Shown piece after piece: positions 1 to 64,000 of a DNA stretch of 64,000 nt. Every line of letters starts with the position of its first letter. The first letter of the stretch is position 1. The position numbers and the translations under genes were made by a program. The stretch is from NCBI RefSeq assembly GCF_000513895.2, contig NZ_CP165782.1, forward strand, positions 3,563,501 through 3,627,500, in the 5' to 3' direction. The notes below the pieces were generated by a model, which worked only from the letters and a program-made list of their open reading frames with translations, was not told where the DNA came from and did no database searches. Origin of the DNA: Ensifer sp. WSM1721. GTDB lineage: Bacteria; Pseudomonadota; Alphaproteobacteria; Rhizobiales; Rhizobiaceae.

Positions 1-66
1 CAGGCTCAGGAAAGCGAGCGACAGCGGCTGGGCGACAAGCCAGAAGATTTTCGAGACGAGAAACAT
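1..66 (-). CDS. Partial YdcF-like (DUF218) membrane protein, N-terminus only
   Basis: Reading the minus strand from an ATG at 66 gives 22 codons that run off the window edge, beginning MFLVSKIFWLVAQPLSLAFL. This hydrophobic, Trp-containing start resembles the first membrane segment of rhizobial YdcF/ElyC (DUF218) proteins, which are inner-membrane proteins linked to envelope metabolism. Only the first segment is visible, so the family call is an inference. The ATG lies about 70 bases from a RIME element that begins at 134. Confidence 0.45.
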   Translation of the reverse strand, partial: MFLVSKIFWLVAQPLSLAFLSL

Positions 67-133
67 AACATTGTTCTTCCGAACGAGTGGTTAACATTTC
101 GAGAATGCGGCGAATAGCGCGCATCGCCGGGAA

Positions 134-232
134 CTACAGCGCCGTGCGTCTTTTCAGACGCACAAAGGATGCTGCAGCACTTTGAATCGCTGCATGTTTT
201 TGTCCTAAATCAGCTACAATTTAAGGAACAGT
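134..232 (+). repeat. RIME1-type intergenic palindromic element, copy 1
   Basis: Two adjacent imperfect palindromes: CTACAGCGCCGTGCGTC with its inverted partner ending GCTGCAG, then CTGCATGTTTTTGTCC with a decayed right arm. The second arm is more degenerate than in other copies. It lies between the partial DUF218 gene and the cupin gene. The architecture of two palindromes in about 105 bp matches the RIME1 elements known from Sinorhizobium. Confidence 0.85.
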
Positions 233-318
233 GGCCGCTTGATCGTCGTTCGCCTCTGCTCGATGCCTCCCCTTTGTCGTATAATTCGGGCTATTCGCCG
301 AAAAGGGGAGGAAAACCC

Positions 319-747
319 ATGAAACGAATTTGTGAAATCACGACCCTCCTGGCTCTCCTGGCAGGCCCGGCAGCATTTGCCCAGGAAAACGCGTTGCCGG
401 CAGGCTTTGAAACGCAGCCGCTGGTGAAATCGAGCGTGAGCCGAGACAATGAGCCCATCACCTACCCGAGCGGAACGCCAGAGATGATCTCTGTCATAGG
501 CACGCTTGCCAAGGAGGGGAGAACGCCTCTGCACGAGCATCCGGTGCCCGTCTACGTCTACATCCTGGAAGGCGAGATCGAACTGAGAACAGAGGGCAAG
601 GAGCCGCACCGCTACAAGGCAGGGGAGGCCTTCATCGAAACGCAGAATCGCAAGCATCAGGCCTTCAACGTCGCCGACGGACCGAGCAAGATCCTTGCCG
701 TTTTTGTCGGCGCCCAAGGGACGCCGACAACCGTTGCAGCCAAGTGA
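319..747 (+). CDS. Secreted cupin-domain protein
   Basis: The protein has 142 residues. The start at 319 follows an AGGGGAGGAAA ribosome binding site; an in-frame extension back to 169 runs through a RIME element and is not credible. Residues 1-21 form a signal peptide (hydrophobic core LLALLAG, cleavage after AFA). The rest is a single cupin barrel: the HEHP metal-binding motif near residues 70-75 is followed by an Ile-Leu-Glu-Gly-Glu turn. Small periplasmic cupins of this kind bind a metal, but the substrate is not evident. It stands alone between two RIME copies. Confidence 0.8.
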   Translation: MKRICEITTLLALLAGPAAFAQENALPAGFETQPLVKSSVSRDNEPITYPSGTPEMISVIGTLAKEGRTPLHEHPVPVYVYILEGEIELRTEGKEPHRYKAGEAFIETQNRKHQAFNVADGPSKILAVFVGAQGTPTTVAAK

Positions 748-751
748 CGGC

Positions 752-857
752 TACTGCATGTTTCCTTGAATCGTACCCGATTTAAGGACAAAAACATGCA
801 GCAATTCAAAGTGCTACAGCGTCCTTTGTGCGTCTGAAAAGACGCACGGCGCTGTAG
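752..857 (-). repeat. RIME1-type element, copy 2
   Basis: A complete copy in reverse orientation begins TACTGCATGTTTCCTTG five bases after the cupin stop and ends GCGCTGTAG. Both palindromes are well preserved. It could act as a 3' hairpin for the cupin transcript. Confidence 0.88.
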
Positions 858-921
858 ACGACACAGAGCGGCCGATCGCAGCCTGCGTATCAGTGATACC
901 GATCTGTCACGCGAGAAAACT

Positions 922-997
<76 letters not shown>

Positions 998-1194
998 ATC
1001 AGGGTCCGGCTGTGCCGGTCCGGGAAGTCCGACGGGCATTGTGCCCGGCGAGTGGCGGCTTATTACTTCTGCTTTCCGCAGATGGCAAGCCGAAAATTGA
1101 AGGCCGCAGCGATTTTATTTTCTCTACCGGCCCGTCCGCCCGGCCGCCGCGTACTCCCGCGGCCGGAGCGGCTTTCATGCGTCTTTTTAAACCC

Positions 1195-1584
1195 TTAGAC
1201 GTCTTCGTCCTCGTCGGAGACGCCGATGATGTCGCTCATGTCGTCGTCATCATCCTCGTCGTCGGTCTCGAGGAAGGTGTCGTCGTCGTCGCTGTCGATC
1301 TCGACATCGTCGTCGCCGAGATCCGGCAGATCGTCGCCGCCCGAGGCCTCGTCATCGGCATCCTCGAGCGAAACGAGTTCGACTTCCGTGTTCTCTGCAT
1401 CGACTTCCGTTACGTCTTCCTCTTCCTCCTTTTCGAGTACCTTGGCGACGGAGGTCTCCTCGAAGAAGGACAGCGGATAGGACTTGCCCGTGTAGGGGGA
1501 GACGATCGGATCACGGTTCAGATCGTAGAATTTGCGCCCCGTTTCCGGGTCGATACGCTTTGTTCCAAGTTCCGGTTTTGCCAC
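1195..1584 (-). CDS. TIGR02300-type FYDLN acidic protein
   Basis: The protein has 129 residues and starts at a GTG (1584) preceded by AGAGG. The N-terminal 45 residues carry the signature ELGTKRIDPETGRKFYDLNR, with FYDLN at about residues 17-21, which defines a small alphaproteobacterial family of unknown function. From about residue 45 on it is extremely acidic, with Asp/Glu runs such as DDEDDDDD. A longer reading frame to 1773 exists, but its extra residues do not fit the family and lack a ribosome binding site. It lies upstream of aroA on the opposite strand, between tRNA-Ala and the aroA operon. Confidence 0.85.
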   Translation of the reverse strand: MAKPELGTKRIDPETGRKFYDLNRDPIVSPYTGKSYPLSFFEETSVAKVLEKEEEEDVTEVDAENTEVELVSLEDADDEASGGDDLPDLGDDDVEIDSDDDDTFLETDDEDDDDDMSDIIGVSDEDEDV

Positions 1585-3248
<1,664 letters not shown>

Positions 3249-3249
<1 letters not shown>

Positions 3250-3887
3250 TGAGTCACGTGATCGCCATCGACGGACCCGCCGCGGCCGGCAAGGGAACGC
3301 TCTCGCGCCGGATCGCCGAGGAATACGGTTTTCACCATCTCGACACCGGGCTCACCTATCGCGCGACCGCGAAGGCGTTGCTCGATGCCGGACTGCCGCT
3401 GGATGACGAGGCGGTCGCCGAGAAGATGGCGCGGGAAGTCGACCTTTCCGGTCTCGACCGCTCCGTGCTCTCTGCCCACGCGATCGGCGAGGCCGCGTCG
3501 AAGATCGCCGTGATGCCGGCCGTGCGCCGGGCGCTGGTCGAGGCGCAGCGCGCGTTTTCGCGGAAGGAGCCGGGCACGGTCCTCGACGGGCGCGACATCG
3601 GCACCGTCGTCTGCCCCGATGCGACCGTGAAGCTCTATGTCACCGCCTCGCCCGAGGTCCGCGCCAAACGCCGCTATGACGAGATCGTCTCCGGCGGCGG
3701 GACGGCCGACTATGCCGCGATCTTCGAGGACGTGAAGAAGCGCGACGAGCGCGACATGGGGCGAGCCGACAGTCCGCTCAAGCCCGCCGCGGATGCGCAC
3801 TTGCTCGACACGTCCGAAATGAGTATAGAGGCGGCATTCCGGGCGGCGAAGACCATGATCGACGCGGCCTTGAAAGAGAAGATTTGA
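3249..3887 (+). CDS. cmk: Cytidylate kinase
   Basis: The enzyme phosphorylates CMP and dCMP with ATP in pyrimidine nucleotide salvage. It has 212 residues, with a P-loop GPAAAGKGT at about residues 8-16, the substrate region LDTGLTYRA near 32-40, and the [14 protein letters not shown] motif near 113-126. The ATG at 3249 shares its A with the aroA TGA. A GTG one codon earlier is possible but less likely. The aroA-cmk-rpsA order is conserved in alphaproteobacteria. Confidence 0.96.
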
Positions 3888-4046
3888 AGAAGAGCTTGGC
3901 TGCGGCCGCATAGCCTTCTTGAAGATAGCCTGAAATTCCGTCCACGCGCCGGATTGCTCCATGACAGGAGCGGACTGGGTTCAGGCCCGTTAACGCTAGC
4001 CACCGGCGCATATGCGTCTCCGGCAGGAGATGCAGCAGGAGATTAT

Positions 4047-5753
4047 ATGTCTGCAACCAACCCCACCCGTGATGATTTCGCCGCTCTTCTGGAAGAGTCC
4101 TTCGCCAAGACGGACCTCGCCGAAGGCTATGTCGCCAAGGGCGTCATCACGGCGATCGAAAAGGACGTCGCCATCGTCGACGTCGGTCTGAAGGTCGAAG
4201 GCCGCGTGCCGCTGAAGGAATTCGGCGCCAAGGCCAAGGACGGCTCGCTCAAGGTCGGCGACGAAGTCGAAGTCTATGTCGAGCGTATCGAAAACGCGCT
4301 CGGCGAAGCTGTTCTGTCGCGCGAGAAGGCTCGCCGCGAAGAAAGCTGGCAGCGTCTGGAAGTGAAGTTCGAAGCCGGCGAACGCGTCGAAGGCATCATC
4401 TTCAACCAGGTCAAGGGCGGCTTCACCGTCGATCTCGACGGCGCCGTAGCCTTCCTGCCGCGTTCGCAGGTCGACATCCGTCCGATCCGCGACGTGACGC
4501 CGCTGATGCACAACCCGCAGCCCTTCGAAATCCTCAAGATGGACAAGCGCCGCGGCAACATCGTCGTTTCGCGCCGTACGGTCCTCGAAGAGTCGCGTGC
4601 CGAGCAGCGTTCTGAAATCGTTCAGAACCTCGAAGAAGGCCAGGTTGTCGAGGGCGTCGTCAAGAACATCACCGACTACGGTGCGTTCGTCGACCTCGGC
4701 GGCATTGACGGCCTGCTGCACGTCACCGACATGGCATGGCGCCGCGTCAACCATCCGTCCGAGATCCTGAACATCGGCCAGCAGGTCAAGGTTCAGATCA
4801 TCCGCATCAACCAGGAAACTCACCGCATCTCGCTCGGCATGAAGCAGCTCGAGTCCGATCCGTGGGATGGCATCGGTGCGAAGTATCCGGTCGGCAAGAA
4901 GATCACCGGCACGGTCACGAACATCACCGACTACGGTGCGTTCGTCGAGCTGGAACCGGGCATCGAAGGCCTGATCCACATCTCCGAAATGTCCTGGACC
5001 AAGAAGAACGTCCACCCCGGCAAGATCCTGTCCACCAGCCAGGAAGTCGACGTGGTCGTTCTCGAAGTCGACCCGACCAAGCGCCGCATCTCGCTCGGCC
5101 TCAAGCAGACGCTCGAGAACCCGTGGCAGGCCTTCGCGCACAGCCATCCGGCTGGCACGGAAGTCGAAGGCGAGGTCAAGAACAAGACCGAATTCGGCCT
5201 GTTCATCGGCCTCGAAGGCGATGTCGACGGCATGGTCCACCTCTCCGACCTCGACTGGAACCGTCCGGGCGAGCAGGTCATCGAGGAATACAACAAGGGC
5301 GACGTCGTTCGTGCCGTCGTTCTCGATGTGGACGTAGAGAAGGAGCGCATCTCGCTCGGCATCAAGCAGCTCGGCCGCGATGCGGTCGGTGAAGCTGCCG
5401 CTTCCGGCGAACTGCGCAAGAACGCCGTCGTTTCGGCCGAGGTCATCGGCGTCAACGATGGCGGCATCGAGGTGAAGCTCGTCAACCACGAGGACATCAC
5501 CACCTTCATCCGCCGCGCCGACCTCTCGCGCGACCGCGACGAACAGCGCCCGGAGCGTTTCTCGGTAGGCCAGCTCGTCGACGCCCGCGTCACCAACTTC
5601 TCCAAGAAGGACCGCAAGATCCAGCTTTCGATCAAGGCTCTGGAAATCGCGGAAGAGAAGGAAGCGGTGGCACAGTTCGGCTCGTCCGACTCGGGCGCTT
5701 CGCTCGGTGACATCCTGGGCGCGGCCCTCAAGAACCGCCAGAGCAACGAATAA
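4047..5753 (+). CDS. rpsA: 30S ribosomal protein S1
   Basis: A 568-residue RNA-binding protein that brings mRNAs with weak ribosome binding sites to the 30S subunit. Six S1 (OB-fold) repeats are visible. The middle ones share the pattern GxVxNITDYGAFVxL followed by GLLHVTDM or GLIHISEM. The start at 4047 follows AGCAGGAG and gives MSATNPTRDDF, the usual rhizobial N-terminus. Codon use is biased as expected for a highly expressed gene. A strong terminator follows at 5779. Confidence 0.97.
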   Translation: MSATNPTRDDFAALLEESFAKTDLAEGYVAKGVITAIEKDVAIVDVGLKVEGRVPLKEFGAKAKDGSLKVGDEVEVYVERIENALGEAVLSREKARREESWQRLEVKFEAGERVEGIIFNQVKGGFTVDLDGAVAFLPRSQVDIRPIRDVTPLMHNPQPFEILKMDKRRGNIVVSRRTVLEESRAEQRSEIVQNLEEGQVVEGVVKNITDYGAFVDLGGIDGLLHVTDMAWRRVNHPSEILNIGQQVKVQIIRINQETHRISLGMKQLESDPWDGIGAKYPVGKKITGTVTNITDYGAFVELEPGIEGLIHISEMSWTKKNVHPGKILSTSQEVDVVVLEVDPTKRRISLGLKQTLENPWQAFAHSHPAGTEVEGEVKNKTEFGLFIGLEGDVDGMVHLSDLDWNRPGEQVIEEYNKGDVVRAVVLDVDVEKERISLGIKQLGRDAVGEAAASGELRKNAVVSAEVIGVNDGGIEVKLVNHEDITTFIRRADLSRDRDEQRPERFSVGQLVDARVTNFSKKDRKIQLSIKALEIAEEKEAVAQFGSSDSGASLGDILGAALKNRQSNE

Positions 5754-5778
5754 TCGTTGTTACAACGGAAATAAGAGA

Positions 5779-5811
5779 AGCCCGCGGAGCGCGATCTCCG
5801 CGGGCTTTTTC
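5779..5811 (+). terminator. Rho-independent terminator of rpsA
   Basis: A perfect 11-bp stem AGCCCGCGGAG / CTCCGCGGGCT with a 6-base loop is followed by TTTT. It begins 25 bases after the rpsA stop. Confidence 0.95.
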
Positions 5812-5838
5812 GTGGGCATCGCATATTCCGTCCGCCGT

Positions 5839-5931
5839 TCATCCGGCCTGCCGGCCAGCTTCTCCCCACGGGCGGGGCGAAGGAGCGGCGATGCCCTGCG
5901 TAGTCCCCTCAGCGCGTGCGGGGGCGAGGGT
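5839..5931 (+). repeat. GC-rich dispersed element fused to RIME, copy 1
   Basis: The stretch starts TCATCCGGCCTGCCGGCC, continues through two C/G-rich hairpins (CTCCCC..GGGGCG and CCCCTC..GGGGGCGAG) and abuts the RIME copy at 5932. The same composite, in the same order and with the same junction, occurs at 39140-39345. Confidence 0.75.
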
Positions 5932-6037
5932 TACTGCATCTTTCCTTAAATCGTAGTCGATTTAAGGAGGAAAACATGCAGCAATTCAAAGTGCTACAGC
6001 GTCCTTTGTGCGTCTGAAAAGACGCACGGCGCTGTAG
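5932..6037 (-). repeat. RIME1-type element, copy 3
   Basis: A complete reverse-oriented copy from TACTGCATC to GCGCTGTAG. It forms the right half of a composite element with the sequence at 5839-5931 and ends 26 bases before the stop of the convergent gene at 6064. Confidence 0.9.
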
Positions 6038-6063
6038 GGCGAGCGGCAATGTAGACGTTGCCT

Positions 6064-7638
6064 TCAGCCGAGGCCGCCGAGTTTCCGGTAAAGGTCATAG
6101 GCGTCGGTTGCGGCTGGCTCCTCCTCCTGGTCGCCTTCGCCGCCTCCGGCATGCTCCTGCGCCTGGTCGCGGCCTTCCTGTTCTCCTTCGTCGCCTCGTG
6201 CGTCCGCCTCGTGGTCGTCCCGCTCGCGCCGGTCCGCCTCATCGGCTTCGCTCTTGATTTCCGCAGGCGCTGGCGGGTAGGGCACCAATGTGAAGGGAAT
6301 GGCTTCGCGCGGAAGGCCGAACTCGACAAGCCGCGCGATTGCCTGCGGCGTTCCGGCATCCTCGCCGGCCTGTCGCGGCCTCGACCAGGGAGGTACGTCG
6401 GCGAACGCTACGTCCTCCCCGTCGGCGGACGCATGCTCGCCCGGCGCTTCGTGGCCCGTCGCAACATTTCCGTTCGGCGTGGCGCTCCCGCGCGCCCGTG
6501 GCGCCGTATCGGCCTCGCGGGGAGAGGCATCGACGCTTTCCGCCATCGCCGGCTGCCCCGCTTCGGCCGTCGCCGGAAGGACGAGACTCTCTTGGATGAT
6601 CGCCTTCACGCTCTCTACCGACACGCGCGGAGTAGGACTTTCCGTTCCGCTCCGAACCGGCGCCCGTGGCATTCGTTGCCCATCGTGCTCCCCTGCGCGC
6701 GGGAGGCCGTATGTTCCGTCCGACTCGAGGCTGTCGACGACCTCTTCGATGCTGCCCTCCGGCATCGCCAAGTCGGCTTCGGTGGCAGCCGCTTCGACGT
6801 TTTCCGATGTGGCGCCCAACGGCGTCTCCGAGTTCGCCGCTTCACCAGTTCCGGTCGGCTGCGGCACGGTGATGTGGTCGGTCAAGACCTCTTGGGCGCC
6901 TCCTTCGGAGCCCTCCGGCAAGGGAGGCTCGACAGCCGCTGTCCGCTCCTGCGCCAAACCTGCCCCGACCCTCCCAGCCGTTGCTGTTTCTGTAGGCCGA
7001 GAGGATCGAGCGTTCGCGGCCGTTTTCGACATCCGCTGCGGTTCCGTTCGGCTTGTCTCCTCGGACTCGGCCACCGGCGCTTTATCCTCCAACATCTCTC
7101 GGGCTCCGAGGCTGTCGGTGTCTGCGCCATAGGTTTCCCGCAGCAAGGCCTGGAGCAGCGCCACGTCGCCGGTCGGCAGCGCCCTTACGGTGGGGAACGA
7201 TGGCAGCACCGCACTCGGCAGCGGCAGGCTTCGAAGCGGGGTTTGATCGGGCGGCGATGCGCCCCCGCGGCTCATCGGCATTGCTGCCAGGAGGGCAACG
7301 CGTTGCACGAGGCTGCGCCCGTTGAGCTGCCGCTCAAGAACAATGCGTTCCGGCAGAGGCATCGCCTCGAGCAAGTTGATTAGCCGGCGAACGAAGGCGC
7401 GTCCGCTCTCCTGTGGCAGGGGCGGAAATTTGAGGATCAGCGCCAGATCCTCGATCAGCTTCACCAGCGCGTCCTTGGAAAGGACCTCCTCGCCGGAGAG
7501 GTGGAGGATCAGCGCATCGAGGATCTTCTGGATCGCCTCGGCACGGGGGCCGGCCGGGAGCGAAGGACGGTGCACGCTTGGCGTCGCGTCCTCACCGGCG
7601 CCGATCGCATTTCTGATCGTAACAATGGGCGTCAGCAT
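6064..7638 (-). CDS. Large acidic hypothetical protein
   Basis: A 524-residue protein I do not recognise. The ATG at 7638 is preceded by GGAGATCAGG. Residues 1-110 look folded and helical, with amphipathic stretches such as ALVKLIEDLALILKFPPLP and AFVRRLINLLEAMPLPERIV. Residues from about 140 to 420 are low-complexity, rich in Glu, Ala, Thr and Pro, and likely disordered. The tail is a run of Asp/Glu/Arg ending in the compact motif AYDLYRKLGGLG. There is no signal peptide or membrane segment. It is isolated by RIME elements on both sides, so context gives no clue to its function. Confidence 0.7.
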   Translation of the reverse strand: MLTPIVTIRNAIGAGEDATPSVHRPSLPAGPRAEAIQKILDALILHLSGEEVLSKDALVKLIEDLALILKFPPLPQESGRAFVRRLINLLEAMPLPERIVLERQLNGRSLVQRVALLAAMPMSRGGASPPDQTPLRSLPLPSAVLPSFPTVRALPTGDVALLQALLRETYGADTDSLGAREMLEDKAPVAESEETSRTEPQRMSKTAANARSSRPTETATAGRVGAGLAQERTAAVEPPLPEGSEGGAQEVLTDHITVPQPTGTGEAANSETPLGATSENVEAAATEADLAMPEGSIEEVVDSLESDGTYGLPRAGEHDGQRMPRAPVRSGTESPTPRVSVESVKAIIQESLVLPATAEAGQPAMAESVDASPREADTAPRARGSATPNGNVATGHEAPGEHASADGEDVAFADVPPWSRPRQAGEDAGTPQAIARLVEFGLPREAIPFTLVPYPPAPAEIKSEADEADRRERDDHEADARGDEGEQEGRDQAQEHAGGGEGDQEEEPAATDAYDLYRKLGGLG

Positions 7639-7767
7639 CCTGATCTCCAATTCCCGCGCAACGATGCCGCCAAGTGCCGTCGAATTCCTTTCTGTTGGAG
7701 GGGCGCCTCATGCGCGTCGCGGCCGGCGGATCGGCCCAGCCGCGCGTAAAGGCAGACGCCCGGCACT

Positions 7768-7873
7768 CTACAGCGCCGTGCGTCTTTTCAGACGCACAAA
7801 GGACGCTGTAGCACTTTGAATTGCTGCATGTTTTTGTCCTTAAATCGGGTACGATTTAAGGAAACATGCAGTA
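7768..7873 (+). repeat. RIME1-type element, copy 4
   Basis: A near-canonical copy from CTACAGCGCCGTGCGTC to ACATGCAGTA with both palindromes intact. It fills most of the 381-base spacer between the divergent genes at 7638 and 8020. Nothing else is evident in that spacer. Confidence 0.92.
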
Positions 7874-8019
7874 GGCCTAAAGACATGATGGCCGAGAATA
7901 AGCCGAAGAAGTTTATCGAATGTTAACCAAAGCCGCGGCGCTGAGCGGGATCGGAGGATACGCAGCCCTTGCGAGAGCGCCTTTGCGGGTCCATCCTGCT
8001 TGTACCGAAGGAGCTTTTG

Positions 8020-8349
8020 ATGACAGTTCGTCCGCCACAATCGCTGCGCCGTTTCGATCTCGCCTCCGGCGTGAACGTTCTCGAATACGAGCTGATGTCC
8101 GAGCGCGCCGACGCCCTCGGGCGCCATGGGCTGAAGGTCGAGAAGGCGATCGCCGCCTTGAACGGTTACGATCGCAGCAGGCACGAGCCGGCCGAACGCG
8201 AACGGCTGCTCGACGAGGCGGCCGACGCCGTCTGGGCCTTCCTCATCCAGCGCGAAATTTGCGGCCTTCGCGACAGCCGCGATGCGGTGCGCCGCTACGG
8301 CATCCCGAAGGAAGTGATGGCGCGTCTGGGGATCGTTAGAAAACGATAA
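8020..8349 (+). CDS. Small conserved hypothetical protein
   Basis: A 109-residue soluble protein starting MTVRPPQSLRRFD after a GAAGGAG ribosome binding site. It is rich in Arg, Glu and Ala and predicted largely helical. A region around residues 30-75 (RADALGRHGLKVEKAIAAL, then a Glu/Arg-rich helix) resembles small uncharacterised rhizobial proteins, but I cannot assign a family. No catalytic motif is visible. It stands alone between RIME copies at 7768 and 8434. Confidence 0.7.
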   Translation: MTVRPPQSLRRFDLASGVNVLEYELMSERADALGRHGLKVEKAIAALNGYDRSRHEPAERERLLDEAADAVWAFLIQREICGLRDSRDAVRRYGIPKEVMARLGIVRKR

Positions 8350-8433
8350 TCCTACGTTTGCGGGTGCGGCAGCGTTCCCGCCTCGCAAATCCAGAAATCC
8401 AAGCGCAGCGGCGGCCGCCGGGGCTCGCGCGCG

Positions 8434-8537
8434 CTACAGCGCCGCGCGTCTTGTCAGATGCGCAAAGCTCGCTGTAGCTCTTCGCATTGCTGCATGTTTT
8501 ATTCTTAAATCGCTACGATCTAAGGAAACATGCAGTA
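8434..8537 (+). repeat. RIME1-type element, copy 5
   Basis: A slightly diverged copy (CTACAGCGCCGCGCGTC, then CTGCATGTTTTATTC). It lies between two converging genes and ends five bases from the stop of the gene at 8542. Confidence 0.88.
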
Positions 8538-8541
8538 GCCC

Positions 8542-9006
8542 TTACCAACCCCGTTGGATGTAGACGCCAGGCCGATAGTATCCATGGCCGTAGTAGCCGG
8601 GTCGATAATGACCATAGCCGTAGTAGCTAGGGCGATAGTAGCGACGGGGGTAGTAACCGGGGTAATAGCCAGGGCCGTAATAGCGGGGGCCGTAGTAATA
8701 GCGGTTCCCGTAGTAGTAGCGCCCAGGATAATACCGCGGGTAGCTCGGGCCGAAGTTGAACTGCAGGCTTATGCCAGACCGTCGATGGCGATGCCAGCCC
8801 GGATAAAAGCCGTTCCCCCAGCCGCCATAGTAGCGCGGGCCGCCCCAGCCATAGCGCCCGCGGTGCGTTACGTTCTGTAGGTCTGCAGGTGCCGTGCTCG
8901 CGATGTCGAGCACCGGACGCGGAATTGCCTGTGCAGGCGTGACAGAGGGGATTATCGAGGTGGCGGCGACTGCGCAGCTGATAACGAAATTCCGAAATTT
9001 CGTCAT
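8542..9006 (-). CDS. Secreted Gly/Tyr-rich repeat protein
   Basis: A 154-residue protein with a signal peptide of about 27 residues (core VISCAVAATSIIPSV, cleavage after AQA). The mature protein has a short Arg/Trp/Gly region and then about 75 residues made almost wholly of Tyr, Gly, Pro, Arg and His in short repeats such as YYGPGYYPGYYPRRYY and GYGHYRPGYYGHGYY. There are no cysteines after the signal peptide. Proteins of this composition occur at rhizobial cell surfaces, but a precise family is not recognisable. The start at 9006 is preceded by AGGATGAA. Confidence 0.72.
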   Translation of the reverse strand: MTKFRNFVISCAVAATSIIPSVTPAQAIPRPVLDIASTAPADLQNVTHRGRYGWGGPRYYGGWGNGFYPGWHRHRRSGISLQFNFGPSYPRYYPGRYYYGNRYYYGPRYYGPGYYPGYYPRRYYRPSYYGYGHYRPGYYGHGYYRPGVYIQRGW

Positions 9007-9107
9007 TTCATCCTCACTTTCCGAAAGCCTTTGCTTTCCGATTGTGTCCCTGCTTCATAGACGTTTGTTTTCGTGTGTTTATTCATGACGCCGGGTACGC
9101 GCATGCT

Positions 9108-9210
9108 TTCCAGCGCTCCCGCGTCCAACGAGACGCGGCTCGCCGTAGCGCTTTCAGCCGCTGCATGACCTTGTCCTTGCATCGTTTCCGACCCTGAGGA
9201 ATCACGCAGT
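9108..9210 (+). repeat. Degenerate RIME1-like element, copy 6
   Basis: The order of parts is kept: CAGCGCTCCCGCGTC..GACGCGG..CCGTAGCG, then CGCTGCATGACCTTGTCCTTG and a decayed right arm ending ACGCAGT. Many substitutions break the pairing, so it is an old copy. Confidence 0.6.
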
Positions 9211-9482
9211 GAAGCGACCGGATTTCCGCCCCGATCCGCCGTTCGCAAGCATGCGCCTGTCTCAGGCCCATGTCACTGAATTTCTTTCCCTATCGCTGGA
9301 GAAGACCGGTGCGGTCGGACGACGCCGGTGATGCATGTCGCCCAAAAGTGTGGAGCGGTTTTGGAACAACGACATCCACAAAAACAAAGACCTAAGCGCA
9401 TCGCATGAATACGTTTGAATGCGACGCGCTACTGTGGCGCCGGGCTTTTTGGCGATCCGGCAGGAAAACTTCAAAATGCCCA
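9211..9482. other. Spacer without a recognisable gene
   Basis: Together with 9007-9107 and the decayed RIME, this forms a spacer of 515 bases between the Gly/Tyr-rich gene and tRNA-Leu. Short open frames on both strands lack ribosome binding sites and family resemblance. Nothing else is visible except the tRNA promoter at its right end. Confidence 0.5.
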
Positions 9483-9511
9483 TTGACACTTCGGCCACGG
9501 CCTTTTACATG
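9483..9511 (+). promoter_or_regulatory. Promoter of tRNA-Leu
   Basis: A consensus -35 TTGACA (9483-9488) is followed after 17 bases by TACATG. The mature tRNA starts 10 bases further on, as expected for a short-leader tRNA promoter. Confidence 0.65.
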
Positions 9512-9521
9512 CCGGTCCGTC

Positions 9522-9606
9522 GCCCAGATGGCGGAATTGGTAGACGCGCAGGTTTCAGGTACCTGTGCCGCGAGGCGTGGAGGTTCGAGTCCTCTTCTGG
9601 GCACCA
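9522..9606 (+). tRNA. tRNA-Leu (anticodon CAG)
   Basis: An 85-nt class II tRNA. The acceptor stem is GCCCAGA/TCTGGGC and the D loop contains AATTGGTAGAC. The anticodon stem CAGGT/ACCTG encloses loop TTCAGGT, so the anticodon is CAG. It has a long variable arm (TGCCGCGAGGCG), T arm GAGGTTCGAGTCCTC and an encoded CCA. Confidence 0.97.
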
Positions 9607-9654
9607 ATTTCCTTCTTCCGTAATCCGCACACGGCGGTTCGGATGTCAAAAAGG

Positions 9655-9676
9655 CCCGGTTTTCCGGGTTTTTTTT
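9655..9676 (+). terminator. Terminator of tRNA-Leu
   Basis: A CCCGG-TTTT-CCGGG hairpin followed by eight T residues, 48 bases after the tRNA. The cyclase stop codon of the opposite strand begins five bases beyond. Confidence 0.88.
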
Positions 9677-9680
9677 GTTT

Positions 9681-11645
9681 TTATGCCGCCGTTCCCGTCT
9701 CGGCGCTGTCACGCGCTGCAGCCATTATGGACGCACCCACCACTTCGTAGATTTCGAGCGCCGAGGCGCGGCCCTTTGCCTGGGCGGAACCAAGCGGGCG
9801 AAAAGTCACCACATCTTCACATTGCGCCACCACCGCACCGCTTGCGAGGATCGTCGTGCCGTAATCCTTGTTCATGCCTTCGAGCCGCGAGGCGACATTC
9901 ACCGTGTCGCCCATCGCCGTATATTGCAGCCGCTCCTTGGCGCCGACGCTGCCGACGACTGCCGTGCCGGTGTGTATGCCGAAGCGGGTGCGGAATTCCG
10001 GCAGGCCCTTTGCGCGCTGGTCCGCGTTGAAGGCTTCCAGCCTCTCCTCGACCGCGAGCGCGCAGCGGCAGGCGTGTTCGGCGTGGCGTGCGTCGGCGAC
10101 CGGCGCGTTCCACATGGCAAAGACCGAGTCGCCGAGGAACTGGATGATGGTCCCCTCATGCGCGGCGACGACCTCGCTGAAAAGGTCGAAATATCCCGAA
10201 AGCATCGCGACCACCTCTTCCGGCGAATGCCGCTCGCTGATCGTGGTGAAATCGTAGATGTCGGTGAAAAGGGCCGTCACCTCCTGGCGCCAGCCGGCGC
10301 GACCAGCGAAATGCCCGGAATCTATGCCCTTGCGCACCAGTTCCTTCGGCACGTAGAGCGCGAAGGTGAAGATCGCGTCGCGGGCCTTGTTCATCGCGCC
10401 ATTGAGCATGGAGATTTCCGCGACACGCGAGGGCACGTCGATGGGCGTGGTGAAATCCAGATCCTGCAGCCGTTGGGCGCTGGCGGTAAGCTGATTGAGC
10501 GATTTGGTGATCAGATGGGCAAGAACGAGCGCTAAGAGAATGGCGAGCACCACGACGGCGCCCGAAATCGCGAGACCCTGGACCAGCGTATCGTTGGCAG
10601 CCGCCATCAGCTCGTCGAGCGGGGCGGCGACGACGACCCGGTGCCCCGACAGGAGCAGTGTCGATTCGAGCGGGGCGACGATGGCGAGATAGGTGCGGTC
10701 GCCGACGTCCACGAAACCGGCCTTGCCTGGGGGAGGCGGGTTGAGCCGGATGCTCTCGATCAGCGGATTGCCTTGCGGTGCCGCCACCGGTCCGTCGCGA
10801 TCCTTCGCCGCCATGATGCGCTGCATCATCAGCGGGTCGGAGTGGATGATCGGCCGTCCGACGGCATCGAGAATGAACGACACCGAATCGCCGGTCAGCC
10901 GCTCGCGGGACAAGAAGTCCGTGATCGTGTCGAGCACGACATCGGCGCCGATCACGATCTTCGCATTGCCGCGGTGGGCCTGCGATATCGTCATCCCGAA
11001 ATTCTTCGTCGTCGCCATTTCGTAAGGGCCGGTAGCGACCGGAGTCTTGCCGTTGACGGCGGCGCGGTACCAGGGCCGGTTTCGCGGGTCGAAGCCGGTT
11101 GGGGCCGACCGGCGCTCGGCGAACACGAGACCACTCGCATCGAGGAACATTGTGCGATCGAAGGGCTTGCCTTTGTCGCTTCTTTCCATGGAGCGGACGG
11201 CGAGCGTCGCGCCGCGCGGCGCATCGAGCGCCATGCGCCAGGCAGCCGACCTCAGATCGACCATGTGGAAAAATCCGCCGTTCGGATAGCCGACATAGAC
11301 GCCGTCGATATGCGGCGAGCGCGAGATGCCCTCGCGCAGCACCGCCACCTTGTCGATCATCCGCTCCGGCGGCGGCACGAGGAAGGAATTGGCAACGGAG
11401 GCGACGAGGCCGACGACGGCCGATGTGTCGCCCGAAAGCACCCCGAGGCGGTCGACGAGGCGGCCGACGAACGCGCCCATGTGCTCCTCGGTATTCGCGA
11501 TCGCCGCGCTCCGCGCGCGGCGGTAATCGAGCCCCACCAGGGTGGCGGACACGACGATGAGCATCACCACCATCGTGACACCGAGCAGCGACCGGAGCGA
11601 GCTCGTCCAGGTCTCGGGACGCCTGTTCCCGTCGGAGCCTTGCAT
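9681..11645 (-). CDS. Class III adenylate/guanylate cyclase with Cache sensor and HAMP
   Basis: A 654-residue membrane receptor cyclase. A membrane segment lies at about residues 20-42 (GVTMVVMLIVVSATLVG). A periplasmic dCache-type sensor follows (region DPRNRPWYRAA, typical of Cache), then a second membrane segment near residue 365. A HAMP linker leads into the C-terminal cyclase domain. Metal-binding Asp residues are in ALFTDIYDF and FLGDSVFAMW, and the AMGDTVNVASRLE motif is intact. The purine-selecting Lys expected before FLGD is Gln here (IIQFLGD). The start at 11645 follows GAAGGGAC; an upstream ATG at 11693 is possible. Confidence 0.88.
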   Translation of the reverse strand: MQGSDGNRRPETWTSSLRSLLGVTMVVMLIVVSATLVGLDYRRARSAAIANTEEHMGAFVGRLVDRLGVLSGDTSAVVGLVASVANSFLVPPPERMIDKVAVLREGISRSPHIDGVYVGYPNGGFFHMVDLRSAAWRMALDAPRGATLAVRSMERSDKGKPFDRTMFLDASGLVFAERRSAPTGFDPRNRPWYRAAVNGKTPVATGPYEMATTKNFGMTISQAHRGNAKIVIGADVVLDTITDFLSRERLTGDSVSFILDAVGRPIIHSDPLMMQRIMAAKDRDGPVAAPQGNPLIESIRLNPPPPGKAGFVDVGDRTYLAIVAPLESTLLLSGHRVVVAAPLDELMAAANDTLVQGLAISGAVVVLAILLALVLAHLITKSLNQLTASAQRLQDLDFTTPIDVPSRVAEISMLNGAMNKARDAIFTFALYVPKELVRKGIDSGHFAGRAGWRQEVTALFTDIYDFTTISERHSPEEVVAMLSGYFDLFSEVVAAHEGTIIQFLGDSVFAMWNAPVADARHAEHACRCALAVEERLEAFNADQRAKGLPEFRTRFGIHTGTAVVGSVGAKERLQYTAMGDTVNVASRLEGMNKDYGTTILASGAVVAQCEDVVTFRPLGSAQAKGRASALEIYEVVGASIMAAARDSAETGTAA

Positions 11646-11759
11646 GCGTTCGGTGTCCCTTCGATCCGGATTGGCAGTCGATCTTTGCAGCATTGCACCG
11701 GATTTGCATAGGGCGGGTTAAGCGGTGGCGGGCGGTCGATACCGCAACCAGGAAAGGCT

Positions 11760-12791
11760 CTAGTTGACGCTGACCGGCCGCGACCGCATCCGCGCCACCG
11801 TCTCCCGTTCCGCCCTTTTGCAGCGCATCGGCGGCAGGCCGCGGTCCATCAGATCCATGTCCTCGAGCACCATCTCGCCCATCCTCTTGAAGGCGACATC
11901 AAGCGCGCCGGCGCGGTGCGCCGAGCGCAGGAAGCCCGGCAGGCGGCGAACCGGATGGTCGACGGGCAGCGGTTCCTCGGGGAAGACGTCGCTCGCCGCC
12001 AGGATGTGTCCGCTTTCGACCGCGGCGATCAGAGCATCGAAGTCGACGACGCCGGCTCGGCTCAAGAGGATGAAGGCTGCGCCGGCGCGCATCTTGGCGA
12101 AAGCCTCAGCGCCGAGGAAACCTTCGTTCTCGCTCGTCACGGCCGCGACCACGAAGACGAAATCGCTTTCCGCGAGCACCGTGTCGACCGGCGCTGGCTC
12201 GACACCGGCTTCGCGGAGCATGGAGGCCGGCAGCCAGGGATCGTAGACGCGGATCTTCGCACGAAATCCCGAGAGCACACGGTTCAGCGCCCTGCCGAGA
12301 TCGCCGAAGCCGATGATGCCGATCTCGGAACCGGAAAGGAGGTTTGCCGACTGGTTGCCTTCCCCGCCCCAGAGCTCGCGTCCTTCGCGGAAGGCGAGAT
12401 CGGCATCGACGATGCCGCGGGCGAGATTGAGCGCCATGGCAAGCCCCATCTCCGCCACGGGTTCCGCGAAGACCTGGCCGGTCGTGACCACGTGGATGCC
12501 CCGCTGGAAAACCAATTCATAAGGCATGTTGTTGATGAGATTGCTCTCGACGTTGAGGATGGCGCGAAGCGCCGGCATTCGCTCCAGCGTTTCTTCCGAA
12601 AGCGGCGGCTGTCCGATGATGTAGCGCGTTTCGGCGAGGATCGCAGAGTCGAGCCCGGCGATGTTTTCCGGATCGGCCTCGACGACGCGGTAGCGCTCAT
12701 GAAGACGCTGCAGCGCCTCCGGCGTGAAGATCAGGTCGAGCGTGCGTGGCGCGGGCGCGCTGATCGCAAGCGGCCGGTTCGTCTCGGACAT
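11760..12791 (-). CDS. D-isomer-specific 2-hydroxyacid dehydrogenase family protein
   Basis: A 343-residue NAD-dependent oxidoreductase. The nucleotide-binding Rossmann motif is IGIIGFGDLGRALNRVL in the middle of the chain. The catalytic Arg lies in LLSRAGVVD, the Glu in DVFPEEPLPVDHPVR, and the His in FLRSAHRAGAL. The GxGxxG variant (GFGDLG) and the overall plan match hydroxypyruvate/phosphoglycerate reductase relatives, but the substrate cannot be read. The ATG at 12791 has GGAGG five bases upstream, better than the longer frame to 12830. It is monocistronic. Confidence 0.88.
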   Translation of the reverse strand: MSETNRPLAISAPAPRTLDLIFTPEALQRLHERYRVVEADPENIAGLDSAILAETRYIIGQPPLSEETLERMPALRAILNVESNLINNMPYELVFQRGIHVVTTGQVFAEPVAEMGLAMALNLARGIVDADLAFREGRELWGGEGNQSANLLSGSEIGIIGFGDLGRALNRVLSGFRAKIRVYDPWLPASMLREAGVEPAPVDTVLAESDFVFVVAAVTSENEGFLGAEAFAKMRAGAAFILLSRAGVVDFDALIAAVESGHILAASDVFPEEPLPVDHPVRRLPGFLRSAHRAGALDVAFKRMGEMVLEDMDLMDRGLPPMRCKRAERETVARMRSRPVSVN

Positions 12792-12886
12792 TGACGCCTC
12801 CATTTCGGGGCGTGCCGCCGCCCCTTTCAATCTGTGGATGTATGTTTTTGCAGGCGGCGCGCAAGCGGGCCTTTGTTGTTTTCGCC

Positions 12887-13213
12887 TCAGTAGTTCAGCC
12901 CGCGCTTTTGCCTCTCGAGCGATGGCGGCAGCCGACCGCTTTGAAAGACTGGACCATCGCCCCTACGGCATCGGTAGACAGTGTCGTAGCGGGGGCCGCG
13001 TGACGACTCGAAGGGTGCGTAGCGGTCGACGAAGACCTGCTCGCAGACAAGATTCTCGCCCTCCCGGAGCGGGTCGAGGGCCCGCACGCCGGGGAGATCG
13101 TGGTAGGTCTGGGCGAATTGCAGCGCAGTGCCCTCCGCCAACGCGGCTCCAGCCGAAAGAGCGAGGAGCAAAAAGGTGAAGGGAAGCGCCACGGCGGAAC
13201 GGAACCAGGTCAT
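12887..13213 (-). CDS. Small secreted hypothetical protein
   Basis: A 108-residue protein with a clear signal peptide (residues 1-27, core LPFTFLLLALSAG, cleavage after ALA). The mature part has two cysteines (LVCEQVF and YRCRRGD) about 30 residues apart that could form a disulfide, and no recognisable enzyme motif. A longer frame to 13270 adds 19 residues with no signal-peptide character. It is isolated between the dehydrogenase and a RIME-like element. Confidence 0.65.
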   Translation of the reverse strand: MTWFRSAVALPFTFLLLALSAGAALAEGTALQFAQTYHDLPGVRALDPLREGENLVCEQVFVDRYAPFESSRGPRYDTVYRCRRGDGPVFQSGRLPPSLERQKRGLNY

Positions 13214-13310
13214 GTTCAATGAACTTTCTCGGACGGACGCCGGCGAAGCGGGGCGCCGACTGAAGGACACGGTATCGCGGCCGGCAAAGTTGCGCTATAG
13301 GCCGGCTACG

Positions 13311-13412
13311 CTCTGCAGCGCCACGTGTCTGGCTGGACGCGAAGACCGCTGCAGCACTTTGGTGCGCTGCATGATTTTGTTCTTAAATCCATTCCGATTT
13401 AAGAATCATGCG
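13311..13412 (+). repeat. Diverged RIME-like element in the RNase D leader, copy 7
   Basis: It has the same two-palindrome plan but a different first palindrome (CTGCAGCGCCACGTGTC..GCTGCAG) and a second one reading CTGCATGATTTTGTTC..GAATCATGCGG. It ends 21 bases before the rnd start codon, so it lies in the promoter or 5' leader. Confidence 0.75.
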
Positions 13413-13433
13413 GAAACGATCTGGGGATTTTCG

Positions 13434-14060
13434 ATGGCAAATACAATACGATTCCACGAAGGCGACATTTCCGAGGCGGACGCCGCCCGCTATCAGGGCG
13501 CGATCGCGATCGACACGGAAACGCTCGGCCTCGTTCCCCGTCGCGATCGTCTCTGTGTCGTGCAGCTTTCGTCGGGCGACGGTACCGCCGATGTGATCCG
13601 TATCGCGGCCGGGCAGAGGGAAGCGCCGAACCTCGTTGCCATGCTCGCCGATCCGGCACGGCAGAAGATCTTCCATTTCGGCCGGTTCGATATCGCCGTC
13701 CTGTTTTACACCTTCGGCGTCACGGCAACTCCGGTCTTCTGCACCAAGATCGCCTCGCGGCTTAGCCGTACCTACACGGACCGGCACGGCCTCAAGGACA
13801 ATCTCAAGGAACTGCTCGACATCGACATTTCCAAGCAGCAGCAGTCTTCGGATTGGGCGGCTGATATCCTCTCGTCGGCGCAGCTCGAATATGCCGCCTC
13901 CGACGTGCTGCATCTGCATGCGCTCAGGGACAAGCTGACGGCGCGCCTCTTGCGCGACGGCCGCATGGAACTGGCCGAAGCCTGCTTCGCCTTCCTGCCG
14001 ACCCGCGCCAAGCTCGATCTGCTCGGCTGGGAGGAGACGGATATTTTCGCGCATAGCTAG
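13434..14060 (+). CDS. rnd: Ribonuclease D-like 3'-5' exonuclease
   Basis: A 208-residue DEDDy exonuclease. Exo I is AIDTETLGL (residues 25-33, with the catalytic Asp and Glu). Exo II is HFGRFDIAVL near residue 80. Exo III is YAASDVLHLHAL near 150, with the Tyr and Asp of the DEDDy subtype. It lacks the C-terminal HRDC domains of E. coli RNase D (375 residues), as is usual for the short alphaproteobacterial form. RNase D trims tRNA 3' ends. The ATG at 13434 follows CTGGGGA. A diverged RIME element forms the upstream region. Confidence 0.9.
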   Translation: MANTIRFHEGDISEADAARYQGAIAIDTETLGLVPRRDRLCVVQLSSGDGTADVIRIAAGQREAPNLVAMLADPARQKIFHFGRFDIAVLFYTFGVTATPVFCTKIASRLSRTYTDRHGLKDNLKELLDIDISKQQQSSDWAADILSSAQLEYAASDVLHLHALRDKLTARLLRDGRMELAEACFAFLPTRAKLDLLGWEETDIFAHS

Positions 14061-14094
14061 AGTGGGGGCTGTCCCTGCACGGCCTCTACTCCAC

Positions 14095-14227
14095 CGTCAT
14101 CCTCGGGGCTCGACCCGAGGATCCATGCACAGGCTTGAGCAACGCTCGAAAGACAGGTCCGACCGGTCGCGACAAGCATCAGCGCCGTGCTTGTGATTGG
14201 ATCCTCGGGTCAAGCCCGAGGATGACG
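14095..14227 (+). repeat. 133-bp element bounded by inverted palindromes (MITE-like)
   Basis: Two copies of a hairpin, ATCCTCGGG..CCCGAGGAT, lie at 14099-14122 and 14201-14223 in opposite orientation. They are flanked outward by CGTC on the left and GACG on the right and enclose about 78 bases with no gene. The palindromes and the bases just inside them (GGATCCATGCAC and TTGTGATTGGATCC) resemble the ends of the GIY-YIG cassette at 17103-17476. It fills the middle of the 343-base gap between rnd and the SelW-like gene. Confidence 0.75.
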
Positions 14228-14229
14228 CA

Positions 14230-14399
14230 TTCGTGGGGCGACGCGGCCGGTCTTCGGGCGAGCCCGCTCGATAGGTCACGGCATCAGCCAGAGAAGCCGC
14301 AAATGCCGCGACGACGACGGTCGCTTCCGACATGCCGAACAGCAATGTCGCCGAAAGGAAGGCAGCGCCGAAGACGCCTGCGAGCGTAACGAGATCCAG
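14230..14399 (-). pseudogene. Possible remnant of a YqaA-like membrane protein
   Basis: On the minus strand a frame reads LDLVTLAGVFGAAFLSATLL then FGMSEATVVVAAFAASLADA from 14399, just after the SelW-like stop and its AGGAG. This strongly resembles the first 40 residues of YqaA/DedA-like inner-membrane proteins (TLLPxxSEA motif). It then becomes unrelated sequence that runs into the palindromic element. No normal start codon is present (CTG at 14399). I infer a truncated gene whose 3' part was lost. Confidence 0.35.
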
Positions 14400-14403
14400 A
14401 GCG

Positions 14404-14685
14404 TCAGCTCCTGTCGACGTGGCCGAGATCGCGCTCCGGCTCGATCACGTCGCGGATCCGCTGCTTCAACTCCTTCGGCCCGGGGAAGCCGCCGTCGCGC
14501 TTGCGCTCCCAGACGAGCTCGCCATCGACGCGGATCTCGAAATTGCCGCCGGTGCCGGGGATCAGCGCCACCTCGCCGAGCGTGTCGGCAAAGGTCGACA
14601 GCAGCTCCTGCGCCATCCAGCCGGCGCGCAGCAGCCAGTTGCACTGGGTGCAGTAGAGGATGGTGACGCGTGGCTTCTCACTCAT
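14404..14685 (-). CDS. SelT/SelW/SelH-family (Rdx) redox protein
   Basis: A 93-residue thioredoxin-fold protein of the selenoprotein W-like family. The redox motif is YCTQCNW at residues 11-17, with Cys in place of selenocysteine (CxxC). A typical GTGGNFEIRVDGELVW segment follows at about 44-60, and the family-end region FPGPKELKQRIRD is present. The Cys form is usual in bacteria. Function in the family is redox-related but undefined. The stop is followed at once by a probable YqaA-like remnant. Confidence 0.88.
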   Translation of the reverse strand: MSEKPRVTILYCTQCNWLLRAGWMAQELLSTFADTLGEVALIPGTGGNFEIRVDGELVWERKRDGGFPGPKELKQRIRDVIEPERDLGHVDRS

Positions 14686-14715
14686 CTGGCATGTCCTGTT
14701 TCGTGGTCTTGGGAG

Positions 14716-14758
14716 GCGGGCGGAAAACCCGCGCTAGCGCCTTGAATTGCCGCATGAT
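14716..14758. repeat. Fragment of dispersed hairpin elements
   Basis: The hairpin GCGGGCGGAAAACCCGCGCTA is followed by TTGAATTGCCGCATGATTT. The first part matches the GC hairpin of the convergent-junction element (44844, 48532, 59392). The second matches the centre of RIME. It is a hybrid fragment in the spacer between the divergent SelW-like and DoxX genes. Confidence 0.5.
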
Positions 14759-14925
14759 TTCAGGCCTTCACATTAGCTTTGCCGCGCGCCCTGAACAATC
14801 GGCCTTTCACGGCTCTCTCACATAATTGTCAACCCATTCTGTCAGGTTTTTATCGCCCGCCCCTTGTCTTCCGAGGCGCGGGCGGCAAGAGACTCGGCAT
14901 TGCAACAATCTGCGAGAGGGACCTT

Positions 14926-15381
14926 ATGACTGATTCCACTGCTGACAACGGCCGGCCGCGCGCGATCCTGCCTGCGCTCGAAAAGATCTATCTGCCGCTC
15001 GACACTTTCGCCGAGACACTGCTGCGCGTGCTTGCGGGCACGCTCCTCGTCACCCATGGCTACGGCAAGATCCTCGATCCGTTCGGCGCGGTCGGCATGG
15101 TGGAGGGGCTCGGCTTCCATCCGGGCGTCTTCTGGTCGCCTCTGCTTGCCGCCACCGAGTTCTTCGGCGGCATCTTCATCGCCATCGGTTTCGTCACCCG
15201 GCCCGCGGCTTTTGCCGCGACCATCGTGCTCCTCGTCACCGTCTATTTCCACGGCATCGTCCAGGGCCAGGGCCTCGGCGGGGCTGAGAAATCGATCCTC
15301 TGGGCGGCGATCACCTTCTTCTTCGCCATCCGCGGCGCCAACAGCCAGTCGGTCGACGCCAAGCTCGGCCGCCAGTTCTAA
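14926..15381 (+). CDS. DoxX family membrane protein
   Basis: A 151-residue inner-membrane protein with four predicted helices (around ETLLRVLAGTLLVTHGYGK, LLAATEFFGGIFIAIGF, AAFAATIVLLVTVYFHG and ILWAAITFFFAIRG). The GYGK motif and LEGLGFHPG-like segment are typical of DoxX/DoxD proteins, small quinone- or redox-linked membrane proteins of uncertain role. The ATG at 14926 follows GAGAGGGA. Three small enzymes follow on the same strand. Confidence 0.88.
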   Translation: MTDSTADNGRPRAILPALEKIYLPLDTFAETLLRVLAGTLLVTHGYGKILDPFGAVGMVEGLGFHPGVFWSPLLAATEFFGGIFIAIGFVTRPAAFAATIVLLVTVYFHGIVQGQGLGGAEKSILWAAITFFFAIRGANSQSVDAKLGRQF

Positions 15382-15517
15382 CTTCGCACCGCAGGCACGG
15401 GCGGAGACCGTGCCTGCGGCTATCCTCCTGCGACAGCCCGTTCTCTTCTCAAGCCACAAGCCGCACTTGAACAGCGGCTTCACCCGTGGTGATCTCGGAT
15501 CGAGGAGGACGCGAGCC

Positions 15518-16009
15518 ATGAGTGAACCGATCGAAGGCGGCTGCTTCTGCGGCCGTATCCGTTATCGGCTGAAGCGTCGGCCGATGTTCGTGCATTGCTG
15601 CCATTGCCGCGACTGCCAACGGCAGCTCGGCAGCGCTTTCGTGATCAACGGCATCGTGGAGGCGGAAAATGTCGAGCTCTTGCAGGGAGAGACCGTCATG
15701 GTGACGCTCTCGACCGACAGCGGCCGCCCGCATGATGTCTACCGTTGCCCCGACTGCCAGTCGGCGCTCTGGAGCGATTACGGCCGGCGCAAATGGCTTT
15801 CTTTCGTTCGCCTCGCGACGCTCGACCGGCCATCGGAGTTTCCCCCGGACGTCCACATCTACACGCGCTCGAAACTCGACTGGGTGCCGCTGCCGGCGGA
15901 TGCCAGGGTCTTCGAGGCCTATTACGACGTAGAAACCGAATGGCCGAAGGAGAGCCTCGATCGGCTTGGTGAAGCGCGCGCGAAGCGCAAGGGGCAGGTG
16001 CAGTCGTGA
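15518..16009 (+). CDS. GFA/CENP-V family zinc protein
   Basis: A 163-residue protein with the full set of zinc ligands of the glutathione-dependent formaldehyde-activating (GFA) fold: GGCFCG at residues 7-12, HCCHCRDC near 27-34, and YRCPDC near 71-76. GFA-fold proteins bind glutathione adducts, but most family members have no proven activity. The ATG at 15518 follows CGAGGAGGAC. Its TGA overlaps the next gene by four bases, so they are translationally coupled. Confidence 0.9.
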   Translation: MSEPIEGGCFCGRIRYRLKRRPMFVHCCHCRDCQRQLGSAFVINGIVEAENVELLQGETVMVTLSTDSGRPHDVYRCPDCQSALWSDYGRRKWLSFVRLATLDRPSEFPPDVHIYTRSKLDWVPLPADARVFEAYYDVETEWPKESLDRLGEARAKRKGQVQS

Positions 16010-16557
16010 CGGCAAGCGAACATGAGAAGATGATGGCGGGCGAGTGGTATTGCTGCCTGGACTCGGAGCTCGACGAGCTGCGCGCCCGAGCCCGTCGCGC
16101 CGTGCACCAGCACAACACCCTGCTGCCGGACGAACGCGGCAACATGGCGCCGGCGCTGCAGGCGCTCTTTGACGAGGTCGCAGCGGACGCATTCCTAGAG
16201 GCGCCGTTCCATTGCTCCTACGGCATCAATATCACGCTTGGTGCTGGCGTCTATCTGAATGCCGGCTGCACCATCCTCGACAGCGCGCCTGTTACGATCG
16301 GCGATGGCACCATGCTCGGGCCAGGCGTGCACATCTACTGTGCCGAGCATCACAAGGACATCGCGCTCCGCCGTGCCGGTCTGGAGATCGCCCGGCCGGT
16401 GACGATCGGCAAGGACGTCTGGATCGGCGGCGGCGCGATCATTCTCGCCGGCGTGACGATCGGCGACGGAGCGATCGTCGGAGCCGGCGCGGTGGTGAGA
16501 CGGGATGTGGCGCCGGGCGCAACGGTTGTGGGGAACCCGGCACGGGTTCTGCCTTGA
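16006..16557 (+). CDS. Sugar O-acetyltransferase, maltose acetyltransferase/NodL type
   Basis: A 183-residue acyltransferase of the left-handed beta-helix fold. The N-terminal maltose-acetyltransferase region (EKMMAGEWYCCLDSEL) is followed by hexapeptide repeats (INITLGAGVYLNAGCTILD, VTIGDGTMLGPGVHIY, VTIGKDVWIGGGAIILAG). The catalytic His is in CAEHHK. It resembles maa, lacA and nodL, and acetyl-CoA is the expected donor. The GTG at 16006 overlaps the GFA stop as GTGA. Without a nod context it should not be called nodL. Confidence 0.9.
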   Translation: MTASEHEKMMAGEWYCCLDSELDELRARARRAVHQHNTLLPDERGNMAPALQALFDEVAADAFLEAPFHCSYGINITLGAGVYLNAGCTILDSAPVTIGDGTMLGPGVHIYCAEHHKDIALRRAGLEIARPVTIGKDVWIGGGAIILAGVTIGDGAIVGAGAVVRRDVAPGATVVGNPARVLP

Positions 16558-16580
16558 TTTTTCGAAAAGGGAGGCAATTC

Positions 16581-17087
16581 ATGGCTGACGCAGCGACGAT
16601 CAATGTCCGTCCGGCACGGGTCGAGGACGTGCCGGCGCTCTGCGCTTTCCTGAACGAGATCATACGGATCGGCGGCACCACGGCCCATGAAACGCCGTTC
16701 ACGCATGAGAGCTTCGCCTCCCACTTCCTTGCGGGCCCCGGTTTCGTCAGTTGCTTCGTTGCGGAGGATGATTCGGGCGAGCCCTGCGCCTTCCAGGCGC
16801 TCGAGCGCTGGGACGGTCTTCCGGAGGGCTGGGTGGATATCGGCACCTTCGCCCGTGCTCATGAGAAGGTTCCCGGTGCCGGGACCGCGCTTTTCGCCGC
16901 CACGAAGGCGCAAGCCCGCGACGCAGGCTTCCTGGCGATCAACGCCACGATCCGCGCCGACAATATCGGCGGTTTGGCCTATTACAGCAAGATGGGCTTC
17001 GTCGACTACAAGATCGACAAGGGGGTGCCGCTGAAAGATGGCCGCCTCATCGATCGGATTTCGAAACGGTATTTGCTTGGGGGCTAG
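16581..17087 (+). CDS. GNAT acetyltransferase, phosphinothricin-acetyltransferase-like
   Basis: A 168-residue GNAT protein. The N-terminus INVRPARVEDVPALCAFLNEI and the segment GWVDIGTFARAHEKVPGAGTALF fit the fold, although the acetyl-CoA loop (usually Q/RxxGxG/A) reads KVPGAGTA. The end LAYYSKMGFVDYK is typical. The substrate is unknown; relatives act on amine-containing toxins or metabolites. It starts 23 bases after the O-acetyltransferase with ribosome binding site GGGAGG, so the three genes from 15518 form an operon. Confidence 0.85.
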   Translation: MADAATINVRPARVEDVPALCAFLNEIIRIGGTTAHETPFTHESFASHFLAGPGFVSCFVAEDDSGEPCAFQALERWDGLPEGWVDIGTFARAHEKVPGAGTALFAATKAQARDAGFLAINATIRADNIGGLAYYSKMGFVDYKIDKGVPLKDGRLIDRISKRYLLGG

Positions 17088-17102
17088 CCGGCCTCTCAAT
17101 CC

Positions 17103-17476
17103 GTCATCCTCGGGCTTGACCCGAGGATCCAAGTACAAGCATCGCTCCCGAATGGTCGGCTACGTGTACATCGTAACAAATCACAAGAGGGGGGACGCTC
17201 TACATTGGCGTCACGTCGAACCTCGAGCGCCGAATCTTTGAGCATCGAGAGGGCCTCACGCCCGGTTTCGCGTCAAAATATGGATGCAACCAACTGGTCT
17301 GGTACGAGGAGCACCTGCAGATCGGCACGGCTATCCAGCGCGAGAAATCGTTGAAGCGCTGGTATCGGCGATGGAAAATCGACCTCATCGAGAAGATGAA
17401 TCCAGACTGGCGCGATCTGTATCTCGAGCTTTGGTAACCTTGTGCATGGATCCTCGGGTCAAGCCCGAGGATGACG
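17103..17476 (+). mobile_element. Palindrome-bounded GIY-YIG cassette
   Basis: A unit of about 375 bp. The left end is CGTC plus hairpin ATCCTCGGG-CTTGA-CCCGAGGAT (17106-17128). The right end is the inverted copy ATCCTCGGG-TCAAG-CCCGAGGAT (17450-17472) plus GACG. The only gene inside is the GIY-YIG nuclease at 17152. A third, decayed hairpin lies outside at 17632-17654. The gene-less 133-bp structure at 14095 has the same ends. Calling it mobile is an inference from this architecture; no target duplication was established. Confidence 0.5.
17152..17437 (+). pseudogene. GIY-YIG nuclease (UPF0213-like), frameshifted
   Basis: The ATG at 17152 opens MVGYVYIVTNHKRG, the GIY-YIG start (here GYV..YIV). 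The frame is lost at a run of six G at 17169-17174. Removing one G gives TLYIGVTSNLERRIFEHREG and then SLKRWYRRWKIDLIEKMNPD to a TAA at 17435-17437, a normal protein of about 94 residues with catalytic Tyr, Arg and Glu. So the gene carries a one-base insertion in a homopolymer. It may be a real inactivation, a phase-variable tract, or a sequencing error. The gene is enclosed by inverted palindromes. Confidence 0.85.
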
Positions 17477-17631
17477 GTGGAGGGAGGCGGCGAACTTTCA
17501 GCTACGCCGGAATATGCCGCGACGGGGCCTTGACCCGGCCGCGACACTGGTCACCCACTCGCGGGAAAGGCATTGCTGCCAAGGGTTTCACAGAACCGGC
17601 CCGGACATTTCACACAACCTTTGTACCCATC

Positions 17632-17654
17632 ATCCTTGGGCTTGATCCGAAGAT
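17632..17654. repeat. Decayed copy of the ATCCTCGGG palindrome
   Basis: ATCCTTGGGCTTGATCCGAAGAT keeps the hairpin by compensating changes relative to the copies at 17106 and 17450. It lies 35 bases downstream of the lepA stop (minus strand) and may serve as its 3' hairpin. Confidence 0.6.
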
Positions 17655-17689
17655 CCCGCACGGTCTCCCTGAAAGGGGCCAAGCCTCAC

Positions 17690-19516
17690 TCACTCATCCC
17701 CCATCTTCAGCGCCGCAATAAACGCCTCCTGGGGGATTTCCACCTTGCCGAACTGGCGCATGCGCTTCTTGCCTTCCTTCTGCTTTTCCAGAAGCTTGCG
17801 CTTGCGGGTGGCATCGCCGCCGTAGCACTTGGCCGTCACGTCCTTGCGCAGCGCCCGAACCGTTTCGCGGGCGATGATGCGGCCGCCAATCGCGGCCTGG
17901 ATCGGGATCTGGAACATGTGCTGCGGAATCAGGTCCTTGAGCTTCTCGCACATGGCGCGGCCGCGCTTTTCGGCCGCCGAGCGGTGGACGAGCATCGACA
18001 GCGCGTCGACCGGCTCGCCGTTGACGAGGATCGACATCTTGACGAGGTCGCTCTCGCGATAGTCGGCGAGGTGATAGTCGAAGGAGGCATAACCCTTGGA
18101 GATCGACTTCAGCCGGTCGTAGAAGTCGAAGACCACTTCGTTGAGCGGCAGGTCGTAGGTCAGCATCGCCCGGTTGCCGACATAGGTGAGCTCGGTCTGG
18201 ATGCCGCGCCGGTCCTGGCAGAGCTTCAGGATGCCGCCGAGATACTCGTCCGGCGTCATGATCGTCGCGCGGATCCAGGGCTCGCGGAATTCGGCGATTT
18301 TGACGACGTCCGGCATGTCGGCCGGGTTGTGCAGTTCCTTCTCGGTGCCGTCCGTCATCGTGAGCTGATAGACGACCGAGGGCGCGGTCGCGATCAGGTC
18401 GAGGTCGAATTCGCGCGATAGGCGCTCCTGGATGATTTCGAGATGCAGCAGCCCGAGGAAGCCGCAGCGGAAACCGAAGCCGAGGGCGGCGGAGGATTCC
18501 ATTTCGAAGGAGAAGGAGGCGTCGTTGAGGCGGAGCTTCCCCATGGCGCCGCGCAGTTCCTCGAAGTCGGCGGCGTCGACGGGGAAGAGGCCGCAGAAGA
18601 CCACCGGCTGTGCCGGCTTGAAGCCGGGGAGCGCTTCCGCCGTCGGGCGCCTGTCGTCGGTGATCGTGTCGCCGACGCGCGTGTCGGCCACTTCCTTGAT
18701 CGAGGCGGTGATGAAGCCGATCTCGCCGGGCCCGAGCGAATCCATGGCGACCATCTTCGGCGTCAGCACGCCGACACGTTCGATCGTGTATTTGGCGCCG
18801 GTGCCCATCATGCGGATGGTCTGGCCTTTGGTCAGCACGCCGTCGATAATGCGCACCAGCACCATGACGCCGAGATAGGTGTCGTACCAGCTATCGACGA
18901 GCAGCGCCTTCAAGGGCGCGCTTCCGCCGCCCGGGCTCTTCGGGGCCGGCAGCTTGTGGACGATCGCTTCGAGCACGTCCGGAATGCCGAGGCCGGTCTT
19001 CGCCGAAATCAGCACGGCGTCGGAAGCGTCGATCCCGATCACCTCCTCGATCTGCTCCTTGATCCGCTCCGGCTCGGCCGCCGGCAGGTCGATCTTGTTG
19101 AGCACGGTGACGAGCTCGTGGTTGTTGTCGATCGCCTGGTAGACGTTGGCGAGCGTCTGGGCTTCGACGCCCTGGCTGGCATCGACGACGAGCAGCGAAC
19201 CTTCGCAGGCCGAAAGCGAGCGCGAGACCTCGTAGGCGAAGTCGACGTGCCCGGGCGTATCGATGAGGTTCAAGACATAGGTCTCGCCGTCATTCGCCTT
19301 GTAGTGCAGGCGAACGGTCTGAGCCTTGATGGTGATGCCGCGCTCGCGCTCGATATCCATGCTGTCCAGCACCTGCTCGGACATCTCGCGCTCGGCAAGG
19401 CCGCCGGTGAGCTGGATCAGCCGGTCGGCGAGCGTCGATTTGCCGTGGTCGATATGGGCCACGATCGAGAAGTTGCGGATATGCGACAGGGGCGTCTTGG
19501 AAGATGGTGTGCTCAT
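17690..19516 (-). CDS. lepA: Elongation factor 4 (LepA), ribosome back-translocase
   Basis: A 608-residue translational GTPase. G1 is AHIDHGKST near residues 22-30, G2 is [11 protein letters not shown]3 is DTPGHVDF near 90, and G4 is NKID near 143. The EF-4-specific C-terminal domain is present (SYDTYLG region, then [12 protein letters not shown] and [21 protein letters not shown]). LepA aids ribosome assembly and translation under stress. ATG 19516 gives MSTPSSKTP; an extra in-frame ATG at 19525 exists. It is single on its strand next to the palindrome-rich region. Confidence 0.97.
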
Positions 19517-19574
19517 GGGCCGCATATAGCAGCGCGATCAGGCGGCGCAAAGCGCGAAATGAAGGCTTCGTTCA

Positions 19575-20828
19575 CTATAAATCCGGGCTGACGGCCCGCA
19601 CTTCCGTGGCTGCAAGTGCAGTGGCATTCGGCACCTGGGCGCTTCTGAATTCGAACGTCTCGCAAAGCTCAGGCGGCACGCGTTCGCGTGAGCGGAGGCG
19701 AAAGAGCACGAAGAGCGCGTAAAGGAGCGCTACGGCCATCGTCGCGTAGATGAAGGTCTGCTGGCCGAAGGCGGGCGTCAGCAGCGTCACCAGCATTGGC
19801 ACCAGCGTTGCGGCCGCCGACCAGGCGACCAGCATGGTGCTGGCGAGCGGCACGAAATCGGCCGGATCCGTGCGGTCGTTTGCATGCGCATTGGCGATCG
19901 AATAGACCGTCTCGACGGCCCCCGCAAAGATCGCGAAGACCAGCATGAGCAGGAGCGGATTGTCGAAGGAAACGACCAGTGCCGCGAGGCCGGCTCCGAT
20001 GGTGAGAGCGCAGGTGACGATCAGGACGATGCGGCGGTCGGTGCGGTCGGAAAGGGCGCCCATCGGAAACTGGATGAAGAGCAGGCCGAACTGCATGACG
20101 AACATCAATGCCGCCACGTCCTGCTGGCTGACCGCATTGGCCGCGGCATAGATCGGCGTGAAGCCTTGCACCAGCATCGATAGGCCGCCGGAGGCAAGCA
20201 CGCCGACGAAGGCGACCGGAGAAGCCCGCCAGACCATGGGAATGTCGATGCTGACCCTGGAAGGAGCGGGCGGATTGGGCAGCCGCGTGAGGCCGATCGG
20301 CAGGATGGCGACGGTCGTAAAGAAGACGGTGATGACCGGGGCGAGATTGCCTTCGGCAGGGATCTGGCCGAAGAGCCAGGCGCCGGCGCCGAGCCCGATG
20401 ACATAGGCCATGTAGAAGAGCGACATTGCCCGGCCGCGCCAGTGGTTCTCGCTGGCATGGTTCAGCCAGCTCTGGGTAATGATGAAGTTCATGTTCGCGG
20501 CGACGCCGTAGAGACCGCGTGCGAGAACCCAAAGCAGCGGATGGACGCCGAGGCTGATCGTCAGCGCCGCGAGGATGACGAGCGCCATCGAGCAGGAAAA
20601 GGCACGGGCGTGCCCTACCCGGCGAATGAGCGAGCCGCCCATCAGGCAGCCGAGGAGTCCGCCGAAAGCGATCGCGGTCACCGCGGCACCCGGAACCCAG
20701 TCCGGCGCGGCCGAGCGCGTCAGCACGAAGGGCACATAGGCGAGCATCATGCCGTTGCCGATCGCGACAGCCGTCATCGAAAGAACAATGCTCGCGATCG
20801 ACATCAGCGACGAAGGAGATCTGTCCAT
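19575..20828 (-). CDS. MFS transporter
   Basis: A 417-residue major facilitator with about 12 membrane helices. The loop 2-3 motif reads GGSLIRRVGHAR and a second copy GALSDRTDRRIV occurs in the C-terminal half. It resembles the YcaD-like/drug-efflux branch, but no substrate can be inferred. The ATG at 20828 follows GGAAGGACAGGC. It is divergent from the XRE-cupin regulator at 21011, which is a plausible controller. Confidence 0.88.
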   Translation of the reverse strand: MDRSPSSLMSIASIVLSMTAVAIGNGMMLAYVPFVLTRSAAPDWVPGAAVTAIAFGGLLGCLMGGSLIRRVGHARAFSCSMALVILAALTISLGVHPLLWVLARGLYGVAANMNFIITQSWLNHASENHWRGRAMSLFYMAYVIGLGAGAWLFGQIPAEGNLAPVITVFFTTVAILPIGLTRLPNPPAPSRVSIDIPMVWRASPVAFVGVLASGGLSMLVQGFTPIYAAANAVSQQDVAALMFVMQFGLLFIQFPMGALSDRTDRRIVLIVTCALTIGAGLAALVVSFDNPLLLMLVFAIFAGAVETVYSIANAHANDRTDPADFVPLASTMLVAWSAAATLVPMLVTLLTPAFGQQTFIYATMAVALLYALFVLFRLRSRERVPPELCETFEFRSAQVPNATALAATEVRAVSPDL

Positions 20829-21010
20829 ATGCCTGTCCTTCCGCGACCGTTTTTCGACAAGTGAGTTCTAAAGTATTGAAGAAGAAGAACTTTCTGAAGT
20901 ACGGGATACTCGCAACGATAGCGCAACATGGTTCGTCGCGTTGTCGTCAAAACGGCATCGGCAGAATTTATCTGTCGCGCTCAAATCGGCTTGACTCCAT
21001 TATAGGAGAA

Positions 21011-21604
21011 ATGCAATCTCAAATAATGGAACAGTCAATCGCCTCCCTTGAACATACGATCGGCAACCGCGTGCGCGAGCTGCGCATGGCGCAGGCCCTG
21101 ACGCTCGATGACTTGGCTATTCGCTCCGGCGTCAGCCGCGCCATGATCTCGCGCATCGAGCGCGGCGAGGCGAGCCCGACGGCGCAACTGCTCGCGAAGC
21201 TCTGCAGCGCGCTCGGCACGACGCTCTCGGCACTCTTCGCCTCCACGGCGGAGAACGCGTCGCCGATCGCGCGGCGCGCCGATCAGCGGCTCTGGCGCGA
21301 CCCCGAAAGCGGCTATCTACGCCGTTCCGTCTCGCCCGAAGGCGTCGGTTCGCCGGTCGATATCGTCGAGGTCGAGTTTCCGCCGGGGGCCCGCGTCGTC
21401 TTCGAACGCCAGCCTCTGGACCGCGGCATCACCCAGCATCTCTGGCTCTTTTCCGGCCGACTCGAACTGGCGATGGAAAGCGGGCCGCAGGTGCTGGAAG
21501 CGGGCGACTGTCTCTTCATGGGCCTCGAGGAGGCCCACGTCTTCCACAACCCCTACGACGAACCGGCGCACTACGCCGTCATCCTCTGCCGTACCAAGGT
21601 GTAA
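21011..21604 (+). CDS. XRE-family regulator with C-terminal cupin domain
   Basis: A 197-residue DNA-binding protein. The helix-turn-helix spans about residues 16-70 (LDDLAIRSGVSRAMISRIER). A small cupin (about 115-195, motifs DIVEVEFPPGARVVFER and LEAGDCLFMGLEEAHVFHN) probably senses a small ligand. This layout is typical of regulators such as PuuR or SutR. The start at 21011 sits close behind TAGGAG; an ATG at 21026 is an alternative. A GNAT gene follows after one base, so the two are co-transcribed. The MFS transporter is divergent. Confidence 0.88.
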   Translation: MQSQIMEQSIASLEHTIGNRVRELRMAQALTLDDLAIRSGVSRAMISRIERGEASPTAQLLAKLCSALGTTLSALFASTAENASPIARRADQRLWRDPESGYLRRSVSPEGVGSPVDIVEVEFPPGARVVFERQPLDRGITQHLWLFSGRLELAMESGPQVLEAGDCLFMGLEEAHVFHNPYDEPAHYAVILCRTKV

Positions 21605-21605
21605 C

Positions 21606-22133
21606 ATGCCCGACGTGAATATCCGCGTGCTCAGCGAAGAAGAAACCTTGGCCGCACTGCCGGCGCTGGCCGAGATTCTCTCTGATTGCGTCGAAGGCGG
21701 CGCCTCGGTCGGCTTCATGCAACCCTTTCCGCCTGAGGCCGCGGTCCCGTTCTGGGAGGGCGTTGCCGCCGCTGTCGGCCGAGACGAGACCGTGCTCGTT
21801 ATCGCCGAGGTCGACGGCCGACCGATCGGCACCGTGCAGCTCGGCGTCGCGACCATGCCCAACCAGCCCCATCGCGCCGACATCAAGAAGCTGCTCGTGC
21901 ATCGGAACGCCCGCGGCCTCGGCTTGGCGCGTCGCCTTATGGAAGCGGCGGAAGCCGAAGCCATCAAGCACCGCAGACGAGTGCTGGTGCTCGACACGGC
22001 AACGGGCGAGCCGGCAGAGGCAATCTACGAGCGCTTCGGCTGGAACCGCGCGGGCGTCGTTCCCGACTATGCGCTGATGCCGGACGGCCGCTATTGCGCG
22101 ACGACGTTCTTCTACAAGCACCTTGCCGTCTAG
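21606..22133 (+). CDS. GNAT N-acetyltransferase
   Basis: A 175-residue acetyltransferase of the GNAT fold. The acetyl-CoA site is IKKLLVHRNARGLGLARRLM (variant of R/QxxGxG/A), followed by LVLDTATGEPAEAIYERFGW, the typical beta5/alpha4 region. It starts one base after the stop of the XRE-cupin regulator, so translation is probably coupled. The pairing suggests the regulator's ligand is related to the acetylated substrate, which is unknown. Confidence 0.88.
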   Translation: MPDVNIRVLSEEETLAALPALAEILSDCVEGGASVGFMQPFPPEAAVPFWEGVAAAVGRDETVLVIAEVDGRPIGTVQLGVATMPNQPHRADIKKLLVHRNARGLGLARRLMEAAEAEAIKHRRRVLVLDTATGEPAEAIYERFGWNRAGVVPDYALMPDGRYCATTFFYKHLAV

Positions 22134-22233
22134 AACGACTGCCCCCGTGCGGAGCCGATTCCGCTTTGCCCAATCGTGAAGTAGGGTGACGCACGAACGC
22201 CCCGCGGGGCTCCCTATGCGACAGGACAGGATG

Positions 22234-23259
22234 ATGCGCGTTTTCTACTCCGAAGACCACAAGCTCAGAGACGCCAAGACCGAGTTGCATGGAGGCGAGC
22301 TCGTCCCGCCCTTTGAAGCGCCGTTCCGGGCCGAGTGGATTCTCGCAGCGGTCAGGGAGGCGGGTTTCTCCGATGTCGTCGCACCCGAGCGCCACGGAAT
22401 GGAGACGGCGCTGGAGCTGCATTCCGCGGACTATCTCGAATTCCTCGAAACCGCTTGGAGCCGCTGGGTCGCGGATGGCTATCGCGGCGAAGCGATACCC
22501 GCTTGCTTTCCGGCCCGGCGCATGCGCCAGCACCCGCCGAAGGATATCGATGGAGCGCTCGGCTACTATTCTTTTGCGGCCGAAACGGCGATCACCGAGG
22601 GCACCTTTGCCGCCGCGCGCGCGGCGATGGACTGCGCGATTTCCGCAGCGACCCATGTCGCCGGCGGCCATTCCGCCGCCTTCGCGCTTTGCCGCCCGCC
22701 GGGCCACCACGCCGCGATCGACCTCTTCGGCGGTTATTCCTTCATCAACAACGCGGCCTGCGCCGCGCAGCGCTTGCGCGATTCCGGTGCGGTGAAAGTT
22801 GCCGTGCTCGACGTCGACTTCCACCACGGCAACGGCACCCAGGATATCTTCTACGAGCGCGCAGACGTCTTCTTCGCCTCGCTGCACGGCGACCCGGTCG
22901 ACGCCTTCCCACATTTTCTTGGTTTTGCCGACGAGGAAGGTGCGGGCGAGGGGCTTGGCACGACAAAGAACTATCCCCTGCCGCGCGACACCACCTTCGA
23001 AACCTGGGGTGCAGCGATGGATGACGCCACCGCGCGCATTGCCGGCTTCGGCGCGGAAGCGCTCGTCCTCTCGCTGGGCGTCGATACCTTCGAGCGCGAT
23101 CCGATCAGCTTCTTCAAGCTCAAATCGGAGGACTACCTGCGCATCGGCGAACGCTTGAGGCGGATGGCCCTTCCGGTCGTCATCTGCATGGAGGGCGGCT
23201 ACGGCGTGCCGGAGATCGGCTTGAACGTCGCGAATGTGCTGAAGGGGATCGCCGGCTGA
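22234..23259 (+). CDS. Histone-deacetylase-family hydrolase, acetylpolyamine aminohydrolase-like
   Basis: A 341-residue zinc amidohydrolase. The His-His active site is in CRPPGHHAAIDLFGGYSFIN, the zinc ligands in DVDFHHGNGTQDIFY and GVDTFERDP, and the catalytic Tyr is in MEGGYGV. All key residues of the class II HDAC/acetylpolyamine amidohydrolase fold are present. The likely role is removal of acetyl groups from acetylated polyamines. ATG 22234 has AGGACAGG upstream at good spacing; the ATG at 22231 is an alternative. It is monocistronic. Confidence 0.9.
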   Translation: MRVFYSEDHKLRDAKTELHGGELVPPFEAPFRAEWILAAVREAGFSDVVAPERHGMETALELHSADYLEFLETAWSRWVADGYRGEAIPACFPARRMRQHPPKDIDGALGYYSFAAETAITEGTFAAARAAMDCAISAATHVAGGHSAAFALCRPPGHHAAIDLFGGYSFINNAACAAQRLRDSGAVKVAVLDVDFHHGNGTQDIFYERADVFFASLHGDPVDAFPHFLGFADEEGAGEGLGTTKNYPLPRDTTFETWGAAMDDATARIAGFGAEALVLSLGVDTFERDPISFFKLKSEDYLRIGERLRRMALPVVICMEGGYGVPEIGLNVANVLKGIAG

Positions 23260-23358
23260 TTGTAGAATCGCCTATTGACCTCAACTATGGTTGAGGTCGT
23301 ACCACTGGTCGCGCTTTCCGGATCGCCGCCGGCGGTCCGCTTTCAAAAGGAGAGAACG

Positions 23359-23724
23359 ATGAGTGGAAACAAGCTGGCGCTGTCGCGGCCGCTTTATCGA
23401 GTCAACAAATTCGCCGTGCCTGACGAGGCGCGAGAGAAATTCCTGGAACTCGTGGCAAAGACCTTTGCCGTCATTCGCCGGCAGGACGGCTATGTCCGCG
23501 ACTGGGTCCTCGAGCAGAATTCCGGCCCCGGCATCTTCAATTTCGTCACCATGATCGAGTTTGCGAGCGACGAGGTCGCGCCGAGGATTGCCGCCGCGCT
23601 TGGCGAGCTCGACAGGGGACTCGGCCTCGACCGGGAGGCACTGATGGCCGAGCTCAATATCCGCACCGACTTCGGCAGCTATAAGCGCTTGGAGCCGCTT
23701 TTTGCCTACTGCATGTTTCCTTAA
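23359..23724 (+). CDS. ABM-domain (antibiotic biosynthesis monooxygenase) protein
   Basis: A 121-residue ferredoxin-like small protein. The dimeric alpha-beta barrel pattern is seen in YRVNKFAVPDEAREKFLELV, then VIRRQDGYVRDWVLEQ and FNFVTMIEFAS, as in quinol monooxygenases. The ATG at 23359 follows AAAGGAGAGAACG. The last residues, YCMFP, and the TAA come from a RIME element that starts at 23707, so the natural C-terminus has been replaced. Confidence 0.82.
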   Translation: MSGNKLALSRPLYRVNKFAVPDEAREKFLELVAKTFAVIRRQDGYVRDWVLEQNSGPGIFNFVTMIEFASDEVAPRIAAALGELDRGLGLDREALMAELNIRTDFGSYKRLEPLFAYCMFP

Positions 23725-23812
23725 ATCGTACCCGATTTAAGGACAAAAACATGCAGCAATTCAAAGTGCTACAGCGTCCTTTGTGCGTCTGAAAAGACGC
23801 ACGGCGCTGTAG
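23707..23812 (-). repeat. RIME1-type element overlapping a gene end, copy 8
   Basis: A near-perfect reverse-oriented copy from TACTGCATGTTTCCTTAAATC to GCGCTGTAG. Its first 18 bases are read as the end of the monooxygenase gene, including the stop at 23722-23724. It ends 13 bases before the stop of the convergent ExoD-like gene. Confidence 0.93.
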
Positions 23813-23824
23813 TCCAAGCCGGAC

Positions 23825-24463
23825 CTACGACACGAAGAATTGCGAAAGCCCCTGGCCTGCGGCGAAAGCCGCATAGGCGAGAACGGCGAAATAGACGGTG
23901 GTTGCCAGCAGAAAGAGGTAACCGGCGGCCACCATCAGCCCGTCGCGCTGTATGATGCCGAGTGACAAGAGCAGGATGGCGATCCCGGGCAGCGTGTTCG
24001 ACAGCGGGATCAGCCCGAGCGGGAACATCAGGAGCACGCCGCCGGCCATGATCATCAGGCCGTTGAAGCGGTTCATTACGACGCCCTGCGTCAGGAAATA
24101 CAATCGCGGCCGCACGTACCGATCGAGCTTCGAGACGAGGGCCGCCCCTTTCTTCAGCGTCGGCACGAGTTTTTCCGTCTCGATCCGCCGGTCGAGGATG
24201 CGTTGCGGCAGCCAGGGCAAGCGATTGAGCGTGATCGCCAGCGAGATGAGGATGATCGCCGCGCCGAAGACGGTGCTGACGCCGGGAATGGAAACGGGAA
24301 TGAGGAAGGGCAGCGTCAGCAGGGCGCAGAGGAGCAGGAAACCATGCTCGCCGATCTCGATCATCAGTTCGCGCAGCGTGATCGTATCGCCTCTGATCGA
24401 AGCGATCATCCCGTTCAGCGTGTCGCTGAGATTGCGTTCCGTATCGCCGAACTCGATCGCCAT
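23825..24463 (-). CDS. ExoD-family membrane protein
   Basis: A 212-residue inner-membrane protein of the exopolysaccharide synthesis ExoD family. The cytoplasmic N-terminal region (LSDTLNGMIASIRGDTITLREL) is followed by several hydrophobic segments. The family pattern LLCALLTLPFLIPVSIPGVST is near residues 55-75 and LGLIPLSNTLPGIAILLLSLG is near the end. In Sinorhizobium, exoD mutants have altered exopolysaccharide and alkali sensitivity; whether this copy is that locus or a paralogue cannot be told. The ATG at 24463 follows AGAGGGG. Confidence 0.85.
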   Translation of the reverse strand: MAIEFGDTERNLSDTLNGMIASIRGDTITLRELMIEIGEHGFLLLCALLTLPFLIPVSIPGVSTVFGAAIILISLAITLNRLPWLPQRILDRRIETEKLVPTLKKGAALVSKLDRYVRPRLYFLTQGVVMNRFNGLMIMAGGVLLMFPLGLIPLSNTLPGIAILLLSLGIIQRDGLMVAAGYLFLLATTVYFAVLAYAAFAAGQGLSQFFVS

Positions 24464-24740
24464 ATCTTGACCCCTCTCACCTTTGCGGGCCGCTTCACCG
24501 AACGACGCGCGGCTCCGCATCTTCTACCCCTGGTCGATCACGACCGGGTGCCCCACCATAGCGCGGGCATATGAAGCTTCGGTTAGCGGGCGCTCTGGTC
24601 AGCAATGTGGCGCGCGGCAAATGTTGCACTGCGAAACCGAGCCGGCACGCGGTCCCTGTGGAAAGTGCTCGGCCCCTTCATCTTCCTGCCGCAATCGGTG
24701 GTATGAAGCGATTTCAGCACCAATGGGGACCATTGATTCG

Positions 24741-25406
24741 ATGATCAAGAAATGCGCCATCCTGGCTGTTGCGGCCATCTATCTTTCCGGATGCACGACC
24801 ACCGATCCCTACACGGGAGAGCAGAAGATGTCGAACACGGCCGGCGGCGCCTTGATCGGTGCGGGCCTCGGCGCGGCGACCGGTCTGCTCGCCGGCGGCA
24901 GCGCCGCGGGACGGCGCGACGCAGCACTCGTCGGCGCGGCTATCGGCGGCCTCGGCGGCGGTCTCATCGGCAACTACATGGACCAGCAGGAGGCGGAGCT
25001 GCGCGCACAACTGCAGGGCACCGGCGTCTCGGTGACGCGCGCCGGCGACCGCATCATCCTCAACATGCCGTCGAACATCACCTTCGCGACCGACCGCGAC
25101 CAGGTGATTCCGGACTTCTATCCGACGCTCGATTCGGTGGCGATCGTGCTGCGCAAGTTCAACAAGACGCTCATCGACGTCGATGGCCACACCGACTCGA
25201 CCGGCAGCGCCTCCTATAACCAGGGCCTGTCGGAGCGCCGTGCGGCCTCGGTCGCCAACTATCTCGGCACTCGCGGCGTCGACCAGCGGCGCATCTCCAC
25301 CATGGGCTACGGTATGGAGCGGCCGGTTGCGTCCAATGCCAGCGAGGCCGGCCGCGCCCAGAACCGTCGCGTCGAAATCTCGATCGCGCCGATCAAGCAG
25401 GGCTGA
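24741..25406 (+). CDS. OmpA-family outer-membrane lipoprotein
   Basis: A 221-residue lipoprotein. The signal peptide ends at lipobox LSGC (residues 16-19). Next comes a Gly/Ala-rich glycine-zipper segment (GGALIGAGLGAATGLLAGG and AAIGGLGGGLIGNYMD, about 30-75). The C-terminal OmpA domain (about 100-215) has peptidoglycan-binding residues in VDGHTDSTGSASYN and RAQNRRVEI. It resembles YiaD-like proteins that anchor the outer membrane to the cell wall. ATG 24741 is preferred over the one at 24723 because it begins the lysine-rich n-region. A terminator follows. Confidence 0.9.
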   Translation: MIKKCAILAVAAIYLSGCTTTDPYTGEQKMSNTAGGALIGAGLGAATGLLAGGSAAGRRDAALVGAAIGGLGGGLIGNYMDQQEAELRAQLQGTGVSVTRAGDRIILNMPSNITFATDRDQVIPDFYPTLDSVAIVLRKFNKTLIDVDGHTDSTGSASYNQGLSERRAASVANYLGTRGVDQRRISTMGYGMERPVASNASEAGRAQNRRVEISIAPIKQG

Positions 25407-25432
25407 TCCGCCGCAGCGACAATTCAAGAGAG

Positions 25433-25463
25433 GGCCGCCGGCGTCGCCGTGCGGCCCTTTTTC
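25433..25463 (+). terminator. Terminator of the OmpA lipoprotein gene
   Basis: A GGGCCGC / GCGGCCC stem with a 12-base loop followed by five T, 27 bases after the stop. Confidence 0.85.
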
Positions 25464-25488
25464 TTTGGCCCTTGTGGCCCGATGCGCA

Positions 25489-26301
25489 TCAGAAGCGATA
25501 ACGAACGAGCCGCCCCATCGGCTGCAGCATCGGGGTAGCCGCGAGGATTTGCAGGGCGATGCGCGCCGGGGGCGACATCCGCGCCGCCTCGGATGCGCTC
25601 CAGTGCGACCGGTCTTCCGCGAGCTTCAGCCCCGGCACCTGGCGCTCGAGTTCCGTCGGCTCGTCGAGCGCCCATCGAAGCGATGCGCCTGTCGAACGGA
25701 TCGCCGGGTTGAAATGCAGCATCCAGACCATGAACCGGCTATAAGCATCGAAGACGATCTCACCGGAGGGGAAGCGGTCGACGAGCCGGCTGAGAAGCTG
25801 CGGGACCTCGTGCTCGCCAAGATAAGGCAGCACGCCCTCCGCGATGATCATCGCAGGTCTGTCGGTGGGCAGTTGCGACAGCCATGTCGTTTCCGTGATC
25901 GAGGCTGCGATCGCCGTATAGTTCTCGCGACAGGGGTAGAGTCGCTGCCTGAGGGCAATCACCTCGCGAAAATCGATATCGAACCAGAGCACCGACGGCG
26001 GCGGATCGACGCGGAAGACACGGGCATCGAGTCCGCAGCCGAGATGAAGGACGGTGGCATCCGGATGCCGGTCGAGAAAAGCCGTCGTCCAGCGATCGAG
26101 CAGAAGCGCGCGCATGGCGATCGCGACCGTCATGTCGTGCCCCACCTTCAGATGCGTCAGGTCCTCGTCGACGAGGGCGATCGCGGCAGCCGCGAAGCGG
26201 TCGCAGAGCAGCGAATCCGGCATGGCGCTCTCCTCCGCCTTCGCCAGAAGCGTGATCAGCGGCGTGGCAGTGACACCGGTGAGGCGGATCTCCGATGGCA
26301 T
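25489..26301 (-). CDS. Class I SAM-dependent methyltransferase, leucine carboxyl methyltransferase-like
   Basis: A 270-residue methyltransferase of the LCMT/PpmC-like family. SAM motif I is VLHLGCGLDARVFRV near residues 84-98, the acidic ribose-binding loop is WFDIDFREVI, and motif IV is MIIAEGVLPYL. Substrates in this family range from protein carboxyl groups to polyketides; this one cannot be assigned. The ATG at 26301 follows GGAGGAAGCC. It is monocistronic. Confidence 0.85.
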   Translation of the reverse strand: MPSEIRLTGVTATPLITLLAKAEESAMPDSLLCDRFAAAAIALVDEDLTHLKVGHDMTVAIAMRALLLDRWTTAFLDRHPDATVLHLGCGLDARVFRVDPPPSVLWFDIDFREVIALRQRLYPCRENYTAIAASITETTWLSQLPTDRPAMIIAEGVLPYLGEHEVPQLLSRLVDRFPSGEIVFDAYSRFMVWMLHFNPAIRSTGASLRWALDEPTELERQVPGLKLAEDRSHWSASEAARMSPPARIALQILAATPMLQPMGRLVRYRF

Positions 26302-26402
26302 GGCTTCCTCCGGCGGATCGGAAACGCGGCGCGTCGTATCTTATCATTTTGCGTGACGTTCGCTGTACCGAACCGCTCTCGCGCGGAGCCTGGAGCACGA
26401 AA

Positions 26403-26504
26403 CTACAGCGCCGTGCGTCTTTTCAGACGCACAAAGAGACGCTGTAGCACTTTGAATTGCTGCCGTTTTTTATGCCGACTACGATTTCAGGAAACATGCA
26501 GTAG
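26403..26504 (+). repeat. RIME1-type element, copy 9
   Basis: A complete copy (CTACAGCGCCGTGCGTC..ACATGCAGTA) with a small deletion in the second palindrome. It lies 12 bases downstream of the epmB stop (minus strand). Confidence 0.9.
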
Positions 26505-26515
26505 CGCCGAGGTGT

Positions 26516-27568
26516 TCAATCCTTCGGCGGATAGGCGTGCTTGTTTCCGTGGAAGTCGCTGACGGTGTAACAGCCGCCGCCTTTCGCCTCGATAGCGCTT
26601 GCGCCAATCACGGCCTTGCCGTGGCCGCCGGGTATGTCGAGAATGTAGGTCGGCTGGCAGAGGCCGGAGACGCGGCCGCGCAGCGAGGCGACGAGCGCCC
26701 GACCCTCATCGATCGACAGCCGGAAGTGGCTGGTGCCGGGAGCGAGATCCGGATGGTGCAGGTAATAGGGCTTGATGCGCGTCTCGACAAAGGCGCGCAT
26801 CAGCTCGGCGAGCACGTCCGCATCGTCGTTGACGCCCTTGAGCAGCACCGATTGGCTCACCATGACGATGCCGGCATCGATCAGCCACGCGGCGGCCGCG
26901 CGTGCCGCGGTCGTAAGCTCCCGCGGATGATTGGCGTGAAGCGCCACATAGGTCGCCTTGCCGCTGGCCTTAAGCGCTGCGATGAGCTCCGCGTCGATCC
27001 GGTCGGGCTCGACGACCGGCACGCGCGTATGGAAGCGGACAATCTTCACATGGTCGATCTTGCCGAGGCGCTCCATGATTTCGCCAAGCCGCCGGGGCGA
27101 GAGCACGAGCGGGTCGCCGCCCGTCAGGATCACCTCCCAGATTTCCGGATGAGCGGCGATATAGGCGATGGCCGCATCGAGTTCTGCGGGCGTCAGCGTG
27201 CCGAGGCCTTGCGGGCCTACCATCTCGCGGCGGAAGCAGAACCGGCAGTAGACCGGGCAGACATGCACTGCCTTCAGCAGCACGCGGTCCGGGTAGCGGT
27301 GGACGATGCCCGCGACCGGACTATGCGCGCCGTCACCGATCGGATCGGCGCGCTCCTCCGGCGCGAGCGTAAGCTCCGCCACGTCGGGCACGAATTGCCG
27401 GGCGATCGGGTCGTGGGGATCGTCGCGCTCGATGAGGCGCGCAAGCGCGGGGCTGATCGCGACCGCATATCGGGAAGCAACGCGGGAGATCGCCTGTTCG
27501 TCGGCAGCCCCGACCAGGCCGGCCTCGACGAGCTCGCCCGCTGTCCGGACGGTTCGGTCCATGGTCAT
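26516..27568 (-). CDS. epmB: EF-P (R)-beta-lysylation radical SAM protein EpmB (lysine 2,3-aminomutase type)
   Basis: A 350-residue radical SAM, PLP-dependent enzyme. The cluster-binding CxxxCxxC motif is CPVYCRFC near residue 110; ILTGGDPLVLSPRRLGEI follows. It isomerises lysine to beta-lysine for modification of EF-P. It lacks the extra C-terminal part of clostridial aminomutases, as EpmB does. ATG 27568 overlaps the epmA stop as ATGA. Linkage to epmA and efp makes the EpmB assignment firm. Confidence 0.93.
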   Translation of the reverse strand: MTMDRTVRTAGELVEAGLVGAADEQAISRVASRYAVAISPALARLIERDDPHDPIARQFVPDVAELTLAPEERADPIGDGAHSPVAGIVHRYPDRVLLKAVHVCPVYCRFCFRREMVGPQGLGTLTPAELDAAIAYIAAHPEIWEVILTGGDPLVLSPRRLGEIMERLGKIDHVKIVRFHTRVPVVEPDRIDAELIAALKASGKATYVALHANHPRELTTAARAAAAWLIDAGIVMVSQSVLLKGVNDDADVLAELMRAFVETRIKPYYLHHPDLAPGTSHFRLSIDEGRALVASLRGRVSGLCQPTYILDIPGGHGKAVIGASAIEAKGGGCYTVSDFHGNKHAYPPKD

Positions 27569-28617
27569 GCCGAGGCCTCCGCGACCGGCGCCCAAAGAAC
27601 CTGTTCGATGCGCGAAGCCCCGGTTGCCAGCATCACCAACCGGTCGAAGCCGAGCGCAATGCCGCTTGCCTCGGGCATGGTTGCGAGCGCGGCGAGGAAG
27701 TCCTCGTCGATAGGATAGGTCTCGCCATAGACCCGCGCTTTTTCCGCCATTTCGAGCTCGAAGCGGCGACGCTGTTCCGTAGCATCCGTCAGCTCGCCGA
27801 AGGCATTCGCGAGCTCGACGCCGCAGGCATAGAGCTCGAAGCGCTCCGCGACGCGCCCGTCGTCGAGTGTTGGTCTTGCCAGCGCGGCCTCGGCAACGGG
27901 ATATTGATCGAGGATCGTGGCGCGCCCCAAGCCGAGATTAGGTTCGATCTTCTCGACGAGCACGCGGCTGAAGAGATCGGCCCAGCCGTCGTCAGCGGCG
28001 ACGCGCAGGCCGGCTCTTCGCGTGGCGGCAGCGAGGCTTTCGCGATCGGTGGAGCCGTCCGCTGCAATCGAGGCGAGGAGGTCGATGCCGGCGAAACGCT
28101 CGAAGGCTTCGCCCACCGAAAGCCGCTCCGGTTCCGCTAAGGGATCGCAGTCGCGCCCGCCATAGGTGAAGGACCGCGTGTCCACCGTCTCCGCGGCGAG
28201 CGCCAGGATTTCGGCGCAGTCGCGCATCAGCGTCTCGTAGTTCTCCTCGGCGCGGTACCATTCCAGCATCGTGAATTCGGGATGGTGTAGTGGCCCCCGC
28301 TCGCGATTGCGATAGACATGGGCGAAACAGGCGATGCGCCTTTCGCCGGCGGCGAGCAGCTTCTTGCATGCGAACTCGGGCGAGGTGTGCAGATAGAGGG
28401 GCTGGATCGAGCCATCATGGCCGATCGCTTGTGTTGTAAAGGCATGCAAATGCGCCTCGTTGCCCGGCGACACCTGCAGCGTTGCGGTGTCCACCTCCAT
28501 GAAATCATGCTCGTCGAAGAACCGGCGGAGCGCCGCCTGGATGCGATTGCGCCCGATGAGGAACGGGCGCCGGTCGGCGTGGACCTCCGGGGTCCACCAG
28601 GGAGAAGCGTTCTGCAT
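27565..28617 (-). CDS. epmA: EF-P lysine ligase EpmA (GenX/PoxA)
   Basis: A 350-residue class II lysyl-tRNA-synthetase paralogue without the anticodon-binding domain. Class II motif 2 is YRNRERGPLHHPEFTMLEWY and motif 3 is GIALGFDRLVML near the C-terminus. It attaches beta-lysine, made by EpmB, to EF-P. The ATG at 28617 (MQNASPWWTPEVHADRR) fits the family start; the frame extends to 28833 but runs antisense into efp. It is first in the epmA-epmB operon and divergent from efp. Confidence 0.95.
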   Translation of the reverse strand: MQNASPWWTPEVHADRRPFLIGRNRIQAALRRFFDEHDFMEVDTATLQVSPGNEAHLHAFTTQAIGHDGSIQPLYLHTSPEFACKKLLAAGERRIACFAHVYRNRERGPLHHPEFTMLEWYRAEENYETLMRDCAEILALAAETVDTRSFTYGGRDCDPLAEPERLSVGEAFERFAGIDLLASIAADGSTDRESLAAATRRAGLRVAADDGWADLFSRVLVEKIEPNLGLGRATILDQYPVAEAALARPTLDDGRVAERFELYACGVELANAFGELTDATEQRRRFELEMAEKARVYGETYPIDEDFLAALATMPEASGIALGFDRLVMLATGASRIEQVLWAPVAEASA

Positions 28618-28774
28618 GGTCGGTTCGATCCAAGCTTTCTTTCCACGTGAATGCCGGCGCAGGCTGGCTATTCGCGCGAAATTAGGGTAGTGGCGGCGCG
28701 AAACCAGTTCTCGCGTCCGTTGGGCCGATCTAGGCCCGCTCGTGTCGCTGATACCTCTGTTACAAGGAAGACTA

Positions 28775-29344
28775 ATGGTCAAGGTCATCGCTTCTTCAGT
28801 CCGCAAGGGCAACGTTCTCGACGTCGACGGCAAGCTCTACGTCGTGCTCACCGCGCAGAACTTCCACCCGGGCAAGGGCACGCCGGTCACGCAGGTCGAC
28901 ATGCGCCGCATCTCCGACGGCGTGAAGGTCTCCGAACGCTACCGCACCACAGAACAGGTCGAGCGCGCCTTCGTCGAAGACCGCGAGCACACCTTCCTTT
29001 ATGAAGATGCCGAAGGCTTCCATTTCATGAATCCGGAAACCTACGACCAGCTCGTCATGTCGGCCGACGATATCGGCGACCAGAAGGCCTATCTCCAGGA
29101 AGGCATGGCCGTGATGCTGTCGATCCACGAAGGCATTGCGATCGCCATCGAACTGCCGCGCCATGTCGTTCTCGAAATCGTCGAGACCGAGCCGGTGGTC
29201 AAGGGCCAGACCGCGTCCTCGTCCTATAAGCCCGCCGTGCTGTCCAATGGCCTTCGTACCATGGTGCCGCCGCACATTCAGGCCGGCACCCGCGTCGTCA
29301 TCGCAACCGAAGACAGTTCCTACGTCGAGCGCGCCAAGGACTGA
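28775..29344 (+). CDS. efp: Elongation factor P
   Basis: A 189-residue translation factor that relieves stalling at polyproline stretches. It has a KOW-like N-domain and two OB domains. The modified residue is present: HPGKGTP places Lys at position 34, as in E. coli. The start gives [13 protein letters not shown] at 28775. The gene is divergent from epmA-epmB, so factor and both modification enzymes lie together. A terminator follows. Confidence 0.97.
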
Positions 29345-29363
29345 CCTGGTCCTGACAGAAATC

Positions 29364-29400
29364 AACGGGGACGGTGGTCGGTGACTGCCGTCCCCGTTTT
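29364..29400 (+). terminator. Terminator of efp
   Basis: An AACGGGGACGG / CCGTCCCCGTT stem followed by a T-rich tail, 20 bases after the efp stop. Confidence 0.88.
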
Positions 29401-29494
29401 CGTTTCCCGTGCGTAGCTGCATATTCGGCGCGCATTTTGTTCGCGCGATGCTAGGATGCCGCCCTCTGGATCAGGATGAGAGGCACGGCGCTGC

Positions 29495-30736
29495 ATGTTT
29501 CCACTATCGCATATGATGAAGTCGTTCATTCGCAAGGGCAGCCTGACGGTGATCGATGCCGACGGCAGGAGGCACGTCTTCTCGGGCGAGCCGGGGCCGA
29601 GCGTGACGATGCGGCTCACCGACAAGCGGCTCTATCGCAGTCTCGTCTTTAATGCCGAGCTTGCCGCCGGCGAGGCCTATATGGATGGCACCATGCGCTT
29701 CGAGGAGGGCTCGACGCTTAGGGATTTCCTCACGCTCTTCTCGATCAATCGCCTGTCGCTCGGCTCCTATCCGATCCAGAAGCTCCTGCGCGCGATCAAG
29801 ATGCGGTTCCGTAAGCGCCAGCAGGCGAACCCCAAAGGGAAGGCGCAGCAGAACGTCGCTCATCACTACGATCTCGGCAATGATTTCTACAAGCTCTTCC
29901 TCGACGAGAACATGCTCTATTCCTGCGCCTATTTCCGTGAGCCGGACGAGACGCTGGAGGCGGCGCAACGCAACAAGCTGCGGCTGCTTGCGGCGAAACT
30001 CTGCCTAAAGCCCGGAATGAAAGTGCTCGACATCGGCTGCGGCTGGGGCGATCTCGCGCTCTATCTGGCCGCGCTCGAGGACGTCGAGGTCATCGGCGTG
30101 ACGCTCTCGAAGGAGCAGCAGGCGCTCGCCTCCGAGCGGGCGCGCGCAGCAGGACTTTCCGATCGCGTGCGCTTCGAGCTCAAGGATTATCGCGACGTTG
30201 AGGGGCCGTTCGACCGGATCGTCTCGGTCGGCATGTTCGAGCATGTCGGCGTTCATCACTATGACGAGTTCTTCAAGAAGCTGAATGCGCTGATGCCGGA
30301 CGACGGGCTCGCCGTGCTTCATTCGATCGGCCATATGAGCCCGCCCGGCATGGCCAGTCCCTGGCTTCGGAAATACATCTTTCCCGGCGCCTATTCTCCG
30401 GCGCTGTCGGAAGTCTTTGAGGTAGTCGAGCGCAACAGCCTGTGGGTGACGGATCTTGAATTCCTGCGCGTTCACTACGCCACGACGCTCGCCCACTGGG
30501 GAGCGCGGTTCGAGAGGAATCGTGACAAGGTGATCGCGATGTACGACGAACGCTTCGCCCGGATGTGGGAGTTCTATCTGATCAGCGCGGAAATGATGTT
30601 TCGCACCGGCAGCCAGCTCGTCTTCCATATGCAGTTGTCGCGCTCACGCGATGCGGCGCCGATCGTGCGCGATTACATCACCGATCGGCAGCGTGCCTAT
30701 ATCGAGAAGGAGAAGCCGCTCAACCTCGCGATCTGA
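29495..30736 (+). CDS. cfa: Cyclopropane-fatty-acyl-phospholipid synthase
   Basis: A 413-residue SAM-dependent enzyme that adds a methylene bridge to unsaturated membrane lipids. The N-terminal lipid-binding domain is followed by the signature NVAHHYDLGNDFYKLFLD near residues 122-139. SAM motif VLDIGCGWGDLALYLA lies near 175-190, followed by FDRIVSVGMFEHVG and a C-terminal FHMQLSRSRDAAPIVRDYI. The ATG at 29495 has GAGAGG about 10 bases upstream; ATGs at 29513 and 29516 are alternatives. Rhizobia carry two cfa genes, and I cannot say which this is. Confidence 0.93.
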   Translation: MFPLSHMMKSFIRKGSLTVIDADGRRHVFSGEPGPSVTMRLTDKRLYRSLVFNAELAAGEAYMDGTMRFEEGSTLRDFLTLFSINRLSLGSYPIQKLLRAIKMRFRKRQQANPKGKAQQNVAHHYDLGNDFYKLFLDENMLYSCAYFREPDETLEAAQRNKLRLLAAKLCLKPGMKVLDIGCGWGDLALYLAALEDVEVIGVTLSKEQQALASERARAAGLSDRVRFELKDYRDVEGPFDRIVSVGMFEHVGVHHYDEFFKKLNALMPDDGLAVLHSIGHMSPPGMASPWLRKYIFPGAYSPALSEVFEVVERNSLWVTDLEFLRVHYATTLAHWGARFERNRDKVIAMYDERFARMWEFYLISAEMMFRTGSQLVFHMQLSRSRDAAPIVRDYITDRQRAYIEKEKPLNLAI

Positions 30737-30799
30737 TGTGGGGAGCAGCGCCCCTCTCTCAAGTCACCGCTCTTGCCCGGCCTCGCCCCGCTCGCAGCC

Positions 30800-30828
30800 T
30801 TGACGCTCCATGTTACGGAGCCTATTTA
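30800..30828 (+). promoter_or_regulatory. Predicted mbfA promoter
   Basis: -35 TTGACG (30800-30805), a 17-base spacer, and -10 TATTTA (30823-30828). The -10 lies inside the iron-control element. Predicted transcription starts near 30834, giving a leader of about 22 bases with AAGAAGG before the ATG. Confidence 0.6.
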
Positions 30829-30841
30829 GAATTATTCTAAA
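30825..30841. promoter_or_regulatory. ICE box (Irr iron-control element) of mbfA
   Basis: A perfect palindrome TTTAGAA-TTA-TTCTAAA. This is the motif bound by Irr in rhizobia and Agrobacterium. It covers the predicted -10 and sits 14 bases before the mbfA start, a position that suits repression by Irr under low iron. Confidence 0.88.
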
Positions 30842-30855
30842 GAAGGTTCCCGCCC

Positions 30856-31839
30856 ATGTTTTCCCGCCTTTTCTCCCGCTCCAAGCGTCCGTTTCTGTCC
30901 TTGAGCGAACAGGAGATCCTCGCGCTCGCCATTTCCTCCGAGGAGGACGACGGCCGCATCTATCTCGCCTATGCCGATGCGCTGCGTCAGAAATACCCCC
31001 ATTCCGCAAAAGTTTTCGAGGAAATGGCCGAGGAGGAGAGCCATCACCGCCAGGCCCTGATCGACCTGCACGTCGCCCGCTTCGGCAACCGCATTCCGCT
31101 GATCCGCCGCGAGCACGTGCGCGATTTCCCGGAACGCAAGCCTGATTGGCTGATCGCCGAGATGCCGATCGAAAAGGCGCGCGTGGAAGCGGAAGCCATG
31201 GAGGATGCGGCCCATCGCTTCTATGTCGAGGCTGCAGCGCGTACGCGCGACGCAGCGACGCGCAAGCTCCTTGGAGACCTGGCGATCGCCGAGAAGGCGC
31301 ATGAATCGCTCGCTCGCCGGCTCGGCGAGAAGCATACGCCCGAAAATGTGCGCGACGAGGAGGAAGAGACATCCCACCGACAGTTCATCCTGACCTATGT
31401 GCAGCCGGGTCTGGCGGGGTTGATGGACGGTTCGGTTTCGACGCTAGCGCCGATCTTTGCCGCTGCCTTCGCCACCCAGGACACGTGGCAGACCTTCCTC
31501 GTCGGCCTCTCTGCCTCCGTCGGCGCGGGCATTTCGATGGGCTTCACCGAGGCTGCCCATGACGACGGCAGGCTTTCCGGTCGCGGCTCGCCCGTCAAGC
31601 GCGGACTCGCCTCCGGCATCATGACCGCGCTCGGCGGCCTCGGCCACGCGCTTCCCTATCTCATTCCGCATTTCTGGACGGCGACAGCGACCGCGGTCGG
31701 GATCGTCTTTTTCGAGCTCTGGGCGATCGCCTTCATCCAGAACCGCTACATGGAAACGCCTTTCTTGAGGGCCGCCTTCCAGGTCGTGCTCGGCGGTGGT
31801 CTCGTCCTTGCCGCCGGCGTCGTCATCGGCAACGCCTGA
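30856..31839 (+). CDS. mbfA: Membrane-bound ferritin MbfA, iron exporter
   Basis: A 327-residue fusion. Residues 1-155 are a ferritin-like (erythrin-vacuolar iron transport) domain with di-iron ligands, seen in ISSEEDDGRIY, EEMAEEESHHRQ, EAEAMEDAAHRFYVEA and IAEKAHE. Residues 165-327 are a VIT1/CCC1-like membrane domain with about five helices (GLAGLMDGSVSTLAPIF starts it). Family members export iron and protect against iron and peroxide stress. Regulation by Irr is indicated by the perfect ICE box upstream. Confidence 0.94.
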   Translation: MFSRLFSRSKRPFLSLSEQEILALAISSEEDDGRIYLAYADALRQKYPHSAKVFEEMAEEESHHRQALIDLHVARFGNRIPLIRREHVRDFPERKPDWLIAEMPIEKARVEAEAMEDAAHRFYVEAAARTRDAATRKLLGDLAIAEKAHESLARRLGEKHTPENVRDEEEETSHRQFILTYVQPGLAGLMDGSVSTLAPIFAAAFATQDTWQTFLVGLSASVGAGISMGFTEAAHDDGRLSGRGSPVKRGLASGIMTALGGLGHALPYLIPHFWTATATAVGIVFFELWAIAFIQNRYMETPFLRAAFQVVLGGGLVLAAGVVIGNA

Positions 31840-31849
31840 TCGCGCGCCA

Positions 31850-31954
31850 CTACAGCGCCGCGCGTCTTATCAGACGCGCGAAGGTCGCTATAGCGCTTTG
31901 AATCGCTGCGTGTTTTTATCGTAAATCGTACCCGACTTAAGGAAACATGCAGTA
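31850..31954 (+). repeat. RIME1-type element, copy 10
   Basis: A complete, slightly diverged copy (CTACAGCGCCGCGCGTC..ACATGCAGTA) between convergent genes, directly before the terminator at 31962. Confidence 0.9.
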
Positions 31955-31961
31955 CGGAAAC

Positions 31962-31986
31962 AAAAAGGCCGCGTCTGCGGCCTTTT
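31962..31986 (-). terminator. Terminator for the transglutaminase-like gene
   Basis: On the minus strand AAAAGGCCGC-AGAC-GCGGCCTTTTT gives a strong hairpin with a T-run, 20 bases beyond the stop of the gene at 32007. Confidence 0.85.
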
Positions 31987-32006
31987 CGAGGGACAGGTTT
32001 GACCGA

Positions 32007-32627
32007 TCAGTTGCCGACGGAGCCGACGAGCACTTCGCCGCTGTTGTCGATGGTGACCCAGCGGCCGCTATTGCTAGCTGCCTGACGCTTGAGGAAACGG
32101 TAAGGCGTGTGCGTCCACAGCTTCACGCCGCTGTCGAGGTTGTCCAGAATGAAGTCGCCCTGGGCGGTGCGGACCGTCAGCACCGCGTGGCCTTCGCCGT
32201 CGGGTTTGCGCACGACGGTCATCAGCAGGTTGCTGGCGGAGAAACCTTTCTGCATCAGACGTTTGCGCTTTTCGAGAGCAAAGTCTTCGCAATCACCCTG
32301 CGCGCCCGGATAGGACCAGACCTCGTCTCTGCCGTGCAGTTGCAGATCCGTGACCGGCGCGATCTGCCGGTTGACGGCGGCATTGACCTGACGGATGGCC
32401 GCCCAGCCGCCTGCCGTGACGCGCGGCGGAACGGTCGAGTTCGACCGAACGCGGCACTCACCTCTATACTTTTGGCAGAATTCGTAATGCCCGATCGGCT
32501 GAGAGGTTACCGCGCCGGTCTGCATCCAGGGAGAGGCTCCCGCCTGTGCGGGAATCGCCGCGTTTGTTGAAATGAAAAGCGCGCAAAGTACCGCGAAACT
32601 TGCCTTAACCCCGGTCCAAGATGCCAT
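32007..32627 (-). CDS. Secreted transglutaminase-like cysteine proteinase (BTLCP family)
   Basis: A 206-residue protein with a signal peptide (1-29, core FAVLCALFISTNA, cleavage after AQA). The BTLCP/DUF920 domain keeps the catalytic triad: Cys in QGDCEDFAL, His in GEGHAVLTVRT and Asp in FILDNLDSG. In other bacteria such periplasmic proteases (LapG type) cleave surface adhesins, but this one belongs to the short predicted-proteinase branch and no partner (LapD) is nearby. The ATG at 32627 follows AGGGGATCTGT; the frame further upstream lacks signal-peptide features. Confidence 0.88.
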   Translation of the reverse strand: MASWTGVKASFAVLCALFISTNAAIPAQAGASPWMQTGAVTSQPIGHYEFCQKYRGECRVRSNSTVPPRVTAGGWAAIRQVNAAVNRQIAPVTDLQLHGRDEVWSYPGAQGDCEDFALEKRKRLMQKGFSASNLLMTVVRKPDGEGHAVLTVRTAQGDFILDNLDSGVKLWTHTPYRFLKRQAASNSGRWVTIDNSGEVLVGSVGN

Positions 32628-32912
32628 ACAGATCCCCTGTAACGCGACCGCATCCGATCCCGTTCGGACCGATCCGCGCAATCCAAAGTTGCCGACAGCT
32701 TTTGTAGGATTTTTCCCCTGCGCTGCTCTAATCGTTAACAAAGAGTTAATATAGACGGCTCGTCGGAGTCAATCGCCTGATTCGGGCTAGTCCATCTTAT
32801 GGTTAAAGACTGCGGCAGAAGGCGCGGAAATCCCGCCAGCGCAACGGCTTGGCCTATGCCTTCCGGATTAGGTTCGGAGATTTTGACTAGTCCATGTGGC
32901 CTAGCCCACCGC

Positions 32913-33719
32913 TCAGGCCTTCGTCAGCATGGCGTCGATCGCCTGTTTCAATTTGGCAATGTCCTCCTCGCGCGACAACCGATGGTCGCCATCGCGAATA
33001 AGCGTCATGACGACATCGTCCGCCGGCATATGTTCCATCAGCTTGAGCGCGTGAGTGTAGGGCACGTCCGGATCGCGCATGCCCTGGAGGATATGGACCG
33101 GGCAGCCGGTTTCGATTGGCCCCTTCATGACCCGGTTGTCACGGCCGTCCTCGATCAGCGCGTGGGTGAAGATATTGGGCTCGGGGCTGTATTCCGACGG
33201 TTCCTCGAAAAAGCCGCGCTCGGCAAGCGACGCCTGTTCGATATCGGTCAGATTTGGCTCGATCAGCTCGGCGGTGAAATCCGGGGCAGGGGCGATCAGC
33301 ACGAGACCGGCGACGCGGCCGGCTTCGCCGCGCGTCCGCAACTTCTCGATGAGGCGGAGTGCGATCCAGGCGCCCATCGAGGAGCCGATGAGGATCATGC
33401 GTGGCGCCGCGGCATGATCGACCACCGCAAGGCTTTCCTCAATCCAGCGAGAGATCGTGCCGTCGCGGTAATCGCCGCCTGAGGAACCGTGCCCGGAGTA
33501 ATCGAAGCGGATACAGTCGGTGCCGACGGCTCGGGCATGGGCCTCCACCTCGATGGCCTTCGTGCCGGTCATGTCGGAACGGTACCCGCCGAGCCAAACG
33601 AGTGCGGGTTGGCCGGAGGCCGGCTCGGCGCGGAAGATCCGCATGGCGATGCTGCGCCTGAGCTCTCCCGTTCCGACCTCGATCCGCGTGATGTCGGTTT
33701 CAGCCGGCGTTGCTGACAT
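32913..33719 (-). CDS. Alpha/beta hydrolase
   Basis: A 268-residue serine hydrolase. The nucleophile elbow is GSSMGAW near residue 116, the oxyanion region is WLGGYRSDM, and the catalytic Asp is in GMRDPDVPY with His in DGDHRLSR. It resembles the ABHD10-like thioesterase branch (FDYSGHGSSGG motif). The ATG at 33719 follows GGAGGATATTCG. It is divergent from infC and not part of the translation cluster. Confidence 0.87.
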   Translation of the reverse strand: MSATPAETDITRIEVGTGELRRSIAMRIFRAEPASGQPALVWLGGYRSDMTGTKAIEVEAHARAVGTDCIRFDYSGHGSSGGDYRDGTISRWIEESLAVVDHAAAPRMILIGSSMGAWIALRLIEKLRTRGEAGRVAGLVLIAPAPDFTAELIEPNLTDIEQASLAERGFFEEPSEYSPEPNIFTHALIEDGRDNRVMKGPIETGCPVHILQGMRDPDVPYTHALKLMEHMPADDVVMTLIRDGDHRLSREEDIAKLKQAIDAMLTKA

Positions 33720-33935
33720 CGAATATCCTCCGAGAGACCTGACCTGAAAGGATTCCTTCTAAAACAGATTCGTTCGGGCACCGACAGAGGATGATTTTCA
33801 TTGCGGGCCATGCTATTGACTCTGGAGCCGCAATTCACACATTGCCGTCAGTGACTGTTTCAAGCGCCACGTTTGAGATCGCGCTGACCGTTTATCAAAC
33901 CAATTGTACGTCAACAGCTCGAGGAGAGTACGACC

Positions 33936-34472
33936 ATTCGCAGACCGTTCAAAGCGGACGCCCCAGTCAAGGAAGGACCGCGCGCAAACAAGGAAATCCG
34001 GGTCCCCCGGGTTCAGCTTATCGATGCCGAGGGCCAGAACCTGGGCAGCGTACCGATCGACCAGGCGCTCCGCATGGCGGACGAGGCCGGTCTCGATCTG
34101 GTGGAGATCGCACCGAATTCCGATCCGCCCGTGTGCAAGATTCTCGATCTTGGCAAGCTGAAATACGCGAACCAGAAGAAGGCGGCCGAGGCGCGCAAGA
34201 AACAGAAGATCGTCGAGATCAAGGAAATCAAGATGCGCCCCAACATCGACACCCATGACTACGAGGTGAAGATGAAGGCCATGAATCGCTTCTTCGAGGA
34301 GGGCGACAAGGTCAAGGTGACGCTGAAGTTCCGTGGCCGCGAAATGGCCCACCAGGAACTCGGCATGAAGCTTCTGATGCAGGTGAAGGATGACACCCAG
34401 GCCATTGCCAAGGTGGAGGCCGAACCAAAGCTCGAAGGTCGCCAGATGATGATGGTGCTTGCGCCGAAGTGA
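33936..34472 (+). CDS. infC: Translation initiation factor IF-3, ATT start
   Basis: A 178-residue factor that checks the initiator codon-anticodon match and keeps 30S subunits free. The N-domain is [20 protein letters not shown], the linker is Lys/Glu-rich ([15 protein letters not shown]), and the C-domain reads [20 protein letters not shown]. No ATG, GTG or TTG exists at the family start. An ATT at 33936 follows GAGGAGAGTACGACC and encodes [10 protein letters not shown]. Rare ATT starts are typical of infC and allow autoregulation. An ATG at 34074 would delete the N-domain. Confidence 0.94.
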
Positions 34473-34502
34473 TCGGTGCCTGCCCCGACAAGAGGCTTGA
34501 TG

Positions 34503-34544
34503 AAGGGCCGCCCCGGAGGAGCTCGTGGGGCGGCCCTTCCTTTG
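34503..34544 (+). terminator. Terminator after infC
   Basis: A 12-bp perfect stem AAGGGCCGCCCC / GGGGCGGCCCTT followed by CCTTT. It separates infC from rpmI-rplT and may attenuate rather than stop transcription. Confidence 0.78.
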
Positions 34545-34721
34545 GGTCGCGACGCTCCTTCCGGCACGCAGCGTTCTTTCCTTGCCGGGTTGCCTTTTTT
34601 GGGGGGCGCGGTTATAAGCCCCCGTCCGAACGGTCCGGCAGGGCATGCCGTGGCCGTTCTTAACGCTGGAAACCAAGCCTCGTCAGCCGGTTTCGCATAT
34701 CAAGAACAATGGAGTAGCAAA

Positions 34722-34925
34722 ATGCCCAAGATGAAGACGAAATCGTCTGCCAAGAAGCGGTTCAAAGTCACCGCGACCGGCAAGGTTCGAGCTGCCGCTG
34801 CTGGCAAGCGCCACGGCATGATCAAGCGGTCCAACAAGTTCATTCGCGACGCTCGCGGAACCATGGTTCTCGCAGAGGCTGATGGCAAGAAGGTCGTCAA
34901 GAACTACCTGCCCAACGGTCTTTAA
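34722..34925 (+). CDS. rpmI: 50S ribosomal protein L35
   Basis: A 67-residue basic protein of the large subunit. The sequence begins [20 protein letters not shown] and contains [19 protein letters not shown], both diagnostic. The length matches the family. The gene is followed 36 bases later by rplT, and the pair forms a ribosomal operon with infC upstream. Confidence 0.98.
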
Positions 34926-34961
34926 GACGTCTGGCGATTTGGATTTTAAGGAGATCATGAC

Positions 34962-35366
34962 ATGGCACGTGTAAAACGCGGCGTAACCGCCCACGCCAAG
35001 CACAAGAAGACGCTCAAGGCCGCCAAGGGTTTCTATGGCCGCCGCAAGAACACCATTCGCGCCGCCAAGGCAGCGGTGGACCGTTCCAAGCAGTACGCCT
35101 ACCGCGACCGTAAGGTCAACAAGCGCAATTTCCGCGCGCTCTGGATCCAGCGCATCAACGCTGCCGTCCGCGAGCACGGCCTCACCTACGGCCGCTTCAT
35201 CGACGGTCTGAACAAGGCCGGCATCGAGATCGACCGCAAGGTTCTGTCCGACATGGCGATCCATGAGACGGCTGCATTCACGGCGCTCGTTGAAGCCGCC
35301 AAGAAGGCGCTCGCCTATCTCAAGGAAGCCGGCACGGCAAACGAGTTTGAAAGCGCTGTCCGTTAA
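34962..35366 (+). CDS. rplT: 50S ribosomal protein L20
   Basis: A 134-residue basic large-subunit protein, essential early in 50S assembly. The signature [19 protein letters not shown] lies at about residues 23-41, and [20 protein letters not shown] follows at about 48-67. It has a ribosome binding site AAGGAGAT. In E. coli, L20 represses its own operon. A strong terminator follows at 35405. Confidence 0.98.
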
Positions 35367-35404
35367 GCCAGCGTTTTCCCAAGACCGTTTCTGAAATTGT
35401 TGGG

Positions 35405-35440
35405 AAACCCGCGCTGGCAGGGCTGGCGCGGGTTTTTCTT
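35405..35440 (+). terminator. Terminator of rpmI-rplT
   Basis: An AAACCCGCGC / GCGCGGGTTT stem with an 11-base loop followed by TTTCTTTT. Confidence 0.93.
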
Positions 35441-35556
35441 TTCGGCTTGCCGCCGCGATCGCAGCCACGGAACGCCTCCGCTCACGTTGGACGCGATCAC
35501 ATTGCTGAAGAATTGAACCGATATACCGAACCATTCCCGCATCGAGGCAGGACAGA

Positions 35557-36639
35557 ATGAGCGAACTGGAAACGTTGGAACGGATTTTGCTGGCGGACAT
35601 CGATGCCGCCGCCGACGAGGCGGCAATCGAGGCGGTGCGCGTCGGTGCGCTCGGCAAGAAGGGCTCGATCTCGGAGCTTTTGAAGACGCTCGGCACGATG
35701 ACGCCGGAGGAGCGCCAGACCCGCGGCGCCCGCATCAACGCGCTGAAGAACACGGTGACGGAAGCGATCTCCGCCCGGAAGCTGGCGCTCAAGGACGCGG
35801 CGATCGCCGAACGGCTGGCGCGCGAGACCGTGGATATCAGTCTGCCGGTGCGTTCCTCGCCTGCCGAACGCGGCCGCATCCATCCGATCAGCCAGATCGT
35901 CGACGAGATCACCGCGATCTTCGGCGACATGGGCTTCTCGATTGCCGAGGGACCGGATATCGAGACCGACTACTACAACTTCACGGCACTCAACTTCCCG
36001 GAAGGCCATCCGGCCCGCGAGATGCACGACACCTTCTTCTTTGAGCCCGACGAGAAGGGCGAGCGCAAGGTGCTGCGCACGCACACTTCGCCGGTGCAGA
36101 TTCGCACGATGGAAGCTCAGCAGCCGCCGATCCGCATCATCATCCCCGGCAAGACCTATCGCCAGGATTCCGACGCCACCCATTCGCCGATGTTCCACCA
36201 GGTCGAGGGCCTGGTGATCGACAGGACGGCGAACGTCGCCAACATGCGCTGGGTGCTCGAAGAGTTCTGCAAGGCCTTCTTCGAGGTCGACCAGGTGACG
36301 ATGCGGTTCCGCCCGTCCTTCTTCCCCTTCACCGAGCCGTCCTTCGAGGTCGACATCCAGTGCGACCGCTCTGGCCCGATCGTCAAGTTCGGCGAGGGCA
36401 AGGACTGGATGGAGATTCTCGGCTGCGGCATGGTGCATCCGAACGTGCTGCGCGCCGGCGGCCTCGATCCCGACGAGTACCAGGGCTTCGCCTGGGGCAT
36501 GGGCCTCGATCGGATCGCCATGCTGAAATACGGGATGCCGGACCTGCGCGACTTCTTCAACGCCGATGTCCGCTGGATGACCCATTACGGCTTCCGCCCG
36601 CTCGACATGCCGACGCTCTTCGGCGGCCTCTCGGCGTGA
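35557..36639 (+). CDS. pheS: Phenylalanyl-tRNA synthetase alpha subunit
   Basis: A 360-residue catalytic subunit of the alpha2-beta2 enzyme. The N-terminal coiled coil (residues 1-90) binds tRNA. Class II motifs follow: motif 1 around [19 protein letters not shown], motif 2 [10 protein letters not shown] plus [16 protein letters not shown], and motif 3 [17 protein letters not shown]. The start follows AGGCAGGACAG. pheT follows after 34 bases. Confidence 0.98.
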
Positions 36640-36673
36640 CCTTCGTTGAGATTTTTAGAACACAGGTGAAATC

Positions 36674-39100
36674 ATGAAGTTCACGCTTTCCTGGCTGAAG
36701 GACCATCTGGAAACCGACGCCTCGCTCGAGGAAATCTGCGCGCGCCTGACGATGATCGGGCTGGAGGTCGAGGACGTCGACGACAAGGCCGCCTTCAAGC
36801 CCTTCGTCATCGCCAAGGTCATTTCCGCCGAACAGCACCCGAACGCCGACAAGCTGAAGGTGCTGATGGTCGATACGGGCTCGGGCGCTCCGGTGCAGGT
36901 CGTCTGCGGCGCGCCGAATGCGCGCAAGGGCCTCGTCGGTGCCTTTGCTGCGCCCGGGACCCATATACCCGGCATCGACGTGACGCTCTCTGTCGGCACT
37001 ATTCGCGGCGTCGAAAGCCGCGGCATGATGTGCTCCGAGAAGGAGCTGGAGATTTCCGACGACCACATCGGCATCATCGACCTGCCTGAGGACGCTCCGG
37101 TAGGGACCAGCTACGCGGCCTATGCGGGCCTCGATGATCCGGTCGTCGAAATCAATCTGACGCCGAACCGGCCGGATTGCACCAGCATCCACGGCATTGC
37201 CCGCGACCTCGCCGCTTCCGGCCTCGGCACGTTGAAGACGCGGCCGGCGCCGTCCTTCCCGGTCGACGGCGAAACGCCGGTCAAGGTCCGCCTCGACCTC
37301 GGCGAGGACAGGCATCTCTGCCCCGGCTTCGCGCTTCGCCTCGTGCGCGGCGTCAAGAACGGCCCGAGCCCGGCATGGATGCGCCGGCGGCTGACCGCGA
37401 TCGGGCTCAGACCCATCAACGCACTGGTCGATATCACCAACTATCTGACCTTCGACCAGGGCCGTCCGCTGCACGTCTTCGACGCGGCGAAGGTCACCGG
37501 CAACCTGACGGTCCGCCGCGCCAAGGAGGGCGAGAAGGTGCTGGCGCTCGATACGCGCGAATATACGCTGTCGCCGGCAAACGTGGTGATCGCCGACGAG
37601 GGCGGCGTCGAATCGATCGGCGGTATCATGGGCGGCGAGCATTCCGGCTGCGACGAGGCGACCACCGACGTGCTGATCGAATCGGCGCTCTGGGACCCGA
37701 TGAATATCGCCAAGACCGGCCGCACGCTCGGGATCATCACCGATGCGCGCTATCGCTTCGAGCGCGGCGCCGATCCGGAATACATGGTGCCGGGCATCGA
37801 ACGAGCGACCGAGCTGGTGATTGAGCTCTGCGGCGGTACGGCTGCGAAGCTGCACGTCGTCGGCTATGAGGGCAACACGCCGAAGATCGTCGACTTCCCG
37901 GTCTCGGAGGTGAAGCGCCTTACCGGCCTCGAAGTCTCGTCAGAGGAGAGCGCCTCGATCCTCAAGAAGCTCGGCTTCGGCATCGAGGGCTCCGGCGAGC
38001 GCCTGAAGGTGACCGTGCCCTCCTGGCGGCCGGACATCGACGGCAAGGCGGATCTGGTCGAGGAGGTCATGCGCATCCACGGCGTCGACAACATCCACGC
38101 TCAGCCGCTTCCGAGCCACAATGCCGTCAACGGCAAGATCCTGACGACGCTGCAGATCCGCACGCGCCAGGCCAAGCGCGCGCTTGCAAGCCGCGGCATG
38201 CTCGAGGCTGTCACCTGGTCTTTCATCTCTGAGGAGCAGGCGAAGCTCTTCGGCGGCGGACAGCCGGCGCTGAAGCTCGCCAATCCGATCGCCGCCGACA
38301 TGTCCGACATGCGGCCGTCGCTGCTGCCCGGACTTCTCACCGCCGCGCAGCGCAATGCCGACAAGGGCTATGGCGACGTGGCGATCTTCGAGGTCTCCGG
38401 CACCTATGAGGGCGATACGCCGGAGGCGCAGCGGCGCGTCGCCGGGGGCGTGCGCCGTGGCACCGCCTCGCTTAACGGCGCCGGCCGGCTCTGGTCGAAT
38501 GCCGTGAAGGGCGGCGGCAAGCCAGTCGACGTCTTCGACGCGAAGGCCGATGCGATTGCCGTGCTCGAGGCCTGCGGCGTGCCGATGGCCAATGTCCAGT
38601 TCGAAGCGGGCGGTCCGGCCTGGTATCATCCCGGCCGCTCGGCGACGATAAAGCTCGGCCCGAAGATTGTGCTCGGCGCCTTTGGCGAGTTCCACCCGAA
38701 GACTCTGGATGCGCTCGATGTCTCAGGCCCGCTTTGCGGCTTCGAGATCTACATCGACGCTATGCCGGAGCCGAAGAAGAAAGTGACGCGCACCAAGCCG
38801 GCGCTGGAGCTTTCGCCCTTCCAGGCGGTCAAGCGCGACTTCGCCTTCGTCGTCGACAGGACGGTGGAAGCGGCCTCGATCGTCCGGGCCGCGTCCGGCG
38901 CCGACCGAAAACTGGTGACGGCTGTGAACGTCTTCGACGTCTTCGAGGGCGCGTCCCTCGGCGAGGGCAAGAAGTCGGTCGCGATCGAGGTGACGATCCA
39001 GCCGGTCGAGCGCACGCTGACCGACGAGGATTTCGAGGCACTGACCTCGCGCATCGTCTCGAATGTGGCGAAAAGCACCGGCGGCGTATTGCGCGCCTGA
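36674..39100 (+). CDS. pheT: Phenylalanyl-tRNA synthetase beta subunit
   Basis: An 808-residue subunit with an N-terminal tRNA-binding EMAP-like domain (about 40-150), B3/B4 editing domain (about 215-390, with [18 protein letters not shown]), B5 domain, pseudo-catalytic core, and a C-terminal ferredoxin-like anticodon-binding domain (about 715-808, [15 protein letters not shown]). Editing removes mischarged Tyr. The length is normal. The gene ends the translation cluster; a composite repeat lies 40 bases downstream. Confidence 0.98.
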
Positions 39101-39139
39101 TAATGGAGAAGGCCGCCGCGGTTCTGCACCGCGTTTGCC

Positions 39140-39235
39140 CTCATCCGGCCTGCCGGCCACCTTCTCCCCCGCAAACGGGCCGAAGGAGACTCGCGGCGGC
39201 CTCTCAAGCTCCCTCTCCCCGCGCGGGGAGAGGGT
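39140..39235 (+). repeat. GC-rich dispersed element fused to RIME, copy 2
   Basis: The stretch begins TCATCCGGCCTGCCGGCCAC, contains hairpins CTCCCC..GGGCCG and CTCTCCCCGCGCGGGGAGAG, and abuts the RIME at 39236, as at 5839-6037. The last hairpin is near-perfect and could end pheT transcription. A short relic (GGCAGGCCGGATGAGGG) occurs at 56197-56213. Confidence 0.78.
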
Positions 39236-39345
39236 TACTGCATGTTTTTGTCCTTAAATCGTACCCGATTTAAGGACAAAAACATGCAGCAAGTCAAAGT
39301 GCTACAGCGTCCTTTGTGCGTCTGAAAAGACGCACGGCGCTGTAG
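39236..39345 (-). repeat. RIME1-type element, copy 11
   Basis: The best-preserved copy. The second palindrome is perfect over CTGCATGTTTTTGTCCTTAA and its complement. It is the last RIME in the window; none is found in the following 24 kb. Confidence 0.95.
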
Positions 39346-39394
39346 GGTGAGAGGCAAAAAGTCCGGGGCTTTCGCCGCTACGGCGACTTCAGCA

Positions 39395-39823
39395 CTACAG
39401 CGGCTGCATCAGCTCGATCCTATTGCCGAACGGATCACTGACATAACGGCGCGCCAATCCCGCAAGCGGCTCGTCCTCAATCACTTCAAATCCGGCCGCC
39501 TGCAGCCGTGCGATGAGCGCAAAAAGATCGTCCACGATGAAGGCCGGATGCGCCTTGCGCGCGGGCGAGAAGTCTTTCTCGATACCCAGGTGGACCTTGA
39601 GACCGGGGCCCTCGAACCAGCAGCCGCCGCGCGCAGCAAGGTTAGCCGGCTTAGCGGCTTCTGGAATGCCGAGAAGATCGGCATAGAATCGGCCCGCCTC
39701 GGTCTCGCCGCCCTCCGGCATCGCCAATTGCACATGGTCGATCGCGATGATCCTGCCGGCTGCAGTCGGCGGCACGACACTGTCGTTCCGTGTTTTTGAG
39801 GGACCAGAGGATTCCCTATGCAT
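39395..39823 (-). CDS. VOC-family (glyoxalase/bleomycin resistance) protein
   Basis: A 142-residue vicinal-oxygen-chelate protein with two beta-alpha-beta-beta-beta units: IIAIDHVQLAMPEGGE..RFYADLLG and HPAFIVDDLFALIARLQ..YVSDPFGNRIELMQ. The metal ligand positions (His in DHVQLAM, His in AHPAFIV, Glu in RIELMQ) are kept. No substrate is evident. The ATG at 39823 overlaps the end of the SnoaL-like gene by eight bases, indicating co-translation. Confidence 0.88.
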   Translation of the reverse strand: MHRESSGPSKTRNDSVVPPTAAGRIIAIDHVQLAMPEGGETEAGRFYADLLGIPEAAKPANLAARGGCWFEGPGLKVHLGIEKDFSPARKAHPAFIVDDLFALIARLQAAGFEVIEDEPLAGLARRYVSDPFGNRIELMQPL

Positions 39824-40175
39824 GCCGATGCCAGACCTTGTTGATGATCAGCCAGCGCCCGTCGACCTTCAAGAGCGACAGATAGTCCGTGTAGCGTGCG
39901 CCGGCGAATTCATCGATCACCTTCACGCTCGCCGCGTCGTCGGTGATGTGGATCGTCTCGATCTCCATCAGCGGCTGCGTCCCGGGCGGCGCCGATCCTT
40001 CCCTCGCGACGGCGGCGATGAAGGCGTCGCGTGTCAACCACTCTATCGCACCCTCGGTATTGCCGACGATCGATGCGTTGGGGTGGAAGACCTTGCGTAA
40101 CGCCCCTTCGTTGGCAAAGGCCATGCCGTCGACATAGAGATGGACAACCGCGCTGATCGCCTGCTCTTCGGACAT
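39816..40175 (-). CDS. SnoaL/NTF2-like protein
   Basis: A 119-residue cone-shaped alpha+beta protein of the NTF2-like superfamily (lumazine-binding-like group). Recognisable parts are HLYVDGMAFANEGALRKVFH at about 13-32, then VIDEFAGARYTDYLSLLKVD and the end GRWLIINKVWHRH. Such proteins are small enzymes or binding domains; the role here is unknown. The ATG at 40175 follows GGAGGATCACGA. It is first in a two-gene operon with the VOC protein. Confidence 0.82.
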   Translation of the reverse strand: MSEEQAISAVVHLYVDGMAFANEGALRKVFHPNASIVGNTEGAIEWLTRDAFIAAVAREGSAPPGTQPLMEIETIHITDDAASVKVIDEFAGARYTDYLSLLKVDGRWLIINKVWHRHA

Positions 40176-40423
40176 TCGTGATCCTCCGTTTCTATCGACT
40201 GGGATGCGGGCATGCTTTGCCGCTCCGATGCCGCTCCGGCGGTGATCGCGGCGCACGCGATCATAGGTAGGGCATCGCAGCAGAATTGCGACGCCGACGC
40301 CTGTCTGGGCGGAGGGGTCTTGCCGGCGGATCGGTCCCCGTGTGCATCCCGTTGAAGTCTTGGGAAACAGATCACGGCGACTTCGGGTCGATTCGATCAG
40401 ACCACCACCGTGAGCGAAGGCTG
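40176..40423. other. Spacer without a recognisable gene
   Basis: With the hairpin at 40424 this makes a 280-base spacer that presumably carries the promoter of the SnoaL-like operon. Short frames on both strands lack ribosome binding sites. Confidence 0.45.
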
Positions 40424-40450
40424 ATGGCGGCCGGCAGAGCCGGCCGCCAT
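40424..40450 (-). terminator. Hairpin downstream of the DUF892 gene
   Basis: A perfect 12-bp stem ATGGCGGCCGGC / GCCGGCCGCCAT with a 3-base loop, five bases past the stop. There is no T-run on the minus strand, so it may protect the 3' end rather than terminate on its own. Confidence 0.55.
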
Positions 40451-40455
40451 GGGGA

Positions 40456-40947
40456 TCATGCGGCTTTCTTGTTCGCTTGTGCCATCGCGAGTTTCGTCAG
40501 ATCTTCGTCGGTGATGATTTCTTCCTTCAGCGTCGCGTCGAGAAGCGAGACTGCATCCTTCAGCCCGATGGTCTTGGCCCAGGTCTTCAGGGTGCCGTAG
40601 CGCGATATTTCATAGTGCTCCACCGCCTGCGCTGCGGAGATGAGACCAGCGTCCAAGGCCGGCGTGCCCTTGAACTCGTCCATGATATCTTCGCCCTCGG
40701 CGATGATCCCTTCGATCGCCTCGCAGGTCTTGCCTTGCGCGCGCTTGCCGATCATGTCGAAGACCTGCTGCAGCCGCTCGACATGGGTTTCCGTCTGCTC
40801 CCTATGCTTCTCGAAGGCGGCCTTGAGCTCCGGAGCCTGGGCGCCACGCGCCATCTTGGGCAAAGCTTTCAGGATTTTCCGCTCGGCGTAGTAGATGTCC
40901 CTGAGCGTCTCGTAGAACAGGTCGTCTAACGTTCTTTCCTTGGCCAT
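40456..40947 (-). CDS. Ferritin-like DUF892 (YciE/YciF) protein
   Basis: A 163-residue four-helix protein. The family start LDDLFYETLRDIYYAERKIL, then HREQTETHVERLQQVFD and the closing EEIITDEDLTKLA, give Glu/His positions for a di-iron site. Family members are stress-induced and of unclear function. The ATG at 40947 follows AAGGAAACCACA. It is divergent from the SDR gene. Confidence 0.88.
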   Translation of the reverse strand: MAKERTLDDLFYETLRDIYYAERKILKALPKMARGAQAPELKAAFEKHREQTETHVERLQQVFDMIGKRAQGKTCEAIEGIIAEGEDIMDEFKGTPALDAGLISAAQAVEHYEISRYGTLKTWAKTIGLKDAVSLLDATLKEEIITDEDLTKLAMAQANKKAA

Positions 40948-41167
40948 TGTGGTTTCCTTCCTCGTCTGCTTCGTGTTGCCATCGACCCGCAATCAACATC
41001 AGACGGGGCCATTTGTTCCTCGCGACTGCAAAAAGCGCAGAGCGCGGATCGTTTTCGGTCGCTCGGTCGTGAAAAGGCCGAAGATTCCGCCGCCGTGGAA
41101 AACGGGTGGCCGCGATCTGCCGCATCGGCAATGCTCCGGCCATCGACGAAACGACCGGAGGAACATC

Positions 41168-41938
41168 ATGGCGAGACTTGAAGGAAAGATCGCGATCATC
41201 ACCGGAGCAAGCTCCGGAATCGGCCGTTCCGCCGCACGGCTCTTCGCGCGCGAGAGGGCGAAAGTCGTCCTGACCGCTCGACGCGAGGACGCGCTGGCGG
41301 AGCTTGCTTCCGAAATCGCCGGCGCAGGCGGCGAAGCAGCAATGCTGGCCGGCGACGTGCGCGACGAAGCCTTGCATAAGGCATTGGTCGACCTGGCGGT
41401 CGAGCGCTTCGGCGGTCTCGACATAGCCTTCAACAATGCCGGATCGCTCGGCGCCATGGGCGAGGTTTCGTCGCTCACCCTCGATGGCTGGCGGGAGACG
41501 CTCGAAACCAATCTGACCGGCGCCTTCCTCGCGGCAAAATACCAGGCTCCGGCTATCGTTGCGCGCGGCGGCGGCTCGCTCGTCTTCACCTCGAGCTTCG
41601 TTGGTCATACGGCCGGTTTCCCCGGCACCGCGGCCTATGCAGCAAGCAAGGCGGGACTGATCGGTCTGGTGCAGTCGCTCGCCGTCGAACTCGGGGCCTT
41701 GCGCGTTCGCGCGAACGCGCTGCTGCCGGGCGGCACCGACACGCCTTCCAATGTCGCGAATCTGCCGGGCGCTGCGCCGGAAACGCGGGCCTTCGTCGAA
41801 GGCCTGCACGCTCTGAAGCGTATGGCGCGGCCGGAGGAAATCGCCGAAGCCGCGCTTTATCTCGCCTCCGACGGTGCTAGTTTCGTCACCGGCGCCGCAT
41901 TGCTGGTCGATGGCGGCGTCTCGGTGATGAGGACATGA
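41168..41938 (+). CDS. SDR-family oxidoreductase
   Basis: A 256-residue short-chain dehydrogenase. The cofactor motif TGASSGIG lies at about residues 12-19, NNAG near 90, the catalytic Ser in VFTSSFVG, and YAASK (Tyr and Lys) near 157-161. The C-terminus GAALLVDGGVSVMRT is typical. Arg following the glycine motif region (TARRED) suggests NADP(H). The ATG at 41168 follows CCGGAGGAACATC. The substrate is unknown. Confidence 0.9.
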   Translation: MARLEGKIAIITGASSGIGRSAARLFARERAKVVLTARREDALAELASEIAGAGGEAAMLAGDVRDEALHKALVDLAVERFGGLDIAFNNAGSLGAMGEVSSLTLDGWRETLETNLTGAFLAAKYQAPAIVARGGGSLVFTSSFVGHTAGFPGTAAYAASKAGLIGLVQSLAVELGALRVRANALLPGGTDTPSNVANLPGAAPETRAFVEGLHALKRMARPEEIAEAALYLASDGASFVTGAALLVDGGVSVMRT

Positions 41939-41972
41939 TCGCCGAGAGGGGGAGGGAACGAAGGGGACAAGG

Positions 41973-42599
41973 ATGAAGAGACCCGGATCGATGAAATCGC
42001 TCGAGGACCTCGGGCGCGTGCGCCTGTCGAAGAACTTCTTCCTGCGCGATTTCCTGCATTCCGAGATTGCCGATTTCTACCGGATTCCGAACATTCCGGA
42101 CGATCCGGATCTTGCGATAGAAGCCGGCCGAAGGCTCTGCGAGGAACTCTTGGAGCCGCTTGAGGCGACCTTCGGCCGGCTGCACATCCGCTCCGCCTAT
42201 CGCAACCGCGCCGTCAACGCCTTCGGAAACGCCAACAAGCTCAATTGCTCGATCAATGCGGCGACGGCGGCCGATCATATCTGGGACATGCGCGACGCGG
42301 ACGGCTGCATGGGGGCGACCGCCTGCATCGTCATCCCCTGGGTCTGGGACCGGGAGCGCGAGGACGGCGGCTGGCAGAGCCTCGCCTGGTGGATTCACGA
42401 CCATCTTCCCTATGCGTCCCTCTGCTTTTTCCCGAAGCTCTGGGCCTTCAACATCCAGTGGCACGAGCGCCCGCGGCGAACGATCATGAGCTACGCCGAG
42501 CCGCGCGGGCTGCTTACGAAACCGGGCATGGCCAATCAAGGCAGCCACGCGCATCTTTATCCGGGGTTTCCGCCGCTCGTGAGGGTGGAGGGGTCGTAG
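41973..42599 (+). CDS. Hypothetical protein, possibly M15 peptidase-like
   Basis: A 208-residue soluble protein. LSKNFFLRDFLHSEIADFY at the start and a central RLHIRSAYRNRAVN resemble M15-type D-Ala-D-Ala carboxypeptidases of phage or cell-wall origin. A His/Asp cluster (AADHIWDMRDADG) and a late WHERP may provide zinc ligands, but the classic SxHxxGxAxD motif is not clear. It is rich in Trp (nine) and ends near the convergent aldo/keto reductase gene. The ATG at 41973 has AAGGGGACAAGG upstream. Confidence 0.7.
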   Translation: MKRPGSMKSLEDLGRVRLSKNFFLRDFLHSEIADFYRIPNIPDDPDLAIEAGRRLCEELLEPLEATFGRLHIRSAYRNRAVNAFGNANKLNCSINAATAADHIWDMRDADGCMGATACIVIPWVWDREREDGGWQSLAWWIHDHLPYASLCFFPKLWAFNIQWHERPRRTIMSYAEPRGLLTKPGMANQGSHAHLYPGFPPLVRVEGS

Positions 42600-42609
42600 G
42601 GGTCTCTTC

Positions 42610-43590
42610 TTACGTGGAGAAGTTGGAGAGGACCTCTTTCTCCTCGCTCACCTCGTTCAGCCGCCTTATCGCGTCCTCCGACAGCTTCAATTCCGCCGAT
42701 TTCACGAGGCTCACCAGCTGGTCGAGATTGGTGGCGCTGGCGATCGGCGCGGTGACGCCCTCGCGGGCGATTATCCAGGCAAGCGCGATCTCCGCCTGTT
42801 TCGCGCCGGTCTCCTCGGCGATTTCGTCGAGCACGCCGAGGATGCGCATGCCGTGCCCGTCGAGATATTTCTCGACCCCGCCGCCGCGGGCCGAGCCCTC
42901 CAGATCCTTGTGCGAGCGGTACTTGCCGGAAAGAAACCCTCGCGCAAGACTGAAATAGGTAATGACGCCGATCTCCTCGGCGATGCAGAGGTTGCGCAGG
43001 GCACCGTCGTAGGATGCCCGGTCGTAGAGATTGTATTCGGGCTGCAGCACATCGTAGCGCGGCAGTCCTTTCGCCGCGGCGACATCGAGAGCGTCACGGA
43101 GTTGCCGTGCATCGAAATTCGAGGCACCGATCGCCCGCACCTTGCCTTGCGAAAGAAGCGTCTCGTAAGCGGCGAGCGTCTCCTCGTAAGGAGTGTCGGG
43201 GTCCGGCCAATGCGAGAGATAGAGGTCGATATAGTCGGCCTGCAGGCGCTTGAGCGAATCCTCCACCGCTTCAAGAATCCAGCGGCGCGAGAGGCCCTTG
43301 CGATCCGGTCCGAGCTCCGACCCTACCTTGGTGACGATGACCGCGCTGTCGCGCGGGCGCCCGGATTGCTTCAGCCATTTGCCGATGATCGTTTCCGATT
43401 CGCCGCCTTTGTTTCCCGGTGCCCAGGAGGAATAAACATCCGCCGTGTCGACGGCATTGAAGCCGGCATCGAAAAAAGCGTCGAGCAGGGCGAAGGATGT
43501 TTTCTCGTCCGCCGTCCAGCCGAAGACATTGCCGCCGAAGACGAGCGGGGCGATCGAAAGACCGGTACGGCCAAGTCTGCGCATTTCCAT
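42610..43590 (-). CDS. Aldo/keto reductase
   Basis: A 326-residue NADP-dependent (alpha/beta)8 reductase. The start MEMRRLGRTGLSIAPLVFGG is typical. The catalytic Asp and Tyr are in VDTADVYSSW, the Lys in VIVTKVGSELG and the His in DLYLSHWPDPDTP. The NADP-binding end is ITAPIA-like (VTAPIASATNLDQL). It belongs to the YajO/Gfd-like group; the substrate is unknown. The frame to 43653 adds residues not seen in the family. Confidence 0.92.
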   Translation of the reverse strand: MEMRRLGRTGLSIAPLVFGGNVFGWTADEKTSFALLDAFFDAGFNAVDTADVYSSWAPGNKGGESETIIGKWLKQSGRPRDSAVIVTKVGSELGPDRKGLSRRWILEAVEDSLKRLQADYIDLYLSHWPDPDTPYEETLAAYETLLSQGKVRAIGASNFDARQLRDALDVAAAKGLPRYDVLQPEYNLYDRASYDGALRNLCIAEEIGVITYFSLARGFLSGKYRSHKDLEGSARGGGVEKYLDGHGMRILGVLDEIAEETGAKQAEIALAWIIAREGVTAPIASATNLDQLVSLVKSAELKLSEDAIRRLNEVSEEKEVLSNFST

Positions 43591-43811
43591 GGTTTCGCTC
43601 CACTTGGGTTGGATGAAAACAAGCTGCGATCGGGAGGATTGCCGCAAGAACATAGGCCAGCTCTACGCCGATGACACCTGCCGGCGCCTTTTTTCTTGGC
43701 CGGCTCCGGCTTGCTAGGCACGTACCTCAGCGATAGTGTCGGCTCGCAAAGCGAGATGCGGGAGAGGAGAACGGCTGCCGGCCTTCGCCCGCTTCAGAAG
43801 GAGTCTGCCCC

Positions 43812-44798
43812 ATGCTGCGTTTCGGAATTCTGTCGACGGCCAAGATCGGCCGCGAGCTCGTCGTGCCTGCCATACAGGATGCGGAGAATTGTGTCGTGAC
43901 GGCGATTGCCAGCCGCGACCAGGCTAAGGCGAGGGCCATGGCCGACCGCTTCTCGGTGCCGCATGCCTTCGGCTCGTATGAGGAGATGCTGGCCTCGAAT
44001 GCGATCGATGCTGTCTATATTCCGCTGCCGACGTCGCAGCATGTGGAATGGGCAATCAAGGCGGCCGATGTCGGCAAGCACGTTCTTTGCGAGAAGCCGC
44101 TCGCCTTGAAAGCGGAAGAGATCGACGCCGTGATCGCGGCGCGCGATCGCAACAGGGTACTGATTTCGGAAGCGTACATGGTGACCTACAGTCCCGTGTG
44201 GCGGAAGGTGCGCTCGCTCATCGACGACGGTGCCATCGGCCGGCTGCGGCATGTGCAGGGTGCCTTCACCTATTACAACCGTGATGCGGGGAACATGCGC
44301 AACATCCCGTCGCTCGGGGGCGGCGGCCTGCCGGATATCGGCGTCTACCCGGCGATCACCACGCGTTTCTCGACCGGCAGGGAACCGCTGCGCGTGCAGG
44401 CCAGTACCGAACGCGATCCGGAATTCGGAACAGACATCTATTCGAGCGTGCGCGCCGATTTCGGCGATTTCGAATTGAGCTTCTACATCTCGACGCAGCT
44501 TGCCGCCCGCCAAGTCATGGTCTTCCACGGCGACAAGGGCTACATCGAGGTGAAATCCCCCTTCAACGCCGATCGCTACGGCCGCGAGGAGGTCGAACTC
44601 ACCAATCAGAGCCACGCCCAGTCGCAGCTCTTCCGCTTCCAGGATGCGCGCCAATACAAGCTCGAGGCCGAAGCATTCGCGCGGGCGGCCAACGGCGAGC
44701 CCGAAGAAGTGGTGACGCTGGAAAGCTCGCGTCTCAACCAGAAATTCATCGACGCGATCTATCGTGCCAGTGAGAAGGACGGCTGGGAAACGATCTGA
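43812..44798 (+). CDS. Gfo/Idh/MocA-family oxidoreductase
   Basis: A 328-residue NAD(P)-dependent sugar or inositol dehydrogenase-like protein. The N-terminal Rossmann motif is [15 protein letters not shown] (residues 3-17). The catalytic Lys is in [14 protein letters not shown] near 95, and the active-site region is [13 protein letters not shown] near 170. A C-terminal beta-sheet domain follows. The ATG at 43812 has AGAAGGAG upstream. It is divergent from the aldo/keto reductase gene. Confidence 0.9.
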
Positions 44799-44843
44799 AG
44801 CCGGCTAGTAATGTGGCCCGCCAATCGGCGGGCCACGGCGCTC

Positions 44844-44950
44844 TTAGCGCGGGATGAGGTGAAGTGTCCGCGGTTTCCGCCCGCAACCCGCGCTAACTTA
44901 TTAGAATCGATCATGTTAGGTCGGTCCGATCTAAAATCATCGTGATCTAG
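44844..44950 (+). repeat. Convergent-junction element, copy A
   Basis: A 107-bp element: TTAGCGCGGG, a GC hairpin (GTCCGCGGTTTCCGCCCGC), CGCTAACTTATTAGAATCGA, then an AT-rich inverted repeat ending ATCATCGTGATCTAG. It aligns over nearly its full length with the reverse complement of 59392-59508. It lies between convergent genes and its end supplies the TAG stop of the membrane protein at 44947. Confidence 0.75.
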
Positions 44951-45357
44951 GCGGCGCGGAACAATCGCGCTTGAGAGGCGCCGCGCATCTTGAAGAAGAG
45001 AAAGTCGGCGACACCGACGATTCCGACGATGACCAAGCCGGCTCCGATCGGAGTGAGCCAAGGATAGGCGACCGCCAGGAGGGCCAGACTCGCCGCCTGC
45101 CAGAGAATGTCGCCAGCGATGCTGATCCTCGCCGCGAGAGCATTCGGCCCGTTCTTTCTGGCGGAGGCAAGGTGGAACGCGCCCCAGAGCAAGAGCCCCG
45201 TGCCGAGCGCCGTCATGACGGCGGAGGGAACTGCGGTGCTGACGAGTCTAGCGAGCGGATACGCGTCGACGATCAGAACGGTGCCGGCGATCAGCGAGGA
45301 AATGCCGTCGGCAATGAACGTCTTGTTGAGAAGCGAGCGGCTGGAAAGGTCGAACAT
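44947..45357 (-). CDS. Small membrane protein of unknown function
   Basis: A 136-residue protein with four predicted helices: FIADGISSLIAGTVLIVDAY, AVMTALGTGLLLWGAFHLA, ISIAGDILWQAASLALLAVA and IGAGLVIVGIVGVADFLFF. I do not recognise the family. It starts at 45357 after GGAGACAGAC. It is divergent from the XRE regulator at 45486 with a perfect palindrome between them, so it is probably that regulator's target. Its TAG stop comes from a repeat element. Confidence 0.75.
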   Translation of the reverse strand: MFDLSSRSLLNKTFIADGISSLIAGTVLIVDAYPLARLVSTAVPSAVMTALGTGLLLWGAFHLASARKNGPNALAARISIAGDILWQAASLALLAVAYPWLTPIGAGLVIVGIVGVADFLFFKMRGASQARLFRAA

Positions 45358-45414
45358 GTCTGTCTCCTTCGGTTGTCGATGGAGAGATGCTGACCTCTCG
45401 CGATCATCAAACCA

Positions 45415-45431
45415 ATTACCTCCGAGGTAAT
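45415..45431. promoter_or_regulatory. Perfect 17-bp palindrome between membrane-protein gene and XRE regulator
   Basis: ATTACCTC-C-GAGGTAAT lies 57 bases upstream of the membrane-protein start (minus strand) and 54 bases upstream of the regulator start. Position and symmetry suggest an operator for the XRE regulator on a shared control region. Confidence 0.7.
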
Positions 45432-45485
45432 GGATTTTGCGTGCCGGCCCGGCCAATCTGGGCAGGCAAACGGAGAACCGCATCA

Positions 45486-46265
45486 ATGGAATTCGGCAGC
45501 CACTTGAAGGAATGGCGCGGACATCGCCGCATGAGCCAGCTCGATCTTGCGACCGCGGCAGGCATTTCCGCACGCCATCTTTCTTTCCTCGAAACCGGCC
45601 GCTCCCGGCCGACCGAGGGCATGATCCTGCGGCTCGCCTCGGTCCTCGACATTCCCGCGCGCGACCAGGGCACGCTCTTCTCTGCCGCCGGCTACCGGCC
45701 GCGCATGACAACGCGCCCGGCCTCGGGCCTGGCGGCGATGCCACCGGCAGTCGCCGCTGCGATTCGGCTGATGCTCGACCGCCACGACCCCTATCCTGGC
45801 CTCGTCTTCGATCATCAATACACGGTGCTTCTGACCAATCCCGCCTTCGCCGCGCTCGTCGAGTCGACCGATGTTCCGTTCAGGCCCGGCGAGAACTTCC
45901 TCGACGGCTTCCTCGCTGCCCAGCCCGTCCGAACGCTGGTCCTCAACTGGGAGGCGGCAGCGGCCGATCTGGTACAGCGGGTCCGCATGGAGGCTTGGCT
46001 CCAGGGGCCGCGCAGCCCTTTGCAGCGGCGGCTCGATGGGCTCGTCCGCGATCCGGGTGTCGTCCGGGCGCTGGAAAACCACCCTCGGACCGACCGGCTG
46101 CCGGTCTTGCCGATCGAACTCAGGCTGGGCGAAACGGAGCTCCGCTTCATCACCACGCTTTCGACCTTCGGCTCGACACAGGATGCGCTGGTTGAAGGCG
46201 TGCTGATCGAATCCTTCTTTCCGGCTGACGAAGCCACCCGGCGCTTCTTCGAGCAGACGGCATAA
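45486..46265 (+). CDS. XRE-family regulator with MmyB-like ligand domain
   Basis: A 259-residue regulator. The helix-turn-helix spans about residues 5-60 ([26 protein letters not shown] without its first residues is the recognition region). The C-terminal part (about 95-250) matches the MmyB-type ligand-binding domain ([19 protein letters not shown], then [15 protein letters not shown]). Members often control nearby dehydrogenases or transporters in response to fatty-acid-like ligands. ATG 45486; the frame further upstream crosses the palindromic operator. Confidence 0.87.
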
Positions 46266-46344
46266 GGCGGCAACTCGCCAGAAAAACGGTAGAAAGGCGC
46301 CTCTTGCTACTGATATTCCCGCCGCGGTCGGTTACAAAGGGTCC

Positions 46345-47925
46345 ATGAATTCACTCTTCGATTCCGATTCTGCCTCCAATGTCGCCGAATATTCGGTGTC
46401 GGAGCTTTCCGGCTCGATCAGGCGTACGATCGAGCAGAACTTCGAGCATGTCCGGGTACGGGGCGAGATTTCCGGCTATCGCGGGCCACATTCCTCAGGC
46501 CATGCCTATTTTGCGCTGAAGGACGATCGTGCCCGCATCGAGGCGGTCATCTGGAAGAGCACGTTCCAGCGGCTGAGGTTCCGACCCGAGGAGGGTATGG
46601 AAGTCATCGCGACCGGCAAGGTCACGACCTTCCCGGGCTCGTCCAAGTATCAGATCGTCATCGAGTCGCTGGAGCCGGCGGGCGCCGGCGCGCTGATGGC
46701 GCTCATCGAGGAGCGCAAGCGGAAACTGGCGGCCGAGGGACTTTTCGATGTCGCCCGCAAGCGGCCGCTGCCTTTCATGCCGAAGGTCATCGGCGTCGTC
46801 ACCTCGCCGACGGGCGCGGTGATCCGCGACATCCTGCACCGGATCGCCGACCGCTTTCCGATCCATGTTATCGTCTGGCCGGTGCGCGTCCAGGGCGATG
46901 GCGCGTGCGAAGAGATCGTGGCGGCGATCCAGGGCTTCAACGCGCTGGAAGCCGGCGGCGCCATTCCGCGGCCGGACGTACTGATCGTCGCGCGCGGCGG
47001 CGGCAGCCTGGAGGACCTCTGGTGCTTCAACGACGAGGCCATCGTGCGCGCCGCCGCAGCCTCCACCATCCCCTTGATCTCGGCTGTCGGCCATGAGACG
47101 GACTGGACGTTGATCGACTACGCGGCCGACCAGCGGGCGCCGACGCCGACGGGCGCGGCCGAGATGGCGGTGCCGGTGAAGGCCGATCTCGAATCCCAGG
47201 TCGCGAACCTCGCGGCTCGGCTGAAAGGGGCCGCCACGCGGCAGATGGATAACCGGCGGCACGCGCTGCGCTCGCTTGCCCGGGCGCTTCCCTCGCTCGA
47301 TCAGTTGCTGGCGCTGCCACGGCGGCGTTTCGACGAGGCGGCCACCGGTCTCGGCCGTGGGCTCACGATGAACACGGCGAACAAGCGCCGGAGCTTCGAG
47401 CGCATCGCCACCCATCTCCGGCCGGATCTGATCAGGACTCGCATCAGCGACCGCCGGCGACATCTCCTGGAGGCGATGAACCGTGCCGAACGGTGCGTCG
47501 AGCGGCAGCTCGATCGGCGCCAGTCGCGTGTTGCGGCCGCCGACGCATCGCTTCGCGCCTTCCCTTCGCGCCTGGTGGGGCAGATTCACCGCGCAGACGA
47601 CCGTGTCGCCGGTCTGAGAGCGCGCGCCGATGCGGCTATGGCCGCTGAACTCCGCAGGCTGAAGGGAGCGCTCGCGGCACAGGACCGCGTCTTGCAGTCG
47701 CTCTCCTACCGCAATGTCCTGCAGCGAGGCTTCGCGCTGGTGCGCGATGCGGCGGGCGAGCCCGTGAAGCAGGCGGCCGCCGTGCAACCCGGAATGCCGC
47801 TTTCGCTCGAATTCGCAGATGGCCGCGTCGCGGCAACAGCGGGGGAGGGCGGTACACCGCAGCAACCAGCGAAGAAACGGCCGGCACGGACGGCGGAGCC
47901 GACGAAGCAGGGCAGCCTTTTCTGA
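46345..47925 (+). CDS. xseA: Exodeoxyribonuclease VII large subunit
   Basis: A 526-residue subunit of the single-strand exonuclease that degrades DNA to short oligonucleotides. The N-terminal OB domain ([21 protein letters not shown] at about 14-34, then [20 protein letters not shown]) is followed by the catalytic region ([53 protein letters not shown]). The long C-terminal helices end in a basic tail. The partner xseB is not in the window. A flavodoxin-like gene follows after 12 bases. Confidence 0.96.
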
Positions 47926-47937
47926 GAGGGGAGCATA

Positions 47938-48528
47938 ATGCGTATCCTCTTGGTGCTTGCCCATCCGCTCGAGGAAAGCTTCGCGGCAAGCGTCGCGCGC
48001 GTCGCCAAGGAAACGCTCGAAGGGCGCGGACACACGGTCGACATGCTCGATCTCTATCGCGAGGACTTCGATCCGCGCCTGAGCGAATCGGAACGCGGCA
48101 GCTATTTCTCCGAGCCCTACGACGACGCCGAAGTCTCCGGCTGGATCGCGCGGCTGAAGGCTGCCGACGGGCTCGTACTCGTCTTCCCGCAGTGGTGGTT
48201 CAATTTTCCGGCTATCCTCAAAGGCTTCTTCGATCGCGTCTTCGCCCCTGGTGTCGCCTTCGAGCATGATTCGGCGGGCGGGCGCATCATCCCGCGGCTT
48301 GGCAATATCAGGCTTTTCTGGGCATTGACGAGCACCGGCTCACCCTGGTGGGTGGTGCATCTCTATATGGGCAATCCGGTACGCCGGCTGCTCAAGCGTG
48401 GCATCGCGGCCTTTTGTGCAAAGGGTCTCGATTTCCGCATGCTCGCCCTGCACGACATGGACCGGGCGACCGAAGATAAACGAAAGCGCCATCTCGAACG
48501 GGTACGCGCCTTGGTGAGCCGGATTTAG
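47938..48528 (+). CDS. NAD(P)H-dependent flavin oxidoreductase (quinone reductase fold)
   Basis: A 196-residue flavodoxin-like protein of the KefF/MdaB/NQO1 family. The flavin site is seen in ILLVLAHPLEESFAASVA at the N-terminus and VFPQWWFNFPAILKGFFDRV near 80-100, followed by GVAFEHD and a STGSPWW loop. It probably reduces quinones or related electrophiles by two electrons. It lies 12 bases after xseA and is likely co-transcribed. It converges with a MarR gene. Confidence 0.9.
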   Translation: MRILLVLAHPLEESFAASVARVAKETLEGRGHTVDMLDLYREDFDPRLSESERGSYFSEPYDDAEVSGWIARLKAADGLVLVFPQWWFNFPAILKGFFDRVFAPGVAFEHDSAGGRIIPRLGNIRLFWALTSTGSPWWVVHLYMGNPVRRLLKRGIAAFCAKGLDFRMLALHDMDRATEDKRKRHLERVRALVSRI

Positions 48529-48531
48529 GGG

Positions 48532-48575
48532 CATGAGGAAAAGTGTGCGCGGGTTTTCGCCCGCAGACCGCGCTA
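48532..48575. repeat. Convergent-junction element, partial copy B
   Basis: ATGAGGAAAAGTGTGCGCGG, then GTTTTCGCCCGC and a final CCGCGCTA match the left half of the element at 44844 and 59392. It fills the gap between the convergent flavin-oxidoreductase and MarR genes. Confidence 0.6.
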
Positions 48576-48601
48576 TCGTCAAAAAGGTGTCATCTACTCG
48601 C

Positions 48602-49099
48602 TCATTCGAGCGTCGCTAGGAATTTTCTGAGCAGCGCGTCCAAGGCTTCCCGATCCCCGGGCGCAAGGCCCGCGACCAGACGCTGCTGGTTGGCAACATG
48701 GGCGGTCGCCGCGGCGTCGATGCGTTTCAAGCCTTCGGGCGTCAGCGCGATGATCACGCCGCGTCGGTCTTCGGGATTGTTGAGCCGCTCAACGAGGCCC
48801 GCCTTTTCGAGCTGGTCGATACGGTTTGTCATGGTACCCGAGGTGACCATGGTTGCGGCGAGCAAGTCGCCGGGCGAAAGCTGAAAGGGCGGGCCGGAGC
48901 GGCGGAGCGTCGCCAGCACATCGAAGCTTGCCGATGTGAGGCCGTGCTCGGCGAAGACCTTTTCCTGCTCCCGGGAGACATGGGCTCTCAGCCGCGCCAG
49001 ACGCCCGAGAAGTCCCATCGCCGAAACGTCAAGTTCCGGCCGCTCCCGGCGCCATTGTGCCAGAATCTTGTCTACGTGGTCTTTGTCGATCTCTTCCAT
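48602..49099 (-). CDS. MarR-family regulator
   Basis: A 165-residue winged-helix regulator. The DNA-binding region is LTSASFDVLATLRRSGPPFQ..LSPGDLLAATMVTSGTMTNR (recognition helix at the end), followed by a wing LNNPEDRRGVIIALTPEG. It is divergent from the EamA transporter. Two copies of TATCTTGA-type inverted repeats lie between them, consistent with repression of the transporter and of itself. Confidence 0.9.
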   Translation of the reverse strand: MEEIDKDHVDKILAQWRRERPELDVSAMGLLGRLARLRAHVSREQEKVFAEHGLTSASFDVLATLRRSGPPFQLSPGDLLAATMVTSGTMTNRIDQLEKAGLVERLNNPEDRRGVIIALTPEGLKRIDAAATAHVANQQRLVAGLAPGDREALDALLRKFLATLE

Positions 49100-49162
49100 G
49101 TCCAGCCATCCCCCGGCAGGCGGACCTGATCCGCGCCTTTTCTGTCGCCTCTAATGCCACGA

Positions 49163-49180
49163 TATCTTGACGTCAAGATA
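49163..49180. promoter_or_regulatory. MarR operator 1
   Basis: TATCTTGA-CG-TCAAGATA is a perfect 18-bp palindrome. It contains the likely -35 (TTGACG, 49167-49172) of the EamA gene, whose -10 would be TAGGAT at 49189-49194 after a 16-base spacer. Confidence 0.82.
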
Positions 49181-49199
49181 AATTGCGCTAGGATGCAGT

Positions 49200-49217
49200 T
49201 ATCTTGACATAGAGATT
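49200..49217. promoter_or_regulatory. MarR operator 2 (imperfect)
   Basis: TATCTTGA-CA-TAGAGATT repeats the left arm of operator 1 exactly, with a degenerate right arm. It covers the predicted transcription start of the EamA gene. Confidence 0.6.
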
Positions 49218-49232
49218 CTTGAGTTAAAGAAA

Positions 49233-50108
49233 ATGCAGACACAAAGGTTCGATATCGTCCTCACGGCCATAGCGCCAGCGATCTGGGGTAGCACCTATCT
49301 CGTCACGACGGAATTTCTACCGCCCGGCTATCCGCTGACTGTGGCGATGCTGAGGGCGCTGCCTGCTGGCCTGCTGCTGCTTGTCGTCGTCCGGCAGATA
49401 CCGAAGGGCATCTGGTGGCTGCGCAGCTTTGTGCTCGGTGCGCTCAACTTCTCCTTCTTCTGGGCGATGCTGTTCGTGTCCGCCTATCGCTTGCCCGGCG
49501 GTGTCGCTGCGACCGTCGGTGCCGTTCAGCCGCTGATCGTGATCATGCTCTCGCGGATCATCCTCGGCTCTCCGATCAGAGCCTTGAGCATTGTCGCCGG
49601 CATTGCCGGCATGGCAGGCGTGGCGCTGTTGGTGCTGACACCGAAGGCATCGCTAGACCCGGTGGGGGTTGCCGCGGGTCTGGCGGGCGCCGTCTCCATG
49701 GCCTTCGGCACAGTGCTCAGCCGTTATTGGGCGCCGCCGGTCTCCGCGCTCACTTTCACCGCCTGGCAACTCACGGCCGGCGGTCTGCTGCTGGTGCCGG
49801 TCGCGCTGCTGCTGGAGCCGTCTTTGCCGCCGCTCACCGCCGCGAATGTGATGGGTTTTGGATATCTTGGGCTGATCGGCGCCGCCTTCACCTACGTTCT
49901 CTGGCTACGCGGGCTTTCACGCCTGGAGCCGTCGCAGGTCTCGCCACTCGGCTTTCTGAGCCCCGTCACGGCGATCCTGCTCGGCTGGGGCGTGCTCGAT
50001 CAGCAGTTGACAGCGGTGCAACTGCTCGGGATCGCGGTGGTCTTCGCAAGCGTCTGGATGAGCCAGCAGGCTCAGGTGGCGCGTCGAGCGGCACCCGCTC
50101 ACGCGTAG
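49233..50108 (+). CDS. EamA-family (DMT) transporter
   Basis: A 291-residue membrane protein with ten predicted helices in two EamA repeats (first: IAPAIWGSTYLVTTEFLPPG; second: LSRYWAPPVSALTFTAWQLT). It resembles YedA/RhaT-like metabolite or drug exporters. The C-terminus is cytoplasmic and short. The ATG at 49233 follows GAGTTAAAGAAA, a weak ribosome binding site. Control by the divergent MarR is indicated by the operators at 49163 and 49200. Confidence 0.9.
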   Translation: MQTQRFDIVLTAIAPAIWGSTYLVTTEFLPPGYPLTVAMLRALPAGLLLLVVVRQIPKGIWWLRSFVLGALNFSFFWAMLFVSAYRLPGGVAATVGAVQPLIVIMLSRIILGSPIRALSIVAGIAGMAGVALLVLTPKASLDPVGVAAGLAGAVSMAFGTVLSRYWAPPVSALTFTAWQLTAGGLLLVPVALLLEPSLPPLTAANVMGFGYLGLIGAAFTYVLWLRGLSRLEPSQVSPLGFLSPVTAILLGWGVLDQQLTAVQLLGIAVVFASVWMSQQAQVARRAAPAHA

Positions 50109-50163
50109 TCGCCGGCATGGATTGCCGCGGCAGAACCTGCCGCGGCAAGAGCCGGGCATCCAA

Positions 50164-51420
50164 TCAGGCCCATTCACCCTTGCGCATCACCGGCACGCGG
50201 CTGCCGTCGGGGCGCAGCCCGTCGATATCGACCTCGCCGGAGCCGATCATCCAGTCGATGTGGATCAGGCTGGAATTGCCGCCCTGCGCGCGGATCTGCT
50301 CCTGGCTGAGGCTGGCGCCGTTCAGGAAGCACTCCGAATAGCACTGGCCAAGCGCGATGTGGCTGGAGGCGTTCTCGTCGAAGAGTGTGTTGTAGAAGAG
50401 GATGCCGCTTGCCGAGATCGGTGAAGAATGCGGCACCAGCGCCACTTCGCCGAGCCGCCGAGCGCCCTCGTCGGTATCGAGCACCTTTTTCAGCACCTCT
50501 TCGCCACGCGAGGCCCTGGCCTCGACGATGCGGCCGCTTTCGAAGCGCACCTGGATATTGTCGATCAGCGTGCCCTGGTGCGAGAGCGGTTTGGTGCTCG
50601 ACACATGGCCTTCGACCCGCAGCGCGTGCGGCGTGGTGAAGACCTCTTCGGTCGGGATATTCGGGTTGCAGGTGATGCCGTTCTTCGCGACCGAGGCGCC
50701 GCCGTGCCATTCATGGCCGTCCGCCAGCCCAACCGTGAGGTCCGTGCCCGGCCCGGTGAAATGCAGCGCGGCGAAGCGTTCCTCGTTGAGCCAGCCCGAG
50801 CGCCGATGCAGATTGGCATTGTGCTCCTTCCAGGCGGCGATCGGGTCGTCGACGTCGACGCGCGAGGCGGCGAAGATGGCGTTCGCCAGTTTCTCGACGG
50901 CGACCGCTTCCGGATCGTCGGGGAACATCTGCTTCGCCCAGGACGGGTTCGGATAGGAGACGATGTTCCAGTTGATGTCGAAGTTGGTGATCTTTTCGAG
51001 CGCCGGCTTGTAGGCGATGGAATTTGCCTTGTTGGCACGGGCGACCTTCGCCGGATCCTGGGCCGAGAGCAGCATCGGGTTGTCGCCGGCGATCGCAAGG
51101 CGCGCGGCCCCGCCCGTATAGGCCTTGGCCATGCCCTCGTAGAGCCAGTCGCTGGCGCGGTCGAAGCTTTCGTCCGGAGCATGGGCGTAGCGGGCGAGCG
51201 TTGCCTCCTCGTCGGCATAGAAGGTCGTCACCAGTCCGGCGCCCGCCATATAGGCATGCTTGGTGATGAGGCGCACGAGCGGCAGCGCCGCAATCGGCGC
51301 GGTCATCACCAGGTCCTGACCCTTCTGCAATTGCAGGCCGACCTTGACGGCGACCTCGGCAAGCTTTTCGAGCTTCACCGGGTCGACCGGGTTCTTTGCG
51401 GATTGGAGGGGGGCGTTCAT
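50164..51420 (-). CDS. M29-family aminopeptidase
   Basis: A 418-residue metallo-aminopeptidase of the AmpS/PepS/thermophilic aminopeptidase T family. Metal ligands are in NIPTEEVFTTPHALRVEGHV (Glu, His), LGEVALVPHSSPIS (Glu, His) and SSLIHIDWMIGS (His, Asp). The N-terminal domain is LEKLAEVAVKVGLQLQKGQD. It removes N-terminal residues from peptides in the cytoplasm. The length is normal. It is monocistronic. Confidence 0.94.
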   Translation of the reverse strand: MNAPLQSAKNPVDPVKLEKLAEVAVKVGLQLQKGQDLVMTAPIAALPLVRLITKHAYMAGAGLVTTFYADEEATLARYAHAPDESFDRASDWLYEGMAKAYTGGAARLAIAGDNPMLLSAQDPAKVARANKANSIAYKPALEKITNFDINWNIVSYPNPSWAKQMFPDDPEAVAVEKLANAIFAASRVDVDDPIAAWKEHNANLHRRSGWLNEERFAALHFTGPGTDLTVGLADGHEWHGGASVAKNGITCNPNIPTEEVFTTPHALRVEGHVSSTKPLSHQGTLIDNIQVRFESGRIVEARASRGEEVLKKVLDTDEGARRLGEVALVPHSSPISASGILFYNTLFDENASSHIALGQCYSECFLNGASLSQEQIRAQGGNSSLIHIDWMIGSGEVDIDGLRPDGSRVPVMRKGEWA

Positions 51421-51488
51421 GACAGCTCCTGCTCTTCTTCTTGCGGATAGGCGGTTTTAGCCCGGTTCCGCGGAAAACAGAAGGCTCT

Positions 51489-52175
51489 TCAAGCCGTCAC
51501 CCTTTCCATCTTAAGCAGCGCCGCATCGTGCTTCTTGAGGAACGCCATCAGCCGCTGCGGGTAGTCCTCGGTGACCGCGGCTCTCACGCTCGGCCTTTCG
51601 GCAAGCGCCTTGCGCCAGGCAGCGACACGGGGGGTGCCGGCGAATATGCCGCTGTCCGAGATCGTGTCGAACACGTCGAAATAGCGGAAGATCGGGGCGA
51701 AGACGGCGTCGACCAGGCTGAAGCCGGAACCCGCGAAAAATGGGCCGCCGCCGAGTTCTGCCTCGACTGTCCCGAACTTCGCCTCGAGCACTTTGCGCTT
51801 GCCTTCGAGTATTTCCGGATCCTGCGTCGTTTCGTAGACCCAAAGGTCGGAAAGAATGGAGGAGCCGAATTCCATCCAGCCGCGATGGCGCGCCCGGGTC
51901 AGCGGATCGGCCGGGTGCAGCTTCGGTCCCGATTGCGTTTCCTCGAGATATTCACAGATGACGCTGCTTTCAAAGAGGATGGCTTCGCCCTCGTCTTGCG
52001 GAATACGCAAGAGCGGCACCTTGCCTAGCGGCGAGATCTTCAGGAACCAGTCGGGTTTGTCGGCGAGGTCGATATAGACACGTTCGAAAGCCACGCCCTT
52101 TTCATGAAGCTCGATCGCGGCGCGCTGGACGTAAGGGCAGAGATGGTGGCTGATCAGGGTCAGTGGCGCGGTCAT
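51489..52175 (-). CDS. Glutathione S-transferase family protein
   Basis: A 228-residue protein. The N-terminal thioredoxin-like domain has LISHHLCPYVQRAAIELHEK with a CPYV active-site-like motif (residues 13-16), cis-Pro in GKVPLLRI, and glutathione-binding LFESSVICEYLEE. The C-terminal helical domain is FFAGSGFSLVDAVFAPIFRY. The Cys at the active site suggests an omega/lambda-like or GSH-lyase role. It is divergent from a MarR gene, with paired operators between them. Confidence 0.9.
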   Translation of the reverse strand: MTAPLTLISHHLCPYVQRAAIELHEKGVAFERVYIDLADKPDWFLKISPLGKVPLLRIPQDEGEAILFESSVICEYLEETQSGPKLHPADPLTRARHRGWMEFGSSILSDLWVYETTQDPEILEGKRKVLEAKFGTVEAELGGGPFFAGSGFSLVDAVFAPIFRYFDVFDTISDSGIFAGTPRVAAWRKALAERPSVRAAVTEDYPQRLMAFLKKHDAALLKMERVTA

Positions 52176-52198
52176 TGGGTATCTCCGTTGTTCAATGT

Positions 52199-52214
52199 AG
52201 ATGCAATTGCATAT
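52199..52214. promoter_or_regulatory. MarR operator on the gst side
   Basis: AGATGCAATTGCATAT with the perfect core ATGCAATTGCAT (52201-52212). It overlaps the predicted gst -10 (TATATG on the minus strand, 52210-52215), whose -35 TTGACG is at 52233-52238 with 17-base spacing. Confidence 0.75.
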
Positions 52215-52240
52215 ATATTGACTTGCCAAATCCGTCAAGA

Positions 52241-52258
52241 TAGATGTAATTGCATCTA
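52241..52258. promoter_or_regulatory. MarR operator on the marR side
   Basis: TAGATGTAATTGCATCTA is palindromic except for one pair and repeats the centre of the gst-side site. It covers the likely -10 (TAGATG) of the marR gene and ends on the A of its start codon. The -35 TTGACT lies at 52218-52223. Confidence 0.8.
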
Positions 52259-52710
52259 TGAGTGAACAAATGACGAAAGACATCGAGCCGACGGCGGCCG
52301 TGACGCGAGCATGGATTGGCTTGATGCGGGCACAGCAACGCACGCTTGCGGCCATCGAGAAGGATTTCAAGGCCGCGGGCCTGCCGCCGCTTATCTGGTA
52401 CGACGTGCTCTGGGAACTGGTGAAGGCCGAGGACGGCCGGTTGCGCCCCTTCGAGATCGAGGCGCGAACGCTGCTTGCGCAATATAATCTATCGCGTTTG
52501 ATCGATCGGCTGGAAAAGGAGGACCTCGTGCGTCGCGAGGCATTCGACGAGGACGCTCGCGGCTGTTGGGTGGTTGTCACCGAGGCTGGCCGCGCGATGC
52601 GGGAGCGCATGTGGGAGACTTACGCGCCGTCGATCGCGCGCCATGTCGGCGCAAAGCTCAGCGAGGCGGAGGCAAGCGAGCTTGCGGCGCTGCTTTCGCG
52701 GCTCGCCTGA
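52258..52710 (+). CDS. MarR-family regulator
   Basis: A 150-residue regulator with winged helix: LIWYDVLWELVKAEDGRLRP, EARTLLAQYNLSRLIDRLEK (recognition helix) and the wing REAFDEDARGCWVVVTEAG. The leader is essentially absent because the operator touches the ATG. The arrangement with the divergent gst gene suggests a sensor for electrophiles or phenolics that induces detoxification. Confidence 0.91.
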   Translation: MSEQMTKDIEPTAAVTRAWIGLMRAQQRTLAAIEKDFKAAGLPPLIWYDVLWELVKAEDGRLRPFEIEARTLLAQYNLSRLIDRLEKEDLVRREAFDEDARGCWVVVTEAGRAMRERMWETYAPSIARHVGAKLSEAEASELAALLSRLA

Positions 52711-52732
52711 CGCGTCTTCTCGGATAGGGAAC

Positions 52733-53206
52733 TCAGGCGATCAGAGGAGCGGCGATCGCCTTCAGCGCGGCTTGCGCGTCCTTGGGTGCCAGCCGTACCT
52801 GCAGGCCCCGTTGCCCGCCATTGATGTAGACCAGCGGTTCGTCGAGCGCTGCCTCTTCGATTGCAGTCGGAACGCGCTTCCTCTGGCCGAAGGCGCTGAT
52901 GCCGCCGACGTGATAGCCGGTCAGCCGCTCGGCATCGCCCGGCTTCATCATGCTCGCCGACTTGCCACCGAAGGCGGCGGCGAGTTTTTTCATGCTCACT
53001 TCCCGGTCGGAAGGCACGATGCAGCAGACGGGCTTGCCGTCCACCTCTGCCATCAGCGTCTTCAAGACGCGGGACGGGTCTTCGCCGAGCGCCTCCGCCG
53101 CCTGCAGGCCGACCCGCTCGGCACCGGGATCGTAATCGTAGCTGTGGACGGTGAAGGTTACGCCGGCCTTTGCGAGCGCCTGCGTCGCCCGGGTCGTCTT
53201 GGACAT
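52733..53206 (-). CDS. ybaK: Cys-tRNA(Pro) deacylase YbaK
   Basis: A 157-residue trans-editing enzyme that hydrolyses Cys mischarged on tRNA-Pro. The family start TRATQALAKAGVTFTVHSYD, then RVLKTLMAEVDGKPVCCIVP and VGGISAFGQRKRVPT, are diagnostic. The catalytic Lys is in VLKTL. The ATG at 53206 follows GAGGGGAAGTC; the longer frame runs through the ArsC-like gene. The upstream ArsC-like gene ends 12 bases away on the same strand. Confidence 0.93.
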   Translation of the reverse strand: MSKTTRATQALAKAGVTFTVHSYDYDPGAERVGLQAAEALGEDPSRVLKTLMAEVDGKPVCCIVPSDREVSMKKLAAAFGGKSASMMKPGDAERLTGYHVGGISAFGQRKRVPTAIEEAALDEPLVYINGGQRGLQVRLAPKDAQAALKAIAAPLIA

Positions 53207-53217
53207 GACTTCCCCTC

Positions 53218-53577
53218 TTACGCGCCCTTTGCGCCGAACTCGGCTTCGTAGAGCTCCGGCTTGAAACCGGCGACCAACTTGCCCTCCCTCTCCAGCACCG
53301 GGCGCTTGATCATCGACGGCTGCTTGAGCATCAGCGCTATCGCTTTCTCCTCGGTGAGATCCCGCTTCTCGGCCTCGGCCAGGTTGCGGAAGGTCATGCC
53401 GGAGCGATTGAGCAGCGTTTCCCAGCCGAGTTCGGCGCACCAGCGCTCCAGACGCGCGCGGTCGATGCCTTCAGCCTTGTAATCATGAAAATTATAGGCG
53501 GCGCCACGGCTGTCGAGCCAGCCGCGCGCCTTCTTCATCGTGTCGCAGTTCTTGATGCCGTATATCGTGACCGTCAT
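53218..53577 (-). CDS. ArsC/Spx-family reductase (YffB-like)
   Basis: A 119-residue thioredoxin-fold protein. The N-terminal TIYGIKNCDTMKKARGWLDS carries a single active Cys followed by DT, as in YffB rather than arsenate reductase (CGTS). RSGMTFRNL and MIKRPVLEREGKLVAGF complete the fold. YffB-like proteins are glutathione-dependent thiol reductases of unknown role. It is co-directional with ybaK 11 bases downstream, so likely an operon. Confidence 0.9.
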   Translation of the reverse strand: MTVTIYGIKNCDTMKKARGWLDSRGAAYNFHDYKAEGIDRARLERWCAELGWETLLNRSGMTFRNLAEAEKRDLTEEKAIALMLKQPSMIKRPVLEREGKLVAGFKPELYEAEFGAKGA

Positions 53578-53664
53578 GCCGAATCGTCTTCCCGTCAGCT
53601 CGCGAAAATGCGGAGGCAGACATAGCCGGACGCCGTTCCCGAGAAAAGCCCGGTAGGCGGATCC

Positions 53665-54318
53665 TCAGGTTACGCCGGCGTAGCGGCCGGGCTTGTGATT
53701 GATCGCAAGCGTCATGTTGACGACCATGGCTCCGACGACCGAAAGCAAGAGGTTTGCCGCCGGCAGCACGAAGGCGGCCGCGGCGAGGATCGCGAGATCG
53801 ACGGCAAGCTGGAAATAGCCGGCACGGATGCCGTATTTCTCCTGCAGGTAGATCGCGAGGATATTGATGCCGCCGAGACCGGTGCGATGCCGGAAAAGAA
53901 TGAGCAGGCCCATCCCCATCAGCGCGCCGCCGACGATCGCCGCATAGAGCGGATCGATCCGCGCAAACTCCACCCATCCGGCCGTCAGGCGGGAGAAAAG
54001 CGAAACGAGACTGACGGCAAGAAAGGTGCGCAATGCAAAGGGCCAGCCGAGGCGCTTTACTGCCAGAAAATAGAAAGGCAGGTTGACGAGCGAGAAGACG
54101 AGCCAGAAGCCGGTGCCGGTCGCATATTGCAAGAGGAGAGCAAGGCCCGCCGTGCTGCCGGTAATGAGCATGGCCTTGCCGTAGATGACAACGCCGAGCG
54201 CCATGACCAGCGTGCCGGTGAGGATGGCGAGTGCATCCTCGTAGGGCCTGTGCCGCTCCGGCGTTGTCGCACCGGCGCTCCTCTGCTGATCGGCCTTGAC
54301 GCTGGCGATCCTGGTCAT
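53665..54318 (-). CDS. YitT-family membrane protein
   Basis: A 217-residue protein with five to six membrane helices. Family regions are DALAILTGTLVMALGVVIYG at the start, TGSTAGLALLLQYATG, and FRHRTGLGGINILAIYLQEK, the conserved GGxxI loop. The DUF2179 C-terminal domain of the longer YitT forms is absent. Function is unknown. It starts 14 bases after the aminotransferase stop, so it is probably co-transcribed with it. Confidence 0.88.
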   Translation of the reverse strand: MTRIASVKADQQRSAGATTPERHRPYEDALAILTGTLVMALGVVIYGKAMLITGSTAGLALLLQYATGTGFWLVFSLVNLPFYFLAVKRLGWPFALRTFLAVSLVSLFSRLTAGWVEFARIDPLYAAIVGGALMGMGLLILFRHRTGLGGINILAIYLQEKYGIRAGYFQLAVDLAILAAAAFVLPAANLLLSVVGAMVVNMTLAINHKPGRYAGVT

Positions 54319-54331
54319 GGACGGGTCAACC

Positions 54332-55501
54332 TCAGAGGCTGGTGAACTTGGGGACGACATTGGCGACTTCCGCCGTCTTCAGCCCGGCGATGTTGATACG
54401 GCCGGAGCCCGGCATGTAGATGCCGTGCTCGGTCCTGAGCCGCATCACCTCCGCTTCGGTTAGCGGTAGCATGGAGAACATGCCTTCCTGACCGGCAATC
54501 GCCCCGAGGCTCTGCCAGCGGGTCCTGAGCCCTTCCGCAAGCGTGTGGCGGATGCCGGTCATGCGCAGCCGCATCGCCTTCAGCTCCTCCGCCCAATCGC
54601 GCCTCAGCTCCGGATCGGCAAGGATGGTGCGCACCACGGCCGCGCCATGGTCCGGCGGCATGGAATAGCTGGTGCGGGCGAGGCCCGCGAGATTGGAACG
54701 GACGGTATCTGCCGAAGAGGCCGAAGCGGTGAGCGCAAAGATCGCGCCGGTGCGCTCGCGATAGAGGCCGAAGGATTTCGAGCAGGAGACGGCGACGAGC
54801 GCTTCCGGTACGATGCCGATCAGATGCCGGAGGCCGGCGACGTCCTGATCGAGGCCGCGGCCGAAGCCCTGATAGGCGAGGTCGACGAGCGGCAGCAGGT
54901 TGCGCTGTGCCGCGAGCGCCGCGATCTCCATCCACTGCGCTTCGGTGAGCACGCCGCCGGTCGGATTATGGCAGCTCGCATGCAGCAGCACCGCATCACC
55001 CGGTGCTGCGCCTTCCAGAGCAGTGACGACATTGTCGAAGGTTACCGACTGCGACGGAATATCGAAGAAGTCGTAGGTCGCGATGTTGAGTCCGGCCGCC
55101 TTGAAGATCGGCGCGTGATTCGGCCAGCTCGGAAGCCCCAGCCAGATGCCCCGGCCGCCCATGCGGGCGATGAGGTCTGCCGCGAGCCGCAGCGCACCGG
55201 AGCCGCCGGGCGTCTGCACGCCCGCAACATGGCTCCGCTCGACCGTATCGCCGGCAACCAGACTCCAGAGATGGTCGAGGAAGACGAGGTCACCCTCGGG
55301 ACCGACATAGGCCTTGCTGTCCTGCGTTTCGAGGAGCCGCTTTTCCGCTGCCTTAACGGCCCGGAAGATCGGCGTGTGCCCCGTTTCGTCGCGGTAGACG
55401 CCGACGCCGAGGTCCACCTTGCCGGGGCGTTCGTCCTTTTGAAACAGGCCGATCAGGGCCAGCAACGGATCGTCGGGTTGGCGAGTGAGGGCGTCGAACA
55501 T
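54332..55501 (-). CDS. Aromatic/aspartate aminotransferase (class I, AspC/TyrB type)
   Basis: A 389-residue PLP aminotransferase. The start MFDALTRQPDDPLLALIGLF is typical of the AspC/TyrB group. HASCHNPTGGVLTEAQW binds the cofactor, and the PLP Lys is in VAVSCSKSFGLYRERTGA. The end GRINIAGLKTAEV contains the substrate-binding Arg. It interconverts Tyr, Phe or Asp with their oxo acids. The divergent Lrp gene is its probable regulator. Start 55501 follows AAGGGAATTCC. Confidence 0.93.
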   Translation of the reverse strand: MFDALTRQPDDPLLALIGLFQKDERPGKVDLGVGVYRDETGHTPIFRAVKAAEKRLLETQDSKAYVGPEGDLVFLDHLWSLVAGDTVERSHVAGVQTPGGSGALRLAADLIARMGGRGIWLGLPSWPNHAPIFKAAGLNIATYDFFDIPSQSVTFDNVVTALEGAAPGDAVLLHASCHNPTGGVLTEAQWMEIAALAAQRNLLPLVDLAYQGFGRGLDQDVAGLRHLIGIVPEALVAVSCSKSFGLYRERTGAIFALTASASSADTVRSNLAGLARTSYSMPPDHGAAVVRTILADPELRRDWAEELKAMRLRMTGIRHTLAEGLRTRWQSLGAIAGQEGMFSMLPLTEAEVMRLRTEHGIYMPGSGRINIAGLKTAEVANVVPKFTSL

Positions 55502-55633
55502 GCTGGAATTCCCTTTGGAGGTGAAGATCGAAAGATAGTCGTTTCCTGCCGGCGGAATGGCAAGCCGCATCAGCGGCTCACTTGTCTCCTCTGTAAAATG
55601 ATCCGAGCGCAAATTCGATGGCATGTTTGCCGG

Positions 55634-55645
55634 AATACCGGTATT
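55634..55645. promoter_or_regulatory. Palindrome in the aminotransferase-Lrp control region
   Basis: AATACCGGTATT is a perfect 12-bp palindrome, 133 bases from the aminotransferase start and 69 bases from the Lrp start. It is a candidate Lrp site, although Lrp/AsnC sites are usually longer and degenerate. Confidence 0.5.
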
Positions 55646-55713
55646 GAATTGAATGTTTTTGCGCTATTTTCCCGTAAGTCGAAACATATTTGCTGATATC
55701 ACCGAGAATTCCT

Positions 55714-56184
55714 ATGGAACGCGGACGCACGGTACTGGACGCGATCGACCGGCGGATCATAAGGCTGCTGATCGAGGACGCGTCGAGGAGCAACAACGAA
55801 CTGGCGGAAAGGGTGGGCCTGTCGCCCGCGCCTTTGTCGCGGCGACTCTCGCGCCTCTATTCCGCGGGCGTGATCCGCCAGACCGTCGCCGTCGATCCGA
55901 AGGCGCTGGGGATCGGCTTCCAAGCCTTCGTCGAGGTGACGCTGGAGCGCACCGCCAGCAAGGTGGGGCAGCGCTTCATCGAACTCGTCTCGCGCATGCC
56001 GGAAGTCGTCGAGTGCCACACGGTCGCCGGCGATTTCGATTTCCTGCTGAAGATCGCCGTCCGCGACGTCGCGGATTACAAGCGCCTGCTCTGGAGCGAG
56101 TTCGAGCAGATCGCCGAAATCAAGACGCTCCGCTCGACCATCCTTCTCGACAGCCCGAAAATGCAGGGCGGAGCGGCGCCGTAG
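55714..56184 (+). CDS. Lrp/AsnC-family regulator
   Basis: A 156-residue regulator. The helix-turn-helix is at about residues 9-60 (LDAIDRRIIRLLIEDASRSN, ELAERVGLSPAPLSRRLSRL). The RAM effector domain follows (VEVTLERTASKVGQRFIELV, then VECHTVAGDFDFLLKIAVRD). It is divergent from the aminotransferase gene, a common arrangement for amino-acid-responsive control. ATG 55714; an in-frame TTG at 55690 is less likely. Confidence 0.93.
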   Translation: MERGRTVLDAIDRRIIRLLIEDASRSNNELAERVGLSPAPLSRRLSRLYSAGVIRQTVAVDPKALGIGFQAFVEVTLERTASKVGQRFIELVSRMPEVVECHTVAGDFDFLLKIAVRDVADYKRLLWSEFEQIAEIKTLRSTILLDSPKMQGGAAP

Positions 56185-56226
56185 GACACCGCCAACGGCA
56201 GGCCGGATGAGGGCCTATTGAAGGCA

Positions 56227-57288
56227 TTACGCCTCCAGTGCACCCGGCTTGCGCGCCGCACGCGAAGGGTCGGCGCAGGCGATCTTCATCAGGTCCGCAT
56301 GGCGGCGGGCGAAACGGGTGGAGACGCGGGTGACGATCAGCCCATCCTGCGGCGCTCTTATTTCCACTGTGCCATCCGCCATGCCGGGCCTTGCGACGAT
56401 CGTCGCAAGGAGGTCCCCCGCCTCGACGCTGTCGCCGACGTCGCGGTGGAACAGGATCGCGCCCGCCTCAGGCGCGCGGACCATCTCGATATTGTCGAGT
56501 GGCGCGGCCCGACCGGTAAAGGCCGGAAGCTCGGAGCGGGCGCCCGCAACGACGCCGCGGCCGACAAGGAACCGGAAGAGGCCTTCGGCATCCTTGCCCG
56601 CCAGTTCCGGATAGACGTCGCGGGTGCCGCGCAATTCCACAGTGACCGAAAGGCGGCCCGGCAAGGTTGCTTTCCGATCGCCTTCGCTCTCGTGCTTCCA
56701 TGCATAGCCGACCGCTTCCTCGAAAGCCGAGCTTTCCCCGTCGGAGAGGAATACGGCCTTCATATCGAGCGCGGCCGCGAGGTCCGCCGCCTCCGGCCAG
56801 AAGGCCTCGTCGATATAGGCATATTGCAGCCCCTCGTCGTCGCAATGGAGGTCGAGCGCCAGCTCGGCGGCAAGCGCCATGTAGAGGAGGTGCCGCTTCA
56901 GGCGATCGACCGCCGAATGCCGGTCGAGATCCTCAAGGAGGCTGGCGCGCTCGCCTAAGGTGATCAGCGGAAAATCGCGATTGAAATTGATGCGCGAGCC
57001 GAGATCGAAGCGGCCCTGCAACTCGCCGAAATGCGATTGTGCCGAGCCGATGGGGTTGGCCTGAGGGACGATGGTGATGTCGCCGAGGATGGCGCCGTCC
57101 TGGTCCGCCCGGCGGAGCTTCTCGAGGAGGACATGGAGGAGCGCCGTGCCGGGGAGCTCGTTGGCGTGAAGTGCCGCCTGGATATAGGTTCGCGGCGCTT
57201 CCGCGCTTGTTCCCTTGAACCGGAACACGGGCAGCCGCCACTCGGTGCCCGGCGTGTCGCCGGCGATGATGATTTCGGAAATATCCAC
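56227..57288 (-). CDS. Succinylglutamate desuccinylase/aspartoacylase-family protein
   Basis: A 353-residue zinc carboxypeptidase-like enzyme (AstE/aspartoacylase, M14 fold). The zinc site appears in ALHANELPGTALLHVLLEKL (His, Glu) and LDLHCDDEGLQYAY (His), with INFNRDFPL between. A lipoyl-like C-terminal module (DVGDSVEAGDLLATIVARPG) is typical of the rhizobial DoeB-like group, which acts on N-acetylated amino acids. The GTG at 57288 follows GGGGAAGGCC. No pathway neighbour is seen. Confidence 0.88.
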   Translation of the reverse strand: MDISEIIIAGDTPGTEWRLPVFRFKGTSAEAPRTYIQAALHANELPGTALLHVLLEKLRRADQDGAILGDITIVPQANPIGSAQSHFGELQGRFDLGSRINFNRDFPLITLGERASLLEDLDRHSAVDRLKRHLLYMALAAELALDLHCDDEGLQYAYIDEAFWPEAADLAAALDMKAVFLSDGESSAFEEAVGYAWKHESEGDRKATLPGRLSVTVELRGTRDVYPELAGKDAEGLFRFLVGRGVVAGARSELPAFTGRAAPLDNIEMVRAPEAGAILFHRDVGDSVEAGDLLATIVARPGMADGTVEIRAPQDGLIVTRVSTRFARRHADLMKIACADPSRAARKPGALEA

Positions 57289-57391
57289 GGCCTTCCCCGC
57301 ACTGCTTCTTTGGGATCGCTTATCGGTTTTCGTCTGCCTCTTCGCAAGGGCCAAGCGCTTGCGACCGGCATCGCCCGAACATTTCTGGCCG

Positions 57392-57961
57392 TTAGAGCGA
57401 AAGCGACCAGCGATCGATGATCGCGAAATCCCCGCACCCTCTGCGCGTGTGGACAAGTGCAAAGTCGTGAACCGTCCATGCGATCGGCCTGGGCAGATCG
57501 ACGCGCGGCGCTTCGCGATCGCCGTAATAAAGGGTCATATGCGGGATTGTTTCAGCCGAGATATGCGGCAGCCCCGTGATCTGTCGGACCAATGCATTGA
57601 CACCATGGACGACGCTGTTGCAGGTCAATATCCGGGGATGTCGGTTACCGTGGCCGACGCTGATGAGACGATCGAACCGCACCTGAAACGCGGCGGCTTT
57701 CACACGTGAACCGAGGTCTGCAGCATACGCGCCGACTGCTTCCGAAAGCCCGCGGCCCTCCCGGATCTTGGCAAGGGACACATGCAGCCGGTGACGGTCG
57801 CAGATCTTTCCGGAAAGGCCATATTTCTGCTGATCCCAGCGTGCCAGTTCCAGCGCCTCCTCGGCGGCTTCTTCCTCCGGGAGAACAGCGAAATAGTATA
57901 CGTCAACGGCACGTGGTGCGGGAGACGGTCCTAAGTTCAAGGAAAGCTGGTACGACCTCAT
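57392..57961 (-). CDS. 2'-5' RNA ligase-family protein (2H phosphoesterase)
   Basis: A 189-residue protein with the two H-x-S/T-hydrophobic motifs of the 2H superfamily: RLHVSLAK near residues 58-65 and PHMTLYYG near 140-147. YYFAVLPEEEAAEEALELAR is the usual start region. The family includes ThpR and RNA cyclic phosphodiesterases. Start 57961 follows CAGGAGCATCGC. Confidence 0.88.
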   Translation of the reverse strand: MRSYQLSLNLGPSPAPRAVDVYYFAVLPEEEAAEEALELARWDQQKYGLSGKICDRHRLHVSLAKIREGRGLSEAVGAYAADLGSRVKAAAFQVRFDRLISVGHGNRHPRILTCNSVVHGVNALVRQITGLPHISAETIPHMTLYYGDREAPRVDLPRPIAWTVHDFALVHTRRGCGDFAIIDRWSLSL

Positions 57962-58135
57962 GCGATGCTCCTGGTTCCTGGACGTCCAGCCGCTCTAAAT
58001 GAAGAAGATGGGAAAAGCAGCAAGGGCGCACCAAGGTGTGCTCTTCAAGAAAATCGCAGGAGGGTATGCCGCATCGAGCAGCACGTCCGCTGCCGGGCGG
58101 CCGGCGAAAGGCGGCATTGCCAGATCGCATTACAC

Positions 58136-58145
58136 GTTATATAAC
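58136..58145. promoter_or_regulatory. Short palindrome upstream of marR-GNAT operon
   Basis: GTTATATAAC is a perfect 10-bp palindrome 24 bases before the MarR start. It may be an autoregulatory site or part of a -10 region; the evidence is its position only. Confidence 0.4.
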
Positions 58146-58169
58146 TTGATATGCAACCGAGGTGGTTTG

Positions 58170-58664
58170 ATGGAAGACGTCGTTCGGGAACTGGGTTATC
58201 TCTGCCTCGGCAGCCGATTGAAGCGGATCGGCGAGCGGCTCCAAGCCGATGTCAACCGCTTGAGCGAACGGGTCGGCCTCGACGTTCAGGCGGGTCAGTA
58301 TCCGCTGCTGGCGGCTCTCGACCGCAATGGGCCCCTCACTGTGGGTGATCTGGTCGGCGCGCTCGGCGTGAGCCAGCCGGGCGTCACGCGCAGCGTCCTG
58401 CGTCTGGTAGAGATGGGGCTTCTCGAAATCGAGCGGGGCGATGAGGACCGGAGGCAGAAGACGGTGGCGCTCACCGAGGCGGGCCGACGCGCGGTCGAAA
58501 GATCGAAAGGGGAGATCTGGCGCCACGTCGAGGCGGCAGTCGTCGAGCTTTGCGGCGATCTCTCCGGCTCGCTGCTCGACCAGCTGAACGCGATGGAGGA
58601 CCGCTTGGGGCAAATGTCGCTCGATAGGCGCGCCCTCCGGCACAAGGAGCGTGGTGATGGCTGA
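58170..58664 (+). CDS. MarR-family regulator
   Basis: A 164-residue regulator. The winged helix is VQAGQYPLLAALDRNGPLTV, DLVGALGVSQPGVTRSVLRL and the wing ERGDEDRRQKTVALTEAG. ATG 58170 (MEDVVRELGYL) sits behind CCGAGGTGG; the frame back to 57999 lacks family features. Its stop overlaps the next gene by eight bases. Confidence 0.9.
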   Translation: MEDVVRELGYLCLGSRLKRIGERLQADVNRLSERVGLDVQAGQYPLLAALDRNGPLTVGDLVGALGVSQPGVTRSVLRLVEMGLLEIERGDEDRRQKTVALTEAGRRAVERSKGEIWRHVEAAVVELCGDLSGSLLDQLNAMEDRLGQMSLDRRALRHKERGDG

Positions 58665-59355
58665 ACATCCTCTCGATCGTCCCGTATGGCATGCTCTTCT
58701 ATCGAGGCAGGCGGCATTTGCGGTGGGTGGCGCAAGCGCGAAGCGCTTTTTGCCGGATGTCGGGATTTTCGCGGCAGCGCGCGACGACTCGGAGGAGGCT
58801 TTGCGCGCTTTGGGCGATCTCGTGCCGCCTGACGGCTGCGTCATCCTGCTTCAGCCCGGAGAAAGCCCGGTCCCGTCGGGTACGCGGGTCGACAAGATTG
58901 CGATGGGCGTCCAGATGGTCGCGGAAGGAGTCGCGCCTTGCGAGCCGATGGCTCCTGTCGAACGCCTGGCCGAGGCGGACGCACCAGCAATGCTGGAGCT
59001 TGCGACGCTGACACAGCCCGGCCCCTTCTTCGCCAATACCCACCGGCTCGGCGCGTTCTGGGGCATCAAGGCCAATGGACGGCTCATCGCGATGGCCGGC
59101 GAGCGGATGAAACTGAACGGCTATACGGAAGTGAGCGGCGTCTGCACTCATCCGGATTTCCGTGGCCGCGGCTATGCGGCGATGCTCTCTCGGGTCGTCG
59201 CAGGCGAGATCTTGAGGCGTGGGGAAACACCGTTCCTGCACGCCTATGCGACCAATACGCCGGCGATCAATCTCTATAGGGCGTTGGGGTTTGTTCTCCG
59301 TTCGCCGATGGTCGTGACTGTGCTCGTCCGCTGCACGGGCGGACCACAGTCGTGA
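58657..59355 (+). CDS. GNAT N-acetyltransferase (FR47-like)
   Basis: A 232-residue acetyltransferase. The N-terminal half is a degenerate GNAT-like lobe. The C-terminal half carries the acetyl-CoA site VSGVCTHPDFRGRGYAAMLS and the alpha4 region NTPAINLYRALGFVLRS. This layout fits FR47-type GNATs. The ATG at 58657 has AAGGAG seven bases upstream and overlaps the marR gene, so the pair is translationally coupled. MarR-fold regulators fused or coupled to GNATs are common. Confidence 0.88.
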   Translation: MAEHPLDRPVWHALLSRQAAFAVGGASAKRFLPDVGIFAAARDDSEEALRALGDLVPPDGCVILLQPGESPVPSGTRVDKIAMGVQMVAEGVAPCEPMAPVERLAEADAPAMLELATLTQPGPFFANTHRLGAFWGIKANGRLIAMAGERMKLNGYTEVSGVCTHPDFRGRGYAAMLSRVVAGEILRRGETPFLHAYATNTPAINLYRALGFVLRSPMVVTVLVRCTGGPQS

Positions 59356-59391
59356 TGTCGAGGCGGCCGGATTGACGCCGCCGCGCATCCG

Positions 59392-59508
59392 CTAGATCAC
59401 GATGACTTTAGTTCGGGCCGACCTAAAATCATGAACGTGATCGATTCCAATAAGTCGGCGCGGGAAGCGGGCGAGAAAACCGCGCACTTTTCCTCCTGCC
59501 GCGCTAAA
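59392..59508 (-). repeat. Convergent-junction element, copy C
   Basis: The reverse complement aligns with 44844-44950: TTTAGCGCGG, hairpin GCGCGGTTTTCTCGCCCGC, CGACTTATTGGAATCGATCA, then GATTTTAGGTCGGCCCGAAC and TCATCGTGATCTAG. It lies between convergent genes and overlaps the TAG stop of the arginase-family gene at 59504. Confidence 0.75.
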
Positions 59509-60391
59509 CGGCCGCCAGAGCTCCCGCCAGCACCTCGACCAGCCCGTGTCCGGCGCTGCCGTCCTTGTCGAGGCTCGGATTGTAGATGGTGACTTCGAGG
59601 CCGACCGCTCTTTCACTCGTCAGAATGATTTCGAGCGCCGTCATCAGCTCATCCCAGGAGAGTCCGTCCGGAACGCGGAAATCGACCGCCGGCATGACGG
59701 CGTCGTCGAGACAATCGGCGTCGAGGTGAATGAAGAAGCCCTCCAATTGAGGCCGCGTCAGATGGTCGAGCGCGGCACGAGCCGCCCTGTCGACGCCGAG
59801 GCGGCGGATGTTGTGGAGATCATAGGCGCGGAGCTCCCGCGGCAAGGGTTGGCTGCCGAATTCGGCCTGATCCTCATGATCGCGGAAAGCGAAGGCGACG
59901 GCATCCTCCGGCCGAACCAAAGGACCGCGGCCCTCGATATCGGTCAGCAGCGACGGCCCGTAGCCGGTCACGAGAGCCAGATCCATGGACGCGCCTTCGC
60001 CGTTGGGTTCCGCTTCCGGCTGGAAGAAGTCGGCATGGCCGTCGATGAAGAACAGGCCATAGCGGCCGCGCCGCCGCAAAGCGAGCATCGGGCCGAGCAG
60101 GATCGTGCAATCGCCGCCCAAGACGATCGGAAACTCGCCGGCATCCAGTATCGCCTCGATGGCGTCGGCAAGCCTTGGCGACCATGCCGCGATCGTTTGG
60201 GCGTTCAGGATCAGGGTGTCCGGGTCAGGTGTTGCATCCTTCGGTGGAACGGCGAGTCGCCCGGCGTGACGCGCCCCGATCCGCTCCGCGAGACCGAGTT
60301 CCAGGAGCCGAGCGGGCAAGCCCTCCACTCCGTCGGTCGACAGACCAAGTGCTGAAGGGGCTTCGAGGATGGCATAGCGGCGCTTTGGCAT
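59504..60391 (-). CDS. Arginase/agmatinase-family protein
   Basis: A 295-residue ureohydrolase-fold protein. Manganese ligands are in [10 protein letters not shown] (Asp, His, Asp) and [10 protein letters not shown] (Asp, Asp). The first ligand motif, normally GGDH, reads [10 protein letters not shown], with Cys in place of His. The C-terminal GLEVTIYNP replaces the usual GLDxxExNP. The substrate cannot be named. Its TAG lies in a dispersed repeat. Confidence 0.85.
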
Positions 60392-60454
60392 TGAAACCTC
60401 CGGCTGATGCGGGCTCGAACCGATACAACGCCGGAAGGTTCCTCAGCTATGCGC

Positions 60455-62017
60455 TCACTCCCACTCGATCGTGCCCGGCGGCTTCGAGGTGACGTCGTAG
60501 ACGACGCGGTTGATGCCGCGCACCTCGTTGATGATGCGGGTCGCCGCGCGGCCCAGGAATTCCATGTCGTAATGGTAGAAGTCGGCTGTCATGCCGTCGA
60601 CCGAGGTGACGGCGCGGAGCGCACAGACATATTCATAGGTGCGCCCGTCGCCCATGACGCCGACCGTCTGCACCGGCAGCAGCACGGCGAAGGCCTGCCA
60701 GATGGCGTCGTAGAGCCCGGCCTTGCGGATCTCGTCGAGATAGATCGCATCCGCCTCCCGCAGGATTTCGAGCTTCTCGCGGGTAATGCCGCCGGGGCAG
60801 CGAATCGCAAGGCCCGGGCCGGGGAAGGGATGGCGGCCGATAAAGCTCTCCGGCAGGCCGAGCTCGCGGCCGAGCACGCGCACCTCGTCCTTGAAGAGTT
60901 CGCGCAGGGGCTCGACGAGCTGCATGTTCATGCGCTCCGGCAGGCCGCCGACATTGTGGTGCGACTTGATCGTCACCGACGGGCCGCCGGTGAAGGAGAC
61001 GCTTTCGATGACGTCCGGGTAGAGCGTGCCCTGGGCGAGGAAATCGGCGCCGCCGAGCTTCTTCGCCTCTTCCTCGAAGACCTCGATGAAGAGACGTCCG
61101 ATGATCTTGCGCTTGGTTTCCGGGTCGCTGACGCCCTCCAGCTCGCCGATGAAGCGGTCGGAGGCGTCGATGTGCAGCAGGTTGAGGTTGTAATGCTCAT
61201 GGAACATGGCGACGACGTTCGCCGCCTCGTCCTTGCGCATCAGCCCGTGGTCGACCAGGATGCAGGTGAGTTGGTCGCCGACCGCCTCATGGATGAGGAG
61301 GGCCGCGACGGAGGAATCGACGCCGCCCGATAGCGCGCAGATCACCTTCTTGTCGCCGACCTGCTCGCGGATCGCCTCGACGGCCTTGGCGCGATAGGCC
61401 GACATCGTCCAGTCGCCCTCGATGCCGGCGATCTTGTGGACGAAATTGGCGATCAGCTTGGCGCCGTCCGGCGTGTGCACCACTTCCGGGTGGAACTGCA
61501 CCGCGTAATATTTGCGCTTCTCGTCGGCGATGAAGGCAAAGGGGGCGTTCGGTGAGGTAGCGACCACCTCGAAGCCCTGAGGCAGCGCCGTCACGCGGTC
61601 GCCATGCGACATCCACACCTGATGGCGCGAGCCGAGCGACCAGACACCTTCGAAAAGCTCACATTCCTTCTCGACCTCCAGGAAGGCCCGACCGAATTCG
61701 CGATGATGGCCGCTCTCGACCTTGCCGCCGAGCTGGGCGCACATGGTCTGCTGGCCGTAGCAGATGCCGAAGACCGGCAGGCCGCTTTCGAAGATGACCG
61801 AGGGCGCGCGGGGCGAACCGATATCAAGCGTCGAGGCGGGGCTGCCGGACAGGATCACCGCCTTTGGGTTGAGCCGTTTGAAACCTTCCTCGGCCGACTG
61901 GAACGGCACGATCTCGCAATAGACGCCGGCTTCGCGCACGCGCCGGGCGATGAGCTGCGTCACCTGGCTGCCGAAATCGACGATGAGGACGGTATCGGGA
62001 TGGGCTGTCTGGGTCAT
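60455..62017 (-). CDS. guaA: GMP synthase (glutamine-hydrolysing)
   Basis: A 520-residue two-domain enzyme that converts XMP to GMP. The N-terminal class I glutamine amidotransferase (about 8-200) has nucleophile Cys in [11 protein letters not shown] and the His/Glu pair in [10 protein letters not shown]. The ATP pyrophosphatase domain has P-loop [12 protein letters not shown] near 230. The C-terminal dimerisation domain ends KPPGTIEWE, the diagnostic terminus. The length is normal. It is monocistronic. Confidence 0.98.
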
Positions 62018-62123
62018 GTCGGGCCTTCAAACAAGCGTGTTCATGGCGAGGCTTTAATGAAAGCCCGCCCCTGGCGCAACGATAACATTGCATCCCGACA
62101 ATCGAGCGCCGGCTATCGGACGG

Positions 62124-62762
62124 TCAGAGCCGGATTTCACCGCTTTCGAGCGCTTCTTCCAGCCGGTCGATCGCGGCTGCAAGCTTCTCGTCGATGACGT
62201 GCAGATATTCCGTCCAGTCGTCGACATGCCTCAGCTCCGCCTTGCCGTCGGAGATGCCGCGCAGCCCGATGAGCGGCACGCCGAAGGCCTGGCAGGCGCG
62301 CAAAACCGCGAAGGTCTCCATCTCGACCAGGTCGGCATCGATCGCATCGTAGGCTTTTCCGGAGACGATGTTGGCGCCGGTCGAAAGCCGCGCTTCCTTG
62401 ACGCCCGGGATGCGCAAGGGCAGCTTTACGACGGCGGGCAGGTCGAGGAAGGGTGTCGCACCCTTCTCGAAGCCGAGCGGCGACGCGTCCATGTCGCGAT
62501 AGCCGACGGAGGTGGCCTGATAGACCTCCGTCTGCTCGAGCGTCGCGGAGCCGGCCGAGCCGAGCGAGACGACGAGATCCGGCAGGCTGGCCCCGGCGTG
62601 GAGTTCAGCAAGGACCCTAGTGAGACCCACCGCGGCTTCGACAGGTCCGACGCCGGTCATCAGGGGCGTGATGCGGGCGCGCAGGCACGGCCCGTATTCC
62701 GGGTCGACCGCCATGACATAGAGGATCTTCTTGCCCGCCACCGGTTTCAGGTCGAAACTCAT
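62124..62762 (-). CDS. mtnN: MTA/SAH nucleosidase-like phosphorylase-superfamily protein
   Basis: A 212-residue member of the nucleoside phosphorylase fold. MAVDPEYGP opens the sheet. MTGVGPVEAA, VSLGSAGSATL, VEMETFAVLRACQAFGVP (purine/ribose-binding Glu) and RGISDGK (catalytic Asp) are as in 5'-methylthioadenosine/S-adenosylhomocysteine nucleosidase, which recycles SAM by-products. It is somewhat shorter than the E. coli enzyme (232). The ATG overlaps the upstream thioesterase stop as ATGA. Confidence 0.88.
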   Translation of the reverse strand: MSFDLKPVAGKKILYVMAVDPEYGPCLRARITPLMTGVGPVEAAVGLTRVLAELHAGASLPDLVVSLGSAGSATLEQTEVYQATSVGYRDMDASPLGFEKGATPFLDLPAVVKLPLRIPGVKEARLSTGANIVSGKAYDAIDADLVEMETFAVLRACQAFGVPLIGLRGISDGKAELRHVDDWTEYLHVIDEKLAAAIDRLEEALESGEIRL

Positions 62763-63214
62763 CCCTCGATCCCTTCGCGTCCACGCACCACCATCATCGT
62801 CCCGGTCATCGAGGCGATGAGTTTGGCCGGGCCGTCGGATCTCACCGCATAGGCGCGACCATCCGAAACGATGATCGTCGTGCCGGGTTTCGTCACTTCA
62901 CCGCGGAAGAGGAAGCGCTCGCCGCGCCCAGGCGACAAGAGGTTTACCTTGAACTCGATCGTCAGCAGCGATGCGTCAGCGTCGATCACCGAATAGGCCG
63001 CGTAGGTGCCGGCCGCATCGAGCGCGGCGGAGATGATGCCGGCATGGAGCAGGCCGTGCTGTTGCGTCAGCTTGATGTCGAACGGCAGCTCGATCTCGAC
63101 CGTTCCCTGTTCGACGCGCGTGAGTTCCGCGCCGATCGTGCGCATGGCGGCCTGTCGGCTGAAGCTCTGCCGGACGCGGGCGCGAAAATCGTACGGCTCG
63201 CTGTCTTCTATCAC
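62759..63214 (-). CDS. PaaI-type hot-dog thioesterase
   Basis: A 151-residue acyl-CoA thioesterase of the 4HBT/PaaI family. The hot-dog helix is LTQQHGLLHAGIISAALDAA (HGGxxxxLxD variant: HAGIISAALD), followed by LLTIEFKVNLLSPG. Asp in AALDAAG is the expected catalytic acid. The stop overlaps the nucleosidase start by four bases, so they form an operon. Confidence 0.9.
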   Translation of the reverse strand: MIEDSEPYDFRARVRQSFSRQAAMRTIGAELTRVEQGTVEIELPFDIKLTQQHGLLHAGIISAALDAAGTYAAYSVIDADASLLTIEFKVNLLSPGRGERFLFRGEVTKPGTTIIVSDGRAYAVRSDGPAKLIASMTGTMMVVRGREGIEG

Positions 63215-63387
63215 TCAAAGGATCCTTGCGAAGGCGAGGCCGATCGCCCCGCGACGGGCCGACAGTTGCATGCGTCGCGAAAGAGGACAAGCGCAATCAT
63301 GAGGTCGCCCCAGCGCTTCATCGCGGCGGGTGGAATCTATGTCTTCCGGGCTTTCGCGAGCGAGGACGCATCCATATATCATCATCA

Positions 63388-63942
63388 ATGAAGAACATCA
63401 GACGCATAGAGATCCGCCTGGCGGTACCGGACGATCTCATGATGATCGCTTCGGTTCTGGTGCGGACCTGGCGAGCGACCTTTCGCGGCATCATTTCCGA
63501 CGCCTATCTCGAGGCGATGACCGTCGAAGATCAGGCAATCGGGCATGCGCGGCGTATGCGTTTCCCAGGGACTTTCCTCATGGTCGCCGTCGACATGGCG
63601 GAAAAGCGCGTGATCGGCTTTGCCAATTACGGCCGGGCAAGGGGGATGCCGCCCGCCTTCGACCGGGAGCTCTACGAGCTTTACCTCCTGCCGGAGTTCC
63701 ACGGTACAGGCATCGGCTCGGCGCTCGTGCGCACTGTCGCCGGCCATTGCCGCGAGATGGGGGGCTCGTCGCTCTTTGCCTGGGTATTGGCCGACAATCC
63801 AAACAGGGTGTTCTACGAACGCATGGGCGCGCGCGCCGTCGGCCAGGGGCGGGTGAGCGTCGGCGGCGAACGCCTGGATCAGGTCGCCTATCGCTGGGAC
63901 GACCTTGGGGCACTCTCGGGCGCTGGAAATATCTCGACCTGA
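63388..63942 (+). CDS. GNAT N-acetyltransferase
   Basis: A 184-residue acetyltransferase. The fold is shown by IEIRLAVPDDLMMIASVLVR at the start, ELYLLPEFHGTGIGSALVRT (acetyl-CoA loop) near 107-126, and ADNPNRVFYERMGARAVGQG near 143-162. It resembles the RimI-like/YkwB group. The start at 63388 has no strong ribosome binding site (ATCATCA); the frame further upstream is antisense to the thioesterase gene region and unconvincing. It is the last gene in the window. Confidence 0.85.
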   Translation: MKNIRRIEIRLAVPDDLMMIASVLVRTWRATFRGIISDAYLEAMTVEDQAIGHARRMRFPGTFLMVAVDMAEKRVIGFANYGRARGMPPAFDRELYELYLLPEFHGTGIGSALVRTVAGHCREMGGSSLFAWVLADNPNRVFYERMGARAVGQGRVSVGGERLDQVAYRWDDLGALSGAGNIST

Positions 63943-63954
63943 CCGCGGGCAAGG

Positions 63955-63994
63955 CCCTCCCCAACCCCTCCCCACAGGTGGGAGGGCTTGGTGC
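63955..63994. repeat. GC hairpin at the window end
   Basis: CAAGGCCCTCCCCAACCCCT is followed by CCCCACAGGTGGGAGGGCTTG, giving a long inverted repeat (CAAGCCCTCCCAC against its partner with mismatches). It follows the last GNAT gene by 12 bases and could terminate it, or belong to the same GC-rich repeat class as 5839 and 39140. Confidence 0.55.
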
Positions 63995-64000
63995 TCGCTG

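Follow-up and report, generated by a model that had tools for sequence, protein, structure and literature searches.

The window analysed here, a stretch of 64,000 nucleotides from the 6.33-Mb genome of Ensifer sp. WSM1721 (G000), carries a 377-bp unit at positions 17101-17477, in which one GIY-YIG gene is bracketed by 39-nt inverted ends. It is flanked by two genes that, from their translations, we take to be lepA (17690-19525, minus strand) and, ending at 17087, a GNAT-like gene. Among named organisms, those closest to this genome at the locus are Sinorhizobium and Ensifer. The two inverted arms are 95% complementary, and each end consists of a CGTC tag, a hairpin with a 9-bp stem and a 5-nt loop (ATCCTCGGG-CTTGA-CCCGAGGAT) and a CCA tail. 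That inverted hairpins with outer CGTC and GACG bracket a single GIY-YIG gene had been claimed in an earlier note on this DNA, and we confirmed it at the hairpin coordinates given in Table 1. Both ends fold as hairpins in single-stranded DNA, with a stability that none of 200 shuffles equalled. The hairpin pattern occurs in three perfect copies in the window; allowing up to three mismatches yielded five matches against 0.08 expected, one of which, at 25526, is probably due to chance.

Table 1. Features of the unit and related hairpins in the window.
Feature	Position	Strand	Details
Left terminal inverted repeat	17101-17139	+	C followed by CGTC tag (17102-17105), hairpin 17106-17128, CCA tail, inner end ..ACAAG
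GIY-YIG nuclease gene (PF01541)	17152-17437	+	Frame-disrupted at G run 17189-17194; family-profile match C1:3580686-3580931
Right terminal inverted repeat	17439-17477	-	CGTC-tagged hairpin in opposite orientation (hairpin 17450-17472, reverse complement of the left one; GACG up to 17476)
Degenerate hairpin of the same family, downstream of the unit	17632-17654	+	Four mismatches over the 27-nt core
Left hairpin of a gene-less inverted pair (REPIN-like)	14095-14125	+	One extra loop base
Right hairpin of the same gene-less pair	14198-14227	-	

The gene runs from its ATG to a TAA at 17435-17437 and matches PF01541 with an E value of 2.5e-12 (49.7 bits, cut-off 22.6). Its frame changes at a run of six G, and this copy of the unit is probably decaying or off. 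Elsewhere in G000 PF01541 gave a single further match, within a 690-codon frame that is presumably uvrC. Four homologues of the unit protein matched PF01541 at 58-68 bits, and across 25 diverse homologues 17 columns were invariant, with the consensus VYI..NGTLYxGVT..L.RRI.EH..GF..KY..LV.YE..AI.REK.LK.W.R.WK..LIE..NP.W.DL. The enzyme is about 94 residues long, and 7999 of 8000 scored candidate clusters matched its family at E 1e-10 or better. The median dN/dS was 0.10 (55 usable of 136 pairs, with dS near saturation); at the level of codon comparison, the protein was shown to be under purifying selection. Broken gene copies were seen at six of 80 loci, three with a broken frame (L041, L049, L097) and three with internal stops (L038, L079, L083), where sequencing errors are possible. 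By sequence profile, the closest solved structures are two small UPF0213 GIY-YIG proteins (PDB 1zg2 and 1ywl; E 2e-8 and 3e-6, profile positions 2-80), but the match stops short of the conserved ..NPDWxDL end of the unit protein family, and no UPF0213 model was among the NCBIfam matches of the four homologues. The sole contrast-family locus examined (L410, UPF0213-like, 32% identity) had no hairpins.

Tagged hairpins around homologous genes

Loci encoding homologues were assembled in two ways. A protein search of species genomes, in which the flanks were ignored in the choice, supplied 80 of 111 loci (the first collection), which by their record titles span Alpha-, Gamma- and Deltaproteobacteria, Bacteroidota, Ignavibacteria, Patescibacteria, Clostridia, Nitrospinota and others; a family-profile search supplied 30 further loci from the family of the window, taken to be Rhizobiaceae. 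After two short and five duplicate loci were dropped, 103 distinct loci were tested. Outward-facing tagged hairpins were found on both sides of the gene at 44 of the 103 loci, against 0 of 1493 same-locus controls, and a tagged hairpin on at least one side at 67 loci, against 38 controls. The remaining 36 loci had a tagged hairpin on neither side by this test, and at several test-failing loci longer or imperfect tagged hairpins are visible by eye. The possibility raised in the earlier note, that most related GIY-YIG genes lack flanking palindromes, was thereby tested, and these counts speak against it. When the loci were split by hand, with the five duplicates still in and with one locus of the 'other' group (L046) belonging to the family of the window, two-sided hairpins were found at 23 of 56 and 23 of 52 loci, and at 0 of 618 and 0 of 896 controls. 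An early, stricter tag test gave 23 of 76 against 0 of 1016 for both sides, and 44 against 15 for at least one side.

An inverted-repeat test that made no use of the tag led to a similar picture. It asked for a score of at least 16 within 250 bp of both gene ends, a threshold chosen after viewing the flanks, and was passed by 49 of 79 loci of the first collection (one locus dropped for a short flank) against 1 of 967 same-locus controls, and by 18 of 29 loci of the window's family (one short; five of these 29 are also in the first collection) against 0 of 140. The arms of 45 of these 49 loci, found without the tag criterion, contain GTCA or TGAC, where 12.5 would be expected.

The gene was also found on 42 viral-classed contigs of IMG/VR (L418-L459), often with both hairpins. 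Forty of these loci were tested, of which 33 were usable after five short and two duplicate ones were dropped: 17 had tagged hairpins on both sides, 22 on at least one side and 26 inverted repeats scoring at least 16, compared with 0, 16 and 0 of 118 controls, in a set from which exact duplicates only were removed, where near-identical loci stay, and with controls nearer the gene than in the 103-locus test. The L019 protein had no match among 50,697 phage records. Ten plasmid loci were hand-picked from 45 records; those of Aeromonas, Azospirillum, Sphingobium, Neisseria, Sinorhizobium and Rhizobium passed the both-side test, and those of Planktothrix, Photobacterium, Spirosoma and Salinivibrio failed it, the Planktothrix and Spirosoma loci having imperfect tagged hairpins by eye despite failing. 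At the Planktothrix locus (plasmid p1 of P. agardhii, L405), where these hairpins lie on both sides, the gene copy has an MmeI-type restriction enzyme gene as one neighbour and drmA, part of a DISARM defence cluster, as the other.

Among 247 genomes of the window's family the gene was present in 128 and the hairpin type in 130, with both in 95, the gene only in 33, the hairpin only in 35 and neither in 84 (odds ratio 6.9, p 1e-12). Permutation within genera gave p 0.0007, and of 48 mixed genera 30 had more hairpins with the gene, 10 fewer and 8 equal numbers. Neither gene nor hairpin was found in the 12 genomes of at most 2.0 Mb. Hairpins without a gene match reach, for example, 36 copies in G004 and 49 in G097; loss of the gene would fit the 35 hairpin-only genomes, and the use of other hairpin types would fit the 33 gene-only ones. 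These data also bear on the idea that a RAYT or another transposase moves the hairpins in trans, with the GIY-YIG protein as a protective host nuclease that processes cruciforms, a role for which there is a parallel in structure-selective GIY-YIG nucleases, of which SLX1 is described as an example. However, PF01797, the RAYT domain and the only transposase family screened, had no match in G000, and its presence in 25 of the 247 genomes was not associated with hairpins (12 with, 13 without; odds ratio 0.8, p 0.68). As one would not, moreover, expect a host repair gene to be enclosed by the ends of the repeat itself at many unrelated places, we consider this idea very unlikely.

The stems of the flanking hairpins vary between lineages, as in TGTCATTCCTGCGTAGGCAGGAATC (Tenacibaculum), TGTCATTCCGGGCTTGACCCGGAATCC (Collierbacteria) and CGTCATGGCCGGGCTTGACCCGGCCATCC (an alphaproteobacterium), and their tails are mostly ATC[CT]; this list begins from GTCA, so that the search itself dictates the tag, and the arm count above serves as the check made without it. 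The pattern GTCATTCCnGCnnAGGCnGGAATC, searched with at most one mismatch, was present in all 13 searched genomes in 2-73 copies, and the reversed pattern in 0 copies. In 12 of the 13 genomes (13 of 14 loci) this GTCATTCCnGC type is no more than 300 bp away from the gene, the exception being the genome of L084 (G291), which has the type but not beside the gene. As the loci were hand-picked for such flanks, only copies elsewhere count, and these were found in 10 of the 13 genomes; in the other three (two Tenacibaculum and G286) the sole copies are apparently those at the gene. The stem in Kordia (G284) is TGC..GCA, and in Aquimarina genomes it is mostly AGC..GCT or GGC..GCC. Two part-genome samples (G301 and G296) held four hairpins of their own type each and at most one of six other types, and four of six sampled genomes had no hairpin copy in 76-116 kb. 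A count of 3 of 15 obtained with another hairpin pattern was set aside, because its spacing was wrong for L045, L072 and L087.

Copies of the unit and of its hairpins at different sites

Within G000, ATCCTCGGGnnnnnCCCGAGGAT occurs in 21 perfect copies, and the reversed pattern in none. Sixteen of the 21 form eight inverted pairs with the tags outward: seven of these measure 45-118 bp from start to start and leave no room for such a gene, and the eighth, at 344 bp, encloses the nuclease gene. The 21 perfect hairpins are all on C1, which makes up 3.69 of the 6.33 Mb. If C1 is circular, about 380 kb or less separates the nuclease gene from 10 of the 12 other hairpin sites, a clustering in which proximity to the gene is indistinguishable from proximity to the replication origin. 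The listed places of G177 show by eye no comparable clustering.

The unit was found at different sites in related genomes. It sits between the GNAT-like gene and lepA in the window and between gltA and lpxB in S. meliloti Ak57, which also carries a copy internally deleted between the hairpins (L128, read by eye), showing a possible origin of gene-less pairs. Two copies in one genome (L252 and L253 in G210) are 91.6% identical over 393 nt, from the CGTC start to 12 nt past GACG, and have unrelated flanks; within the genus of G210, the left gene at L253 is conserved and no right flank was found, and L252 lies amid other repeats. In 112 locus pairs, which are non-independent and some of them duplicated, the homology ended on the left 0-1 nt from [CT]GTCA in 33 and on the right -1 to +2 nt from TGAC[AG] in 44, the others ending elsewhere.

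Filled and empty sites were compared as well. In A. lipoferum 4B the sufB-sufC interval holds a hairpin pair, the gene and another hairpin pair. In five other Azospirillum replicons (L412, L413, L414 and L416 by annotated genes, L415 located by homology) the same interval is a short spacer that contains, by eye, neither the gene nor a CGTC hairpin; the spacer of B510 (L414) has a different palindrome. Nine hairpin sites of G000 were compared, as 400-kb stretches with highly diverged flanks, with G255 and G247. At four of them (a, b, d, g) both flanks but no hairpin were found in G247; at the other five the comparison failed or a relative carries hairpins. Of the nine, sites c and f were cleanly placed in neither relative, and for seven sites one or both flanks are missing from the G255 stretch. 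The earlier note had proposed to compare empty and filled sites among strains for precise insertion: the unit is present in A. lipoferum 4B and absent from this interval in the five Azospirillum replicons, but neither a target-site duplication nor a base-exact empty site was found among the G000, G210, S. medicae and Azospirillum sites compared. Two candidates on pSymB of Sinorhizobium medicae were rejected. At L324 the apparent insertion proved to be a decayed copy from the interior of which some strains have lost about 160 bp; one breakpoint falls in the loop of a hairpin, and there is a short shared sequence. At L320 strain WSM1115 had recombined, so that the site is not clean.

At the GNAT-lepA place itself the unit occurs in opposite orientations in related species, with L135, L143, L152, L021, L023 and L024 on one side and the window and L148 on the other; this may reflect inversion over the unit ends or repeated insertion. 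Three loci of the window's genus (L133, L138, L145) have a different cassette of about 600 bp in the unit's place. The GNAT-lepA intergenic regions of L134 and L136 contain hairpins with short tandem duplications of the loop, e.g. GGTCAAGCCC-GGTCAAGTCC, which could possibly be scars of loop cutting and repair.

Two further explanations can be weighed here. The hairpins might be ordinary terminators or mRNA stabilisers, kept for the expression of the small nuclease gene and without any mobility; they fold stably, and REPs are thought to act on transcripts, as stated in the description of the CGTC-REPs (Di Nocera 2013, PMC3733652). We regard this as highly improbable, because outward two-sided tagged hairpins were seen at none of the 1493 control positions, because the hairpins are dispersed and, at four of the nine G000 sites compared, missing from a congener that retains both flanking regions, and because copies of the unit occupy different sites, one of them in either orientation. 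The other explanation is that the GIY-YIG gene is a passenger or a homing element, which inserts beside or between existing REP hairpins spread by something else. Gene-less hairpins are indeed common, both in the hairpin-only genomes of the family and in seven of the eight perfect pairs of G000, and the gltA-lpxB interval of some relatives is either a short intergenic region or contains hairpins and no gene (L162, L164, L171). GIY-YIG domains also occur in homing endonucleases, and the four homologues matched the group I intron homing endonuclease model TIGR01453 weakly, at 20-27 bits, below its cut-off of 56. Yet in A. ramasamyi and A. oryzae the empty sufB-sufC spacer lacks, by eye, the CGTC hairpin along with the gene, the homology between copies often stops at the hairpin tags, and the presence of hairpins tracks the gene and not the tyrosine transposase, and we find a passenger or homing gene unlikely.

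A candidate enzyme for the CGTC-REPs

By its sequence, the window hairpin is a member of the CGTC-REP class (Di Nocera, De Gregorio and Rocco 2013, PMC3733652). It shares with this class a CGTC or TGTC tag, a stem of 8-9 bp that starts with AT, a loop of 4-5 nt, a CCA tail, head-to-head dimers and abundance in alphaproteobacteria. The A-T first stem positions and the CCA tail are present in both hairpins of the unit, the multi-copy nature and the frequent inverted dimers are apparent from the 21 copies in G000, 16 of them paired, and the extragenic location was checked in the window copies. The class includes dRS3 of Neisseria and RPE-4 and RPE-6 of Rickettsia, is known from all orders of the alphaproteobacteria and from five phyla, and is said by its describers to 'apparently lack a dedicated transposase' (PMC3733652). 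The unit differs from the repeats as described there in that it has a GIY-YIG gene inside the pair, where that account reports no transposase gene; the term 'GIY-YIG' has 0 occurrences in its main text. Among the matches listed from the openly licensed PubMed Central literature, we found no paper joining GIY-YIG nucleases with REP or other palindromic repeats, and the term is absent from PMC12306157 and PMC6006769.

We consider it probable that the unit is a copy of a tiny mobile element, that its nuclease is a dedicated CGTC-REP enzyme and that the gene-less pairs are its non-autonomous relatives. The association of gene and hairpins and the mobility are well supported by the comparisons of loci and genomes, and, among enzymes that might spread CGTC-REP hairpins, the GIY-YIG nuclease is the strongest candidate to date. 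The reading of the earlier note, in which the GIY-YIG protein is a RAYT analogue, gains support from the two-sided hairpins and their absence from the controls, from the sufB-sufC interval and from the ends of homology at the tag; that the nuclease drives the spread, with its catalysis and its mechanism, is what we infer. Both RAYT (TnpA-REP) REPtrons and the unit consist of a single gene flanked by inverted palindromes that are also dispersed as gene-less pairs (REPINs in the former). RAYTs, however, are Y1 HUH tyrosine transposases (PF01797) working with a GTAG tag, whereas the unit has a GIY-YIG protein (PF01541) and CGTC. We tested both enzyme family and tag, and in our judgement the unit functions in the manner of a RAYT REPtron without being one. 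With MITEs and small insertion sequences the unit has in common inverted ends, an internally deleted copy and insertion between genes; it differs in that its ends are tagged hairpins, the sole gene seen is GIY-YIG, and no target duplication was seen.

If this reading is correct, a dedicated GIY-YIG nuclease would answer the question of the missing CGTC-REP transposase, REP/enzyme systems would have arisen convergently on two unrelated folds, and each host would offer a directly testable enzyme with a defined DNA substrate. A broader claim is that units of about 0.4 kb, in which a hydrolytic GIY-YIG nuclease acts on tagged hairpin ends with no known transposase, recombinase or reverse transcriptase, are a new class of transposable element and the source of CGTC-REPs in many phyla. 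For this claim we see the balance as even; a new class of element it would be if the nuclease were shown to move the hairpins.

In the mechanism that we propose, the element is a single GIY-YIG nuclease gene with an outward-facing [CT]GTC-tagged hairpin on each side, and the nuclease would take for CGTC-REPs the role that the RAYT tyrosine transposase has for GTAG-tagged REPs. It would recognise the base of hairpins extruded on single-stranded DNA and nick them at or near the tag. At replication forks, the hairpin pair would then be freed as one (single-stranded) unit, or be copied as such; host repair or replication would finish its insertion, at C-rich sites. The last step is assigned to the host because GIY-YIG enzymes cut DNA by hydrolysis, without a covalent intermediate; with no covalent link to DNA made by the enzyme, strand joining would have to come from elsewhere, and this is the weakest part of the model. 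Across lineages the shared features are the tag, a stem base of AT pairs and an ATC[CT] tail, and the stem and loop vary, as would be expected of an enzyme that reads the hairpin base and makes lineage-specific contacts with the stem.

Further details came from 229 distinct hairpin contexts, taken at up to four substitutions from the consensus core, such that the core is fixed by the search and the free columns are informative. From -11 to -5 these contexts are rich in C (0.42-0.64) and poor in G (0.04-0.08). In many pairs this tract falls beyond the shared homology, and it may thus reflect a target preference. At the inner end there is a moderate consensus, nnCnCAAGC (0.49-0.71), and the last A of the tail, a position outside the search pattern, has a frequency of 0.90. 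The variable stem position is occupied by a Watson-Crick pair in 141 of 144 copies, with all four pair types represented, by a wobble pair in one, and is unpaired in two.
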